NCBI GenBank assembly: GCA_000697355.1
Contig: JNEN01001014.1
Span: 124,001 to 188,000 of the forward strand
Reading direction: 5' to 3'
Origin: Syncephalastrum monosporum B8922
Taxonomy: Eukaryota; Mucoromycota; Mucoromycetes; Mucorales; Syncephalastraceae
Length of the DNA stretch: 64,000 bases
Positions 1-64,000 of the stretch are shown here, piece after piece. The translations under genes and the position numbers were made by a program. How positions within the stretch are numbered: the stretch's first letter is position 1; each line of letters opens with the position of its first letter. Below the pieces are notes generated by a model. That model saw only the letters and a list, made by a program, of their open reading frames with translations, was not told the origin of the DNA and ran no database searches.

Positions 1-162
1 TTCCTCACTTAGAGCGTGGTACTTTTCCATTAATGAACTTGATCGTGATCCAGAACAAAAGACAAGACGGACAGCTAACACGGGGATTTTATGATACATA
101 AAACACAGCGAGAATAGTAGGAACAGGGAAAAACAAAAGAGAGAGAGAGATACGGCAAGGGT

Positions 163-1425
163 TTAAAAGATGGCACGAGCGGCCTCACTGCCAATAGTAG
201 CGCCAAAGCCCCAAACAGCGGCTGTGCCGACCTGCTTCCCGATCTTTTTGCCGGCGGAATTGAATTTCGAGCCCTTGTCCTGCTCTTCTTCGGCCTGCTG
301 CTGTTGAACGGGAGGAGGCGCGCCGGCGTAGCTCGAGGAGGCTTGAGCAGGCGGAGGCGCATACATGGCGGTAGGTGGGGGAGGGTAGCTGTAAGGCAGA
401 TTTTGATTGTTGATGCTATTGTTGATAGGTTGGGGAGGAGCAGGGTAGCCTGAAGGGGCAGGAGTAGGAGCAAGTCCTTTCGTGTTCGATGACAAGGAAG
501 GCTTGGGCGGAGTCGGGCGCAATGGTTTCCTGCCAAGATGATTGAGATTAAAATAAAGTGAACAGATGATAAAATAACCAAAGGAAGGCCAACTTACGTG
601 ATTTTCTTGACGTGGTTCTGGGGAAAGATGCCGGTACGTCCCTTGAGAGAGCCCTTCCACCAATCATCGTTGACTACAGAGAGAGGAAGGAAGAAAGAAA
701 GAAAGTAGGGGCTGTCAGAGAACGAACAAAACAGGGAGAAAGAGAGAGAAGAGAAGAGAGAGAGTATACATACCATATTCTGTCACCCGAATGATATCGC
801 CCTGTCTGAAGCTGAGATCCGTCTCTGGATCATCACCGTCATAGTCGTACAGAGCCTCGACCGTTGGCATGGCAGGACGAGAAGGAGGCTGGGGAGGTTG
901 TGCGGTCGCTTGGGAATAGGCGGGCGGAGGAGCAGACTCGACAGGCGTGTCGTCGATAGCAGGAGCCTGGCGGGGCAAGACAGGAACAGCTGCCATCGGC
1001 GGCGTAGGCTGAAGGCGAGGAGAGGGAGTGGGGCGAAGACGAGGAGATGGGGTGGGTTTCTGCTGCTGCTGCTGCTGCTGCTGTGGTGGTTCGTTTGGAA
1101 TATGATTATGATTATTATTACTATGATGATTATTGTTATTGGTAGGGGCGGGAGGGATAACTCTGCGGACAGGCAGCTTGGGCATTTCGTTCCTCGGAGC
1201 AGGCACAGGTGGGGTCGTGGATCCCGTGCTGGGAGTAGATTTGCGTGTGGGCAGAGGCGGTTTGTTCGACACTTGCTGCTGACTGTCATTCACCTTGGTA
1301 GGAAGTAGATTGACAATGTCATTGTAGGTTTGGGAGTCCAAGAACTGATTGTCCTTTAGAAATCCCAAGTCCTTTTGGATAGATGCCAGCATGTAGTTTG
1401 CCAGAACAATGTCACGCTCGGTCAT
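163..1425 (-). CDS. SH3-domain protein, LSB1/PIN3-like
   Basis: Three exons, complement(163..529, 598..673, 774..1425); introns of 68 and 100 nt have GTAAGT and GTATGT donors. The N-terminal ~50 residues are followed by a proline-rich linker with a poly-Gln run (CTG repeat near 1060-1083). A complete SH3 domain follows: ALYDYDGDDPETDLSF, then EYVNDDWWKG built across intron 1, then GIFPQNHVKKI. The tail is Pro/Gln/Tyr-rich and ends in a Gly/Ala segment (GKKIGKQVGTAAVWGFGATI). SH3 plus this kind of tail is what yeast Lsb1/Pin3 look like; those bind the WASP homologue Las17 and tune Arp2/3 actin assembly at cortical patches. That role is inferred from family. The first ATG of the frame is used. 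Confidence 0.85.
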
Positions 1426-1912
1426 GGCCAGTAAAGTGGTGCTCTTGTGAAAGACCCAGTCTTGCCTAGGCTACCACGTTTTCCTGGTCTAAAAATAAAA
1501 GTGGAAATAATGCGAATACTGATTGGCGGAATTATGTGTGTTCGCCACGGTCCATTACCGTTAGCACCAAAGTGTGTACACAAACAACAAAGCATCACCT
1601 CCTCAATCACAACCTGCGTACTGCAAACTTTCCTCTGTGTGTAATCGTCATTCAATATACTCTTACTGAGGCAACATACTTCTTCTGTATTTGCTTTCCG
1701 GTGAGGTATTATATTTGTCTGTCCAGCTTTATCAACGCTGGCTATATGTCGTCGCGCATTTGTTCATTAGGTCTACTACGCAAGATCCAGTCTGGGAAGT
1801 TAGTTATATCCTTGAGCCTTGTAGAGTACAGTAGTAGATTATGCTTGTATCTGTTGAAATCATCGTCACTCGACTGTACTTTCTGTATGTTTTTCCACAG
1901 CTTCAGTCACTT
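1426..1912. other. intergenic, no gene recognised
   Basis: This AT-rich stretch lies between the SH3 gene start and the stop of the small minus-strand gene. Open frames exist on the plus strand, but their composition and lack of domains do not look coding. It presumably holds the SH3 promoter. Confidence 0.4.
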
Positions 1913-2411
1913 TCATTGTCTGCGCAAGCTCACTGTAGGCATAATTTGGACAATTGAAATATTTGTACGACCAGTGTTTAAGCAACAAACGAAGGCAACA
2001 AGTATAATACATGGATCTTTGGTCAATGTTTTAACTTGGCCTTGTTGACCCGCGAGCATCTCTGAATGATCTTCGATAGAGGCCCTTGTATCGTGAATAA
2101 GTCTCACAGCTTCCCTACGCTGCCAGACATATAGACGCTTCTTCATGCTTATACATATCCGCTCCATAGAAGCAGACAATTTAGATGCACCTATCCAGGC
2201 TCCGCCAACCCCACCTGATACAATGATGGCTATCGCGCCAAAATTTCTGGTAGAGAGAAAACAACTACGCCCGCCCGTATTTACCTGGCGAGACCTTAAT
2301 TCTATCAACCCATGAATACACATCTGCAAGCTTGAAAGCTTGGTTCGCATCTCCGGGTTGTGCTTTAAGTCGCACAATTTTAGTATCACCACCGCGATTC
2401 AGCCTTCTCAT
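1913..2411 (-). CDS. small uncharacterised protein, two exons
   Basis: I do not recognise this gene. A model complement(1913..2214, 2285..2411) joins two frames across a 70-nt GTAAAT...CAG intron in phase 1 and encodes about 142 residues. Exon 1 starts at an ATG (2411) and reads MRRLNRGGDTKIVRLKAQPG, then an amphipathic stretch with KLADVYSWVDRIKV. Exon 2 continues through GGVGGAWIGASKLSASMER and a charged helical region (KKRLYVWQRREAVRLIHDTR). The last ~35 residues (Cys/Val-rich) look less coding, so the true stop could lie past another intron. Intron length, phase and composition favour a real gene; no domain or function can be assigned. Confidence 0.42.
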
Positions 2412-2658
2412 TCATTGAGAGCCTAATCTAATACATATGCAAAAGTCCACTATGAACAGCACCAAAAGCAAGTCGTACCATTACACCACTGTTATTGATG
2501 GTCTCTGTCGACTATACGTCTGCTTTTACTCAATATGACATGACCAATGGGCAGGGTTACCGCCATATTAGGACTGTAATAAGTAACTTAACAGAATCAA
2601 GGGTTTATCGATGCTTCTATGATATAAATATGCAATCATTTACATTTATTTCAATTAT

Positions 2659-4196
2659 TTAGCTTTTCAGGTGGATCACTGCAGGTCCGCTTTCATTATA
2701 GTCTACTTTGTTGACGTAGTTCTTTGCATCGATAAAGACAAGCTAAAAATACGGTAATACGGTAGATAAGTACACCATGTGACAGGGGTTACATTTAGTT
2801 TACCTTGGCGACAATCTCGCCACCTAGCCATGTGCTAAGGTACTGATATTGTCGGTCTTTAAGTACAGTAAAATAGTCCGGTATCCGCAGAAAGCTGACT
2901 TGTCTGGGCTGCGCGTCACCTGCATTGTCTGACGATGGCAGGAGCTTGCTCGCCTCCGTCTTCATCCTTGAATGGAAGCCACGCATCAAGCTGCCTGCAC
3001 CTGTGACGACGATGTTTTCCCATAACTTGGGCCGGATCTCAGGTGGCTCGCAGCCGTTCGTGGCAAGGCGCAGTGTGTCGATCAGACCGAGTTGAAAAGG
3101 TTTGTGTGCGAGACTGGGTTCAAAGAGTGGATCGAACACCTTGTGCCGGTACGGACCCACCGTAAACTACCCAGAAGATATTACGTCCTCTGTCCTTGAT
3201 CCTCTTACGTTCGTTTTTCTTTCTTTTACCTTGTGTCCTTTGTATTCCACCTCCAGCTTTTCTGGCAAGTCTTTCACATCGTCGTCAAGAGCAGCCGCGC
3301 CATTGGGTCCGTTTTCTTCGTCTAGGTTGACTTCTTCTGTGGCGGCAGCGGCAGCGCCAAGGGCTTCGGTCTCCAGTGGATCAGCTTTGGGTAGATCTTT
3401 CTGGTGGCCAACAAAGACGTGGCATGCACCTGGCTTCTCCTTGACAAAACGCGCAAAGTCTTTGTCAAGGTTGATATTGGCATCACGGAACTGTTGGACG
3501 AGGTCAGAATCAGCCAGCATGAGTTCGAGCAGGTATTGGTCAAAATGCTGGCCAGCGATGGGGATGCGGATGCAGGCTTGAGTTTGCACCAAGCTATCCA
3601 TGACCGGACTGACATCTGCTTCAGGTCAGCATATGCTCTGATAAGACGCGTCGTTTTTTTTAATAGTCCTACCGGTGGTGTCATAGCCAACATCAATAAC
3701 GAGGCCTGACACGGAACCACAACCATACAAAGAGAGAAGAGGCTGATGAACAATGTAAATGCCGGGCACGTTGAGGTGTTCGAAGAATATTTGTGTAATG
3801 CGTTCATGATCGTCTTTGGTCCAATCGACCGGAATCGCAAGAAGGACGGCGTGTTCGTTTCGCGATTTGGAGATGCCCAGCTCTTTGAATAGAATGTGTT
3901 GCCTGGCCGAAACGGATCGTTTAGAAACAGACTTCTGTGCTTTGTGATAGTATTACCAGCTCGCTTCCAGGTTCTCCCAGGAAGCGATCGCGCCGTCCCT
4001 GATGGGGTAGTCAAAATCTGCCATGTTGACGACCTTTCCTCAAAACATAATCAGTTCGATGCAACGCAAACCAGGTGCACAAGTGACATACGACGCTGGG
4101 TGTTTTGTTAGTGTCGCTCATGCCCATGCCCGCCTTGGAGTGGGATGCACCGACTTCAATAACGATAAAGTTCTCTTCTCTCAGTGACATGGCCAT
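2659..4196 (-). CDS. arp9: actin-related protein Arp9 (SWI/SNF and RSC subunit)
   Basis: Six exons, complement(2659..2742, 2804..3166, 3230..3615, 3673..3902, 3957..4033, 4092..4196), keep frame throughout and give 414 residues. The N-terminus (ENFIVIEVGASHSKAG) is the degenerate actin phosphate-1 loop. Later come WQHILFKELGI, a phosphate-2-like stretch (GLVIDVGYDTT), the adenosine-site region with NIVVTGAGSLMRGF, and the end KVDYNESGPAVIHLKS, which resembles S. pombe Arp9. An acidic insertion sits near residues 225-260. Arp9 pairs with a second nuclear ARP on the HSA helix of Snf2/Sth1-type remodelers; that role is known for the family. The start was chosen at MAMSLREENF; an alternative in-frame codon at 4238 would add 14 residues. 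Confidence 0.85.
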
Positions 4197-4411
4197 GTTC
4201 AAGAATAGTGAGAGAGACAAGAGAGGTTCGAAATTCACAGAAATGGCGCGGACTTTTTTTTTGTGTGTGTGCGTGCGTGTGCACGTGTGAGCCGCGCCAT
4301 TTCATTCATTTATCGAGACGCGTCTATTCTACATCGTGATGCTTTCCCATAGGTACACGCGTAAATAAGAGTATAATATGCAGATGGTTGTATTTATATG
4401 AAGACGTTATA

Positions 4412-5973
<1,562 letters not shown>

Positions 5974-6507
5974 ACTTATAGAAAGAGGAACAGAAGTGGG
6001 AGAGAGTCTTTATGGCTGTAGAATAATTTTGCACGCCCGGCACACAATTGGGGAAATCAGGCCAACGCGCTTACAGAAAAAAAATATTGGCGTTGGACGC
6101 GTCTCACTCCGCCGTTTGGGTATGTCTTAACTTCAGAGCAAACAAATGGGTTTTGCTCTGTTCCAGAATAATCTTATCTGTCCTCCAAATACATACCAAG
6201 ACATACCTTGTTCTGGACTATGCATGTTTTTGTTTTATTTTGAAATAGCAATAGCATATCGTATGTGCACATGGATGAGGTCTTATTCTCGCTGCCTGCG
6301 GAAGCAATGGTCACGATAGCCGGTAGCTTGGCTTTCATGCATAGTCACCTTGACATATATGTTCTGGATGACACAATATCATTATGCGTAACAGCCCTGT
6401 CATCATTTGAAACATCCTTGTTATTTGCTCGGCAATTAGAATTCGCGTTTCCGCCACTTTTTCTTGTTTCAATCCTTCGTTATTCTCACCCTTTTCGTCT
6501 CGACGGT
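5974..6507. promoter_or_regulatory. shared divergent upstream region (CDK / H+-ATPase)
   Basis: These 534 bp separate two genes transcribed away from each other, so both promoters should lie here. I see no specific binding motif I would defend. Confidence 0.4.
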
Positions 6508-9500
6508 ATGGATCCAAGGACGGCGGAAGAAGGCAGGAAAACGCTCCCCGACAAAGAAGCCGAAGCAGTCGCAGCTTCGGGCACTTCTGCCAATCCAAAC
6601 GAAACAACCCCGCAACAAGCGCCTCAGTCGTCGTCATCACCAACCGCAACCGCAGCCGCAGCAGAAGGACGAGGAGGAGGACGAGGAGGAGGAACAGGAG
6701 GAGGCCAGGCAAGCAAGACTGGAAAGACCATCAATTTCGCGGACGAGAAAGCAGCACTCTCAGCAGAAGACAAAGAAAACACCGCGCCTGGCGATGCCAG
6801 TGGCGGTAAAAAGGATGACCAAGGCGAGAATGCAGTGGCGGTGAAACAGGAAGGCAACGACAAAGTGATCGATATTAATGAAGAGAAGCCGTCAGCATTC
6901 CCGCCACTGAACGATATCCCAGTCGAAACACTCTACGACCATGACAAATATAACCTATCGACCATGGACCCAACCGATGTTTTCCAAATATTACAGTAAG
7001 TGTCCTATCTATTTTTGCCGCGCGCTGATCGCGTATCAACATGAATTTATGTAGAACTACGCCAGAAGGTTTGACCTCGCAAGAAGCCTCGGCGCGTCAG
7101 GAAAAATTCGGTCTCAACAAAATCGAGCACAAGGAGCAAAGCGCCATCCTCCAGTTCCTCGGTTTCATGTGGAATCCGCTCTCGTGGGTCATGGAAGCCG
7201 CCGCCATCGTCGCTATTGCCTTATCGAACGGTGAGGGCAGACCACCGGACTATCCTGACTTTGTGGGTATCGTGATCCTCCTGCTGGCAAACTCGGTGAT
7301 TGGTTTCCTTGAGGAGCGCCAAGCCGGAAATGCTGTCAAGGCGCTGATGGAATCGCTGGCGCCGGAATGCAAAGTACGGCGCGACAAGGAGTGGGCCACC
7401 ATGGAAGCGTCACAGCTCGTTCCAGGTGACATCATCAGCATCAAGCTTGGCGATATTATCCCAGCCGATGGCCGCCTGGTCCGTGCGCATGGTGAGGTCT
7501 CGATTGATCAGGCTGCGCTGACGGGCGAGTCACTCCCCGTGAATAAAGACGCCGGCGACGAGATATTTTCGGGCTCGACGATGAAACAAGGTGAAGCCGA
7601 GGCAGTCGTCATTGGCACAGGTTCCAACACCTTTTTTGGTCGCGCGGCTAAACTGGTTGGTGAAGCTGGCGACGATATTGGCCATCTGCAGACCATTCTT
7701 GCCAAGATTGGAAACTTCTGTTTGTGCAGTATCGGTATCTTTGTCGTGGCCGAGATCCTGGTCATGTATGCTGGCTTCCGGTATCGTTATCGGCGTGGTA
7801 TCGACAACCTTTTGGTGTTGCTCATTGGTGGTATCCCGATCGCTATGCCGACTGTGCTGTCTGTGACACTCGCCATTGGTGCCAAGCAGCTTGCGCAGCA
7901 CAAAGCGATCGTGACACGTATAACTGCGATTGAAGAAATGGCAGCTGTGACGATTCTCTGCTCAGACAAGACGGGCACGCTTACTCAAAACAAGCTGTAT
8001 GTGGATGTGCCGACTCTCAAGACATATGCTGAGTTCTCAGCCGAGGATGTGATCCGCATCTCGGCGTATGCTTCGCGTATCGAGAATCAGGACGCGATCG
8101 ATACCTGTATCGTCCAAGCCTTAAACGACTTTGACCCACCCCTCCAGCCGCGGCAGGGTATTGAGGAACTCGAATTCAAGCCTTTCAATCCTGTCATCAA
8201 ACGTACCGAAATCACCTACAAGGACTTGCAAGATGGCAAGGTATACCGCGCCACCAAGGGCATGTCCCACTTTATACTGGACCTATGCACGCGCGACAAG
8301 ACAGAGGAAACGGTCAATGCACTCGAAGCCGACGTGGATGAGTTTGCCAAGCGCGGTCTGCGCTCGCTCGCAGTCGCAGTGGACGAAGTACCGTCCGGTA
8401 ATCCAGACGACGAAGGCAAAGGTTTCCGTCTGATCGGCCTGCTGCCTATCTACGACCCGCCGCGCTCGGACACCAAAGAGACTATTGAGCGGGCAATCGA
8501 GCTCGGCGTGCAGGTCAAGATGATTACGGGCGACCAGCTAGCTATTGCAAAGGAAACTGGCCGGCGTCTCAATATGGGTACCAACATGTATCTTTCGCAG
8601 ACGCTGAAGGACGGTCCTCCGCCGGGTAGCGGTTATGCGACGGTAGACGAGCTTGTGCTGGGCGCTGACGGTTTTGCGGGTGTATATCCTGAGCACAAGT
8701 ACGAAATCGTGGAGCGGCTTCAAAAAATGGGCCACATGGTGGCCATGACAGGTGACGGTGTGAATGACGCGCCGGCGCTCTCCAAGGCAAATGTGGGTGT
8801 GGCTGTAGCCGACGCGTCGGATGCAGCACGGTCAGCGTCGGATATTGTGCTGACCGAGCCAGGCTTGTCTGTCATCATCGAGGCTCTGATCCACTCGCGC
8901 CAGATTTTCCAGCGTGCGCGCAACTACTCGATATACACTTGTTCGGTTACGGTGCGTGTGGTAGTCGGCTTTGCTATCATGGTTTTTGCATTCAGATTCG
9001 ACTTTCCGCCATTCATGGTGCTTATTCTGGCGATCCTAAACGACGGCACGATCATGACCATCTCCAAAGACCGTGTCAAGCCCTCGCCACACCCGGACCA
9101 ATGGAACCTCTTTGAAATTTTCTCATCTGCCGTTGTGTACGGCCTGTATTTAGCCGGTAAGGCTAGCGCCGGAAAGGAGAATACCAAAATAACACGAAGT
9201 TTGTAGCTTCCACGATCGCCTTTTTTGCTGTCGCGTACAAGACCACCTTCTTCCAACGGAAATTCGGCGTGCAGCAATTCACAGACCCGAATCATGGAAT
9301 TCTCCACTCGGTGGTGTATTTGCAAGTCTCGACCATCTCGCAAGCCCTGATTTTCATCACGCGCTCGCAAGGATGGTTCTTTACGGAGAGGCCATCGCTG
9401 TTGCTTATGACGGCGTTCGTCGTCGCGCAACTCGTGGCCACGTTCATCGCAGTATATGCTGATTGGGGCTTCACCAGCATTTACGGCTGTGGATGGAGCT

Positions 9501-9763
9501 GGGCCGGTATTGCGTGGATATGGAATTTTGTTTGGTTTACGCCGTTAGACCTCATCAAATTTGGCTTGCAAAGGGTGTTCCACCCCAAATCAGGAGCGGA
9601 AGCGGTCGCGGCCGACAAGCTCTCGCGACGTGCCTCGCGACGATCCTCAGCAGCATCTGCCACAGCCTCAGCACGCTATTATTCGACACGCACGCATTCT
9701 ATCAGTATGTTGGATCGACCCAAGCGGAGGAGTAGTATCGTCTCGCCCATGTCTTCACAATAG
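6508..9763 (+). CDS. PMA1: plasma-membrane H+-ATPase (P-type, subfamily IIIA)
   Basis: Three exons, 6508..6995, 7055..9156, 9207..9763, 1048 residues; introns of 59 and 50 nt. It pumps protons out across the plasma membrane at the cost of ATP and powers nutrient symport. The N-terminal ~150 residues are Ala/Gln/Gly-rich and acidic. Motifs in order: LTGESLPV (actuator), [12 protein letters not shown] with the phosphorylated Asp near residue 465, KGMS where most family members have [21 protein letters not shown], and [20 protein letters not shown]. About ten membrane segments fit the hydrophobic pattern. The [20 protein letters not shown] block is closer to plant and protist pumps than to yeast Pma1. 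The C-terminus is Ser/Arg-rich (RRASRRSS), a plausible autoinhibitory, phosphorylated tail. The start is the MDPRTAEEG methionine; an in-frame ATG lies further upstream at 6271. Confidence 0.93.
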
Positions 9764-11656
9764 AATCAGATGTAAAAATTGTATATTGTTAGTGTTATCG
9801 TATGATCATCTCCTTTTCTCTTAGTATGTTTGTGCTATGTATGCTCTCTGTCTTTATGTTTGCCCGTATGCGTATCTGTATGTATACGTATGTGTGGCTC
9901 AGACTGTGTGTGTGTGTCTGATGCAAGAAGGAGCAGCAGGATGGAAAAAAAGTAAGACTCGGCAAAGGAAAGGAAAACAGGGCAGGCGGCACACTGTGTT
10001 GCCAACGTGAATACAACGTGGATGAAGGGTGACACGAACTGGGCGGGTGGCATCGGATGACGCGGACAGGGCATCCGCCCGTCGGCCATGTAAAGCAAAA
10101 AGCTTAGAGTACTTGTCATAAAGGTGCAGGTGATGGACAAAGGTCCCCGTGACAGCTGACCATTCGGAAGTGGTGCCAACCTACGCCCATGAATTCGGCT
10201 TCCGCAGCTGTTGTGTTTTGTGGGACAAACTTGATCGATCGCTTCTTTCCCCAACGCCATCCGGCGGTGGTCGACGACCCATGATGCATACCACAGACAC
10301 GCCGTATTTCATGTCATGACACATTTCCCCAAACTCATATCACCTGTCCCCACTGTCACATGATACATGCGAGGCAGGAACGCGTGGAAAAAACGTGAAA
10401 CAGAAAAGGCAGAGGATAATAGATCGGATCATAAACATTATGCAAAGCACAAAATGAGAGGGGGAGGGGGGAAGGGAGGGGCTATAGCCATAGTAAATCA
10501 TTTTTGGCAAATAAAAGTAATAGAGGCAGATCATGGGTCTAACGAGATTAGCATAATAATAAACCCCAAGAGAAAGGCAGAAGAAAGAACGGGCAAGTGC
10601 GAGGGAGAAGAATATAAAATAAGGGCCCGCGAAGGCTCCGATGATGATCATTACCTTAAATTTCGTGAGTGAAAAAAGCATCCTATTGATATCGTCCTAC
10701 ATGTCTTACCGATTCAGCATGGGCCCCTTTCTTTTTTATCGCCACATTTTCTAATGAAAGAAGGTGCAAAAAATAACACATACAAGAAGATTCATTGGCC
10801 GCTGTGTGCCACCGAAGGGAGAAAAGGCAACGATGGAGTTCTTTTTTTTTTATTTCCCCGTTTTTGGCGGGCACTACCTACAATGGTCTATGCTTGCATT
10901 GCACATGCAGGGAAAAAATAGTTTTGGTGGTAACCTTCATTCGCCTTGTCTCTCTCCTTCCCACTTTATACTTTCTGCATGCGGTCCGGATTTCGTCCGC
11001 TAGGGACAGGTTAGGCTCCGGCGGTGACACCAGGTCAAGTCGTTGGTCTTGGAGGAGCAGCGATTGGAGATGTTTCATACGGCAAAGTTGGGCCACGAAA
11101 ACAAAATGCGGTATGTGTGTGAAAGATTCTGTTGTGCATTATCACTTCATGACTGGGTGCGCGCTCGCGCCAAAAAGGCGCTTCCCCTCTTACTCCTTCC
11201 TCCTCTTTTTCCTTCCCTCTTTCTTTTTTCCCTCTTTCTTTTCCGCTTTTCTCGTTGAGGCCTTTCAGCATCCTTTTCTGACTTCTCGAAGCGTCTGTAC
11301 GACTTCCTTTCGTTGAATCGCGTATCACTCCGCCTACTCAGTTTCCCTCCCATCGATTCAGACGACTCACAGATCCGTAACCTTGAAAGCGTAGGATAAG
11401 CCCCCATTATACGCTAGCAATAAAACGCTCATGGATAGGCTTCGTCTACGTAGGCACTCAAACAAGTCTTCTTGGCCGTTATCCACCCATACCAAATATT
11501 CGGAACGACCCGCTTCCATACGTTACCTTGGAAACGACTCGCTTGACTAGAAGTGTTGAGTCTGCCATTCCGCGATCGTCGTAAGTCGACATCCCGGGCT
11601 TGAACCCTTTTGACGCCTGTCAACCTAACAGTTGCCATTTTGGTCGTACACAGCCA
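9764..11656. other. long intergenic region, no gene recognised
   Basis: It holds the H+-ATPase 3' region, a short TG run near 9905-9920, a purine-rich stretch around 10380-10660, and CT/GA-rich tracts near 11190-11260. Open frames of 60-170 codons occur on both strands but are low-complexity and lack recognisable domains. The last few hundred bases are likely the promoter of the FAR1 gene. Confidence 0.4.
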
Positions 11657-13794
11657 ATGAAACAAAATCAAGCTAATCAAGCTACGCAAGAGGATTCGTC
11701 AGGTGACGACCTGCTCCTCGCTTTGCAAGGACCGCCGGTACACAATCAAAAAAATTATCAGGCACGCCCGTTCCCCTGTATTGACACTTGTATATTTCCT
11801 TTTCAATTTTTATGGTTTGCAGCAACGCTCGTTTTACGATACCCTCCTGAACCAAGCTTTTCCAAACAGTGATGCTGCCATCGCATTTTGCCGAAGTCTG
11901 TGCGCTCAATTCGGCTTTACTGTTAAACAGGAATCCAGCACTCATCGTGTATGTCCTGCGACTAGACTGACAAAGCTCCCTTTGCTCATTGTACTCTATT
12001 AGAATATCTATGTCTATTGCTCCCGTGAAGGCTTTCCCGACTCACGACGTAATCCCAAAAGTAACCCAAAGCGCAACCGACCCTCGAAGCGATGCGACTG
12101 CCGCTGGCGTGTTGTCCTTAATGAGAGCAAAAATACACACGAATGGCGGTTTCGTAAATCAAATAACCCAGACGCATCGCTGCACAACCACGAGCTGATG
12201 CGACCAGATGAGATTGAACAGGCCTGGCCGAAAGAAGTGCTCGACATGATCTGTGACCTAGCACGACAACACCTGTCAACACATGACATACGCGGGCGGG
12301 TGCAAGTGCAGTTTCCAGAGATTACGTGGAACGAGAGACGGTTCTACAACCGATTATCGGAAGAGCGGCAAAAAATCCGACAGCGCGACACGGTGCTACG
12401 TGCGCAGGAACTCACAGTCGAGCTGAACAAGGTGTGTATGGCTGCTTCGGGATGCGAAGAATTGACGCGTTACGCCCATGCCCAAGCACGGCAGCTTCTC
12501 AAATCGGTGTGCGATATGGCTCAGATCGACATTGCCACCTTACCACAACCCGTTGTTCTGGACCCAGATGAAGATGAGTTCAAAGAATGGGACCACGCCG
12601 AGACCATTGAGACCGCGCCCAAGGGCCATACCACCGTGGTTGTACCACGCCACACTTTCCATGTGCGTGTGCATAACCAGCGCACGATGAACGAGATGCA
12701 GGTGCTACGCAATCGCCGCCGTTCTCGATCGTCCCTCACACTTGACGACGACGTGCCCGAGCAAGTCGGAAGAAAGCAGGCACGCATGTTTTCGCATGAT
12801 GAAGCAGCTGCCCAGGCACACGCCCAGGCACAAGCACAAGCACAAGCACAAGCGCAGGCAGCAGCAGCTCAAATGGCTGTAGCAGCCCAATATAGTATCT
12901 GTCCCACTCCCAAAGTTGAAGGCGGCATGGTATCTTCCGCATCTCCCTCAAGGAGTTCCCAGCAGCAATTTCTATTTCAGCAACAACAGCAGCAACAGCA
13001 ACAGCAACAACAGCAACATCACCAGCATCAGCATGGCATACCACTGCAAACTTTTAATGGCGTCCCCCACCATCATCACCACCATCATCCCGCGCGTCCC
13101 ATAACGTATCCCCAACGTCCTCACCATCACGCTCCTCCACCGCCGCCACCACCACCACCACCTTCACAGTCCGTCCCTCCTGCACCTTCCGCTCACCCAT
13201 ACCATCAGCCGACTCCGCCTGGTGCTGAGTACAGTTCATCCTCACCGATGCCCTACCCACCCTTGGATGCGTCGGGCAGCACGGCGGTGGCTTCAACGAC
13301 TAGCACGCCATCGCCCGCTTCACAATCATCGGCACAACATTTGATGTACCCTACGAGCACGGCAACAACGACGACGACAGCAACCAGCAGCAACACACAA
13401 AAACTTCGGTCCTCCTCCTTTAGTGACATGGCGACATCGATGCCTCCTAATCACTTGGACGGCTCGGCCCGGCGTCGCTCATTCCAACCAGGACTTCATC
13501 CCACGATGGACCCCACTATATCTTATACATTCCATCCGTCGCCTGGTAAGATGACAAGATCGCACGTATAGCGATGGTAATTTATATATATGCTTCTCTA
13601 GGTCTACTCCACGAACATCATCGGGAAGGGCCCAGTGGAGACTTTCCGTTGGGGCAAAGGATGCCTCAACCTATGATGGTGGTCTCCGGCGAACATGGGT
13701 CTCGCCAGAATCAGGTAATGTATTCAAGGCTCTATCTCCATTCTTTTAACTGACAAACAAGTAGGTCCCATGCTACGACGGTTACGGCTGGTAA
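11657..13794 (+). CDS. FAR1-type DNA-binding protein, no transposase core
   Basis: Five exons, 11657..11737, 11823..11948, 12003..13545, 13602..13714, 13765..13794, 630 residues. Residues ~30-150 form a FAR1/WRKY-GCM1-like zinc domain: QRSFYDTLLNQAF, then NIYVYCSREG, CDCRWRVVLNE, and the closing SLHNHELM. A helical region follows (WPKEVLDMICDLARQHLSTH). The C-terminal half is low-complexity: Ala-Gln repeats, poly-Gln, poly-His and poly-Pro. FAR1 domains descend from MULE transposases and act as transcription factors in plants; here no DDE transposase core is present, so a domesticated transcription regulator is the best inference. Exon 5 encodes only nine residues plus the stop. Confidence 0.85.
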
Positions 13795-14510
13795 TACCAG
13801 CGAGACTCAGTTCAATATATGCTCTTTTTTTTTATATGTTTTCTGTTAAGCAATTCCTTTTTCTTCTTTTCTTTCGGTTTTTTTTATATAAGCACAAACC
13901 TTTTTTTTAAAATGCTGTTGAACATACCAAGGAAATAAAAGCTGTTTTTCGTTTAATTTTGCACTCTTATCATATAGGTATCCTTCAATAATGATGTTGA
14001 TAATGGTGGGCTGGAGATGCGCGCTGTATCTCACAGTCTCCCTTCTTCTTGTGAATCATCAGTGGCGATGACCAAGACGGTTCATACAGTATTTTTGAGG
14101 TTGAGGGAAACTTATATAAGAGGGGATGGTATATATCAGTGGTAGTTGTTCAGCTGTCTGCATTGCGCTAAGAGCAGTTCAAATTACTTTGCCAAGCGAC
14201 GTCACTTTGCGACGAGTTGCTGGCTATAAATTGAAGCTTCTGTCTAAGTTCGTCTGCCAGGGCAATCACTAGATCTGCCTATGAGAGCGCACCGCCTTGT
14301 TACTCCATCGGTGGGAAGGGCACTCGTCTTGGCTGCAGGCATTTTGATATTCGTTAAATTAATGGTAAAACTGCACATATTGAGGATATGATACAGGTGG
14401 TAATTGACGCATTTATTACCTGATCAAGGAGGAAGACAAAGTGAGGCAGCGATTGATCGCAGAAAACGCATTACGCAGCGACCACAGTCAACATACCCTT
14501 GGCTAACTCC
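13795..14510. other. intergenic with short coding-like minus-strand piece
   Basis: AT-rich 3' region of the FAR1 gene. On the minus strand, 14278 down to about 14168 reads ADLVIALADELRQKLQFIAS and onward to a stop; an ATG-led piece (MPAAKTSALPTDG, 14342..14304) sits just upstream in a different frame. A 25-nt GT...AG gap would join them, too short for a normal intron, so I do not call a gene. Confidence 0.3.
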
Positions 14511-14829
14511 TTACACCAATTCGTCTTTTGCTTCTATTTCATCGCTTACTGCTTTAATATCCATCACATAGTCAGGATACCCTAGTCCAAAATATGTCAC
14601 CATCATCTCAGCTTCACACTTTACTTTCGGATAAAGTCGCTCAGAGCGCATGTCAGCATTCATCATAAGTGACCTCGTTGTCTTTCTGGTGCCATTGTAC
14701 GTAGGGCCAATAAAAACGACGTATCGGGCGATTGTCTTTTTTCAATTGCAGCCAGAGGATGGGCCCCATGCTTGGGATGCGTAAATCAGGTCTAAGCCAC
14801 TTGAGGTTCAACAAGTAGGAGAGTGGCAT
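14511..14829 (-). CDS. small uncharacterised protein, possibly frameshifted
   Basis: I do not recognise this gene. From an ATG at 14829 the frame reads MPLSYLLNLKWLRPDL, then GPILWLQLKKDNRPIRRFYW and PYVQWHQKDNE, and soon hits a stop. Right after, a neighbouring frame reads RLYPKVKCEAEMMVTYFGLG and IKAVSDEIEAKDELV to a stop at 14511. Either a 34-nt intron (GTCACT donor, TGCTGAC branch, GAG acceptor) or a frameshift joins the two halves, giving about 95 residues. The Arg/Trp-rich basic style and the divergent position next to a mitochondrial ribosomal gene hint at a mitochondrial protein, but that is only a guess. Confidence 0.4.
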
Positions 14830-14857
14830 TTGTAGAAGGAGGGGGAGTCGTTCCTTG

Positions 14858-15672
14858 ATGTTTTCACGAAGCGTAGGCAGCCTCACTTACACATACACTG
14901 CACAGACCGCACGACGGACACTACCGCAGTGTCGCACGTTTGCATCCAAAAAGAAGAATCTCATTCGCGAAAACCCGGATGCGTTGCCCATTCCAGAAGC
15001 GGTGCGTGTTTTAAAGGCCATGGAAGTCGGCCGTCCTCAACACCAAATTGAGGCCCACATTCAGTGTAAAATTGAAAAGTCAACACCGTTGATTCGTGGT
15101 TCGCTCGTGTTGCCAAAGAGCATCAAGCAGGAAGCGACGATTGCCGTTTTTGCGAGTGGCAAGCAAGCAGACGAAGCACGGGCAGCGGGCGCTCAGTTCG
15201 TGGGCGGCGAAGAGCTGGTGGAGCAAGTCCAAAAGGGCGAAATCACGTTTGACAAATGCATCTCGACCCCGGCCATGTTCCCTGCCGTGACGAAGATCGC
15301 GCGCGTGCTGGGTCCCAAGGGCCTGATGCCTACCGTCAAGAAGGGTACGGTCACGGACGACGTCGCAAACGTGGTCAAGATGGCCAAGGGCTCCTTCGAC
15401 TTCAAGGCAGACCGGAAAGGCGTCCTTCACGTCGGTATTGGACGCGTTGATTTCGAAGCACAAGATATCGAAGCCAACCTCCGTGCCATTGCGGACGAGC
15501 TCAAGGTCTTTGGCAAGGCAAATAATCTGAAAGGTATATTTGATGAGATAGAACATCACCTAGCGATCCACGTGAGCTAACACCCGTCTGCTTATTAGCT
15601 ATCATTCGCAGTGTGGCGCTGTCATCAACTCGAGGACCGGGCATTGCCATCGCAGGAGGATCTGCATTGTAA
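14858..15672 (+). CDS. mrpl1: mitochondrial ribosomal protein L1 (uL1m)
   Basis: Two exons, 14858..15533 and 15599..15672, 249 residues. The first ~30 residues (MFSRSVGSL, TARRTLPQCRTFASKKK) look like a mitochondrial targeting sequence. The body is uL1: PIPEAVRVLKAME, IRGSLVLPKSI, VGGEELVEQVQKGEITFDKC, the RNA-binding signature ARVLGPKGLMPTVKKGTVTD, and VLHVGIGRVDFE. uL1 builds the L1 stalk of the large mitoribosomal subunit and helps E-site tRNA release. The start is the ATG at 14858. The gene ends 60 bp from the stop of the convergent ZMAT5 gene. Confidence 0.92.
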
Positions 15673-15732
15673 ACTTAAAATAATAGATACTGCAACATCG
15701 TATATACACAAACAAAAAGCTCGTTTCCACAC

Positions 15733-16276
15733 TTATTCACCCCACGTCGCTGTATCATGCAAGTCATAAGGATGCTTAGGAGGTATCAGAGAAGGTGGCA
15801 GGTCGCGCAGCCGCCACCCTCGGGGTAAACGGACCCTTGCCAGCTTGACTTCTTTGGCCGGCGGTGGGGGCGCAGCAACAGCATCCAACAGTTCTTTTAG
15901 CTCCTGTGGGTATATGGGTCGTCCTGTGGGATCAAAGCTGACATGGCTATAACGGCACTGGAGCGAGTAAGGGCACTGGCCTTGTGTAAAGTACCGTCGA
16001 CAGGGCGGTTTGGCGCAGTGTTCTTGGATCAGCTGAGCAGTGTCTGTATCCATGAGGATGCTCTATGTGAGTTCTTTTGTCCTTGTCCAACCTTGTTATA
16101 CAGACCTTTGAACGAGTCGTAATGAAGTTTGCGATTGAGCTGGTGATTGCTTCCCTCATTGTGTCTTTGGCGGTTGGTCTTATTGTCAGGAAATGAGCAC
16201 TGGCAAAAGTCACAGTAGTCTAACATGGTGCATGAGCCACTTGTAGAGCCACCTTTTGGCACTTACAGCGTTTCAT
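15733..16276 (-). CDS. ZMAT5: ZMAT5 / U11-U12 20K minor-spliceosome protein
   Basis: Model complement(15733..16060, 16102..16219, 16267..16276), 151 residues; human ZMAT5 is 170. The first exon is 10 nt. Joined, the start reads MKRYYCDFCQCSFPDNKTNR and QRHNEGSNHQ, a U1-type C2H2 matrin finger. Exon 3 carries a CCCH finger (CRRYFTQGQCPYSLQCRYSH) and ends in a Pro-rich stretch (LPRGWRLRDLPPSLIPP) like the human PVGWPPVQELPPSL. The order C2H2, CCCH, Pro-tail is specific to ZMAT5, a component of the U11/U12 di-snRNP that recognises U12-type introns. The second intron boundary (41 nt, GTATAA...GAG) is the best in-frame solution but less certain. The gene is divergent from RPS23, 172 bp away. Confidence 0.82.
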
Positions 16277-16448
16277 ACGAGTAAAGGTCCAATGAAGAGG
16301 AATACTGTATGCAGGCGGTGAGAGGCAGATGTCAAGTATCGCCAAATTAGGCAAACCGCGTCACATAAGGAACCTTTGGGGGAAGGGAGGGCCCTTTTGG
16401 GCATCTGGGCTGCCGAAATAGATCCCCCTCTTTGAATCAAAATCCATC

Positions 16449-17241
16449 ATGGGTACGTACCAACGAACGACACACGACAGGCTGCATCCATCCATCCATC
16501 CATCCACCCCTCCATCCATCCATCCATCTGCCTGTCTGTCTATCTACCTACCCATCCGTTCATCTGTCTGCTCGCATGGCGGCGAGACTTTGCCGTGCGA
16601 GCAGACAGACCTTCTGCTACGAGACATACACGCCATGACGAATTGAAGATGGACATTATATCACAACTCGAGGAGGATGCAGCCCGCCATTGTGTTCGAA
16701 CAGTACTGAACCAACCGATTCGCTGACACCCATTCGCAACTTGTAGGTAAAGGACAGCCTAGAGGTTTGAACGCAGCCCGTAAGCTCCGTGTGCACCGCC
16801 GTGAGCAGCGCTGGGCCGACAAGCAGTACAAGAAGCGTGCCCTCGGTACCGTCTACCGCTCGCCTTTCGGTGGTGCTTCCCACGCCAAGGGCATCGTCCT
16901 TGAAAAGATGTACGAACAGCACTAGCATTATAACTCTACTATCTGCAGAAGTATACTCATATATCAATCATAGTGGTGTTGAGGCCAAGCAGCCTAACTC
17001 TGCCATTCGTAAGTGTGTCCGTGTCCAGCTGATCAAGAACGGCAAGAAGGTCACCGCTTTCGTCCCCAACGATGGTTGCTTGAACTTTGTCGACGAGAAC
17101 GACGAAGTCCTGATCGCTGGTTTCGGTCGTAAGGGCCGTGCCATTGGTGATATTCCTGGTGTCCGTTTCAAGGTCGTCAAGGTCGCCGGTGTCTCCCTTC
17201 TCGCCCTCTACAAGGAGAAGAAGGAGAAGCCCAGATCATAA
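16449..17241 (+). CDS. RPS23: 40S ribosomal protein S23 (uS12)
   Basis: Three exons, 16449..16452, 16747..16909, 16974..17241, 144 residues, near-identical to uS12 from other eukaryotes ([71 protein letters not shown]). It sits at the decoding centre of the small subunit and the PNSA loop carries the conserved proline. Exon 1 codes only ATG plus one base. Intron 1 is 294 nt, unusually long here, and contains a CATC microsatellite. An early large intron is a common regulatory site in fungal ribosomal-protein genes. Confidence 0.96.
16485..16528. repeat. CATC microsatellite in RPS23 intron 1
   Basis: Tandem CATC units interrupted by CACCCCTC. A similar CATC repeat flanks the first coding exon of RPS26 near 48391-48450. 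Confidence 0.8.
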
Positions 17242-18904
17242 GCGTCTTTTTTTTTCCTTATCCTTTTTACATAAAAGAAACCAAATGGAGCGGCTGCTTT
17301 TCACCTGCACTCTTTTTTACGCCGACCTATGTATACGTCGATATATGATCCTACTCAGCTGATATGTGTACAATAATTCAACACCCTATCTATCAAACTT
17401 CTGCTTACACCATTGGTTTTAGCTGAAACGCTTACTGCTCACCGAGACGACTTGGTCATTTTGGCCTTGCGTTAAGCAACCTCTACAAACCTCGTGCTGT
17501 GTTTACGTGGTGCCGGGACTACGGTAATTCAATTGTCCCTGCGCAATGCAAGTGCTTGGATGTGTATAGTAGTGCGCTAGATATCATAGACTAGATATCA
17601 AACGTTGACAGATAGTGTACAAAATGGCAATCAAATATCCGGTGGGTAAAAGTAAGAATGTACCATGATTATGCATCATAGTATGCATTTACTATGGCTA
17701 TGAAAGTTTCTCTGGATGCCTTTGCAAACTACATGCGTCGAACATTTCGAGAGTTGTATCCGTTTCGCTATCGCATACACATTTTCTTCAAAACTCCAAA
17801 ATGCTTCGTTTCGTTCATTCGCATCTATGTGCCAGGATTGTCTCTAGGTCGCCCAAAAGTATGATTAGTCCGCTAAAAACTTTACGTGCCTCAGCTGCAT
17901 CTCTATCAACATCGAATCTGCCAAGTTTGTAACCCCCCCCCCCAGAAATCACACAAATTACTGTGCATTGGGTGCTGGACAGATAGTCCATGCGCCGTGC
18001 TTTGCAAAACAGTTTACTTCGCAACTCAAGTGGAGCGTCATTCCATGTTACCCAAAGAACACCAAAGCCAGGAAATCGATGGTACTTGTATCAAAACTGC
18101 GACTTAGAAGACCTTCTATACATGACTTCACTCACGACGCAGGAGCAGGTGCTCTTACCGAATGGCGCATATTCGCTACTTCGCCTCATGGGAATTACGT
18201 CCGTGCTGAATGATACTAATAGCTGAGATAATATATTTCGTCCATTCACGCACGCATGGCTGATATCTTATCGGCAAATAACTTAGAAAATATAATGAGT
18301 AATTCGCTGGATCGTCATGATATTCCCTTCTTTCGCCCGTACACAAATTACTGCAGGACAGAGCCTTCACCGAGCTGCAGCTTGACACAAACTCTGCGTA
18401 TGAGAGAGATTCTTGTATGGTTGGGCAGTGCTATCTCTGCTTATATTTTCCCAGCTCATGTTTCGCCGTTTAGACCAAGCCCTCGGTGAGAGCGCGATTT
18501 AAACTCATGAAAGCTGCCAATATCTCTGGACTATCCGGCTTGCTTGAAACCAATGCAGCCTATTTCAATTTTATTCTCAAAAGGGAGCATCATTAAAGAC
18601 TATGGTGGCACAGAAGTGGTCGCTTTCAGCAAACGAAACTCAAGGTGTCTTCTGCAGAATAACCCTGCTCTCCTATCGTGATATGCTTCACGTATTCTCT
18701 ATCAAGAAGTTACCCGGGATTTTCCCTCTTTGTGATTGTTTTCGTGTCATATCTTTGTGTGATTGAGAAAAATACCTCCTCCCGCATACGCAGAAACATT
18801 GAAGAGGCGACACAAAGGGAGCTTTATCACATGATACGTTACGGCAGCGCTTATTGAATTTTCTGGTTTGGTCGCGCTAGCACTTTCCCACTTTACTCGT
18901 TAAC
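17242..18904. other. intergenic; one short ORF only
   Basis: AT-rich DNA after RPS23. The only stretch with coding-like composition is an ATG-led 78-codon frame at 17990..18226 (plus), reading GNRWYLYQNCDLEDLLYMTS and EQVLLPNGAYSLLRLMG; it has no recognised domain and may be a relic. A run of nine C lies at about 17935-17943. Confidence 0.35.
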
Positions 18905-19310
18905 ATGACGCATGGCTCTCCATTACGATCACAAGTCATTGCATTATATAAGCAGGTACCTTGTTAGCATCTTGGAATAAATGGCAGTCTTCGGGAAGGG
19001 ACGCTCATAATGTCGTCATTCTAGTTGGCATATTTAGGACGTGAATATCCGCTGGGGTATAACAACTTTTTCCGACCAAGACTGAAGGCCGCTTTTATGA
19101 AGAAGCGGGATTTGAGGGACGAGGAGGAGATCAAGAAATCGATTGCCTTAGGGGAATATGTATGCAAAGGTAAGTGAAGGGAATATGGGGCGCATGAGAT
19201 GAAATGACTAAACAGCAAGGGCCCCTAAAACATATGGTGGGTTATTAGAACTTGAAATGATGTACTACCTGAGAAAATACCGAGCGATGCGCAAGCGCTA
19301 TGAAGAATAA
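18905..19310 (+). CDS. ETFRF1: LYR-motif protein ETFRF1/LYRM5-like
   Basis: Three exons, 18905..18955, 19025..19169, 19249..19310, 85 residues. The protein reads [18 protein letters not shown], then [14 protein letters not shown], an internal charged helix, [20 protein letters not shown] and RKRYEE. The order and spacing match human ETFRF1 (LYRM5): YLGRDYP, GEFVMKELEALYFLRKYRAM. The LYR motif is LYK here, as in the human protein. ETFRF1 acts in the mitochondrial matrix, binding electron-transfer flavoprotein and displacing its FAD, so a role in fatty-acid and amino-acid oxidation control is inferred. Each exon is small, so a single-exon scan misses the gene. Confidence 0.88.
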
Positions 19311-19490
19311 CAAGATAATCCCGTTTCATGTGCAAGAACGCCATAAAAACAACGTTTTTGTTCTCTTGACGGGTGCAAGTGCGTTTCCATGTTACACAAG
19401 CAATTTGGGTCGCCCACAGACTGATGGAGCTTAATCAAACTATTACCACTATTGTTGTCTTGTTGCGTGTTGTTTCAATGCCGGCTGCTC

Positions 19491-22400
19491 ATGATTCCTA
19501 ACTCGCGCGTCCCTACTACTACCACTACCACTACTACCACCATTACAACTAATACTAATACTACTCTCGCTGCTACTCCCGATATTTCTCGTCTTTCTTC
19601 CTCTTATACAGCGGATTACCGCGCCCCTTTTCCCCACACTTCATTGCCCAGCCAGGTTCAGTCCAAGTCCAGGTCCAGATCCGGCAGTCAACACCATCCA
19701 CCCCAGTGGACCTCGCCCATTCCTCAGTCATCTCCCAGCGCCATGTCTAAGATACCCTTACAGCAGCCTGGTTTGCCTCACGTTCCGCAAGATCAAAAGA
19801 TACGCCGCAAGCCATTAACACCTTCCAGTCATAACCAGAACCATAACCAAAGCCATAACTATAACTATAATCACAACCATAACCATAACCATAATCATAA
19901 TCATAATTATGATATCGGCTCTAATGAGCGGTATGCATCACGCCATATTCTCGAGATGCCCACTTATATTGACACTCCACCCGCTGCTTCTCCGATGGAT
20001 GCGGCTACCATTAATGACGCACAACATGCAAAGGTAACAGAGTCATATCTCCATTTTCCGCGCAACGACCATTCTCACATTGTATATCTACCATGTATAG
20101 CCTCAGAAGGGTGCTCTCTTTGGTCGCTTTCTACGGAAACTGAGCAAGGTAAACTGTGGTCGCTTCCACATACACATATCTCATGGGTTCTGTTTGCTAG
20201 GCCGCTGAGGATGATATACTTGACGATGCACCACGCGTGAGACCCATCTCCATGGAAGCACACGTTGCGAGTCGCACCGTAAAGAACCCTCACAACATTC
20301 CTCTTGCGCCACCGCCTCCTCCTGCTTCGCAGAATAAGCGTCGCCCGGTCTCGGCCACACCTCCAGACAATCCAAAGATACCGTTCGATACCTTTGACGA
20401 TGATGATGACGCTTATTATAAACGTACAAGTGGCCTCTACCGTGACAAGGCCCTGCCAGACATCAGCGAGGCTCGATCACGACACGTTTCTCCTCCACCG
20501 CCAGCCATCCACGCCAACTCTCCCAGACCCATCTCCAGCTCTAAGTCAAACACTGTCTGTACTACATTTAATAACAACTATCAATGCAGCAGCAATCCTA
20601 CCTCACCCTCCATCCCGCCCACGCCTCTCCCACAAACTACGATGGCTCCCGTCGAGCAGAAGGACGTGACCCAAATCGTGGCCAGTAATCTACAGCGGCG
20701 TGCTCAAACCGTACGCGTCGTCCACCACCATCCTCCGGTGTCCAGCCGACCTCCTGATCTCGCCTTGCAAGCCCGATCTATTGAGCAAGACGACAGTGGT
20801 ATCGGTAGCCCTATTGACCCCATGATGTCCATACAAGAAGAGACCTCCGACGAGGACGATGATGACGAGGACGATCTTTTTGTCGACGCGACAGAGTCCC
20901 AAGACGAAGTCGAGCGAGATCGCCACGAGTCCAGACTATCCAAGCGTCTTAGCGGTGGTCATTTCGGTAGTGCAGGGGGTTTGATCCTCGCTACAACTTC
21001 CAAGCGGCACAGCAAACCGCCACCTGAGGACATAGCGAAGGCAATGCTGAACTGGAAGCGCCAGAGCGGGAGCAGCAAACGGATCAGTGGCGTCTCTGCT
21101 GTGCTCCGCTGGAACGAGGATAACAGCAAAGAGGACGACGAGGACAAGGAAGAAGAGCTCTCGCAGCCGGATAAAGCTGCTCTCCGCGAACAAGCGGCCG
21201 AGACGCTTATGGGTGGGCGCCTGAATAACACCACCAAGTCTGCCGAGCCTGATCCCACTTTTGTCAAGACATTGGACGAAGCTTGGCGGCCCACGAGTCC
21301 GGATTTAACCCACGTACGAGACCCGCGCATCATTGATCCGTCTATCCAAGAACAGGCCCAAGAAGCGGCAGATAAACTTTGGAAAGAAGATAGCGCGTTT
21401 GTGGAGCGCGAACGGATTGCAGAATGGCTTGGCCAAGGGTAGGACCAAGAACGCGACGCACGAGAGACCATTCACTGAAGCCATCTTTAGGAAGCCCCTC
21501 CATCGGGAAGCTCTGGTTCTCTACATGAAGAACTTTGACTTTACCAACATGCGCCTCGATAGTGCATTCCGGAAGCTGTGCAGCAAGTTGTACTTCAAAG
21601 CCGAAGCCCAGCAGATTGACCGTATCCTGGAAGTATTTGCCCATCGCTTCTGGACATGCAATCGTCATACCATACTGAAAAGCCCTGGTACGTATACTCT
21701 TCTACTTGCATACTCTGCTCACAAGGTCTACAGACGTCGTATATGCTGTCGTGTATTCCGTATTGCTTTTGAACACTGATCTGCACGTCGCGCAAGGCAA
21801 TTACAACCGTATGACACGACAAGAGTTTATTCGAAATACCATGGCTGCCGTGCATGATCAGACAGGACCCACCGTGAATCGAGGCTGGGAGGCCGATGTT
21901 GAGACGTATCTGAAGGAACTCTACACGTCTGTTAAGCAGTATCAAATCCTGCAGCCTATGTCCACACAGCAGCTGGCAAGCCAGCAGGCTCAGGATAGCA
22001 TCCCCGATCGCACAAGCACCCTTCTAAATGCACGACGTGTGGTTGGCTTGAAGCGCAGTGTAGGATCCATCATCCGCCGGTCAGGACGCGAGAGTACATT
22101 CTTAGTAGATGAAGTTTTGGTGAGTTCGTTTGACACACCAGAAGAGGTCTCTTTTAACGCGACTTGCTTTAGCCTCGCACCAGTATCAGCTCCAGTACAC
22201 ATCCAACCTCGCCCCGCTCACCCCGACGCGATTCATTTTCATCGATTGGATCGTCGACCTCGTTCGGACGCGTCCGTGCGTCGTCGTTCTCACCGGGCCA
22301 ACCCATGATGAACTTCATAGACGCACACCACCCATCGCTGTTCACCAGTCGCCCACCCTATGTCAAGGAAGGTATCGTGATGCGGAAACACCTACTAGAG

Positions 22401-23279
22401 ACGGCGAACCAGAAGGCCAAACACCGTGACTGGAAGGAATGCTTGCTTGTCGTAGACGAAGGGGAGCTAAAGATGTACGCCTTAACTGGGTCTGACAGCG
22501 AGCGGCGCAGCATGCTCCGGACCAGCAGCCAAAACAGTTTTGCCAACTTGGCCGAGTCCTTGAGTAGCAAGTCGGAGTCCCTGCAAGGCAACGGCAAGTG
22601 GGCAGCCTATTCGCATTTAATAGGTACCATCAAACTGAATCATACCCTGTCCAACATCCTGCCTCCCCCGGGCTACAACCGACAGCGGCCGCACGTCTTT
22701 GCACTCCAGCAGCCGGATGGGGGTGTCTTCTTGTTTCAAGCAGCGTCCCACGACCAGACCTGGGAGTGGATGACCACTTGCAATTACTGGGCGGCTCGTG
22801 AGAGCAAGGAGCCACTTCCAGGTGGCGTGAGCAACATGGAATACGGTTGGGGTGCTTTAAACCACAGAGGTGACCCAGATACAATCACCATTTTTGACTG
22901 GCGACCGCCTGCTCCACCGCTTGTGCCAAGTACCCTCAGTGAGAAAGATCAGTTTCTGGCACTACAAAAGCATCTACAAGCGCTAGATAAGGAGATCGAT
23001 GCGCACCGGGAACTGAAGCCAGAACTGATGGCTAAATTCCCAAACAAGTCGCAGAACTACGCCAAGGTGATGGCGAACTGGGAGTCTAAATCAAAATACC
23101 TCCTGCACGACATTATTAAATACCAAAACTACTGTGGCGCCCTCGAGAAGAGCTTGGAGGAACAGCGTCAGCACCAGCGAGAGGCTGCAGAGACGACACC
23201 GGAGATCCGCCTGGACTACAGCGAGACAAACGTGGATCTCATCAAGGAGATTGGCGACGAGCTCCAGCTCGCTTTCTAA
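19491..23279 (+). CDS. Sec7-PH ARF guanine-nucleotide exchange factor (Syt1-like)
   Basis: Six exons, 19491..20033, 20101..20148, 20201..21438, 21491..21687, 21734..22119, 22173..23279, 1172 residues. The N-terminal half is disordered: poly-Thr, an Asn-His repeat, acidic patches. Exon 2 adds PQKGALFGRFLRKLSK, a short conserved peptide. The Sec7 domain starts near AEWLGQGKPLHREALVLYMK and continues FDFTNMRLDSAFRKLC, KAEAQQIDRILEVFAHRF (Glu finger in AEAQ) and VVYSVLLLNTDLHVAQ. A PH domain follows (VKEGIVMRKHLLE, DWKECLLVVDEGELKMY), then a C-terminal coiled coil. Sec7 domains load GTP on ARF GTPases; the Sec7-PH layout is that of yeast Syt1, acting at Golgi/endosome membranes. Confidence 0.88.
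19862..19908. repeat. Asn-His coding microsatellite
   Basis: Repeated AACCAT/AATCAT units encode an (Asn-His)n run in the disordered N-terminus of the Sec7 protein. Confidence 0.8.
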
Positions 23280-23446
23280 AAAATAATCATACTCTTACCC
23301 CCCCCCTTACATAGATATCTACCTTTAGTTACATACTTTTTTTTGTGTCGTTCACGCTGTTACATATAAATGTTTTAATGCACTTTTATAAAGAAAAAAG
23401 CAATGTATTGGAAAATGTTGTAATGTTATGTACACGCGTCCAGCGT

Positions 23447-26400
23447 TCAGATGGATTGCAGCTGAGAGCCGCAGTCAAGGCACCGCGAGAGCTGATACAG
23501 GATTTTGTCCGTGAGTGAGAGCTGGTCACCCTCGGTTCGACGCCACGCGCCAGGTGCCAGACATTTCGCGTGGCAGGTCAAGCATTGGCGCGTATCTGGT
23601 ACGACCATGGCTCGATTGGTCATACTACAGACGCCTGTTCCAGTATTAGTATATGGAACCAGCTAAGAAAATCAAGTGAGCTATATTCCATACCGTATAT
23701 GTGTCCATTGCTGCAGCTGTAAGTCTTGTATCTAAATTTCAAGAGTAATAACGTGGTTAAGGATGACCAAGTTACAAGTTGTTAGTCAAACGAAACCCCC
23801 CCCCCCAAAAAAAAGGATATATTCTTGACAGATCGGGCATTTTTCAATGTTGAGTTTCTGGGAAGTGTCGACCTCTCGACCGGCGAGACGTTCTTCAGCG
23901 ATGTGAAGCAGTTTCTGTGCATTTTCACTCAGCGATGGGTTTGTGGATGTCGATAAAATAAGCTCGCAGGCACTCTTCAACGTCTGGTCGAGCGACGGGA
24001 TGTTCAGGGGAGACGTGGCGAGCTTATTGCAGAGCACTAGCATGGTTGTCAGATCGTCATCTAAGGCATCACAGTCAGTAGAGGAGCAATTATCCTACAG
24101 GTAGCTCACCATCCAGCGCCGTTATTTCTTCACTCGAGTTTAGAACATAAGAGAGTACGGTAGACGGGCTATGGGCTTGAAGATAGTCACTTGCAGAGGA
24201 CTTGAGTTCTTCCAGGTACTTTTGGGCCTCTTCTGGCAGTTCATAGTACTACTTACGAACTGAGATATTTGTCTCTCTCTTTCTCACGCATACCACTCAT
24301 TGGACTTACCTCAAGTTCAATTTTGACACGTATCGCTACACGAGCCGCATTGGCTGGGATGTCACTGAGCGCCATCCGGGTCAGAGACGTGCTTTGGGAC
24401 GGCCTAGACAAAAGGTCAGCTTATCAGCTTATATCCTGCTTTGTCCCTGGGTTAACTTACTCGGTTCGCTCGATAAGCATAAGATTATCCAAGACACGCA
24501 GCCACTTCAAGATGCCTTCAGTTTCAGTGACGTCGGCTAAGTATTCCAGCGGTTCATGGATGACGCTCCGAATCGGATAAGTGAACACTACGAAGAGGAA
24601 GCGGTATTAGCACACCAACACTTGAGCTCTTTTGAAACGCGGATCATTACGGAAGTCAGGATCCCGAATAGACGCTTCGAGTAATTGACAGAGTTGGTCG
24701 ATAGTGGAAGGATCTTGGCGTGGCGGATGAAGAATGAAAGACAGCCAAGAAACTTCCTTTGCATCACCGCCATAATAGCTGACTGCTCTGGGCTTCAACC
24801 TGTATAAGCGTCAGTGAACTTCTCAGTTATATAGCGTTTTTGAGCACTTGCGTGTAGTTGAGGGCTGTATAGAGACCATAGCGCGGTGCATCTGCGCCCC
24901 AGAGTTCGACCGTTCCGTCGGGCTTGTTCCAAAGCTCACACTCGTCTTGATTTTCTTGCAGGCTCATCCATTTGTTGACAAAGGTATACTTGATTTTGCG
25001 ATTGGTTTGCTCTGTGAGTGTCTGGTTCAGCTCGACGCCTTTGCCAGTTACGGTAAACACGAGAACTTCGCCTTCATACGTGAACGCTCGCAAACACTGT
25101 CCGTTCTCCGTCCAATATGTCGCTGTGAAAAAAGGTTTAGACACGGTATGTGAAGTATCTCGGACTTTACCTGAAAATCCCATGGCACTGTAGTTCGACT
25201 TCGTCTTCTCCCAAGTGGACAGGACCTCGTTACCATTAATTGTAACATCCGATATGTGGAGATGGAGGTTACGTTGTACAGCCACGCGTAAATGATTTTC
25301 GGCCTGTTATGCTGTTAGTACACCGCCGTCATGCATTGATGCTATTTTACCATCGTATAGATAGAGATGCCACTGGAGATCATATGGCTGTCCTGGAACC
25401 ACCTCTCGAGAACGACGACTTCGGCAGATGAGACTGCGGTCGTTCTTTCCAAACTGTTTTCATCCAGTGATACAGTGACCCGCAAGAGACACATTGACCC
25501 GTCTGCACAGGCCGAAATCATGTAAGCTCTGACTAAAAAAGAGAATGAGTCAATATTTTTGAGACTTTAGCCGCGACTCACATGTTTCGCCACATCTGTG
25601 CCAAGTGGACCACTCAATAAGATTGACAAAGGAGGTGTGTGCTTGGATTGAGGCAAGATATTTAATACCAGCCGAATGCGAGTATCTATGGTATGATCAG
25701 ACGAGCGGGCCGGTGCATAGGATAACCTACCCCCAGAGAGTGATCTCGCCTGATTTATGTGAGAGACCTAGTACGGCCGGCATTTCGACCAAGGCATCAG
25801 CGATTATGGCGGGCGACCATTGTGCATCTATGTCTTGAGTAAGTTACATGGATTTGTATATGTACGGGTACATACAGAGCGTATGGAAGCGGTCGATATG
25901 TTGCAGATTCCGGAAGCCTAGTTCTCCTTCCAAGGCATGCTCTTTGATACGTTCCGACATATCAAGGATCTTGCAAAGACATAATTCAGTAAAGTCAATC
26001 ATCTATTTCTATCACTTACCAGATCCCAGCTACCGTTCTGCTCGGATGAAGAAGCGTCGTACAAGCGCACGCGGTGTTTTGTGGTAACCAACGTTAAAAT
26101 GCACCTGAAAAGGAGACACGTTAATGGATACCGGATCCCAGAGGAAGCAGGATAAGGTCGACGTACCCAAATACACGGGAGAGGCCTGTAGGGGACCATG
26201 CGGCGCAGCGGTACTTTTCAGGCATGATGTAGGACGTCTGGACAGGTTTTTCGATCACTAGAGGAGTTAAACAGTCAGGTACCCGCCTTTCGTCTTTGTC
26301 AAGAAAAAATAAGCGGCATACCTGCTTTCTCGCCAAAGACGGGAACGTCTTCAGGATCAGGAGCCTGAATACCAAAGTGCTGATATGTCTCAATGTCATA

Positions 26401-26606
26401 AGTCAGTGACACCAGGGTCGGGATCTGTTCAATCGTATAAGCCAACAGAACAGAACACTATATATTTCAAGCAATTATGGTCGTCTGCGTACAATGATGT
26501 GAATAGTTTCGTCCTTGCACACAACGAGCTGGCCATCCTCGTTCCACTTAACCCCTCCAACCGAGAAATGTCTTGAGGGTAGCTGGATTCCTGGTCGTGC
26601 CTCCAT
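23447..26606 (-). CDS. TFIIIC 90-kDa-type subunit (GTF3C4/Sfc9-like)
   Basis: About 15 exons, roughly 760 residues. The N-terminal half is a WD/beta-propeller typical of the TFIIIC delta subunit: VKWNEDGQLVVCKDETIHII, CAAWSPTGLSRVFGC, LYIDAQWSPAIIADALV, SGEITLWGYSHSAGIKYLAS. The C-terminus is the TFIIIC zinc finger: EKCPICQEFLKFRYKTYSCS, NGHIYGVCSMTNR, RQCLTCHAKC, RCLDCGSQL. TFIIIC binds A and B boxes of tRNA genes and recruits TFIIIB for RNA polymerase III. The two halves of the first zinc finger are split by an AT-AC intron (23745..23820), and another intron (24800..24851) has a GC donor. The start is the MEARPGIQLPS methionine; the frame stays open further upstream without another ATG. Confidence 0.83.
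23745..23820 (-). other. U12-type AT-AC intron
   Basis: On the minus strand the exon ends TGTCAAGAAT and the intron opens ATATCCTTTTTTTT, an exact match to the U12 donor ATATCCTTT. Near the end is TCCTTAAC (U12 branch consensus TTCCTTRAC), with the likely branch A at 23757, 12 nt before the closing AC. The next exon starts TCTTGAAATT. Splicing joins CPICQE to FLKFRYKTYSCSNGHIY in frame and completes the TFIIIC zinc finger. No GT-AG pair does this. Length 76 nt; the interior has a T8-G10 homopolymer. Confidence 0.88.
24800..24851 (-). other. GC-AG intron in the TFIIIC gene
   Basis: The donor is AACTACAC|GCAAGTG and the acceptor TATACAG|GTTGAAG. It is phase 2 and is the only join that links ALNYT to LKPRAVSYYGGDAKEV. 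Length 52 nt. GCAAGT is the consensus for GC donors. Confidence 0.75.
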
Positions 26607-26821
26607 GACGCATAATACTTGGCTATACTGGTGAGTAGAGTGGTAGACTAGCACGCGTTTTAATCTGTTCAATGCGCGTATCACTTTTTCGCTTGTGACT
26701 GCCCCGCTTGATTTGCAGACACGCACATGGCCTTTTGTCTCTTATGCAAAATGACAGAACACACAGGTGCGAATAAGCAATTTACCCCAAAAAGAGAAAG
26801 CGTCTATGTGGATATGTACAG

Positions 26822-29600
<2,779 letters not shown>

Positions 29601-30937
29601 ATGAAATCAGCAAAGCAAGTTGACAGCTTAATGTACCTCGACGACTACATTGATAGTGTGTATTCCCCTTGTTTATATATCCTATCTTATTAACGACCTT
29701 GCCCTTGCTAGCCATTGAGGCGCTTCCATTGGAACTTCAAAGGAACTTCACACTCTTACGCGAATTGGATGGATATGCTCAAGGTACACAGTATATATAT
29801 CACTAATACAAACAGGATTGGCTAACTTGTCAAAATGCGGGCTAGATCTCGTCGAGACAGTAGCCAAAGAATCGATTGAACTCATCAACACCATCCGGGA
29901 GATTGACGCCAATGAACGTATAGACCGCCTGAAACAGTTGGGCGGCTTGCTTACAGAGACTTTAAAACGTGGTGAAGAAAAAGTTGCATTGGCAAAAACT
30001 ACTTTCGATGCGGTATGTCGTGTCTCAAGGAAAAGGAAAAAGGAAAAAGAAACGAAGAAAGGCGAGCGCTTACGCCCAATATATGAACGACATGGATTAG
30101 GTGGAACGCCACTGCAATCGACTGGACGCCGACCTTGTGAAATTCGAAGAAGAAGCACCCTTGGGTCGTGATCGCATCACATCCCAGCCTGGCCTGGCCC
30201 CTTCGGCTCGGTCACTCCTACGGGAAGTACGTGACAAGAACGGACGCACCTACGAGCGAGACAGAAAAGACGACAAGAGAGGTACGTAGACACCCATTCT
30301 TTCTATTCGATATCTGGCAATCTCACCTTGCTGGCATTAGAAGGTGCTCCTGTCAAAAGTAAGTCATCACCGCTCCTTCTTTATAGATATGACTAAACTT
30401 GAGCAGAACGAAGAACCAAGGATGCAGGTTCGCCTCCACCTGGTACGCTGCGGTCACAAGCTTTGAAAGAAGCGCGTTCCTTGAAATCACAGGTCGACAA
30501 AAAGTCGGCTCTTCCTTCTGGTTGGTTTCCATTGTCAGTGTGTCTATATTTCTCTAACATCCTCAAATCACACCATAGGGAAAAAATCGAAAACGTAAGA
30601 TATATATGTGCCTCATTGATGCAGATCATGAACCAATTGCTATAGGACTGTCCCCGCGGATCTCCCTATCGATCCCAACGAGCCACTGTACTGTTATTGC
30701 CAACAAGTCTCTTATGGTGAAATGGTCGCATGCGATAACTCAGACGTAAGTTGGATGAGAATGACTCTGGTTTTGTCTGCTTTTGTACCTGACCTGCCCT
30801 GGCCTGGCCCAACGGCTGGAATTTAGTGTGAGATCGAATGGTTCCACTTGGCATGTGTAGATCTCAAGACTGTACCCAAGGGCAAGTGGTACTGCAATAA
30901 CTGTTACCAGAAGATGAAAGGAAAGCAGAGGAAATAA
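29601..30937 (+). CDS. ING-family PHD-finger protein
   Basis: About nine short exons from ATG 29601 to TAA 30937. The N-terminal ING helix reads LMYLDDYID, then after an intron [20 protein letters not shown], the family hallmark. A coiled-coil and a basic linker ([15 protein letters not shown]) follow. The C-terminus is a PHD finger: [20 protein letters not shown] joined by an intron to [20 protein letters not shown] and WYCNNC, ending KMKGKQRK. All Cys4-His-Cys3 ligands are visible. ING PHD fingers read H3K4me3 and anchor histone acetyltransferase (Yng2/NuA4, Yng1/NuA3) or deacetylase (Pho23/Rpd3L) complexes; which one cannot be told here. Confidence 0.92.
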
Positions 30938-31697
30938 AATTCCCTGGGTTCACTCAGCACGACCCACCTTTCTCATTACTTTAACATATCTTTAAACTGT
31001 ACGGCCCTATCGGCCCTAGTCTATCTTACTCCGGGCTATCTAAGTGCGCTTGTTATGGATAATGGACCTAGCGTGGCCGGTCATTCTCGTGTTTGCATCA
31101 CTTTGAGGGCCCTTCTGGGAATATAAGCGGGGTAAGCCTCTGGCCGTATGTGATTCATGCTCTTTAAAATATGTGCAATTTTATGAGCAGCCAGGCCATC
31201 GCGATGGAAGCAGGGTTGGCGTGACGGGTAGCACTTAACACGTAGTATCGCTTTTCACCGTCTCCAGCTGTTGCCATGTATTCCGTCTTCGCACATTCTC
31301 CCTTCTGTATGCTACCTGGGTATGCCTGGCCCATGTATCAGGTGACGACCAAGATTAACCTAAAGCTCAAGTCCAAGGCGTCAACTAATTGGATTTATCG
31401 TTTCTTAACATACGAAGGGGAATACGATGGCAAATACCTCCATGAACGCTGTCATACATGCGGTGGCCGGGAACACATGGCGCACATGCGTATGCTTCCA
31501 GTTGTGAATAAGAAAGAGAAGAGGGACACTAAGAAGAATCACAACCACATACTGTATTATATGTGACGCTTGCTCACTACTACGTTTACGTAGATTACCA
31601 GTTTTGAGATCTCGGAAGTTCGTATTCTTTGCAAACAGATTGTATTTGAAGAGACATGATATGGAACCGGCTTAGGTAGGAGGGAGTGTGATGGGCA
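30938..31697. other. intergenic; one weak ORF
   Basis: Between the ING gene and the Fanzor-like relic. An ATG-led 96-codon plus-strand frame (31276..31566) reads TNWIYRFLTYEGEYDGKYLH and HTCGGREHMAHM; it has a coding-like middle but no recognised domain, and may belong to the neighbouring relic. Confidence 0.3.
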
Positions 31698-32793
31698 TTA
31701 AGTGAAAAAGGGGAATTTTGCTGCTGGTAAATTCATTGTGTTGGTCAATAAATTTTTCTTTATCGTGTCGTCTTTGTTGAACGGCAGTAATGTTTCGCCA
31801 CCGAACAGCTGACTCGCCCCGGCCAGAGCGATGCACTGGGCGGGTGCCTTGTCATGGCCTTGTGTTCCCATTCCTAACTTCACTAGATCGCAGTTCGGGT
31901 TGACACACCGCGAGACGCCAGGATTGACCTTGCTGTAGCCCTTTTGTCGGTATGTAGTATGGACAATGGGTTGAAGGCAACAGCTGCACGTTTGAGAACT
32001 TCTGTGCTCGTTGGTGATGGTAACAACAACGTGCTTTGCTTCATATTTGCGAAGCTGGCGACCGCCGTATCTGAGGTGACCTTTAATTCGGGAGCCCACG
32101 CCGGTCCCTTTGTTTCCAATAAAACGAATTGGTATGGCCTTTGCATTTGTATGTTCTTTGCAAGCTTTCGTTCCTCTGCGGCAATGCGCTGATATGCGCG
32201 TTTTTTCTTTATCTCTGCCGTGTATTGAAGGGTCGCAGGTCGTGGACTGTTGTAAAACCAACGCAAAAGTGGAGACGCCCCTTTTCGTATCTGATGCAAA
32301 TTATTAACTCATGCCACGGCCAACAATTACATCTGAGCTACATACCTCGTGTACCTGTAGCAATTGATCAATGCCTTTGCAATCAGAGACACTGGCCTCC
32401 AAAGGGGCCTTCTCTGCGGCTGCGGCATATAGATGGAGCTTTTTTGTCGTCTTGATGATCCTCCAATGCTTGAAAACAAATGCCTCGTGAGTCAGGTATT
32501 CGGCTGATGTCTTCAGTGTATGCAATTATGCGGATCCATCCCAGGGACTGTTGATCAATTCTGAAGTGTAATAGGGTCCATCTTCGCTCGGAAGTGAGAG
32601 TGCTGCGAAGACGGATCCCTGCTTGGTTCAGCACTTCATGTCTTTGCAGGGAATCTGCCGTCCAGTTGTCTGCCAGCGGATCCGAGTCGACTGGTGCGAA
32701 CTGACAGAGGAGATAAGCCAAGGGGTGTTCGCCGCCGTTTCTCGTTGGCGCCTGTTGGTAGGCCGGCGACCATCCAGTCCCCCCTCCGCTCAC
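31698..32793 (-). pseudogene. Fanzor/TnpB-like (OrfB zinc-ribbon) nuclease, broken
   Basis: The clearest part, about 32160 down to the stop at 31698, reads RFIGNKGTGVGSRIKGHLRY, HVVVTITNEHRSSQTCSCCL, GVSRCVNPNCDLVK and GHDKAPAQCIALAGASQL. This matches the end of TnpB/Fanzor proteins: RuvC-II Glu in the NEHRSSQTC block, a CxxC...C zinc ribbon, and a RuvC-III Asp where the family has RD. Just upstream, a different frame reads IRKGASPLLRWFYNSPRPAT and KKKRAYQRIAAEERKLAK, and joins across a normal 54-nt intron to KTSAEYLTHEAFVFKHWRII. The two halves are out of frame near 32140 with no splice sites between them. Further pieces reach ~32790. Family members are RNA-guided nucleases of eukaryotic transposons; this copy looks dead. 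Confidence 0.55.
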
Positions 32794-34422
32794 AATTTAT
32801 ATACGTATTGACTCTGTAACTAAAGAAGGACTGGGTTAAGACAGCGGATGATATATTTGGTGAGAAGCATATATAGCAGAAGGAAGCAATAAAAGGCGGG
32901 GTTTCTTTTTATTTGAGGAATGCGGACAAGCACAAAGAAGTAAGGACACGAAGGTCAAAGGACCGATGCGAGTAATGTGAGTAATGTGACTGGCTCGCAT
33001 AAGCCCATTGCGGCCCCTCACTTGGAACCTGGGGGACCTACGTCGGTTTTTTTTAGCAGAACAGCTAGTTGTCTGGGGTGACGCCACTAGGTACATAAGG
33101 TTACCTCAACGCGAATGAGCCGAGTGCTCAATTATCGAGCCTTTGGCTTTGCTTATTCGAGCATAACGAACTATTGCTCTTGTTCATTAAGTTGGCGATT
33201 TCATTATTTTTATTTAACTTTCGTGACCTTTATCTGTTATTACTGTATTCTGTTCTTATTCATATACTGCACCGACCCTATCGCAATGGCCCAGGAGGTA
33301 ATATTGCTCCAAAAGACCGCGACAAGAGAGTGGGAGAACGAAAGGTGTTTGAATAGGTGACGCCGCCGGTGGTCCATCATTATACAGCCACGGCAGGGCG
33401 TCGCCAAAGGGCAAGTCCGCTTTTGCTGTGATACATCCGTTGCTCCACAATGGTCTTCGAACCACTTTTTCAAAAAATAGTCGTGTTTGTAAAATAATCT
33501 TTACTGGTCGCTCTAAAGTGTCCTCAGCAGTGCAGAAGTTAAGCTGTCGTACAATCCCTATATCATTTGTCCTCGAAAAGGATTTTGGTGCCATGAACAG
33601 AAAATTTATCCATAAGGAGTTGCATCAGGCAAGTGCTGTCATACAAATCTACCCAATCGCGATTAAATATTTGGTTCTTGTGTAAGCCTTCCATCCTGAC
33701 GATGAAGCAGAAACGGTCTAGTGCTGTTGCAAGAAAGACAAAAGTCCGTTAGGTGCTCCGTCCTCCGTGAGCTCGGAAATGTAGAAATTGCTTCAAGATG
33801 AGAACACGACTGCCGCGCTTCCGTTCAAGCGAATGTAGAAGCTAAGCATCGAAAAAAATCACCTCTGATCATAACAAAGGAAGGTAGTCAAGTGAAGGAA
33901 CGGGTCAACCAGCACTGACTTGAATTTTCCAGGATGAAGTTGAGGTCCATCAACAAGCAAAAAGGGAGGTAAAAGATGTAGTCGGCACTAAATTTAAAGA
34001 CATACCTTTTGGATTTATTTCGTCTACCATCACCGCCAATAACTAAAAGAGTGGGTATATAATTGTTATGCTACTAGAGAAACCTAAATTTCTAACGATG
34101 TCACCATCTGTACGAAATAAAATTTAGACAGAATATGTATGCGCTGGTATATTTTTCCCGTGATCATTTCAGGGTCCTCATCTCAATTTTTCCACGCTTT
34201 GGACCTATGCTTTGTACATATAAGGCTTTGTACGACGGACGTCCCTGGCTGACATTAGTCAGGCGAATTATGTCTGTCCATTCAGGCCGGAGCATAAAAA
34301 AAAAACGTCTTTGCGTGGAAAAGTTGGACGCAGTCCGAAAAAAAAAAAAAAAGGTGGAAGGCAAGTATAGTTTACAATGCGGACTTACCGTTTGAAATTT
34401 TTCTTTCTTTTCCTTTTCTCCT
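32794..34422. other. intergenic, possible element debris
   Basis: AT-rich with an A-run near 34340. A minus-strand open frame at 33256..33594 has no recognised domain. Nothing is supported as a gene; the 3' part should contain the aminopeptidase promoter. Confidence 0.35.
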
Positions 34423-36326
34423 ATGGAGTTGCCAAAGATTCAATTGCACGCCGAATTGGCAGTATCGAACGCCGCTGCGCAAGGTTATGATGCGGTGGTC
34501 GTCGTGTTTACGGACAAGCAAAAGTTGATTCAGACCGTGCCCGAGGCGCAAGCCTACGTTGACTTGGACAGTGCCTTTGGCGAGGAGGTGCAATTGATTG
34601 TGACGTCGACCAAGCAGCGGGTGGTGGTGGCGCCCACGGGACCCATTGACCGTGATTATGATGATGTCCGTCGCTACCAGGATGCGGCTTTCGCTGCTGG
34701 CCAGCGCTGTATTCAGGCCGGCATTCGCTCGCCTGTGGTACTGTTTGCAGATCCGCCTTCGACGGCGGCCACTTCGGCATGGACGCAACAGGCGGGTGAC
34801 TACAAAAAATATGTCGAAGTCACTATGCTCGGCTTTCTGGAAGCGGTGTTTGAGCCAATTAACGTCCGCGAGCACAAGGAGGTGCCCAACTGGCGCTCCC
34901 TCGGTTTTGTGGCCAGCTTGGAAAACTCGGACAAAGCGCTGCAATTTGTCTACGGTGTGGAAATGGGCCGTCGGCTCGCCAAAGGTAAGGAGTGGAAGGG
35001 TAAGGGAAAGAATGTGTTCCTGAAAAAGGCACCAGATATCGGCTCTCCGGATCCCGAGCGCATGTCGCCCATCCGCATTGCGGAACACCTTCAAGATATC
35101 TTCCGCGATTCACCCACGATCAAGCTGCAGGTCATTGATGACCTGGATGTGATTAAAAAGGAGTATCCCCTGGCACATGCTGTCACGCGAGCAAGCTTAG
35201 CAGGTACACACATATACAAAAAAAGAAGGAAAAGGAAGCATTGTAACAGTTGGTTTCGTGTGTATATAAATCAGTGCCTCGGCATCATCCGCGCATTGTG
35301 CTATTGGAGTACAAGTCACCTGACCAGTCGAAAGTGGAGGAAAAGTAAGTCGTATACAAATACATTCAGACGCTTTTAGGCCCTGTTGACCTTTTTCTAG
35401 CCTCTTCTTCGTTGGTAAGGGTGTCACCTACGACACGGGCGGTGCCGATATCAAATGCAGTGGACACATGCGCGGTAGGAAGATCATGCGAATTAGACAT
35501 TTGAATACGATATTGACAGTCTATGCATACAGACATGTCCCGTGACAAATGCGGTGCTGCCGCGGTGGCTGGTCTGTTCAAGACCCTGGAGCATTTGAAG
35601 CCGGAGCGCGTCAACGTGCGCGCAGGTCTGGCGTTGGTGCGCAACTCGGTGGGATCCGATTCGTACGTGAGCGACGAGATTATCGTGTCGCGCAATGGAA
35701 CGCGAGGTACGTGCGCCCATTTCTATTTTTTATTTTTTCTAGCATCACGATGGCTCACACACAAAAAAAAATTCACTTAAGTGTTGGTCGCCAATACGGA
35801 TGCTGAGGGCCGTATGGTCATGACCGATTTGCTCTGCCAATTCAAGGAAGAGGCTTTGAAGGAGGACAAGCCTGCGCTGCTGTTCACGGTCGCGACCTTG
35901 ACAGGTCATGCCCTTCGCGCGTACGACGGCTACGGCATTGCCCTCGACAATGGTTTTGCGCGCCGGTCCAAGGTGAGCCAGCGCATTTTCGAGGCTGGCC
36001 ATCTGTCGGCCGACCCGTTTGAGATCTCGACGTTCCGCCGCGAGGACGTGGGTGTGGTCCAACCCGGTAGCTCGAGTGAGGATGTGGTGCAAGCAAACGA
36101 CAAGGCAAGCACAATGACGAACCGAGGCCACCAATACCCCGCGGGCTTTATGCTCATTGCGTCCGGCCTGGATAAACACGGCGTGCACTCAGCCAAGCCG
36201 CTCGGATTTACGCATATGGACGTGGCTGGCTCCGCAGAGACGATCGCGAGCAAGAACTGGAGCTTGCCCCGCGTGACGGGCAGTCCGGTGGCAGCATTGA
36301 CGGGCGCATTTTTGATAGATTATTAG
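34423..36326 (+). CDS. M17 leucyl-aminopeptidase family protein
   Basis: About six exons from ATG 34423 to TAG 36326. The C-terminal catalytic domain holds the M17 two-zinc site: FVGKGVTYDTGGADIK (catalytic Lys, metal Asp), SRDKCGAAAVAG, and the signature LVANTDAEGRMVMTDLLC with the Asp, Glu and Arg residues. The extended N-terminal domain and the VPRHHPRIVLLEYKS segment are of the branch seen in nematode W07G4.4-type proteins. These enzymes remove N-terminal residues from peptides in the cytosol. The first intron (34985..35035, GTAAGG...CAG) is 51 nt, a multiple of three, and lacks stop codons. The gene is convergent with the ASXH gene. Confidence 0.9.
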
Positions 36327-36520
36327 ATATAATACCTTGTATTCTGTAGTATAGAAGAAAAAAAAAGAAAGGGTAAATGAAAGGAAGAGAGGAAGAGAGG
36401 AAGAGAGGAAGAGAGACGGTTGACATATGTAAAGGGAAGGAGAGGAAGCGTATAGATAGTCGGGAGGTTAAACAGGCGCGCGCTATTAGGCCATGCAGAA
36501 ACCAAACATTTTGCAGATCA

Positions 36521-38226
36521 TCAGTTGGTTTCTCCAAATCCGTCCTTCCGAATATCAAACAGTCGGCCGAGGTCTTTGCCATCTCTTATCAACCGTATGC
36601 TTTTGAAAGCATTGCCGTTGGGTCGCTTGTCCTTGGTGACCTGACCGTGCTGGTCGAGTATCTTGGTCTCCAGGGCGGTAGGTGTCTCAAAATCTTCAAA
36701 AATCTCGTTGTCGAGCTCTATGGAAATGCCTGTGGCGCCACTAGCCTTAACAACCTGCATGAAGGAAAGAGAAGAAATCAGAATTCTGCAGTCTCCTGCA
36801 TGAGTTACAGCTTTAGGATGGTATGCTTACTGTCATGGATTTGGAAACTACGACCTTGCATGCACTAAAGTTGCGCTTGTAGACAATAACATCGTTCTCT
36901 CGAATCAAGCCTTTGCGACACATGTCCTTTAGCGTAATGTTCTTTGAATCCCTGAATCGATAATAGAATAATAAAAAGAGAACATGCGTCAGCGTTTCCA
37001 GTCAATGTTCTCCTTAAAAGATTCCACCCTAATTTTCAGGGTGTTTATTTACCCTGCAACATTATGTGCCTTGTCTCGATCATTGAGTTCACCCCAGTAC
37101 GCCTCAAAAGCCTCGTCCTGCGCAAGCATGCATGAAAATCAGTGATTCTGCATCATCATGTTCAGTAAATAGTGATGGCATACTTTAAAAGAGTCATTCC
37201 GCTGAGGTTGGGGTGGGTGCTGCTGGAGTGGCGTGGTAGGCGTCACGGCAGATGAGGCTGGGCTAAGCTCTCCATTCGCGAGCATCAGCTGCCACTCGTC
37301 CAGGCTGTGATAGAAGATGGGGTTTTGGTTTCTGGAGAAGAAGGAGGGCGGAATAGTCTGAGTGTCGCCAGTGCTGCTAGAACTCGTAGTGGAGATGGGC
37401 ATGCCATGTTGCTGTTGTGGATGTCCTGGAAAAGGATGATGTTGTTGCTGAGGTGATAATGACCTTGCCTCTGCTCCCGTTGGTGCTTGTGCTACTCCTC
37501 CTCCTCCTACTCCTACTCCTCCAACTCCTCCTAGGACTCCTGCTGAGGGTGTTGCTGTAGCTTGCATGGTGTCCACCTGTGGCAGTAGACGGGCCAACTC
37601 GTCTTGTTCGTTTGGCGGCAAAAGTTGGAAGGCCGAATATTCGAATATAGACTATAGGTAGCGCATTAACATCTTTCTCTTCCAAACCTTCCCTCCCTTC
37701 TCTCTGTTTCTTCTCTCTATCTCTATCTCTGTGTTTATCGCTATCACTTTTCTTCTTCCGTGGTATTCCAATTAGTTTTACCCTTATTCCCTTCACTCTC
37801 TGTTTCTTTCAACATGTCCGTATACACGCGTAGATAGCATGGTTGAACTGCTAACCCTTTTCCCTTTCGTTTCATGCGTGTGTAACAAATGACACAGAGA
37901 GAAAAAGAGGGAAAAAAATGAAAGCGCGTTACCTCAAGAGGAGCATTCGCTAATAAGCTGGAAGGGTCGGAGCACATGTAGTCGACGGACCATGGGTCGT
38001 ATTTTAGCTTCTTGTAAGGATGGCTATCAAGAGCGCGGACATGGCTGCTCATAGGGTGGTGGGTATGGTGGTGGGTATTATGGTTGTGGTGGTGGTCGAT
38101 TGACATGTCGTTCGGTGACCGAATCATGAGCTGACTGGCTTCCATTGCCATGTCGTCTTCTGACTGGGTCGAGTCGAGGCTGACATGAGGAGGTAAGAGT
38201 AGGTTGTCATTGTTATAGAGAGTCAT
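36521..38226 (-). CDS. ASXH/DEUBAD protein with RAMA-like C-terminal domain
   Basis: About five exons from ATG 38226 to a stop at 36521. After a His/Asn-rich N-terminus, exon 1 has WSVDYMCSDPSSLLANAPLE and exon 2 IFEYSAFQLLPPNEQDELAR plus LLPQVD; with NPIFYHSLDEWQLMLANGEL this forms an ASXH (DEUBAD) domain as in Asx/ASXL, which activates the BAP1-type H2A deubiquitinase. A Gly/Gln/Pro-rich insert interrupts it. The C-terminus reads NITLKDMCRKGLIRENDVIV, then ETPTALETKILDQ and NAFKSIRLIRDGKDLGRLFD, the layout of a RAMA domain, linked to restriction and adenine-methylase systems and proposed to read modified DNA. The ASXH call is firm, the RAMA call tentative. Confidence 0.72.
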
Positions 38227-39241
38227 TGTCAACGCGCACACAGTAGGACGAGGCGAGGGGGGGGTGTTAAGAGAGGTTGGGGGAGAAAGAGAAAAAGAGC
38301 CAAAGGAACCATGTCACGACACCCCAAAATAGAGGCTCCTGTCCTTTTCCGTCATGCTGCATAAACATGTCTGCGCTGTTCAGTTTGCTGCTACACTTGC
38401 TACACTGCTTTCTTTTTTTGGCTTTTTTTTTTCTTCTCTACATCATTATTATTATTTTATTATTATTATTATCCATTTTATTATGGTCATGTACTATATA
38501 GCATCCTTAAAATGTTTCTTCTTTCTTTTTCCTTTTGTTTTTTTTTTTTTTCTATTTCGTGATACTGTTGAATCAGTCCCTTTTTCTTTTTCTGTCTGAA
38601 CATTGCTCGGTAAGAAATAAGAAAAAATTTTCCCACTTTGTTGCATACGTTCAACCCACCCGAATTATCCAATCAGAGTACCTCCCTTTCTTTTCATTGC
38701 TCCTTGGCCCCAGACCCCTCATTCTCCCTGCTAAGCTCATCCCGCGTCGCCGCCCTGAATTCTTTTTTTTTTTCTCTTTCTTGCCTTTTGTGTGTGTGTG
38801 TGTCGGCTTTTCAATTCAATCAAGAGGTTTGCATAAACAAATAAACCACAAACCAATACACACGCACACAATACTCGCCTGATTTAGCCACCTAACACAC
38901 CTCAGGGCCGATAACTTTTCTCTATCATCCACATTCAGGGGTGCCATAGTTTGATATCGTGACGAGTCATTTGCGAATCAGCGTGATTATAAATCATTTA
39001 GTACTATCTGATCCGTGTTTGCTCGTTTATTGGATTCGCTCACCACGGCCCTGACTGCATTTTTCCGGTTCTTGATCAATGTTTACGCACAATATGAGAT
39101 GTACGCATGCGCGCAAAGGTGTGCAACTTATGTGTATAAAAGTGCAAATAATTGTGATTCACATGATCTGTTTGCGTTACTAGACTTTTATGCAGAGAAT
39201 AATCAGTGTTTCTATGTATGCTGTATGTATGTATGTACGTG

Positions 39242-39280
<39 letters not shown>

Positions 39281-40300
39281 ATATATGTATGTGTGTGTGT
39301 GTTATGCTTCGGTAAGTGTGTGAAACAAAATATGCTAGCTTTGGGTGACTCGAAGCGGATTACATACAGTATTACACTTCACTTTTACAGCACATCACAC
39401 GACAAGCCCTAATAGCTATCTAACTGCGCGACTGGACCACTTGTTACATAAACACGCGCCTTCCCGCATGTTTTGATACATTTGTACAATAAAGTATTGC
39501 ATATTTGGTGTAAACTTTTACCCCATTGGCTACAACCTCCGTCAATAATGACTGCAAGTGAAATGTATAGCGCTCAGCAGTGTCCATCAATACAAGTCCG
39601 AGCGAACACGCAGTGCTTGCTTCTGCGTGAAGTAATTAGAGAAAAGGAAGCGTGCATGTCGCCGTTACGCTGTGTCAAGCACAAATGACATTTACCTTAC
39701 GATGAAATTGTTTTCTCCTCCTTTGCCTGCCGGCTCGGATGCCGTACATACATATATACATATATACATGCTACATAGATACATACTCCAATGCACTCCA
39801 CAAAAGATAGAGCACGAATACAGCGTGTGTCATTATACTTAACATTTTGGTTTGGATCCGTGTGTGTGCACTGCATGCTAGGATAGTTCTGGAAAGAAAT
39901 TGATTGTTCCAATGAAATTAAACAATGCACACGTCCAGCCAGATTCAGTCAGGGATGGTTTATTTCTTATTTGACACAGTGTCCGGCTCTGCATATCTTC
40001 TGGTTTTTGAATTTTAAACATCCCAACAGCCCTCCTCCTAACTCGGATCGGCATACGTACGACAGGCCAGAAAGCTGACCCCGTATTCAAGCTTTGGGGC
40101 TGCGCACCAGACGTACTGAGTTTCAACGCAAATCTAAGGGTCTTTACGCCAACGTTATTTACATGGTGCATTGCGCCTCCTCAGGACCGTCAACCTAAGC
40201 TTCCTGAAAGGTTTGCGTCAATGATAGGAGCGTGACTTTTCAGCGCGTGTGTGCGTGCGTGTGCGTGCGTGTGTGAATGTTGTGAACAAGCATGGTAAGA
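38227..40300. other. gene-poor region with TG/TGTA microsatellite
   Basis: Upstream of the ASXH gene come T-rich tracts, ATT repeats near 38450, and a clear GTAT/GT microsatellite at 39221-39300. A minus-strand frame at 39878..40171 has a moderately coding-like composition but no domain. No gene is supported. Confidence 0.4.
39221..39300. repeat. GTAT/GT microsatellite
   Basis: Long (GT)n followed by (GTAT)n and (GT)n, uninterrupted for about 80 bp. Confidence 0.9.
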
Positions 40301-40389
40301 AAACCGGGTGCCGCCAAAAGGGTTGAATACCGCCACTTTTGACAAACTGAAAACACGTGGATGGCGTACATAGCCTCTTTGTTTTATTT

Positions 40390-40929
40390 ATCCTCTTTAA
40401 GGTCAAAGGTCTCGACACCGGCAAGTTTACGAGCCGCAGCAAATATAGCGAGGCATGTATAAATCTCTAATATATCTCATAAAAACAGAATTTCCGAGCT
40501 ACTGGAAGTGTTAATAATGATTGGCAGCCCATGATCGTCCTTGGGCTCCTTATCCTTGTGTAGCCTTGTACAAGTAAGCACTATTGACATGATGTTCCTT
40601 TTTCATCCGTGCCTTTTCTCGAATGGTAAGTCTCGGATCGTGGCAAGATCGGCGAGTATGATGCATGCTAACCACCCTGTTTTCTACCAATGATAACTTA
40701 GGAATCAATTTATCCGAAGCCTAGTTCACTGACAATCTCCTTAACGTTGACCTTCTCCTCATATCCCCACGCATTCCGACAGCGAGCCGTACATATTACC
40801 ATTCGTCATGATATCGTATTTAGCTTCCACGATGCATACGTAGTGTTCATCTGTTTTACCAAATTCGTAATGAGAAGAAATCATATAGTTCTCGATCATA
40901 GCGCCATAATAAGCATAATATACAATGGC
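40390..40929 (-). pseudogene. relic with PD-(D/E)XK nuclease-like motif
   Basis: On the minus strand, 40929 down to 40759 is open and reads AMIENYMISSHYEFGKTDEH, YVCIVEAKYDIMTNGN and MYGSLSECVGI, then a stop. D...(hydrophobic)-E-A-K is the active-site pattern of PD-(D/E)XK restriction-like folds, common in Mucoromycota repeat and Crinkler-type proteins. Below it lie further coding-like pieces in changing frames, each with a stop: NAWGYEEKVNVKEIVSELGF, EKARMKKEHHVNSAYLYKAT, KDKEPKDDHGLPIIIN and FAAARKLAGVETFDLKEDK. The switching frames point to decay. The family assignment is an inference from one motif. Confidence 0.33.
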
Positions 40930-42342
40930 GCATTACCCATGTGTATGGGGCGCTCATGTGTGCGTAGCACACTTATTATTGAGTCCGGTGCTGCTGGCAT
41001 GGTGTGGCACTTGTATCATGTTGCTCTCTTCATAGCGATAGAAGGTCGTCTAGACTGATTTGCATTAAACTACCGTTATGCATGTTATTCGCTTTCTTCT
41101 AGTTTCTTCTAAAGTCAGGTATTAAGTGGACGAGGTAAATTAAATGACTTGTTCGGGAATTATACGTGTTTGTTAACACTAGGGTAACATGTGGTATGTG
41201 TGTATGTATATCCTAACTTCATGATACTATAATATGACGATACATACCTCGAAAGACGTCTATTACGTGATTGTGGGCGCTAGCTCCCAACGTAGACACA
41301 TCGATGTAGAATGGAGGATGAGATGTAAAGAAAGGATCTTGGTGGGTCACGACAAAAGGTAAACGTTCCAAAGTAATATACGGTATCTGTCATGAACACA
41401 TTTTTAAATACAGCGCTACAGTACGAGACCCCCGGCGAAATATCGACCAGATTCTTTATGATTCGAGAGTGATCACATTTCGCATTTCGCATTATCTACT
41501 TTCCAAGCTGACCCTGCGGTCAGAGTTTCGACAACAATGAAAGCAGCGGGAGCAATTCTAGCTGTAGTAATAGGTCCAGTCGCAATCGCAAATACGGGAT
41601 ATCAGCGATGATAGCGAGCATACCGAATGCGACACTGACAGTGGGATGCCATTGTCGTGTTTAGACCGAAACTCCACGCAACACATCGATTTATGCAAGC
41701 ACTTGGAATGGCAAGCCAGGATGACTAGGGAGCATATTATATCAAGCAAACAGTATCTAACTGCTCTCGGCATAGAGGACAGTTATGAATAGTTGTTTCT
41801 GAGAAGCTCGATAGCTTACGAGGAGACGGTCAGGAAGATAGTCTCCGTGGTCTCGTTATCGGACAGGTACTATAGAGCGATAGGCATCCATTTGCTAGAG
41901 ACACGGTCAATCAAGTCAGTCAGGTACGCTATAACCACCCTGACTATGCTGATCTCAATAAAGTTAATATTGTTGAATATAGGGATATCCACGCATGACC
42001 GTACAAGTGAGGTGTGGTACTTTCGGGAGGATGGGTAACCGTACATTTGTAATATTACCTTTGGACCTGGATAAACCTGAAAAAAGTGCCTTTTTTTTTT
42101 GGTATTGAAAGAATTCTTGTATCTCTTTCTATCGCTTACTTGTAGTATGTCTGGACAGTAGCATAAAGAACATCTTATTGGGGACAGTTGGAGGTAAATC
42201 CACCGACCAGAGACATAAGTGAGTCAAATCACATGCTGTGTCACGTGCGCTCTCCAAAATGTGCGGAAAGGGCTCTCATCGCCTCCCCAAAAGGGCTGGA
42301 TTGGAGTTTGTCACGTACAGTATCCGTTTTCTGTATACCGTC
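40930..42342. other. gene-poor region with decayed coding fragments
   Basis: Between about 41527 and 42040 the plus strand shows coding-like stretches in two or three frames, for example DISDDSEHTECDTDSGMPLS followed by HLEWQARMTREHIISSKQYL up to a stop at 41788, then RSIAYEETVRKIVSVVSLSD-like text in the next frame. No intact gene. The last ~300 bp should include the Msp1 promoter. Confidence 0.3.
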
Positions 42343-43765
42343 ATGATCAAATCGTGGATGCAACGACCGGAAACCAAGAAATATGCGGCCGATGGTGGGC
42401 ATCCTTCTCTCGTCTGCTGGTCAGCTTATCTTATGTCGATTGTGTAGTCGCCGTCTTTGCCCTTTCGCAGGTGGCCTTCTACTTTGCCTTTAAATGGGTG
42501 GTGGGCTCCCTCGATCCCAACAAGGCCAAGCGTCAGGAGGCCAAGAGCAAGAGCACCAAGGTCTTGGGCCGCCTTGGGGTGAGTGAGATCTACGCTGACC
42601 TGTCTGCATCGATACTAAGCAAGGTCCCTCCCGTCATTGTAGATCAAGGACCTCAAGTTGAATGAGTACGAGCAACTGATTGCCTCTGAGGTTGTGCACG
42701 CAGATGAGATTCACGTCAACTTTAAGCGTAAGGGGAAAGACAAGATACAAAGGGACGTTCAGTTTTGGCTGATAGGGGAGGGTATACAGAGATCGGTGGC
42801 CTGGACCATATCGTGCAAGACCTCCGGGAGAGCGTCATCTACCCGCTGTGCTATCCAGAGATCTTCACATCCACCTCGGGTCTGCTCGGTGCGCCCAAAG
42901 GTGTCCTCCTGTATGGCCCGCCTGGCTGTGGCAAGACCATGTTGGCCAAGGCACTCGCCAAGGAGAGCAATGCGACGTTCATCAACCTCCACGTGTCGAC
43001 CCTGACTGACAAGTACTACGGCGAATCGAACAAGCTTGTGGCTGCCCTCTTCTCGCTTGCGCGGAAACTGCAGCCTGCGATCGTCTTTATCGACGAGATC
43101 GACTCCTTCCTCCGGGAGCGCCGAAGCACCGACCATGAGACAACGGGCATGATGAAGGCCGAGTTCATGAGCTTGTGGGATGGTCTGACCACGGGTGAGG
43201 ACAGCCGCATCGTCGTCTTGGGTGCGACCAACCGCCCTAACGATATCGACTCGGCCATCCTTCGACGCATGCCCAAGCGTTTTGCGGTTCGATTGCCCAG
43301 CGACGAGCAGCGAAGAAGCATTCTGGAGCTGGTAAGAAGGATGAGAGACACTCTTGGATGGCTACTTAGATGCATACTCGTTTATCACGGTTGATTAGCT
43401 CCTGAAAGATATCAAGCTCGCACCGGATTTCAACATGAGTGAACTTGTGCAAAGAACAGCGGGTTGCTCTGGTAGCGATCTCAAAGAGCTTTGCCGCAAT
43501 GCTGCCATGATACCCATCCGTGAATACGTGCGATCTGTTCAGAAAGAACCGACCAGCGATGATGCCAGCAAAGACCTTTTGGACATTGACACAGAGGTAA
43601 GAGGAAGACAGAAATGAATTGAAAGGTGATGATATTGACCCTTTAATATAGAACATCAATACACGGCCACTCAACGTGACCGACTTTTATGCTTACGATG
43701 CCACGAACGAGAAAACGTACGTCTACGCGCAAGACAGTATCCCTCAGCAAGAGAACTTAGATTAG
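42343..43765 (+). CDS. MSP1: Msp1/ATAD1 mitochondrial AAA ATPase
   Basis: Six or so exons from ATG 42343 to TAG 43765. A short N-terminus ([12 protein letters not shown]) joins a single membrane span ([19 protein letters not shown]). The AAA module follows: [19 protein letters not shown], Walker [19 protein letters not shown], pore loop DKYYGESN, Walker [16 protein letters not shown], arginine-finger region [13 protein letters not shown], and sensor-2 [20 protein letters not shown]. Msp1/ATAD1 sits in the outer mitochondrial and peroxisomal membranes and extracts mislocalised tail-anchored proteins. The start could also be the ATG at 42358, three codons before QRPETKK; both precede the membrane span. 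Confidence 0.92.
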
Positions 43766-43918
43766 ACTGAAAAACAAAAAATTATACACGACCTTGTTCA
43801 TATTCTTATCGCACACACATACACACCGTACACACCGTACACTTTTGGAAATTTTTAAATTTTGTCGCATGAAAGCTGACTTTATTTTTCTTCTCTGTTC
43901 ACCGTCCACCGCATCTCC

Positions 43919-46900
43919 ATGAATGGATCCGAGGTAGCGCTCGGCTCGCTTGATCTGCAGCATGACTCGGTGGAAGGTCAAAAGCAAACAGGCTGGATCC
44001 CATTTCGACCGTCTGACTGGATCTTTACCGATCAAAACGCCAAGCACTGGGTGACCATGGTGACAATGTTGCTGCGCACAGGCCGAATCCGAGCGAGCTG
44101 TCATACCCTCGACGATCAACCGAATTTGCTCAGAATACGCTTCTACGCAAGCGTGATGCCAGACTCGTCGGGTGTGGCTGCCTTTGGAACTCATGGCGTG
44201 CGATTCCTCTCGCTTCTGCAGGGACTGAACGCCCACCCTGAGGCCTTTGACAGTTGCCGTACCACCGCCGTGCACCGCAACGTTTTTGGCAAACAAATCG
44301 TATGTAGAAAACGGTGCATTGAAAAACACATGTATCTGAATATCTCACTTTTTGGATATAGTTGCCTGGAGGGTTTTTCGAAATATTCAACGAGATGCCT
44401 TCGCCGAATCCCACCGAGCTCACCGACGACAGTGCATCAGGGATCAAGCAGTTTTTGGATGATCTGCTTCAGCAGCCAGCACCGGCTGGTATGAAGACTA
44501 CGTTGTACGGATATCAGAAACGATCGGTGTGGAAGATTCTGCGACGCGAGCTTCTACCAGGCGTGCTGGTGGATCCTGAAGTCGTGGAGCTGGTCTCGGT
44601 CGACGGGTCGCCTTATTACTTTGATCAGTCTTCGTGCTCCATCTCTCCTTATGCGCCCAAGATGCCTGACGTAGCAGGGGGAATTATCTGTGAGGACATG
44701 GTATGTAACGTGTCTGATGTTTGATGACCCAGCCAATTCAATGATATATGCATGTGAATAGGGTACTGGAAAAACGTGCATCTGTCTGGCTGTAATAACT
44801 GCTACGAGGCACATCCCTTCGGTTGTTTTTGGCCAGCATGAGGTCCATAGCGACTACAGGCGTGCAGTGGCACACACAAACGGTTTCCTCTCCTTGCGCC
44901 AGATCGCAACTGAACTCATCATGCGCAATGGCATTCATTGGCGGCAGCGACGTTTACCTCAGGCGGCGGCGGAAGAGTTGCAAAAATATCCGCTTTATTA
45001 TACGTGGTCCCCAACAACGCACGTCTTGGCCGCTGATGGGGGCCTCCGCAATCATGGCGAGTTTCCAGTGTACAATATTTATGTGAGCAATACGACCCTG
45101 GTCATAGGTAAGTGACATGCAATCTGTCCATCCTATTTTACAGATATTGAGACAAAATACTTTTTCCTTTAATCTTCTGCTGCAGTACCGGATAATTTGA
45201 TCGGCCAGTGGCGGTCAGAGTATTATAAGCATCTGCATGACGGTGAACTTCGGCTTCTCGAGTTGCATAACGTTCGCAAGATACCCGATCCGAAGGTTCT
45301 CATTCATTATGACATGATTCTGATCAGCGAGTGGCAATTTTCTCGCGAGCAGGAACGTGGGTCACTGCGGATGAAGGGTATGTGTGTAGCATTTCGCTAC
45401 TATGCTCAAACTCATTCCGGTCTGTACGTAGACAACGAGATCAATCCAAAGGTATCTCCGCTTTTGCTCGTCCATTGGAAGCGCGTCATTGTGGGTACGT
45501 ATCGGTCTCCCTGGTCCTTGTTTTACGCTAACACAAGGGCAGATGAGGGCCATACTCTTTCCAACAAGAGTCAGCGATCCGAGCGTGCGGGTCAACTATT
45601 TCGGGACTACATCTGGATATGTACGGGTACACCTACCCCACATATCTCTGGATCCGATCACCTCTTACGGCATGCGCATCCCAAGCTGGAAGGTGAAGAC
45701 TTAAAGAGGTAAGTCTCACGCGTAGACATGTATCAGTGCATTTGTGCTTATAATGGAGACAGGATTGGCATCTTTTTGGCGCAAACTCTGAAGCTTTCGC
45801 CTTTTGCTGAGCGCTCCAAGCTATGGACACAGCTTGTCCAAGGAGCCAAGGATCGTCATCCGTGGATACTGCTCAAAGTCGAGCATTTGCTGAACACTAT
45901 CATGGTGCGAAATCAACAGGTTGACATTCAAAAAGAAGTGACGCTTCCGCCTCTGCATGTGCGACCCATCATGATGGACTTTGACTACTACCAGTGGATG
46001 GTAAGGGCATGGGATCTGAACTCTTGAGTTTACTGACACGTCAATTACGCGACCAGGCCCACAATTGCCAGGTCGGCATGATCAGTTTGAACGCCATTCT
46101 GTCCGAGCGTGAGGGCGCCGACTATCTCTTCTCTCCTAACAACGTTCAAGCGCTGCACGAGACGGTTGGTAACCTCAAGCAGAGTTGTCTTTGGTACTCG
46201 CTGGACCTCAAATGGCTTCAAGCCTCGTACGAGAACTGCCTGGAAGCCTTGGATGATATCAAGACAGGCAAGCGGCGGTTTGGGAGCGATGAGCCAGATT
46301 TGTATCACATTGAAACGGTGCTACGCGAGGCTCTGGCAGACAAGACGTTTATCAAGATGATGTCGGACGCGCAACCAGGTTATGTGGTCTTTGGCTTGCC
46401 TGAGCAAGTGAGCACGTCGTGGGGCTGCGGTCAAGGCGCGTATACCAAGATGCCGTCGGGCGTCCTTGCGGCGGGTTGCACCCTCGTTGAGGGCCATCAT
46501 ACCGAAACGCTCGTGCACGAGGTCACGCAGGCCAAGGACGATGGCAATCTATTTGTGCACAAGGAACCGGGAAACAAGCTGCAGACCATGCTGGAATATC
46601 ACTTGGAGCGGTATGGATTCTTTGATGTCAAACCGAAAGACAAGAAGAAAAGCAAGGGTAAAAGAGGCAAGAAGACTGAGAAAAGCGGCAAGGAAGATGA
46701 GATGGCAATCGAAGAAGTCGCTGCACCAACGCCACTTGATCAGGCACAGATTGATATCCCTCTGGCCCCCCGATTACCGTCTCCTCTCTACTCGCAGGAA
46801 GAGATACCCGCCGGAAAGGATGCGCCGAGCTACGGCACACATGAAGGCGCAGCCAGTCTCCCCACACCGCCTGCGGCTGATACCCAGTCACCACCTCCAG

Positions 46901-48134
46901 CCTTGATTACACCCCCCGCCCCGCCTGTGCGGCCCTCGCTGACATTCTATGCACGCGATGACTTCTCCACGACCAAGGTGCTTTGTAGCTCGAGCAGCAA
47001 AATCAACTATTTGATAGATCAAGTGTGCAAGCTACAGCAAACCGAGAAATGTATTATATTCTCGCAAAGCCAGGCCGAGATCAATCTAATCACACAAGCG
47101 CTTGTGATTGCCAAAGTCAACCTGGTCCTGTACGATGAACAGAAAACTACGGTAAGAGAAGAAAGAGAGAGACCTATATGAAAAAAAGATATCATTTTGC
47201 TGATCACTGCATTGCCACATACAGAAAGGAGTGTCCCGCGATCAAAAGCTGACGACGTTCCGAACATCCAATACGATCAACGTGATTCTCATGCACGTGG
47301 ACCGTGCAGCGTTTGGGATCAATATCCCGGAAGCGAGCCGGATGTTTTTCGTGAGTCCTGTATGGGAGCTCGCCAAAGAGCAGCAGGCCATCAAGCGTGC
47401 ACATCGAATTGGGCAGACACGCCCGGTGCACGTGGAAATCTTGATTGCACGCGATACGATCGAGCATGCCCTGTGGGTGCGTCGCGAAAACCTGCGCAGA
47501 ACGCCCAACGAAGGTAAGAAAGATAAAAAAAACACCGAGTTCTCCTACCGTCCATATATACTCATATGAAGTAACAACGACAGATGATTTCAACGAGGCG
47601 CAGAGCGCTCAGTTCTTCAGAGACGGCACGCTAAGGGATATTCTGAACCATGCCAATTTTGTGGAGCGGCCGCAGCATATTATCCAGGAGGAGGACGGTC
47701 ACTATACCCAGCGCATCCCTCGGCTTGCGACGCAGCTTTTTATCAGTGGTGCACATGCTAACCAAAAGATCAAAGAAGAAGACGACAAGCGTCATGCCAG
47801 TGTTGCAGTGAATGAGGAACCGAACGCGGTCGAAGAGGAGGATGATATTGACTTTGGCGACGCGGAGGATATGGAGGTCCCAGGGGATGAAAAACCGGGC
47901 GTCAAGAAGCAAACGCGTTCTGTCCGCTTTTCTGAGCATATCCAGATCATTGCCATTGACAAGGATGACGATGAATATGAGATTCCAGAAGATAAGCGGC
48001 TGGACCAGGAAGTCAAGTTGACTCAAGAGAAAACAAAACACGAAGCATTTGCGAAGAAAGTTAGGTTCCATGACCTGGACGAGAAGACACCCGAAGAAGA
48101 GCACCCCGCGAAAAAAGTTAGATTTGTCCTTTAA
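43919..48134 (+). CDS. SNF2-family helicase, Rad5/Rad16-like
   Basis: About nine exons from ATG 43919 to TAA 48134, over 1200 residues. Helicase motifs are spread over exons: Q-region LYGYQKRSVWKIL, Walker A split by an intron (GGIICEDM + GTGKTCICLAVI), TLVIVPDNLIGQW, DEGH box (VIVDEGHTLSNKSQRSER), CTGTPT, then the C-terminal lobe with CIIFSQSQAEINLI, ILMHVDRAAFGINIPEASRM and QQAIKRAHRIGQTRPVHVEI. A Lys-rich and Pro-rich insert (KKKSKGKRGKKTEKSGKED) separates the lobes and an acidic C-terminus follows. SNF2 ATPases move or strip DNA-bound proteins; the large insertion between motifs suits the Rad5/Rad16 group, but no RING finger is visible, so the exact role is unknown. Confidence 0.85.
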
Positions 48135-48390
48135 AGATTTTATTCACCATCACCATCGTCTTCCTCACACCCGTTCCCAGCATTGTAACTTCTTCATTCC
48201 ATTCTTACACAATATCTGTACATATAAGAGCATTATTCTAATACATCAAAATATCAATACACGCGAGAGATGCGTTTCCATCGATGTGGAAGAAAGGCTA
48301 TGAGCGGAGCGGAGTTGCAATTGCTTTCGCGGAAAGCGACAGGGCGTTACGACAATCCAGTCAGGCCAAAATGAGACAAATCCTCCCTTT

Positions 48391-48450
48391 GCATCCATCC
48401 ATCCATCATGGTAAGATACATGACAACACTACATCCATCCATCCATCCTG
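48391..48450. repeat. CATC repeats around RPS26 coding exon 1
   Basis: Two short CATC arrays, one ending at the start codon (CATCCATCCATCATG) and one in intron 1 near 48432-48448. Confidence 0.75.
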
Positions 48451-49118
48451 TTACGACTCGGCTACTCTCCTACGACATCACCTCGAAAAACTGCATCCGA
48501 CCACTCCACCAAAAACTATCATCAAACCTGCGTCGAACAGCGAAGTCGTAGTCCGAGTCGTAATGGAGGGTGGCCCACCTTGGCACCCCATACTCATGAA
48601 CGCTCTTCCTATTACAGACGTGCAAGAGAAGAAACAATGGCCGTAACAAGCACGGCCGTGGCCACAACAAGTTTGTGCGCTGCATCAACTGCTGCCGCTG
48701 CGTCCCCAAGGTAAATTTCATTCAGCCTTTCTTTTTGGCGCATGTAGCATGCTCATTACTATCGTTATCTTACAGGACAAGGCCATCAAGCGCTTCAACA
48801 TCCGTAACATGGTTGAGGCTGCTGCCGTCCGTGATCTCCAGGAGGCCTCCGTCTATGAGGGTAATTTCTACCTGCCTTAATGTCCTTCTCGTATTCATTT
48901 GTGTCTTTGCAGAGTACGCCATCCCCAAGCTTTACGTCAAGCTTCACTACTGCGTGTCGTGCGCTATCCACGCTCGTGTTGTCCGTGTCCGCTCCGTCAA
49001 GGACCGTCGCAACCGTGCTCCTCCCCCGCGCTTCCGATTCAGAGTAAGTCTTTGACTTTAAAAGCGATGAAGAATAGACCCGCTCATACACCATTTTCTT
49101 TGTTATCCTTAGGCTTAA
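48408..49118 (+). CDS. RPS26: 40S ribosomal protein S26 (eS26)
   Basis: Five coding exons, 48408..48410, 48618..48710, 48776..48860, 48913..49043, 49113..49118, 105 residues. It reads [39 protein letters not shown], then [20 protein letters not shown] and PPPRFRFRA. The CxxC pairs of the zinc site are present. eS26 lies at the mRNA exit channel. The first coding exon is the ATG alone and the last only Ala plus stop; the protein ends earlier than the yeast version (119 residues). Confidence 0.95.
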
Positions 49119-50756
49119 ATAAATCCCTGAAAACGCGCTTTTTTTTCTTCTCTCTCAACAAAAGAAAGTTGATGTTTGCCTATGGACTGGATATGATGGT
49201 TTCAAGTGGTCATGTGCTTGTATGTGATCTGTGCGACACGTCTACGTAGCCATGGTTGACAAAAGCGTTTTATCGATGTTTATGCTGTCTTCCTCTTTTT
49301 TTTTCCCTTCTGTATATCATATGTTTCGAACTTATGTCACGTTCAATCATGCGCAGCTATGTACAGATTAGCAACAGGTAGGCATTGGAGGACAGCAGGT
49401 ACAAGGCGACGTGACAACGGTCTCATGGTAGCTGCATCTTGATGGGCGGATTGCAGACATTATGAGTATGAAATGTAGCGAAGACCTCTCATATTCGATC
49501 AAGCGATGTCTGCAAATAATAAAGAGCTCATTCAGGATTGAATAAGAAAAATGTCTTGCGTCAATGAAAGGAAGCGAAATGTGACATTCTTTAAATTTCA
49601 GAATGCAGGATGTGACATTCATGGTATGGCCTTGGATCCTCTCCAAAAGAAGGCATGGACTGCTATGAATATCACGTGCGCTAAGCCACTCTTCAGCTTC
49701 GTTACTCGTTTAAAATCAAAGGTTACACGAAATTTAAGAGTGATTTTGGCTCTGTCGCAAAAGACGTTGGCCTGCAAAACAGGAACCCGTCGGTTCGAGT
49801 TGCGATGGCAACCAAGTTGGAATAAGTGAAAATGAGAAATTAACCACAAAATGGAATCCACAAATGATGTATCTCTATTGGTCCGTGTTTCTGAGTGCGG
49901 TTTAAGACCCCGCGTACAAGTATGCGGAAAACCTTCCAATACGCTGATATGGATCCACATTGCTTTTGCTGTTGGCTGCATTCTTGCATACATTTTTTCG
50001 CTCCATTGAAGCAGGCATTGGAGATGCTGCATGTGCTTTATCTTTTAGCCAGGCCCATCCTTCTGTGTGAATAACCTGAAAAGCACTCATTCATGCTTTC
50101 ATTTTCGCGATAGCCTTAGTGACACGATTCAAACGGGCTGATTTCGACGCTTGCAACTCAAATGGCGAGTTGTAGCGAAAGCACAGTCTTCCGGCGAAAG
50201 CAAGAGCTGAGCTTGTTTACTCCACGACGCTTGTCGCCGTTCATCCTGGTATCATGTTCACAACGGATGAATGCGATGCTCAAGGTACTAACTGTGAGCA
50301 CGCGAGGGCTGTCAGTTAAATTCAGGGGCAGAGGACAGCAATGAAACAATGTCACAGGGACACAGTGTTGTCGTGTTGTTCCCCTTTAAAAGGCGCCCAT
50401 ATAAGTCGAATAGGTCATCATCAGCCTTGACATGCGCTGTCTGCATCAGTTGGCTGAAAGTTATGGTGTTTTACTTGAAGTGTAGTTTCGTTTAGTAGTG
50501 GTTCCAAGGACGCGTCTCCTTGTTGTGGTTGATGTTGGGTTATAATTCATTCACGTTGCCAGCTCTTAAAAAACTGCCGAAGTAGAAGAAAGAAGGAACA
50601 GAAGAAGGCCCGTATTTTGATGGTGGGCAGCTGAGAAAGGAAGTGCAGGCTCATTAAGGGTGCACAAAAATGGAGCAAAAAGGGAAAAAGCAGAGAGCGG
50701 TGAATATTGGAATTCATTCATTCATCCACATTTTTCTTATTCCCTTTTTTTATATA
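49119..50756. other. intergenic, no gene recognised
   Basis: Downstream of RPS26. A minus-strand frame (49619..50032) and short frames around 50160-50340 lack domains and have unremarkable codon use. I see nothing supportable; the 3' end holds the Aurora promoter. Confidence 0.35.
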
Positions 50757-52363
50757 ATGAAGCGCCAAGCACGGCCAGGCTCAGGTCCAGCGACCAAGAA
50801 ATCAGCCCAGGCCATCAAGGTAGATGCATCAACAAGACAGGATCAGTGAGAGAGCGACAGGTGGTGTTGAGATAACAACATATATACCACACCGCACCCT
50901 AATCGGCTTCATTGTGTGCCTTATTTGCTTGTCTGCTTACTTTCTTCTATTCATGCTAGCCAATGACGAGGTCCACGCGGAAATTAGCCGGCCCGCCGCA
51001 GGCACCTCTTAAGCCGTACGACAACAGCGCGCCCACACCGTCTTCGTCCCGTTCCAGTGCTGCAGTATACCCTTCCAAGCGACACGAGTCCATCAGCAGT
51101 CAGTCCACACGAGGATCCAGCCATTCCGAAAAGAGCAATTCCAGCACTCCTCGCCGGAGGCTCTTGTCAGCCCCTCAAAAGAAACAGTACGTCATATAAA
51201 GTGGCTCTGCCGTGCGTGTCACTGATACATGATGAAGAAGCGCGCAAGAGTCCAAACAATGGTCACTCAGTGACTTTGAGATTGGGCGTCTGCTTGGCAG
51301 AGGCAAATCCGGCCATGTGTATCTGGCACGTGAAAAAAAGAGCGGTTTTGTCGTGGCGCTCAAGGTGCTCTACAAGTCAGAACTCCAAAGCACAGGTGTG
51401 GAGCGCCAGTTGCAACGCGAAGTCGAGATCCAAAGCAACATGCGGTACGGAAAGATAAAATCACCCATTTTCCATGCGTTCTGTTGCTTATCGCTATCAT
51501 CATCATCATCATCACCATCATGTGATACAGGCATCCCAACATCTTACGATTGTACGGTTACTTTCATGACGAGAAACGCGTGTTTTTGATTCTGGAATTG
51601 GCTGCTCGGGGTGAGTTATATCGTGAAATGCAGCGGCAACATCAACTTCCGGAACCCAAGGCGGCGCGCGTAAGTGGATTTTAGCAGATATGCGATAAAC
51701 AGACAGAGGTCTCATGCCTGGGTTTGAAGTATATATCGCAGCTAGCACATGCGCTCAACTATCTCCATAACAAACGGGTGATCCATCGTGACATTAAGCC
51801 TGAAAACCTGTTGTTGGGTCTGCGCGGCGAGATCAAGATTGCCGACTTTGGCTGGTCTGTCAAGACCAACGTCATTGAGTAAGTTTCCCTTCACCAGAAC
51901 AGTAGAAACCTGTCTTTAACCATTTCGCTCTTCCCTCTCCGTCTTGTCTTTACTGTTTACATTAGAAATCGAAGAAGTACCATGTGCGGCACGTTGGACT
52001 ATCTACCACCGGAGATGGTGGAGGGCCGAAAACACAATGAAAAGGTGGACCTGTGGGCGATGGGTGTGCTGCTCTATGAGATGCTGTGCGGAAAGCCACC
52101 CTTCGAGGAAGAAGACGGCTACGAGGCGACGTATTGCCGGATTATTGCTGTCGACGTCAAGTTCCCGTCCCACGTCAGCCGTGAGGCGCGTGATTTGATC
52201 AAGAGTGTGAGTTATTAACCCATTCCCCTTGTTCTTTTTGTTTCTTTGACACTGACACTGAGAATGAAATGATTAGCTCTTGGTATACAAATCAAGTCAA
52301 CGCATGGGACTCAAGAATGTTTTATCGCATCCATTTATAACAAAGCACGTACAACAGACGTAA
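50757..52363 (+). CDS. IPL1: Aurora kinase (Ipl1/Ark1)
   Basis: About six exons from ATG 50757 to TAA 52363. A Ser/Pro-rich basic N-terminus (~85 residues) precedes the kinase domain: [69 protein letters not shown], and the Aurora activation loop [20 protein letters not shown]. It ends [20 protein letters not shown]. All catalytic residues are present. Aurora is the chromosomal passenger kinase that corrects kinetochore-microtubule attachment, with INCENP/Sli15. The glycine loop has GRGKSGHVY where Auroras have GKGKFGNVY: a Ser replaces the usual Phe. An ATC microsatellite lies in one intron. Confidence 0.92.
51496..51520. repeat. ATC microsatellite in an Aurora intron
   Basis: (ATC)n run just upstream of the ACAG acceptor. 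Confidence 0.75.
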
Positions 52364-52718
52364 TATGTCTTTTGTATCTTGTAAATATATTTATATATAC
52401 TTCACTTCCTATTCAAAAGAGACGTAGATAGAAAGGGCAAAAAGATTTCGTCAGTGCGTTGATGATTCAAACGCCGATTCATCCCAGCGTGTGTACACAA
52501 CGCTCTCTTTTGCTTCGTCTTTTCTCGCGCGAAAGTTGTCTGCTACTTTTTTCTGACCCATCAAAAAAAGGTTGATCTGGCAATCCATCCTCATCCACTT
52601 GATTGCGGCTTCTTTTCATTCTCTATTTCTTTCGTCCTCTTTCTTTTTCAACCTCTAGTCTTCTTTCTCATCAACCCACACGCCTTCGTTTGGAGGTGTT
52701 CGTTTGTCATTCGCACGC
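52364..52718. promoter_or_regulatory. intergenic, Pat1 upstream region
   Basis: 355 bp with pyrimidine-rich tracts (TTCTTTTTC, CTTCTTTCTC) near 52600-52680, often seen just upstream of fungal housekeeping genes. No gene. Confidence 0.35.
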
Positions 52719-55700
52719 ATGGGTGACTCTTTCTTTGGGTAAAAGGCGCATCCCATGTGCAATCACTGCGTACTCATACGATTGATTAGCTTCAACACAA
52801 GCCTACCCCCTCTGAGTGAGGACGAGCGACGCCAGCTCGAAGATGCCGAACCGAAAGACAACCACGTCAAGCCGGTCGCCGGACCAGCAGGAGCAGAGCA
52901 CGCAGCATTCAATGGCGAGACGGAGGTGTACGATTTCTCTGCCTTGCAGGAGGGCTTAGGGGCCACGTACAACGACGACGACGAGGAATACGATGATCAC
53001 CTGGGTGATATGCTTGTCGAGGAAAACGACGACCTCAACGACGACACGTTTGGTGACGCGGCTGAGGTGGCGGATGGTAAAGCACAGCGAAGCTGATCCC
53101 CCGTTTTATTTCCAAAATATCTGACATTGCTTTTTGAATGACCTGCCGCAGTGCCCAACTTTGACTTCTCGTCGAACACGAACCAATTTGCCCGGACCTT
53201 GGAGCAGGAGGCCTTTTACGTCAAGCCGCCCAAGCCAGAGCAGCAGCAGCAGCAGGCCAAGCCGCTCACCCGGAACGACCTGTGGAATTCGAGCAAGAGC
53301 AGCGCCAGCCCCATCGGCAGTCGTCCCACGTCCGCTGATCTGCGCGCTCCCGGCAGCCAGCTCGGCTTGGGCGGTCCCTTTGGCGAGGTATGTCGCATGC
53401 ATCGTTGACCCGAGAGTGGCGCGGATAGACTGACTCGTAACAGCAGAGCCCGTCGTCGATCTGGGGCAATTTCACCAGCAACCTGTCGTCGGACCGCGGC
53501 TTTGGTGCCTTCGGAGCCAAGCCCAGTCCTCCCGGCAGCATGTCGCCCTTTTCCAGACGCCAGCAACAGCAGCAGCAACAGCAGCAGCAACAGCCGGGCA
53601 CATCGCAAGCCTATGCGCCGTCGCCTCCTCCCGGTCTGTCGCCATCGTCGTCCTTTGGCCAGCAACAGCAAAGACGCCAACAGCAACAGCAGCAGCCCCC
53701 GGTGCGCCTGGAGGACATCGAGGCCGAGATGCAGCGCAAGGCGGCCATGGCAAACGGCATGATGCGCGACCCGCTGCACGGCTTCCGTCCGGACGAGATG
53801 GATCTGGCGAGCCAGCAGCAGAAGATGATGAGTTTGTCCGAAGTCGAGGCGGCCATGATGGGCCGCGGCGGTGCGCCCCCGATGTCGGCTTCGGCTTCGG
53901 CAGCAGCAGCAGCAGCAGCCCAGCATGCGTTCGCTATGGCGTCGCAGCAGCCCATGTTCCCCGAGATGGCCGGGATGCCCGTCCATGACGTCGAGGCCCT
54001 GCAGATGCTGACCCTGAAGCAGCGGCAAGAACTGCTGGAGCAGATGGCGGCCGAGCAGGAGATGCGCCACCAGCAGCAGCAACAACAGCAGCAGCAGCGT
54101 CGCCAGCTGAACCGCAAGTCGCAGTACAATGGTTTGATGACGCAGCACGACAAGGACTTGATCAACCGCATCCAGCTGTCGCAGCTCGCGTCGAGTGACC
54201 CCTTCTCAGACGACTTTTACTACCAGGTGTATTCGTCGCTGCGCCAGCGTGCCGGCATGTCCCAGTGGTCTGCGAACCGCCCCGGTGAGGATGGCAAGAG
54301 TCGTGGACGACGGGAAGAGAACTCGCTGCACCGCATGCAACAGCAGATCCAGCGCATTGTGAACAATGCCAAGCGCCATCCGCGTCAGACCCAAGGTAGA
54401 TAAAGAAGAGAAGCCAAGAGGGGGTTGAAGAAGATGGCTCACTCGGGGGTTTATTTATTTTTTTATAGTGTCGTTGGAGGGTGCACTTGGCAAGATTGGC
54501 TCGCTCAGTGTACGCAACATGCGTCCGGTGTTGCAAGTTTCGGATAAGAAAACCTCGGAAGGCGAACAGCAGAAGCAGACCCAAAAGCCGTCGACGCCCT
54601 CGGTGTATGATCGGCGACAGTTGCTCAAGGTGGTTGAGAATCTGTACTTGCTTGTGTTGAGCTTGGAGCAGATGCGCCGCCAGGGCAAACCCGAGCCCAA
54701 ACCCGGTTACGAGGATGAGCATGAGGACGCGGCTCAGGAGTGGGAAGTTGGCTATGCCGAAAAGGTCCAGCGTCTTTGGGACGCTTTGAAGGTGGTCGAT
54801 TCGACCGAGAGGTAAGCCTACTAGACCCGGTTGGAAGGGTCAGAGGAGATACTGACTGACTCTTATGTGCCTACCTAGTGAGCATGCGACGGTGCCCCTC
54901 GTGGTGTCGATGCTGTCGATCAACAAGGGCAAGAAGCTGCTCCCGCGCATCATGCGCCACCTGAGCGCAGACCAGAACCTGACGCTCGTGACCGTGATCC
55001 TCGCCCACTTTGGTCAGCTCCAGGTGTGCCACAATGTGATTTACCCGGGCACCACCGTGGCGAACGCGGATGAGGCGCGCAAGCAAAAGTTTGTCGCGTA
55101 CGACGAGGTCGAGCTGTTTATGAACATGGCTGCACCCCCTTTGCTTGCATTCATCACCGAGGCACCGCTCCAGGTCGTGAACGGTCTGCTCAAGGTCTTT
55201 ATGGAGAAGAACGATGTCAAGGCTGTAGCACGGACAAAGGTAAGAGAAAAAAAGGGAAAGTCAGGGTCGCCTGTGTCAAGAAACAACTGACCGGTGTTTT
55301 CTTGTAGCCTGGTCTCGCGTTTTTGACTATGCTCTTGTCGCGCGCTGAGATTCTTAAACAAGGCGGTGGCGCGCTGCACGGTCTGGCACCCCCTTCGGCG
55401 GAGGACCTCGCGCAATGGCAAAACGAATACGGCCAGCTCTTTGCCACGCTCCAGGGCCATTATGCGTCGATTTTCCCTTCGTTGTACTACCTTGTGCCCG
55501 CGCAACCGGGCATGTCGCTTATGCAGCTCTCGCTCAACGTGGATGACATGTATGTCTGGCAGTTTTTGGCGGCCATGGCGGTGGGCGCCTCGATGGAGCA
55601 GCAGCACACCCTGGTGACCGAAGCAAGGGACCGTGTGATGGAGAACATTGCGCTCGCACACCACAACCAACTGCCTGCACCCCAAGCTGCGCATCGCATC

Positions 55701-55766
55701 TCGAACGTCAACCTCTTCTTGCACGCGCTCGGTCTCGATTCGTCTCAGGTGACGGTGCCCCGATGA
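52719..55766 (+). CDS. PAT1: Pat1 mRNA-decapping activator
   Basis: About seven exons from ATG 52719 to TGA 55766. The N-terminus MGDSFFG joins FNTSLPPLSEDER, the Pat1 N-terminal motif that binds Dhh1. An acidic stretch, then Gln-rich and Pro-rich disorder (several CAG runs) follow. The mid-C region holds DKDLINRIQLSQLASSDPFS and DDFYYQVYSSLRQR, then the alpha-helical Pat-C domain (LLPRIMRHLSADQNLTLVTV, LNVDDMYVWQFLAAMAVGAS). Pat1 bridges the Lsm1-7 ring and Dcp2 in P bodies and promotes decapping of deadenylated mRNA. Long antisense Leu/Arg-rich open frames over the CAG-rich part are by-products of composition. Confidence 0.93.
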
Positions 55767-56141
55767 ACACATTTTTTATGAACGCATTTTTTCAACTTTT
55801 TTTTTCTTTCGTTGATCTTTTTTTTTTTTTCTACTCTTCCTTTTTTTTTTTTTTACAAACGCAGCCAGCGATCTCACAATTTTACCAAGCCAGGCGCAAA
55901 CACACACACACACAATCACACACAATCACACAACTGCACCCTCCGCTCCCTCTCTATAAAAATTATTAAAAAAGGGGAAAAAAGGAAGCTTCCTGTATAC
56001 CGAAAACAAAGAAAAAGCACAATAGACAAGCCGTTGTGATTCGGATCTCGATTCATATTAAATAATACCAATAATAATTAGTAGTAGGCGTTGAATGGAG
56101 AGTGGTATATTCTATGGCATTGCCTGTGCCCATCGTTTTCG
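55767..56141. other. convergent intergenic region with T-runs
   Basis: Between the Pat1 stop and the ZFAND2 stop. Contains runs of T (up to 13) at 55800-55855 and CACA repeats near 55900-55930. It presumably holds the 3' ends of both transcripts. Confidence 0.45.
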
Positions 56142-57156
56142 TTAGGAGATGATGCAGTCTTTCTTTCCCGAGCTGCCTTTTTGATCCGCAAGGGACATGA
56201 GTGTGGCAAGGCGCACCTGCTCAGCTTCGGATAATCGCTGCCATAATAACATAAGCCTTTCACAGTGTTCAGTCATCGAGATAGAAAAGCTGGACTTACA
56301 CCCTGCTTTGCTTTTGCTTGCAGACGCGCCAATTCCTGTTTCTTTTGCTGCATGCCGTTTACCCGATCGAGACGCTGACGTTCCATCTCGGTGCGTGAAG
56401 GCTGATTGGTGTTGCTATTGTTATGACTTTTCTTGCCGCCAAGCGAGAGGCCGCCGAGCTTCTTGGCGACGCCAGAAGCTGCCGAAGAAGACGAAGAAGA
56501 ACCAAGAAAGGATGACTTGGGCGGAGCACAGTCATGGTCGACGGGCAATCGATGTTTGACACAGAATGCTTGGTGACAGTCCGTGCACTGCATCGGCACG
56601 AGCAGCTTGGCCTTGCAGCCCATGTGCTTGCATAGATTCGACGGTTTCTTTTCCGAGCGACAGTTGTTTTGTATATGCTCGTTCACCTACATCCAAGGAG
56701 GCCCCCCATGGTGAGATACACATGCAAGAGAATCGGTCTACGAGGCTTACACGAATGTTGGGATCTTGATCGCGTCGTCCTGGCACAGGTTGTTCGCAGA
56801 TTGGGCAGGTGGGGACACTGGTGCGCCAAATGAGTTTCGTGGATTCACAACGTGTTTCTTCCGTCTCCTTACCGGACGTCCAGATTGGGATCGTTCAGGC
56901 TGGGACAGTGATGATCCTCTAGCTTGTAATGTTCTTGGCTTTTTTCAAGAGTCAGTTCAAAGGCGTCGCTGCGGGTGTGTGTATGCATGTGGAGTTTCGG
57001 CTTACCAAAAGATCTTTTTGCAATGGTAGCATGTAAAGGGCAGGAAATCTACGCTGAAGCCATGAGTACTGCTATCCACCTATGGGCTTAATGCAACGCA
57101 CCCAGTTGTTTGCAATCGTCTGCAGTGCAGTGTTTTCCCAGATTGGGGAACTCCAT
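56142..57156 (-). CDS. ZFAND2: AN1-type zinc-finger protein (ZFAND2/AIRAP-like)
   Basis: Six exons or so from ATG 57156 to TAA 56142. The protein begins MEFPNLGKHCTADDCKQL and joins DFLPFTCYHCKKIFC and QEHYKLEDHHCPS (first AN1 finger), then VPTCPICEQPVPGRRDQDPN, the second finger NLCKHMGCKAKLLVPMQCTD with CHQAFCVKHRLPVDHDC, a Ser-rich linker and a Gln/Lys coiled coil, ending LSEAEQVRLATLMSLADQ. Two AN1 fingers with the PxCPxC link are the ZFAND2 layout. Relatives are arsenite-induced and attach to the proteasome or p97 to help clear damaged proteins. The last helix resembles a weak ubiquitin-interacting motif; this is a tentative reading. Confidence 0.88.
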
Positions 57157-57558
57157 GACGAAATAGACAGAAGAAAAAGAGGAAAGAACAGAAAGAACCC
57201 ACACGAGGCACCAGAAATGCCGCTTTTTTCCCCTGAATGAATTTAAATCATTCATGCGCAGCAATTGCAAAATTCAAGTGCGCTGGAGAAGCATCGAGAT
57301 CAACCGGGATTTGTCAGCCCACATACTGAGAGGAAGATAACTGCAAACCCATTATAAGAGATTGCGCGGTCATATTATAATATAAAGAGATGGGTATATG
57401 GATATATGTATGTATATATATATAAGCTAAGCATTAGAAACAAAGGTGCAGATGACGGTGGTGGAGTGAGCGGGACGGGGTATATAGTTAGGGTATGACA
57501 GAGAAATAAAAGACGAAATGAATGCATGCATGTGACGTGATGTGGTGGGGAAAAGAGG
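57157..57558. other. intergenic, ZFAND2 upstream / ankyrin 3' region
   Basis: AT-rich with TATA repeats near 57405-57425. No gene is seen. It contains the ZFAND2 promoter and the ankyrin transcript end. Confidence 0.4.
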
Positions 57559-59055
57559 TTAGGATGACGTGGCAGAGGAACTGGACGAGAGAAAGCTCCC
57601 TCGCAAATTGAGGGCGGCGCGGGAGCTGAGGAAGCTCTTGCCCGAGGATGCGCCTGAGGAAGAACTGTGGATGGACTGGGTATCGACCGTGGAATTCGAC
57701 GAGATGCCACTGCTAGCCAGAGCGCTCGACGCAGCGCTATTAGCCGACCGCGTGTTGGATCCAAAAGAAGTGATCAGCGGCCGTTTGTTCTTGAGCTTCT
57801 CCATCTCCTTGGTTGTTTTGCCGCCGGCCGCCTTGAGCAGCTCCATGATGGGTTTCATGTTGCCCGACTTGGCGACCTCGAGTGGCGTGTGGACTAATCT
57901 GGGTACGTATGGGTTTACGTACGCACCACATTCGAGCAAGCGCGCGACGGCCTTGCTGCGGCGGTGCCGGACCGCATAGTGGAGTGCGGTCTCGCCCTTG
58001 GCATCGGTGACGTTGGGGCTGACATGGCACTCGCGGATAAAGTACGACACGAGGCGCGTCTTGCCCTCCGCGCAGGCATAGTGCAGCGCCGTCGCGCCGT
58101 GCGTGTCGACGCAATCGAGGAGCGCGTACTTGCTCGCGTGTAGTAGGAGCACGGCGATGTCGTGTGCGTCGTGAGTGGCCGCCTCGTGGAGCGCTGTTTG
58201 CTGGTTCGGCCCACGCTGCAGCGGGTCGGCGTGGTAGTCGAGGAGGAGGCGCACACTGCTTAGATGGTTGACCTTGGCGGCGAGGACGAGGGGTGGGAGT
58301 TTATGGCTGGCTTCCGAGAGAGGATAGGCGTTGGGGTTGGCGCCTGCAGCTAAAACCTGCGTGACCGCGGCTGTGTTCTTGACCACAATGAGCGCGTGCA
58401 GGAGGCCATAACCTTCCTTGACGCTCTTCAGGCTCGCAAAGTTCTTGGCTACATTGGGCTTGCCGCCGCGCTTGAGGTAATTGCTCACAAGGGCTTCGAC
58501 CTCGGGCCTGTTGTTCTTGCCGCGCGCGATCGTATCCCAGAAACCTTCGCCGCAGGCGAAGACGAGCTCCCCCGTCGCAGCCTTCTTGGCTTCTTTTTCC
58601 TCTTCTTCTGCTTCTGCTGGAGTACTGGGCGGAGGTCCCATCGGCATGGGTGGTGCGGGTGGGGGTGAGAGGAGCGTGTATGAGCTCGTGTTGTTGTCTT
58701 CGTAATAATAGCCATTGTTGCTTTCGCCCGTATCCAGAATGGCAAGCAGGTCAATTTCATTGTCGGCAAGAATGCTACTGCCGTTGGAAATGGCAGAGTT
58801 TGCACTGCTACGGGTGGTGCTATCTGTCGTATGGCTGTGCGCGCTGCCGCGTTTTAAGTGACGTTCGTACTTTTGCTTATAGAATTGCATCTCGCGCAAG
58901 ACTTTGTGGTATCGCTCGCACTGCAGGTCGTATTTTGCTTGAAGGTTCGCGTGGGCAACCCCAAGACTGCTGAGAGCTTCTGTAAGCGCGTCTCGGCGTT
59001 TGGTCAAGTCATCGATGGTCTTTTGGGTGTCGCTGGCAGGCTCTTGTGGCTCCAT
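57559..59055 (-). CDS. ankyrin-repeat protein with N-terminal coiled coil
   Basis: A single-exon gene of 498 residues, unusual here where nearly all genes have introns. Residues ~10-75 form a coiled coil (DDLTKRRDALTEALSSLGVA, KVLREMQFYKQKYERHL). A Pro/Glu-rich linker follows. The middle holds about six ankyrin repeats: GYGLLHALIVVKNTAAVTQV, LPPLVLAAKVNHLSSVRLLL, QTALHEAATHDAHDIAVLLL, GATALHYACAEGKTRLVSYF, GETALHYAVRHRRSKAVARL, HTPLEVAKSGNMKPIMELLK. The Ser-rich C-terminus is probably disordered. Ankyrin repeats bind proteins; no enzyme domain is present, so the partner and pathway are unknown. Confidence 0.88.
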   Translation of the reverse strand: MEPQEPASDTQKTIDDLTKRRDALTEALSSLGVAHANLQAKYDLQCERYHKVLREMQFYKQKYERHLKRGSAHSHTTDSTTRSSANSAISNGSSILADNEIDLLAILDTGESNNGYYYEDNNTSSYTLLSPPPAPPMPMGPPPSTPAEAEEEEKEAKKAATGELVFACGEGFWDTIARGKNNRPEVEALVSNYLKRGGKPNVAKNFASLKSVKEGYGLLHALIVVKNTAAVTQVLAAGANPNAYPLSEASHKLPPLVLAAKVNHLSSVRLLLDYHADPLQRGPNQQTALHEAATHDAHDIAVLLLHASKYALLDCVDTHGATALHYACAEGKTRLVSYFIRECHVSPNVTDAKGETALHYAVRHRRSKAVARLLECGAYVNPYVPRLVHTPLEVAKSGNMKPIMELLKAAGGKTTKEMEKLKNKRPLITSFGSNTRSANSAASSALASSGISSNSTVDTQSIHSSSSGASSGKSFLSSRAALNLRGSFLSSSSSATSS

Positions 59056-60286
59056 GATTGCCGTTGGAAGTGATAAGGGAAGGGGCTGGACGAGAGTGGG
59101 TGGTTACGAAAACAAAAAAAAGTGAAGGAAACACACACACACACATACAAAAAGTTAAAAAGGATACGATGGGGCAATAGATAAAGAGAGGAGGAAAAAC
59201 AACAATCAATGTTCATGTAAGTATGTGCATACTGATCAAAGGTCTCTTCCGTTTTGTTGTTGTGGTGTCACACGAAACTCTGCTACTTCCACAAGGCGAT
59301 CGCCACTCCCAACCATCACTCAACACAACACCGTATTTTCAGGCCACTCCTTGCCCCCGCAAAAATAAAGGAAGGAACGTAAATGATGATATACCCGTCG
59401 CCTGCCCCAACATGTTTATAAATCAACATGCTTATGAATCAAGTTGTGTCGCCTCGTTTCTATAATAAATTATTTAGAGGCCAGGCGCCTTTGTTTTGCA
59501 CCCTCGCAGCTGAATGCAGTTTGTATATGAATTGGGGCAGAAAAAGCTTTTATCTCTTTTGACATGCAAGTATGATATACTGACGATGGCCCTTCTAGAT
59601 CTCACAGGCTGTGCAAAAGCATATGAAGGGACTTCTCCTGGCTTTGCAGCAACCCAGGATTGAAGTCTGAAAATGACATTTCCTTCAAACTAGGTGTGGG
59701 TAAGGGACTTGCCGTGGACGCGTCAATGACTCTGAGACGTTGGCTGATTAATTTTTTTCCCCTTTTTTTCAATAGCGGCTGTAACACACTGATCTTGCTG
59801 AAGCATATTTCTTCTTGCTGCAAGGTGGAGAGTTTGCGCCCGTAGGACGTATGCACATATATGGACAATGACCGAGGTTTTGGACATACCACAGCGAATG
59901 TGTATATGCATACATAATATACAGTAAAAGGGATACACAATGCGTCTCGGAAAGACCCAATCAAAAATTACCGAAAAGGGGCAGTGACTGAGTCTTGTAT
60001 GACAGGCTGATCCTTTGCAGGGACTATGTACGACTACATACTCTTATTGAGCAAATAGATACCCCTTCTTTTCAATGCGCAAACAGAAAACGCAGTTTTG
60101 TGACCAATGTCGAGAAAGAAAACCAATGGATGATGTTACATTATGTTGAGCGTTCATGTGTGTAAATATGTGCGTGTGTGCTATAGGATGTAAGAAAAGA
60201 AATGATATACGAAAAAAAAGTTGTCAGTTTGCTTTCTAAATAACAAAGTATTAAAATAAAGGAACCCTTCGAAAGGAAAGAATAGA
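59056..60286. other. intergenic, no gene recognised
   Basis: Ankyrin promoter side. A GTATCCTTTTT string on the minus strand at about 59156-59166 with TTTCCTTCAC 30 nt further resembles U12 splice signals but no acceptor suits. A minus-strand frame ending at 59602 looks partly coding (SLKEMSFSDFNPGLLQSQEK) yet has no ATG start or domain. Confidence 0.35.
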
Positions 60287-62318
60287 CTAGAGTTCTTCCG
60301 CCTCAGTCATTTCCATCCCCTGATAGCCTTGGGGTCTGCCCCGTATCCGATTCATCAACCCTGTTGAGAAAAGAGGCAAATGCGTTAGCCACCTTAGTTT
60401 AACCTTTAATTCTATTTTTACCTGTCCAGAGTCGACCCAGCGCCTCCCGATATTTGACTTGGACGAGCCAGATTGGGATGGGCAAGACGACAAAACCGAG
60501 GGCTGCGAGCGATTCAAAGGGTGCCTCGACAAATGGCATTGTGCACAGAAACAAGGCAATCATACAAAAGAGGACCGGAAGAGGAAGCCAGACCCTGTAG
60601 GGCCGCTTGAGATCGGGTTCTTTGTAGCGAAACACAATGAGGGACAAGACTGCCAGGAAATAAAAGCTACAAGGTGCGAGTTAGCTCCATATCTTTCCTG
60701 ATACCCGATTTGCCTTACATCCATGCCGATAAGGAGTAAAAGTTGACGAGCTCGCGAAAGGAGCCAATGATAATCATGATACTGGTGAGCACGGCCTGCA
60801 GGATCAAGGCTGTGATGGGCGTCTGTCGCGAGGCGTTGAGATGGCCAAAGAAGGAGGGCAGGTGGCCTTGTTTGGCCGAGACATATATGATCCGCGCGCC
60901 CGTAAAGGCCGACGCATTCGCAGACTACCGATCCTTGTCAGTGGGTCTTTTCTTTATGCTTAATGAGCCTCTCTTTTTTTCATACCCCAAAACAGCTCAG
61001 AGCGACAAACACGGCCAAGACGATACCACCGGCTGGACCAATAAGTTTCTTGCCAAAATCCATGGCCACCGTGTTGGTGTGGATGACGACCTCGGGTCTC
61101 AGCACAGCAAGGTAGGCGACATTGGACAATAGATAGCACACGATCACGACAGGAATGCCAAAAATAATGACGCGCGGGAGGTCACGATGGGGTTGTTTCA
61201 TTTCGCCCGAGACATAGTTGAGGTTGTTCCATCCGTCATAGGCCCACAGACCTAACCATCCAATGAGCCCATGAGCAAACACCCAACCCTACGACGTTAC
61301 CTGAATAAAGAGCGAGGGAATACTGGCCAAAGCTGAGGGTCGACATTCCCGCAAATGGATCGCCCTGAAAGCTGTTGCCAGCGACCGTCCCTTTGGCGAG
61401 CATGACGATACCGACGACCGAGATGACGAGTGCGGTCAGGACCTTGACGAGCGTGAGCGCATCTTGGACACGGATGCCGGCGCGAATGGAGAATGCATTG
61501 ATGAGCGTGACGATGATCAAGGCGACAATAGCGAGGAGTTTGGGTAAAAAGGGCGGGATGACTGAGTCGGCGAGTTCAGCGGCTTCTTCCGAGTCATGCG
61601 GCATCTTGAAAAAGTAAGTGTGGTATGCGATGCGTGAGACATACTCGCCAAGGACGGTGAAGACGATAGCCAGGCCACCGGGCTGCAGAAACACAGATGA
61701 GCAAGGGTCATGTATTATAAAATAAGTTTAATTATACCTTTTGCACGACGATGGTGGCGAATTCGAAACAAAAAGACAGCAGGCTGCCAAAGGCCCGATT
61801 CAGGTACACAGACTCACCGCCATTCATGGGCAGCATTGTCCCAAGCTCCGCGTAACACAACGCACCCATTAAAGCCAGCAAGCCGGATACCAGCCAGACC
61901 AACAGCGCCGTCCCCGGTGCTCCTGTCACCTCCATCACCGCGCCTGATTGTTCAACGTGAGAATAGGTATCGAGAACACGGCGTGCTATTCTTTACCTGG
62001 AGAACTGAAGAGGCCACTGCCAATCATCGAGCCAATGACAAGACCGAGACCATTGAGGAACGAGACCTTTTTCTGCAGTTCGGGTGCTCGTGTCTGCGTC
62101 TGCGTGAGTGGGATCATCGGTATGGATTCAAAGGAGAAGACGGAAGTGGCTGACGCATTGGCATGGTGGGTGGGCAAGAGTGTTTGGTTGTCGCGATCGG
62201 ACAACAAAGACGCTGTGTCGTCATCCAAGTGATGGGCATCATCCTCACTCAGCCGGCTCGAAAAGGAATCGCGGCGATCGTCATTATAATTGTGTTCTTG
62301 TTGGCTGTTTTCTACCAT
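60287..62318 (-). CDS. amino-acid transporter, APC superfamily, LAT-type
   Basis: Seven exons or so from ATG 62318 to the stop at 60287. A ~80-residue cytosolic N-terminus with acidic and Ser-rich patches precedes TM1, which has the substrate-binding break GLVIGSMIGSGLFSSPG. Then come VMEVTGAPGTALLVWLVSGL, CYAELGTMLPMNGGESVYLN, AFSIRAGIRVQDALTLVKVL, WAYDGWNNLNYVSGEMKQPH (the LAT TM6 hallmark), SANASAFTGARIIYVSAKQG and FRYKEPDLKRPYRVWLP. Twelve membrane spans fit. The family exchanges neutral amino acids; no heavy-chain partner is known in fungi. TM1 is interrupted by an intron just after SSPG. Confidence 0.92.
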
Positions 62319-62750
62319 GATGAGGCCCTCATCGGACGTGGTTTATATGTATAGAATGGGAAAGGTAAAGGGGAAGGCAAGGGAAAAAGGATAAAGGGTC
62401 TCTCTTCTCGGAGCTCTGAATTTTTGACAGTGGTGGGCAAAGGACAGAAAGAAACTGTGTATTAAATCCGATTGCCTAATTTGTGATGGATGAAGCGCCT
62501 CGCGCAGGCATTCTACAGTATATGTTTAAGGCCACAGGTACCATGGTTTCTATATGAGAGGAGTATGTATTTGTTTTAAGAATTAACCTGCTTTCAGGCA
62601 GCTCTGACGACAGGATCGAAATTATAGAATGGAAACGTGCCTTAATATGTATTCAGTGATTTACAACAACCTCGACTTTGTATATGTACAATCGATTATG
62701 AGGGGTAATGACCAAATATGCACTATCTAACTTCTAGATCAAATACTGGA
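62319..62750. other. intergenic between two minus-strand transporter genes
   Basis: 432 bp, AT-rich, containing the amino-acid transporter promoter and the 3' end of the MFS gene. No gene. Confidence 0.4.
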
Positions 62751-64000
62751 TCAGACGTTTGAACCAGCGGACTCCTTTTTATCCGTGACAGCATGTATGG
62801 TCGCTGATGGCGATGGCGGCACGCACGGTATTGACGACGGGCGTACGATCAGCTGGTCTGATTTACCAGTGAAGAGGAACACCAAGGGCAAGCCTACAAC
62901 ATAGAGCCCAGCAAGGACGATGCAGAGCCAGAAGAATCCGAGTGCGCCGTAGATATAGCCCGCGATCAAGGGCCCAATGGACATGCCGACGCCGTACGCA
63001 ATATTGTAGAGCCCATAGCACATAGCCATACCGTCCTTGCTGCCTGCATCGTTTCTTTGATGGACGACACCTGCGATTTCAGGATAGACCGCGGTTTGAC
63101 AGCTAGCGAGGAGGCAACCGCAAACAAAAAAGACGATGAGGATGGCCCAGTAAGTAACGCGGTGATCCGGTATCCCTAGACAAACGGTGGCCGGGATTAA
63201 AAGGAAAGCAGCACAAAGCGCCACAATCTTAGTCCCGTATTTGTCGCAGAGAAAGCCGGAAAACGCGCTCGAGAGAATGTAGGGGATGATAAAGGCAATC
63301 TGGGAGACTCCTATCGCCGTTTCATCAAAGTTCCACTGGCTGGCAAGCCGAAGAGGTGTGGCTGACTGCGGGGAGGGGATATTATATGTGAGGTTATATG
63401 TAGCCAAAGAGCATGTATCTTACCTCGGATGAGCTCATGGCAATGGCGACCGTCAGTGTGAGATAAAGCGCGGTCCAAAGGCGGGCACTTTTAAAAAGCA
63501 CCATTGTGCTGACTTTTGAAGAGGGTGCTATGTCCGCAGGATCTTCCTCGGCCGTTTTCTCTTTGTCCTCCTGTTGTCCGAACCACTCTGCGGGTGCCTG
63601 GCGCCGCTCGACAATGACAAAGATCATACACATGTTAATAGAGCAGACAATGACAGCCATAATGAAGGGCGCCTGAGGGCTCAGTTTAGAATACATGGCT
63701 ACCATATAGAATAAGCATGTTTGGTCTCGGGACGATCGACGAGTATCCAATTTTACCTCCTGCATGAATATTTGGTTAGCAACCATAAATGCTCATAGAG
63801 CCTGATGTAGACTCATAGGAGACGCGTACCTCCTGTCAGTAGCCCGGTAACCATACCAAGCGGATACAGACTCGTGAGCTTCCCCATTTGTAGTCCTATG
63901 ATCGTTCGTGCCTATGAGTACATCTGGTGGACCAACGGGAGTTATGTTCTCATCACGCACCCAGCTGATCTTCAGGCCAATTGTCGGCAATGAGACATAG
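62751..64000 (-). CDS. MFS transporter, VMAT/DHA1-like (5' end outside window)
   Basis: Partial; exons complement(62751..63365, 63424..63698, 63757..63759, 63830..63895, 63961..>64000). The visible part reads LIADNWPEDQLGLQMGKLTS, YPLGMVTGLLTGGAMYSKLS, APFIMAVIVCSINMCMIFVI, a cytosolic loop (ERRQAPAEWFGQQEDKEK), then TM7-12 with GFLCDKYGTKIVALCAA (MFS motif A-like) and MSIGPLIAGYIYGALGFFWL. The layout fits 12-span drug/amine:H+ antiporters of the SLC18/VMAT-like branch. The substrate is unknown. Correct joining of the GG motif needs a 3-nt exon (GAG) between introns of 70 and 58 nt. Confidence 0.82.
63757..63759 (-). other. probable 3-nt microexon (GAG)
   Basis: On the minus strand: CATGCAG|GAG|GTAAAA. 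It splits a 130-nt gap into introns of 70 and 58 nt, the normal size here, keeps phase 1, and adds the second Gly of the conserved LTGGAMYSK motif. Without it the frame is still kept but one Gly is lost. Confidence 0.55.

Follow-up and report, generated by a model that had tools for sequence, protein, structure and literature searches.

A probable U12-type AT-AC intron in a TFIIIC90-like gene of a Mucorales-like fungus

The stretch of DNA analysed here (the window, 64,000 nucleotides) carries on its minus strand a TFIIIC90/GTF3C4-like gene, and positions 23820-23745 (-) of this gene very probably form a U12-type AT-AC intron. The AT-AC reading is supported, at the level of sequence, by the splice-site and branch motifs, by the reading frame, by the identity of the gene, and by the genome's own U11 and U6atac genes. 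An intron of this type in a fungal TFIIIC gene had been proposed in a first-pass annotation, which holds for the motifs, the frame, and the gene and fails in its exclusion of GT-AG solutions. With it, the short list for Mucorales-like fungi gains a well-formed AT-AC intron that lies in a conserved gene and is accompanied by U11 and U6atac in the same genome; the intron is a fresh example of a phenomenon already known, not a new phenomenon. A gene predictor restricted to GT-AG borders would probably miscall the junction, with a changed TFIIIC90 zinc ribbon as the result.

The host gene spans 23447..26606 (-) and, in the model used, comprises 16 exons coding for 768 amino acids (2307 nt with the stop codon). 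Its product matches the Pfam families TFIIIC_delta (the propeller; 63.1 bits, cut-off 27) and zf-TFIIIC (35.1 bits, cut-off 23) and, judging from these two matches, is a TFIIIC90/GTF3C4-type subunit of TFIIIC. The exons were rebuilt, and all stop-free GT-AG pairs that keep the frame were listed at each of the 15 junctions. At junction 1/2 the second-ranked pair was chosen (score 5.29, not 6.95), because the top pair inserts 11 residues that are missing in the homologues. The idea of a broken gene was dropped, with frame-keeping GT-AG pairs present at junctions 9/10 and 10/11 (24847-24793 and 24650-24588, respectively); the second of these pairs is consistent with the Gilbertella sequence. The closest proteins are those of Gilbertella, Helicostylum, and Thamnidium, at 28-32% identity. 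These three passed among 8000 scored candidates, in a search run with a 781-aa version of the protein whose two wrong joins (9/10 and 10/11) were fixed in the 768-aa model. Since the nearest proteins come from these genera, which we take to be Mucorales, the host is called Mucorales-like. A profile search (profile A1) returned only two proteins, both previously known, and a search with the zinc finger alone gave six candidates, none of them at E up to 1. In the TFIIIC proteins of Helicostylum and Thamnidium (P0002 and P0003), this part of the finger is kept and the ends are irregular thereafter; these ends are perhaps miscalled 3′ exons.

Exon 14 (23821..24060 (-)) ends in CPICQE(T), and exon 15 (23694..23744 (-)) reads FLKFRYKTYSCSNGHIY. 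Read-through of the region, considered and rejected, leads to a stop after YILFFGGGGFV, so that the zinc finger can be reached only if an intron is removed. The AT-AC intron, which is the best reading (23745..23820 (-)), is 76 nt long and in phase 1. It begins with ATATCCTTT (23812..23820 (-)), which agrees with the U12 consensus at 9/9 positions and contains ATATCCTT, the mark of the AT-AC subtype at the 5′ splice site. Near the 3′ end, where a TTCCTTRAC branch is looked for, lies ATCCTTAAC (23756..23764 (-)), which agrees at 8/9 positions and differs from TTCCTTAAC by its first base alone. A distance of 12 nt separates the branch A, at 23757, from the final base of the intron, 23745, and the terminal AC (23745..23746 (-)) provides the 3′ splice site. 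Donor, branch, and spacing are thus as the first-pass annotation had described them. Its statement that splicing rebuilds the TFIIIC zinc finger also holds on the sequence: joining GAAT to TCTTGA keeps the frame, gives CPICQEFLKFRYKTYSCSNGH without a stop, and links CPICQE to FLKFRYKTYSCSNGH, the product being CPICQEFLKFRYKTYSCSNGHIYGVCSMT. From the donor at 23820, four frame-keeping AG or AC acceptors were listed, one of which creates a stop; the AC at 23745 is the sole acceptor among them placed 9-15 nt past the branch A. Phase 1 is also the phase favoured by minor introns, according to the available part of PMC10639083.

Comparison of the AT-AC product with PDB sequences (phmmer) retrieved human GTF3C4 (8cli_B; CKEILPF...CSNGHI, 18.6 bits, E 0.016), a match that is weak but on the right protein; the next ones, to two cytochrome c family chains, are similarly weak. 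The finger loop counts 12 residues in the AT-AC product, vs. 13 in the human protein and 14 in those of Gilbertella and Helicostylum. In the mechanism that we propose, CCTTT of the 5′ splice site would be base-paired with U11 and TCCTTAAC presumably with U12, and excision of 23820-23745 would rebuild the zinc ribbon at the C-terminus, CPICQEFLKFRYKTYSCSNGH. If the intron were retained, the protein would be expected to end after YILFFGGGGFV, devoid of the zinc ribbon.

The first-pass annotation had also claimed that no GT-AG pair restores the finger, and this is not the case. One stop-free GT-AG pair, the only one at this junction, keeps the frame and the finger cysteines on the sequence as it stands, though poorly: 23791-23725 (23725..23791 (-); score -1.34), which codes CPICQEYILFFGGGGFTYSCSN. 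An ordinary U2-type intron at this place, with CPICQEYILFFGGGGFTYSCSNGH as its product, is nevertheless highly improbable. The zf-TFIIIC profile gives this product 38.0 bits, close behind the 39.9 bits of the AT-AC product, but the score of the pair is the lowest among the 15 junctions, the best pairs at the other 14 ranging from 0.83 to 9.95. The weights behind these scores, for donors as well as acceptors, were trained on 190,350 bases of this genome; the gene itself is among them, which makes the comparison partly circular. Both sites are weak (donor GTTTGAC, acceptor GATACAAG), and the acceptor bypasses a better AG located 7 nt upstream (3.29 vs. 0.31). GTT donors are found in 2 of 72 introns with trained weights and in 1 of 35 with flat weights, the latter count being free of the trained splice-site weights and made with a coding model from the same rounds. 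No GT-AG pair at this junction combines a genome-typical donor and a genome-typical acceptor with a preserved frame. Finally, the product of 23791-23725 has four glycines within a 15-residue loop, and its match to GTF3C4 is lost at E up to 10. Two other pairs were tried and rejected: AT-AG from 23822 to the TTTAG at 23732, which reduces the loop to QEYKTYS (zf-TFIIIC 35.2 bits), and GT-AC from 23796 to 23745 (34.7 bits).

Long homopolymers are easily miscounted, and a T8G11 run (23796..23814 (-)), which begins right after base six of the AT-AC intron, is a possible site of such an error. If it were miscounted, the true gene could read YILFF and some glycines, ATATCCTTT being coding, and an ordinary GT-AG intron, able to keep the frame at another run length, would extend from GTTTCG (23796) to TTTAG (23732). 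The acceptor at 23732 is a good one (3.29), and four hypothetical YILFF peptides with 0, 1, 2, or 4 glycines obtain 39.0-45.6 bits with zf-TFIIIC. Three of them (40.0, 45.6, and 41.4) beat the AT-AC product (39.9), one by 0.1 bit, and the fourth stays at 39.0. Moreover, the finger loops of the homologues, with 13 and 14 residues, are slightly longer than that of the AT-AC product. Nothing else speaks as strongly against the AT-AC reading as these hypothetical peptide scores and longer homologue loops. However, a miscount requires an error in the sequence, the GTTTCG donor scores just 0.1 and belongs to the GTT donors seen in a single one of 35 introns with flat weights, and the U12 donor, the branch, and their spacing would all be coincidence. 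On balance, we regard this explanation as unlikely. The window contains three stretches of 9-11 C, read as G on the opposite strand, at 17933-17943, 23298-23306, and 23796-23806; one is inside the AT-AC intron and one between two genes, and their lengths may be unreliable.

The motif pair alone is no proof of an intron, and it is not rare. In the 27.5-Mb genome, this intron and a second site match the pattern ATATCCTTN{20,50}TCCTTRAC, and the reversed control also has two matches; for the GTATCC version of the pattern the counts are 1 vs. 1, and for a stricter pattern 0 vs. 2. The unlikely part is to find the motif pair in frame, exactly where the gene requires an intron. The AT-AC reading is carried by position, by frame, and by the want of a good GT-AG alternative. 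A looser search over 380,700 strand-bases, with one mismatch allowed in the donor and one in the branch, gave three sites including this intron, the other two sitting in loci that had themselves been picked by motif searches. The donor ATATCCTTT by itself is present 430 times in the genome vs. 197 times for its reversal; this excess was not used, since codons may be richer in AAAGGATAT. Taken as they are, the pattern counts suggest that minor introns with both the strict consensus and this spacing are few in the genome.

The first-pass annotation had named U11, U12, U4atac, and U6atac as the RNAs to be sought in the genome, and two of the four were found with Rfam models, at one place each: U11 (77 bits, cut-off 39), whose 5′ end reads AAAAAGGGCGCG, and U6atac (54.2 bits, cut-off 33), whose box reads GAAAGGAGAGA. 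With the AT-AC donor, these two stretches of U11 and U6atac, which pair with the 5′ splice site, form duplexes of -6.1 and -7.3 kcal/mol; the energies are -1.1 and -1.9 kcal/mol with GTTTGA as the donor, and -3.5 and -4.4 kcal/mol with GTTTCG. AT-AC ends by themselves do not define U12-type introns, as stated in the accessible part of PMC3584512, and the same AT-AC intron could in principle be removed by the major spliceosome, as a U2-type AT-AC intron. With a donor and a branch of the U12 class, and with U11 and U6atac present, this appears extremely improbable. U12 and U4atac had no Rfam match in the genome, and 14 control genomes were equally silent, also for U11 and U6atac. Similarly, CCDC84/CENATAC (PF14968), presumably a minor-spliceosome factor, had no candidates in the genome, the 14 control genomes being silent too. 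With controls of this kind, these misses are no proof of absence. Rfam runs on U12-pattern loci from three hunts (19/24, 6/6, and 20/22 loci) gave no U12, and Rfam had no match in the window. A script looking for a branch-pairing stretch and then an Sm-like site yielded two weak U12 candidates (L039 and L043). In L039, GTAAGGAA is found on the minus strand from about 1484 and AATTTTTG about 44 bases further on, with no Rfam support; their order fits a branch-pairing stretch and an Sm-like site, and L039 is a weak U12 candidate at best. Ahead of the U6atac gene (L009:1501-1629, within L009:1466-1643), at a distance of 30-35 nt, stands a TATATT, and the Rfam match is followed after 6 nt by a T9 run. 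The TATA-like box and the T9 run are as a Pol III transcript would have. B box matches near U6atac are not above chance (16 vs. 19.8 expected).

The survival of a minor intron had been presented as notable, which was overstated. In the parts of the literature available to us, minor introns or minor snRNAs are documented in Mucoromycota while Dikarya lack them, and the survival of one is therefore expected. Minor introns or minor snRNAs are known in Rhizopus, Phycomyces, Lichtheimia, and Rhizophagus, as far as the sections available extend (PMC10639083, PMC2846911, PMC4133162). In the same partial texts, Rhizopus oryzae has about 4 minor introns and Phycomyces about 20, the numbers among non-Dikarya going up to 205 in Rhizophagus and 249 in Basidiobolus (PMC10639083, PMC2846911). 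For AT-AC U12 introns, the tabulated number is 1 for R. oryzae, and for Phycomyces it is 8 or 9 according to the method used (excerpt of PMC2846911). The small number of strict-consensus minor introns suggested here would fit the counts of about 4 and about 20. The AT-AC U12 introns of R. oryzae and Phycomyces blakesleeanus belong to the same class and to related fungi, but, in that excerpt, they were drawn from ESTs (PMC2846911), whereas the TFIIIC90 intron is read from genomic sequence alone. Rhizophagus irregularis is likewise a non-Dikarya fungus with minor introns, but the available text gives it 205 predicted ones (PMC10639083), while the strict patterns suggest few here.

The genome of Lichtheimia corymbifera is the nearest parallel for the RNAs, within what could be seen of PMC4133162. 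There, 4/5 AT-AC-splicing RNAs were found and U4atac was missing, a U4atac copy being reported in other basal fungi. As in the present genome, a member of the Mucorales has U11 and U6atac, with U4atac undetected; in contrast, U12 was found in L. corymbifera and has no match here. In basal fungi, stem III of U12 is atrophied, according to the same partial source (PMC4133162), and by analogy this may explain the missing Rfam match.

The first-pass annotation had further placed expression of the tRNA-gene machinery under minor splicing, which was likewise overstated; if splicing of the intron did limit TFIIIC, minor splicing would be linked to RNA polymerase III output. In yeast, U6-like genes depend on TFIIIC. 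One may imagine a loop in which U6atac splices the mRNA of a TFIIIC subunit while TFIIIC may be needed for U6atac and for tRNA genes. Retention would then give a TFIIIC90 without its ribbon, and Pol III output would be tuned to minor-splicing capacity. We consider such a loop very unlikely, and the B box count near U6atac speaks against it. In the literature covered, a review on Pol III transcripts was the one paper to mention the minor spliceosome, TFIIIC, and U12 together.

The TFIIIC gene has close neighbours on both sides. Upstream and on the same strand (26822-27064 (-) and upstream), a gene carries Anticodon_2 at its end (57.7 bits) and reaches 36.7 bits on 80 aa with gltX_bact, below the whole-protein cut-off. 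This end corresponds to the anticodon-binding domain of a bacterial-type glutamate-tRNA ligase and is separated from the start codon of the TFIIIC gene by about 215 bases. On the other side, a convergent gene (22173-23279 (+)) stops 168 bases from the TFIIIC stop codon and has a PH_9 domain in its last exon (107 bits).
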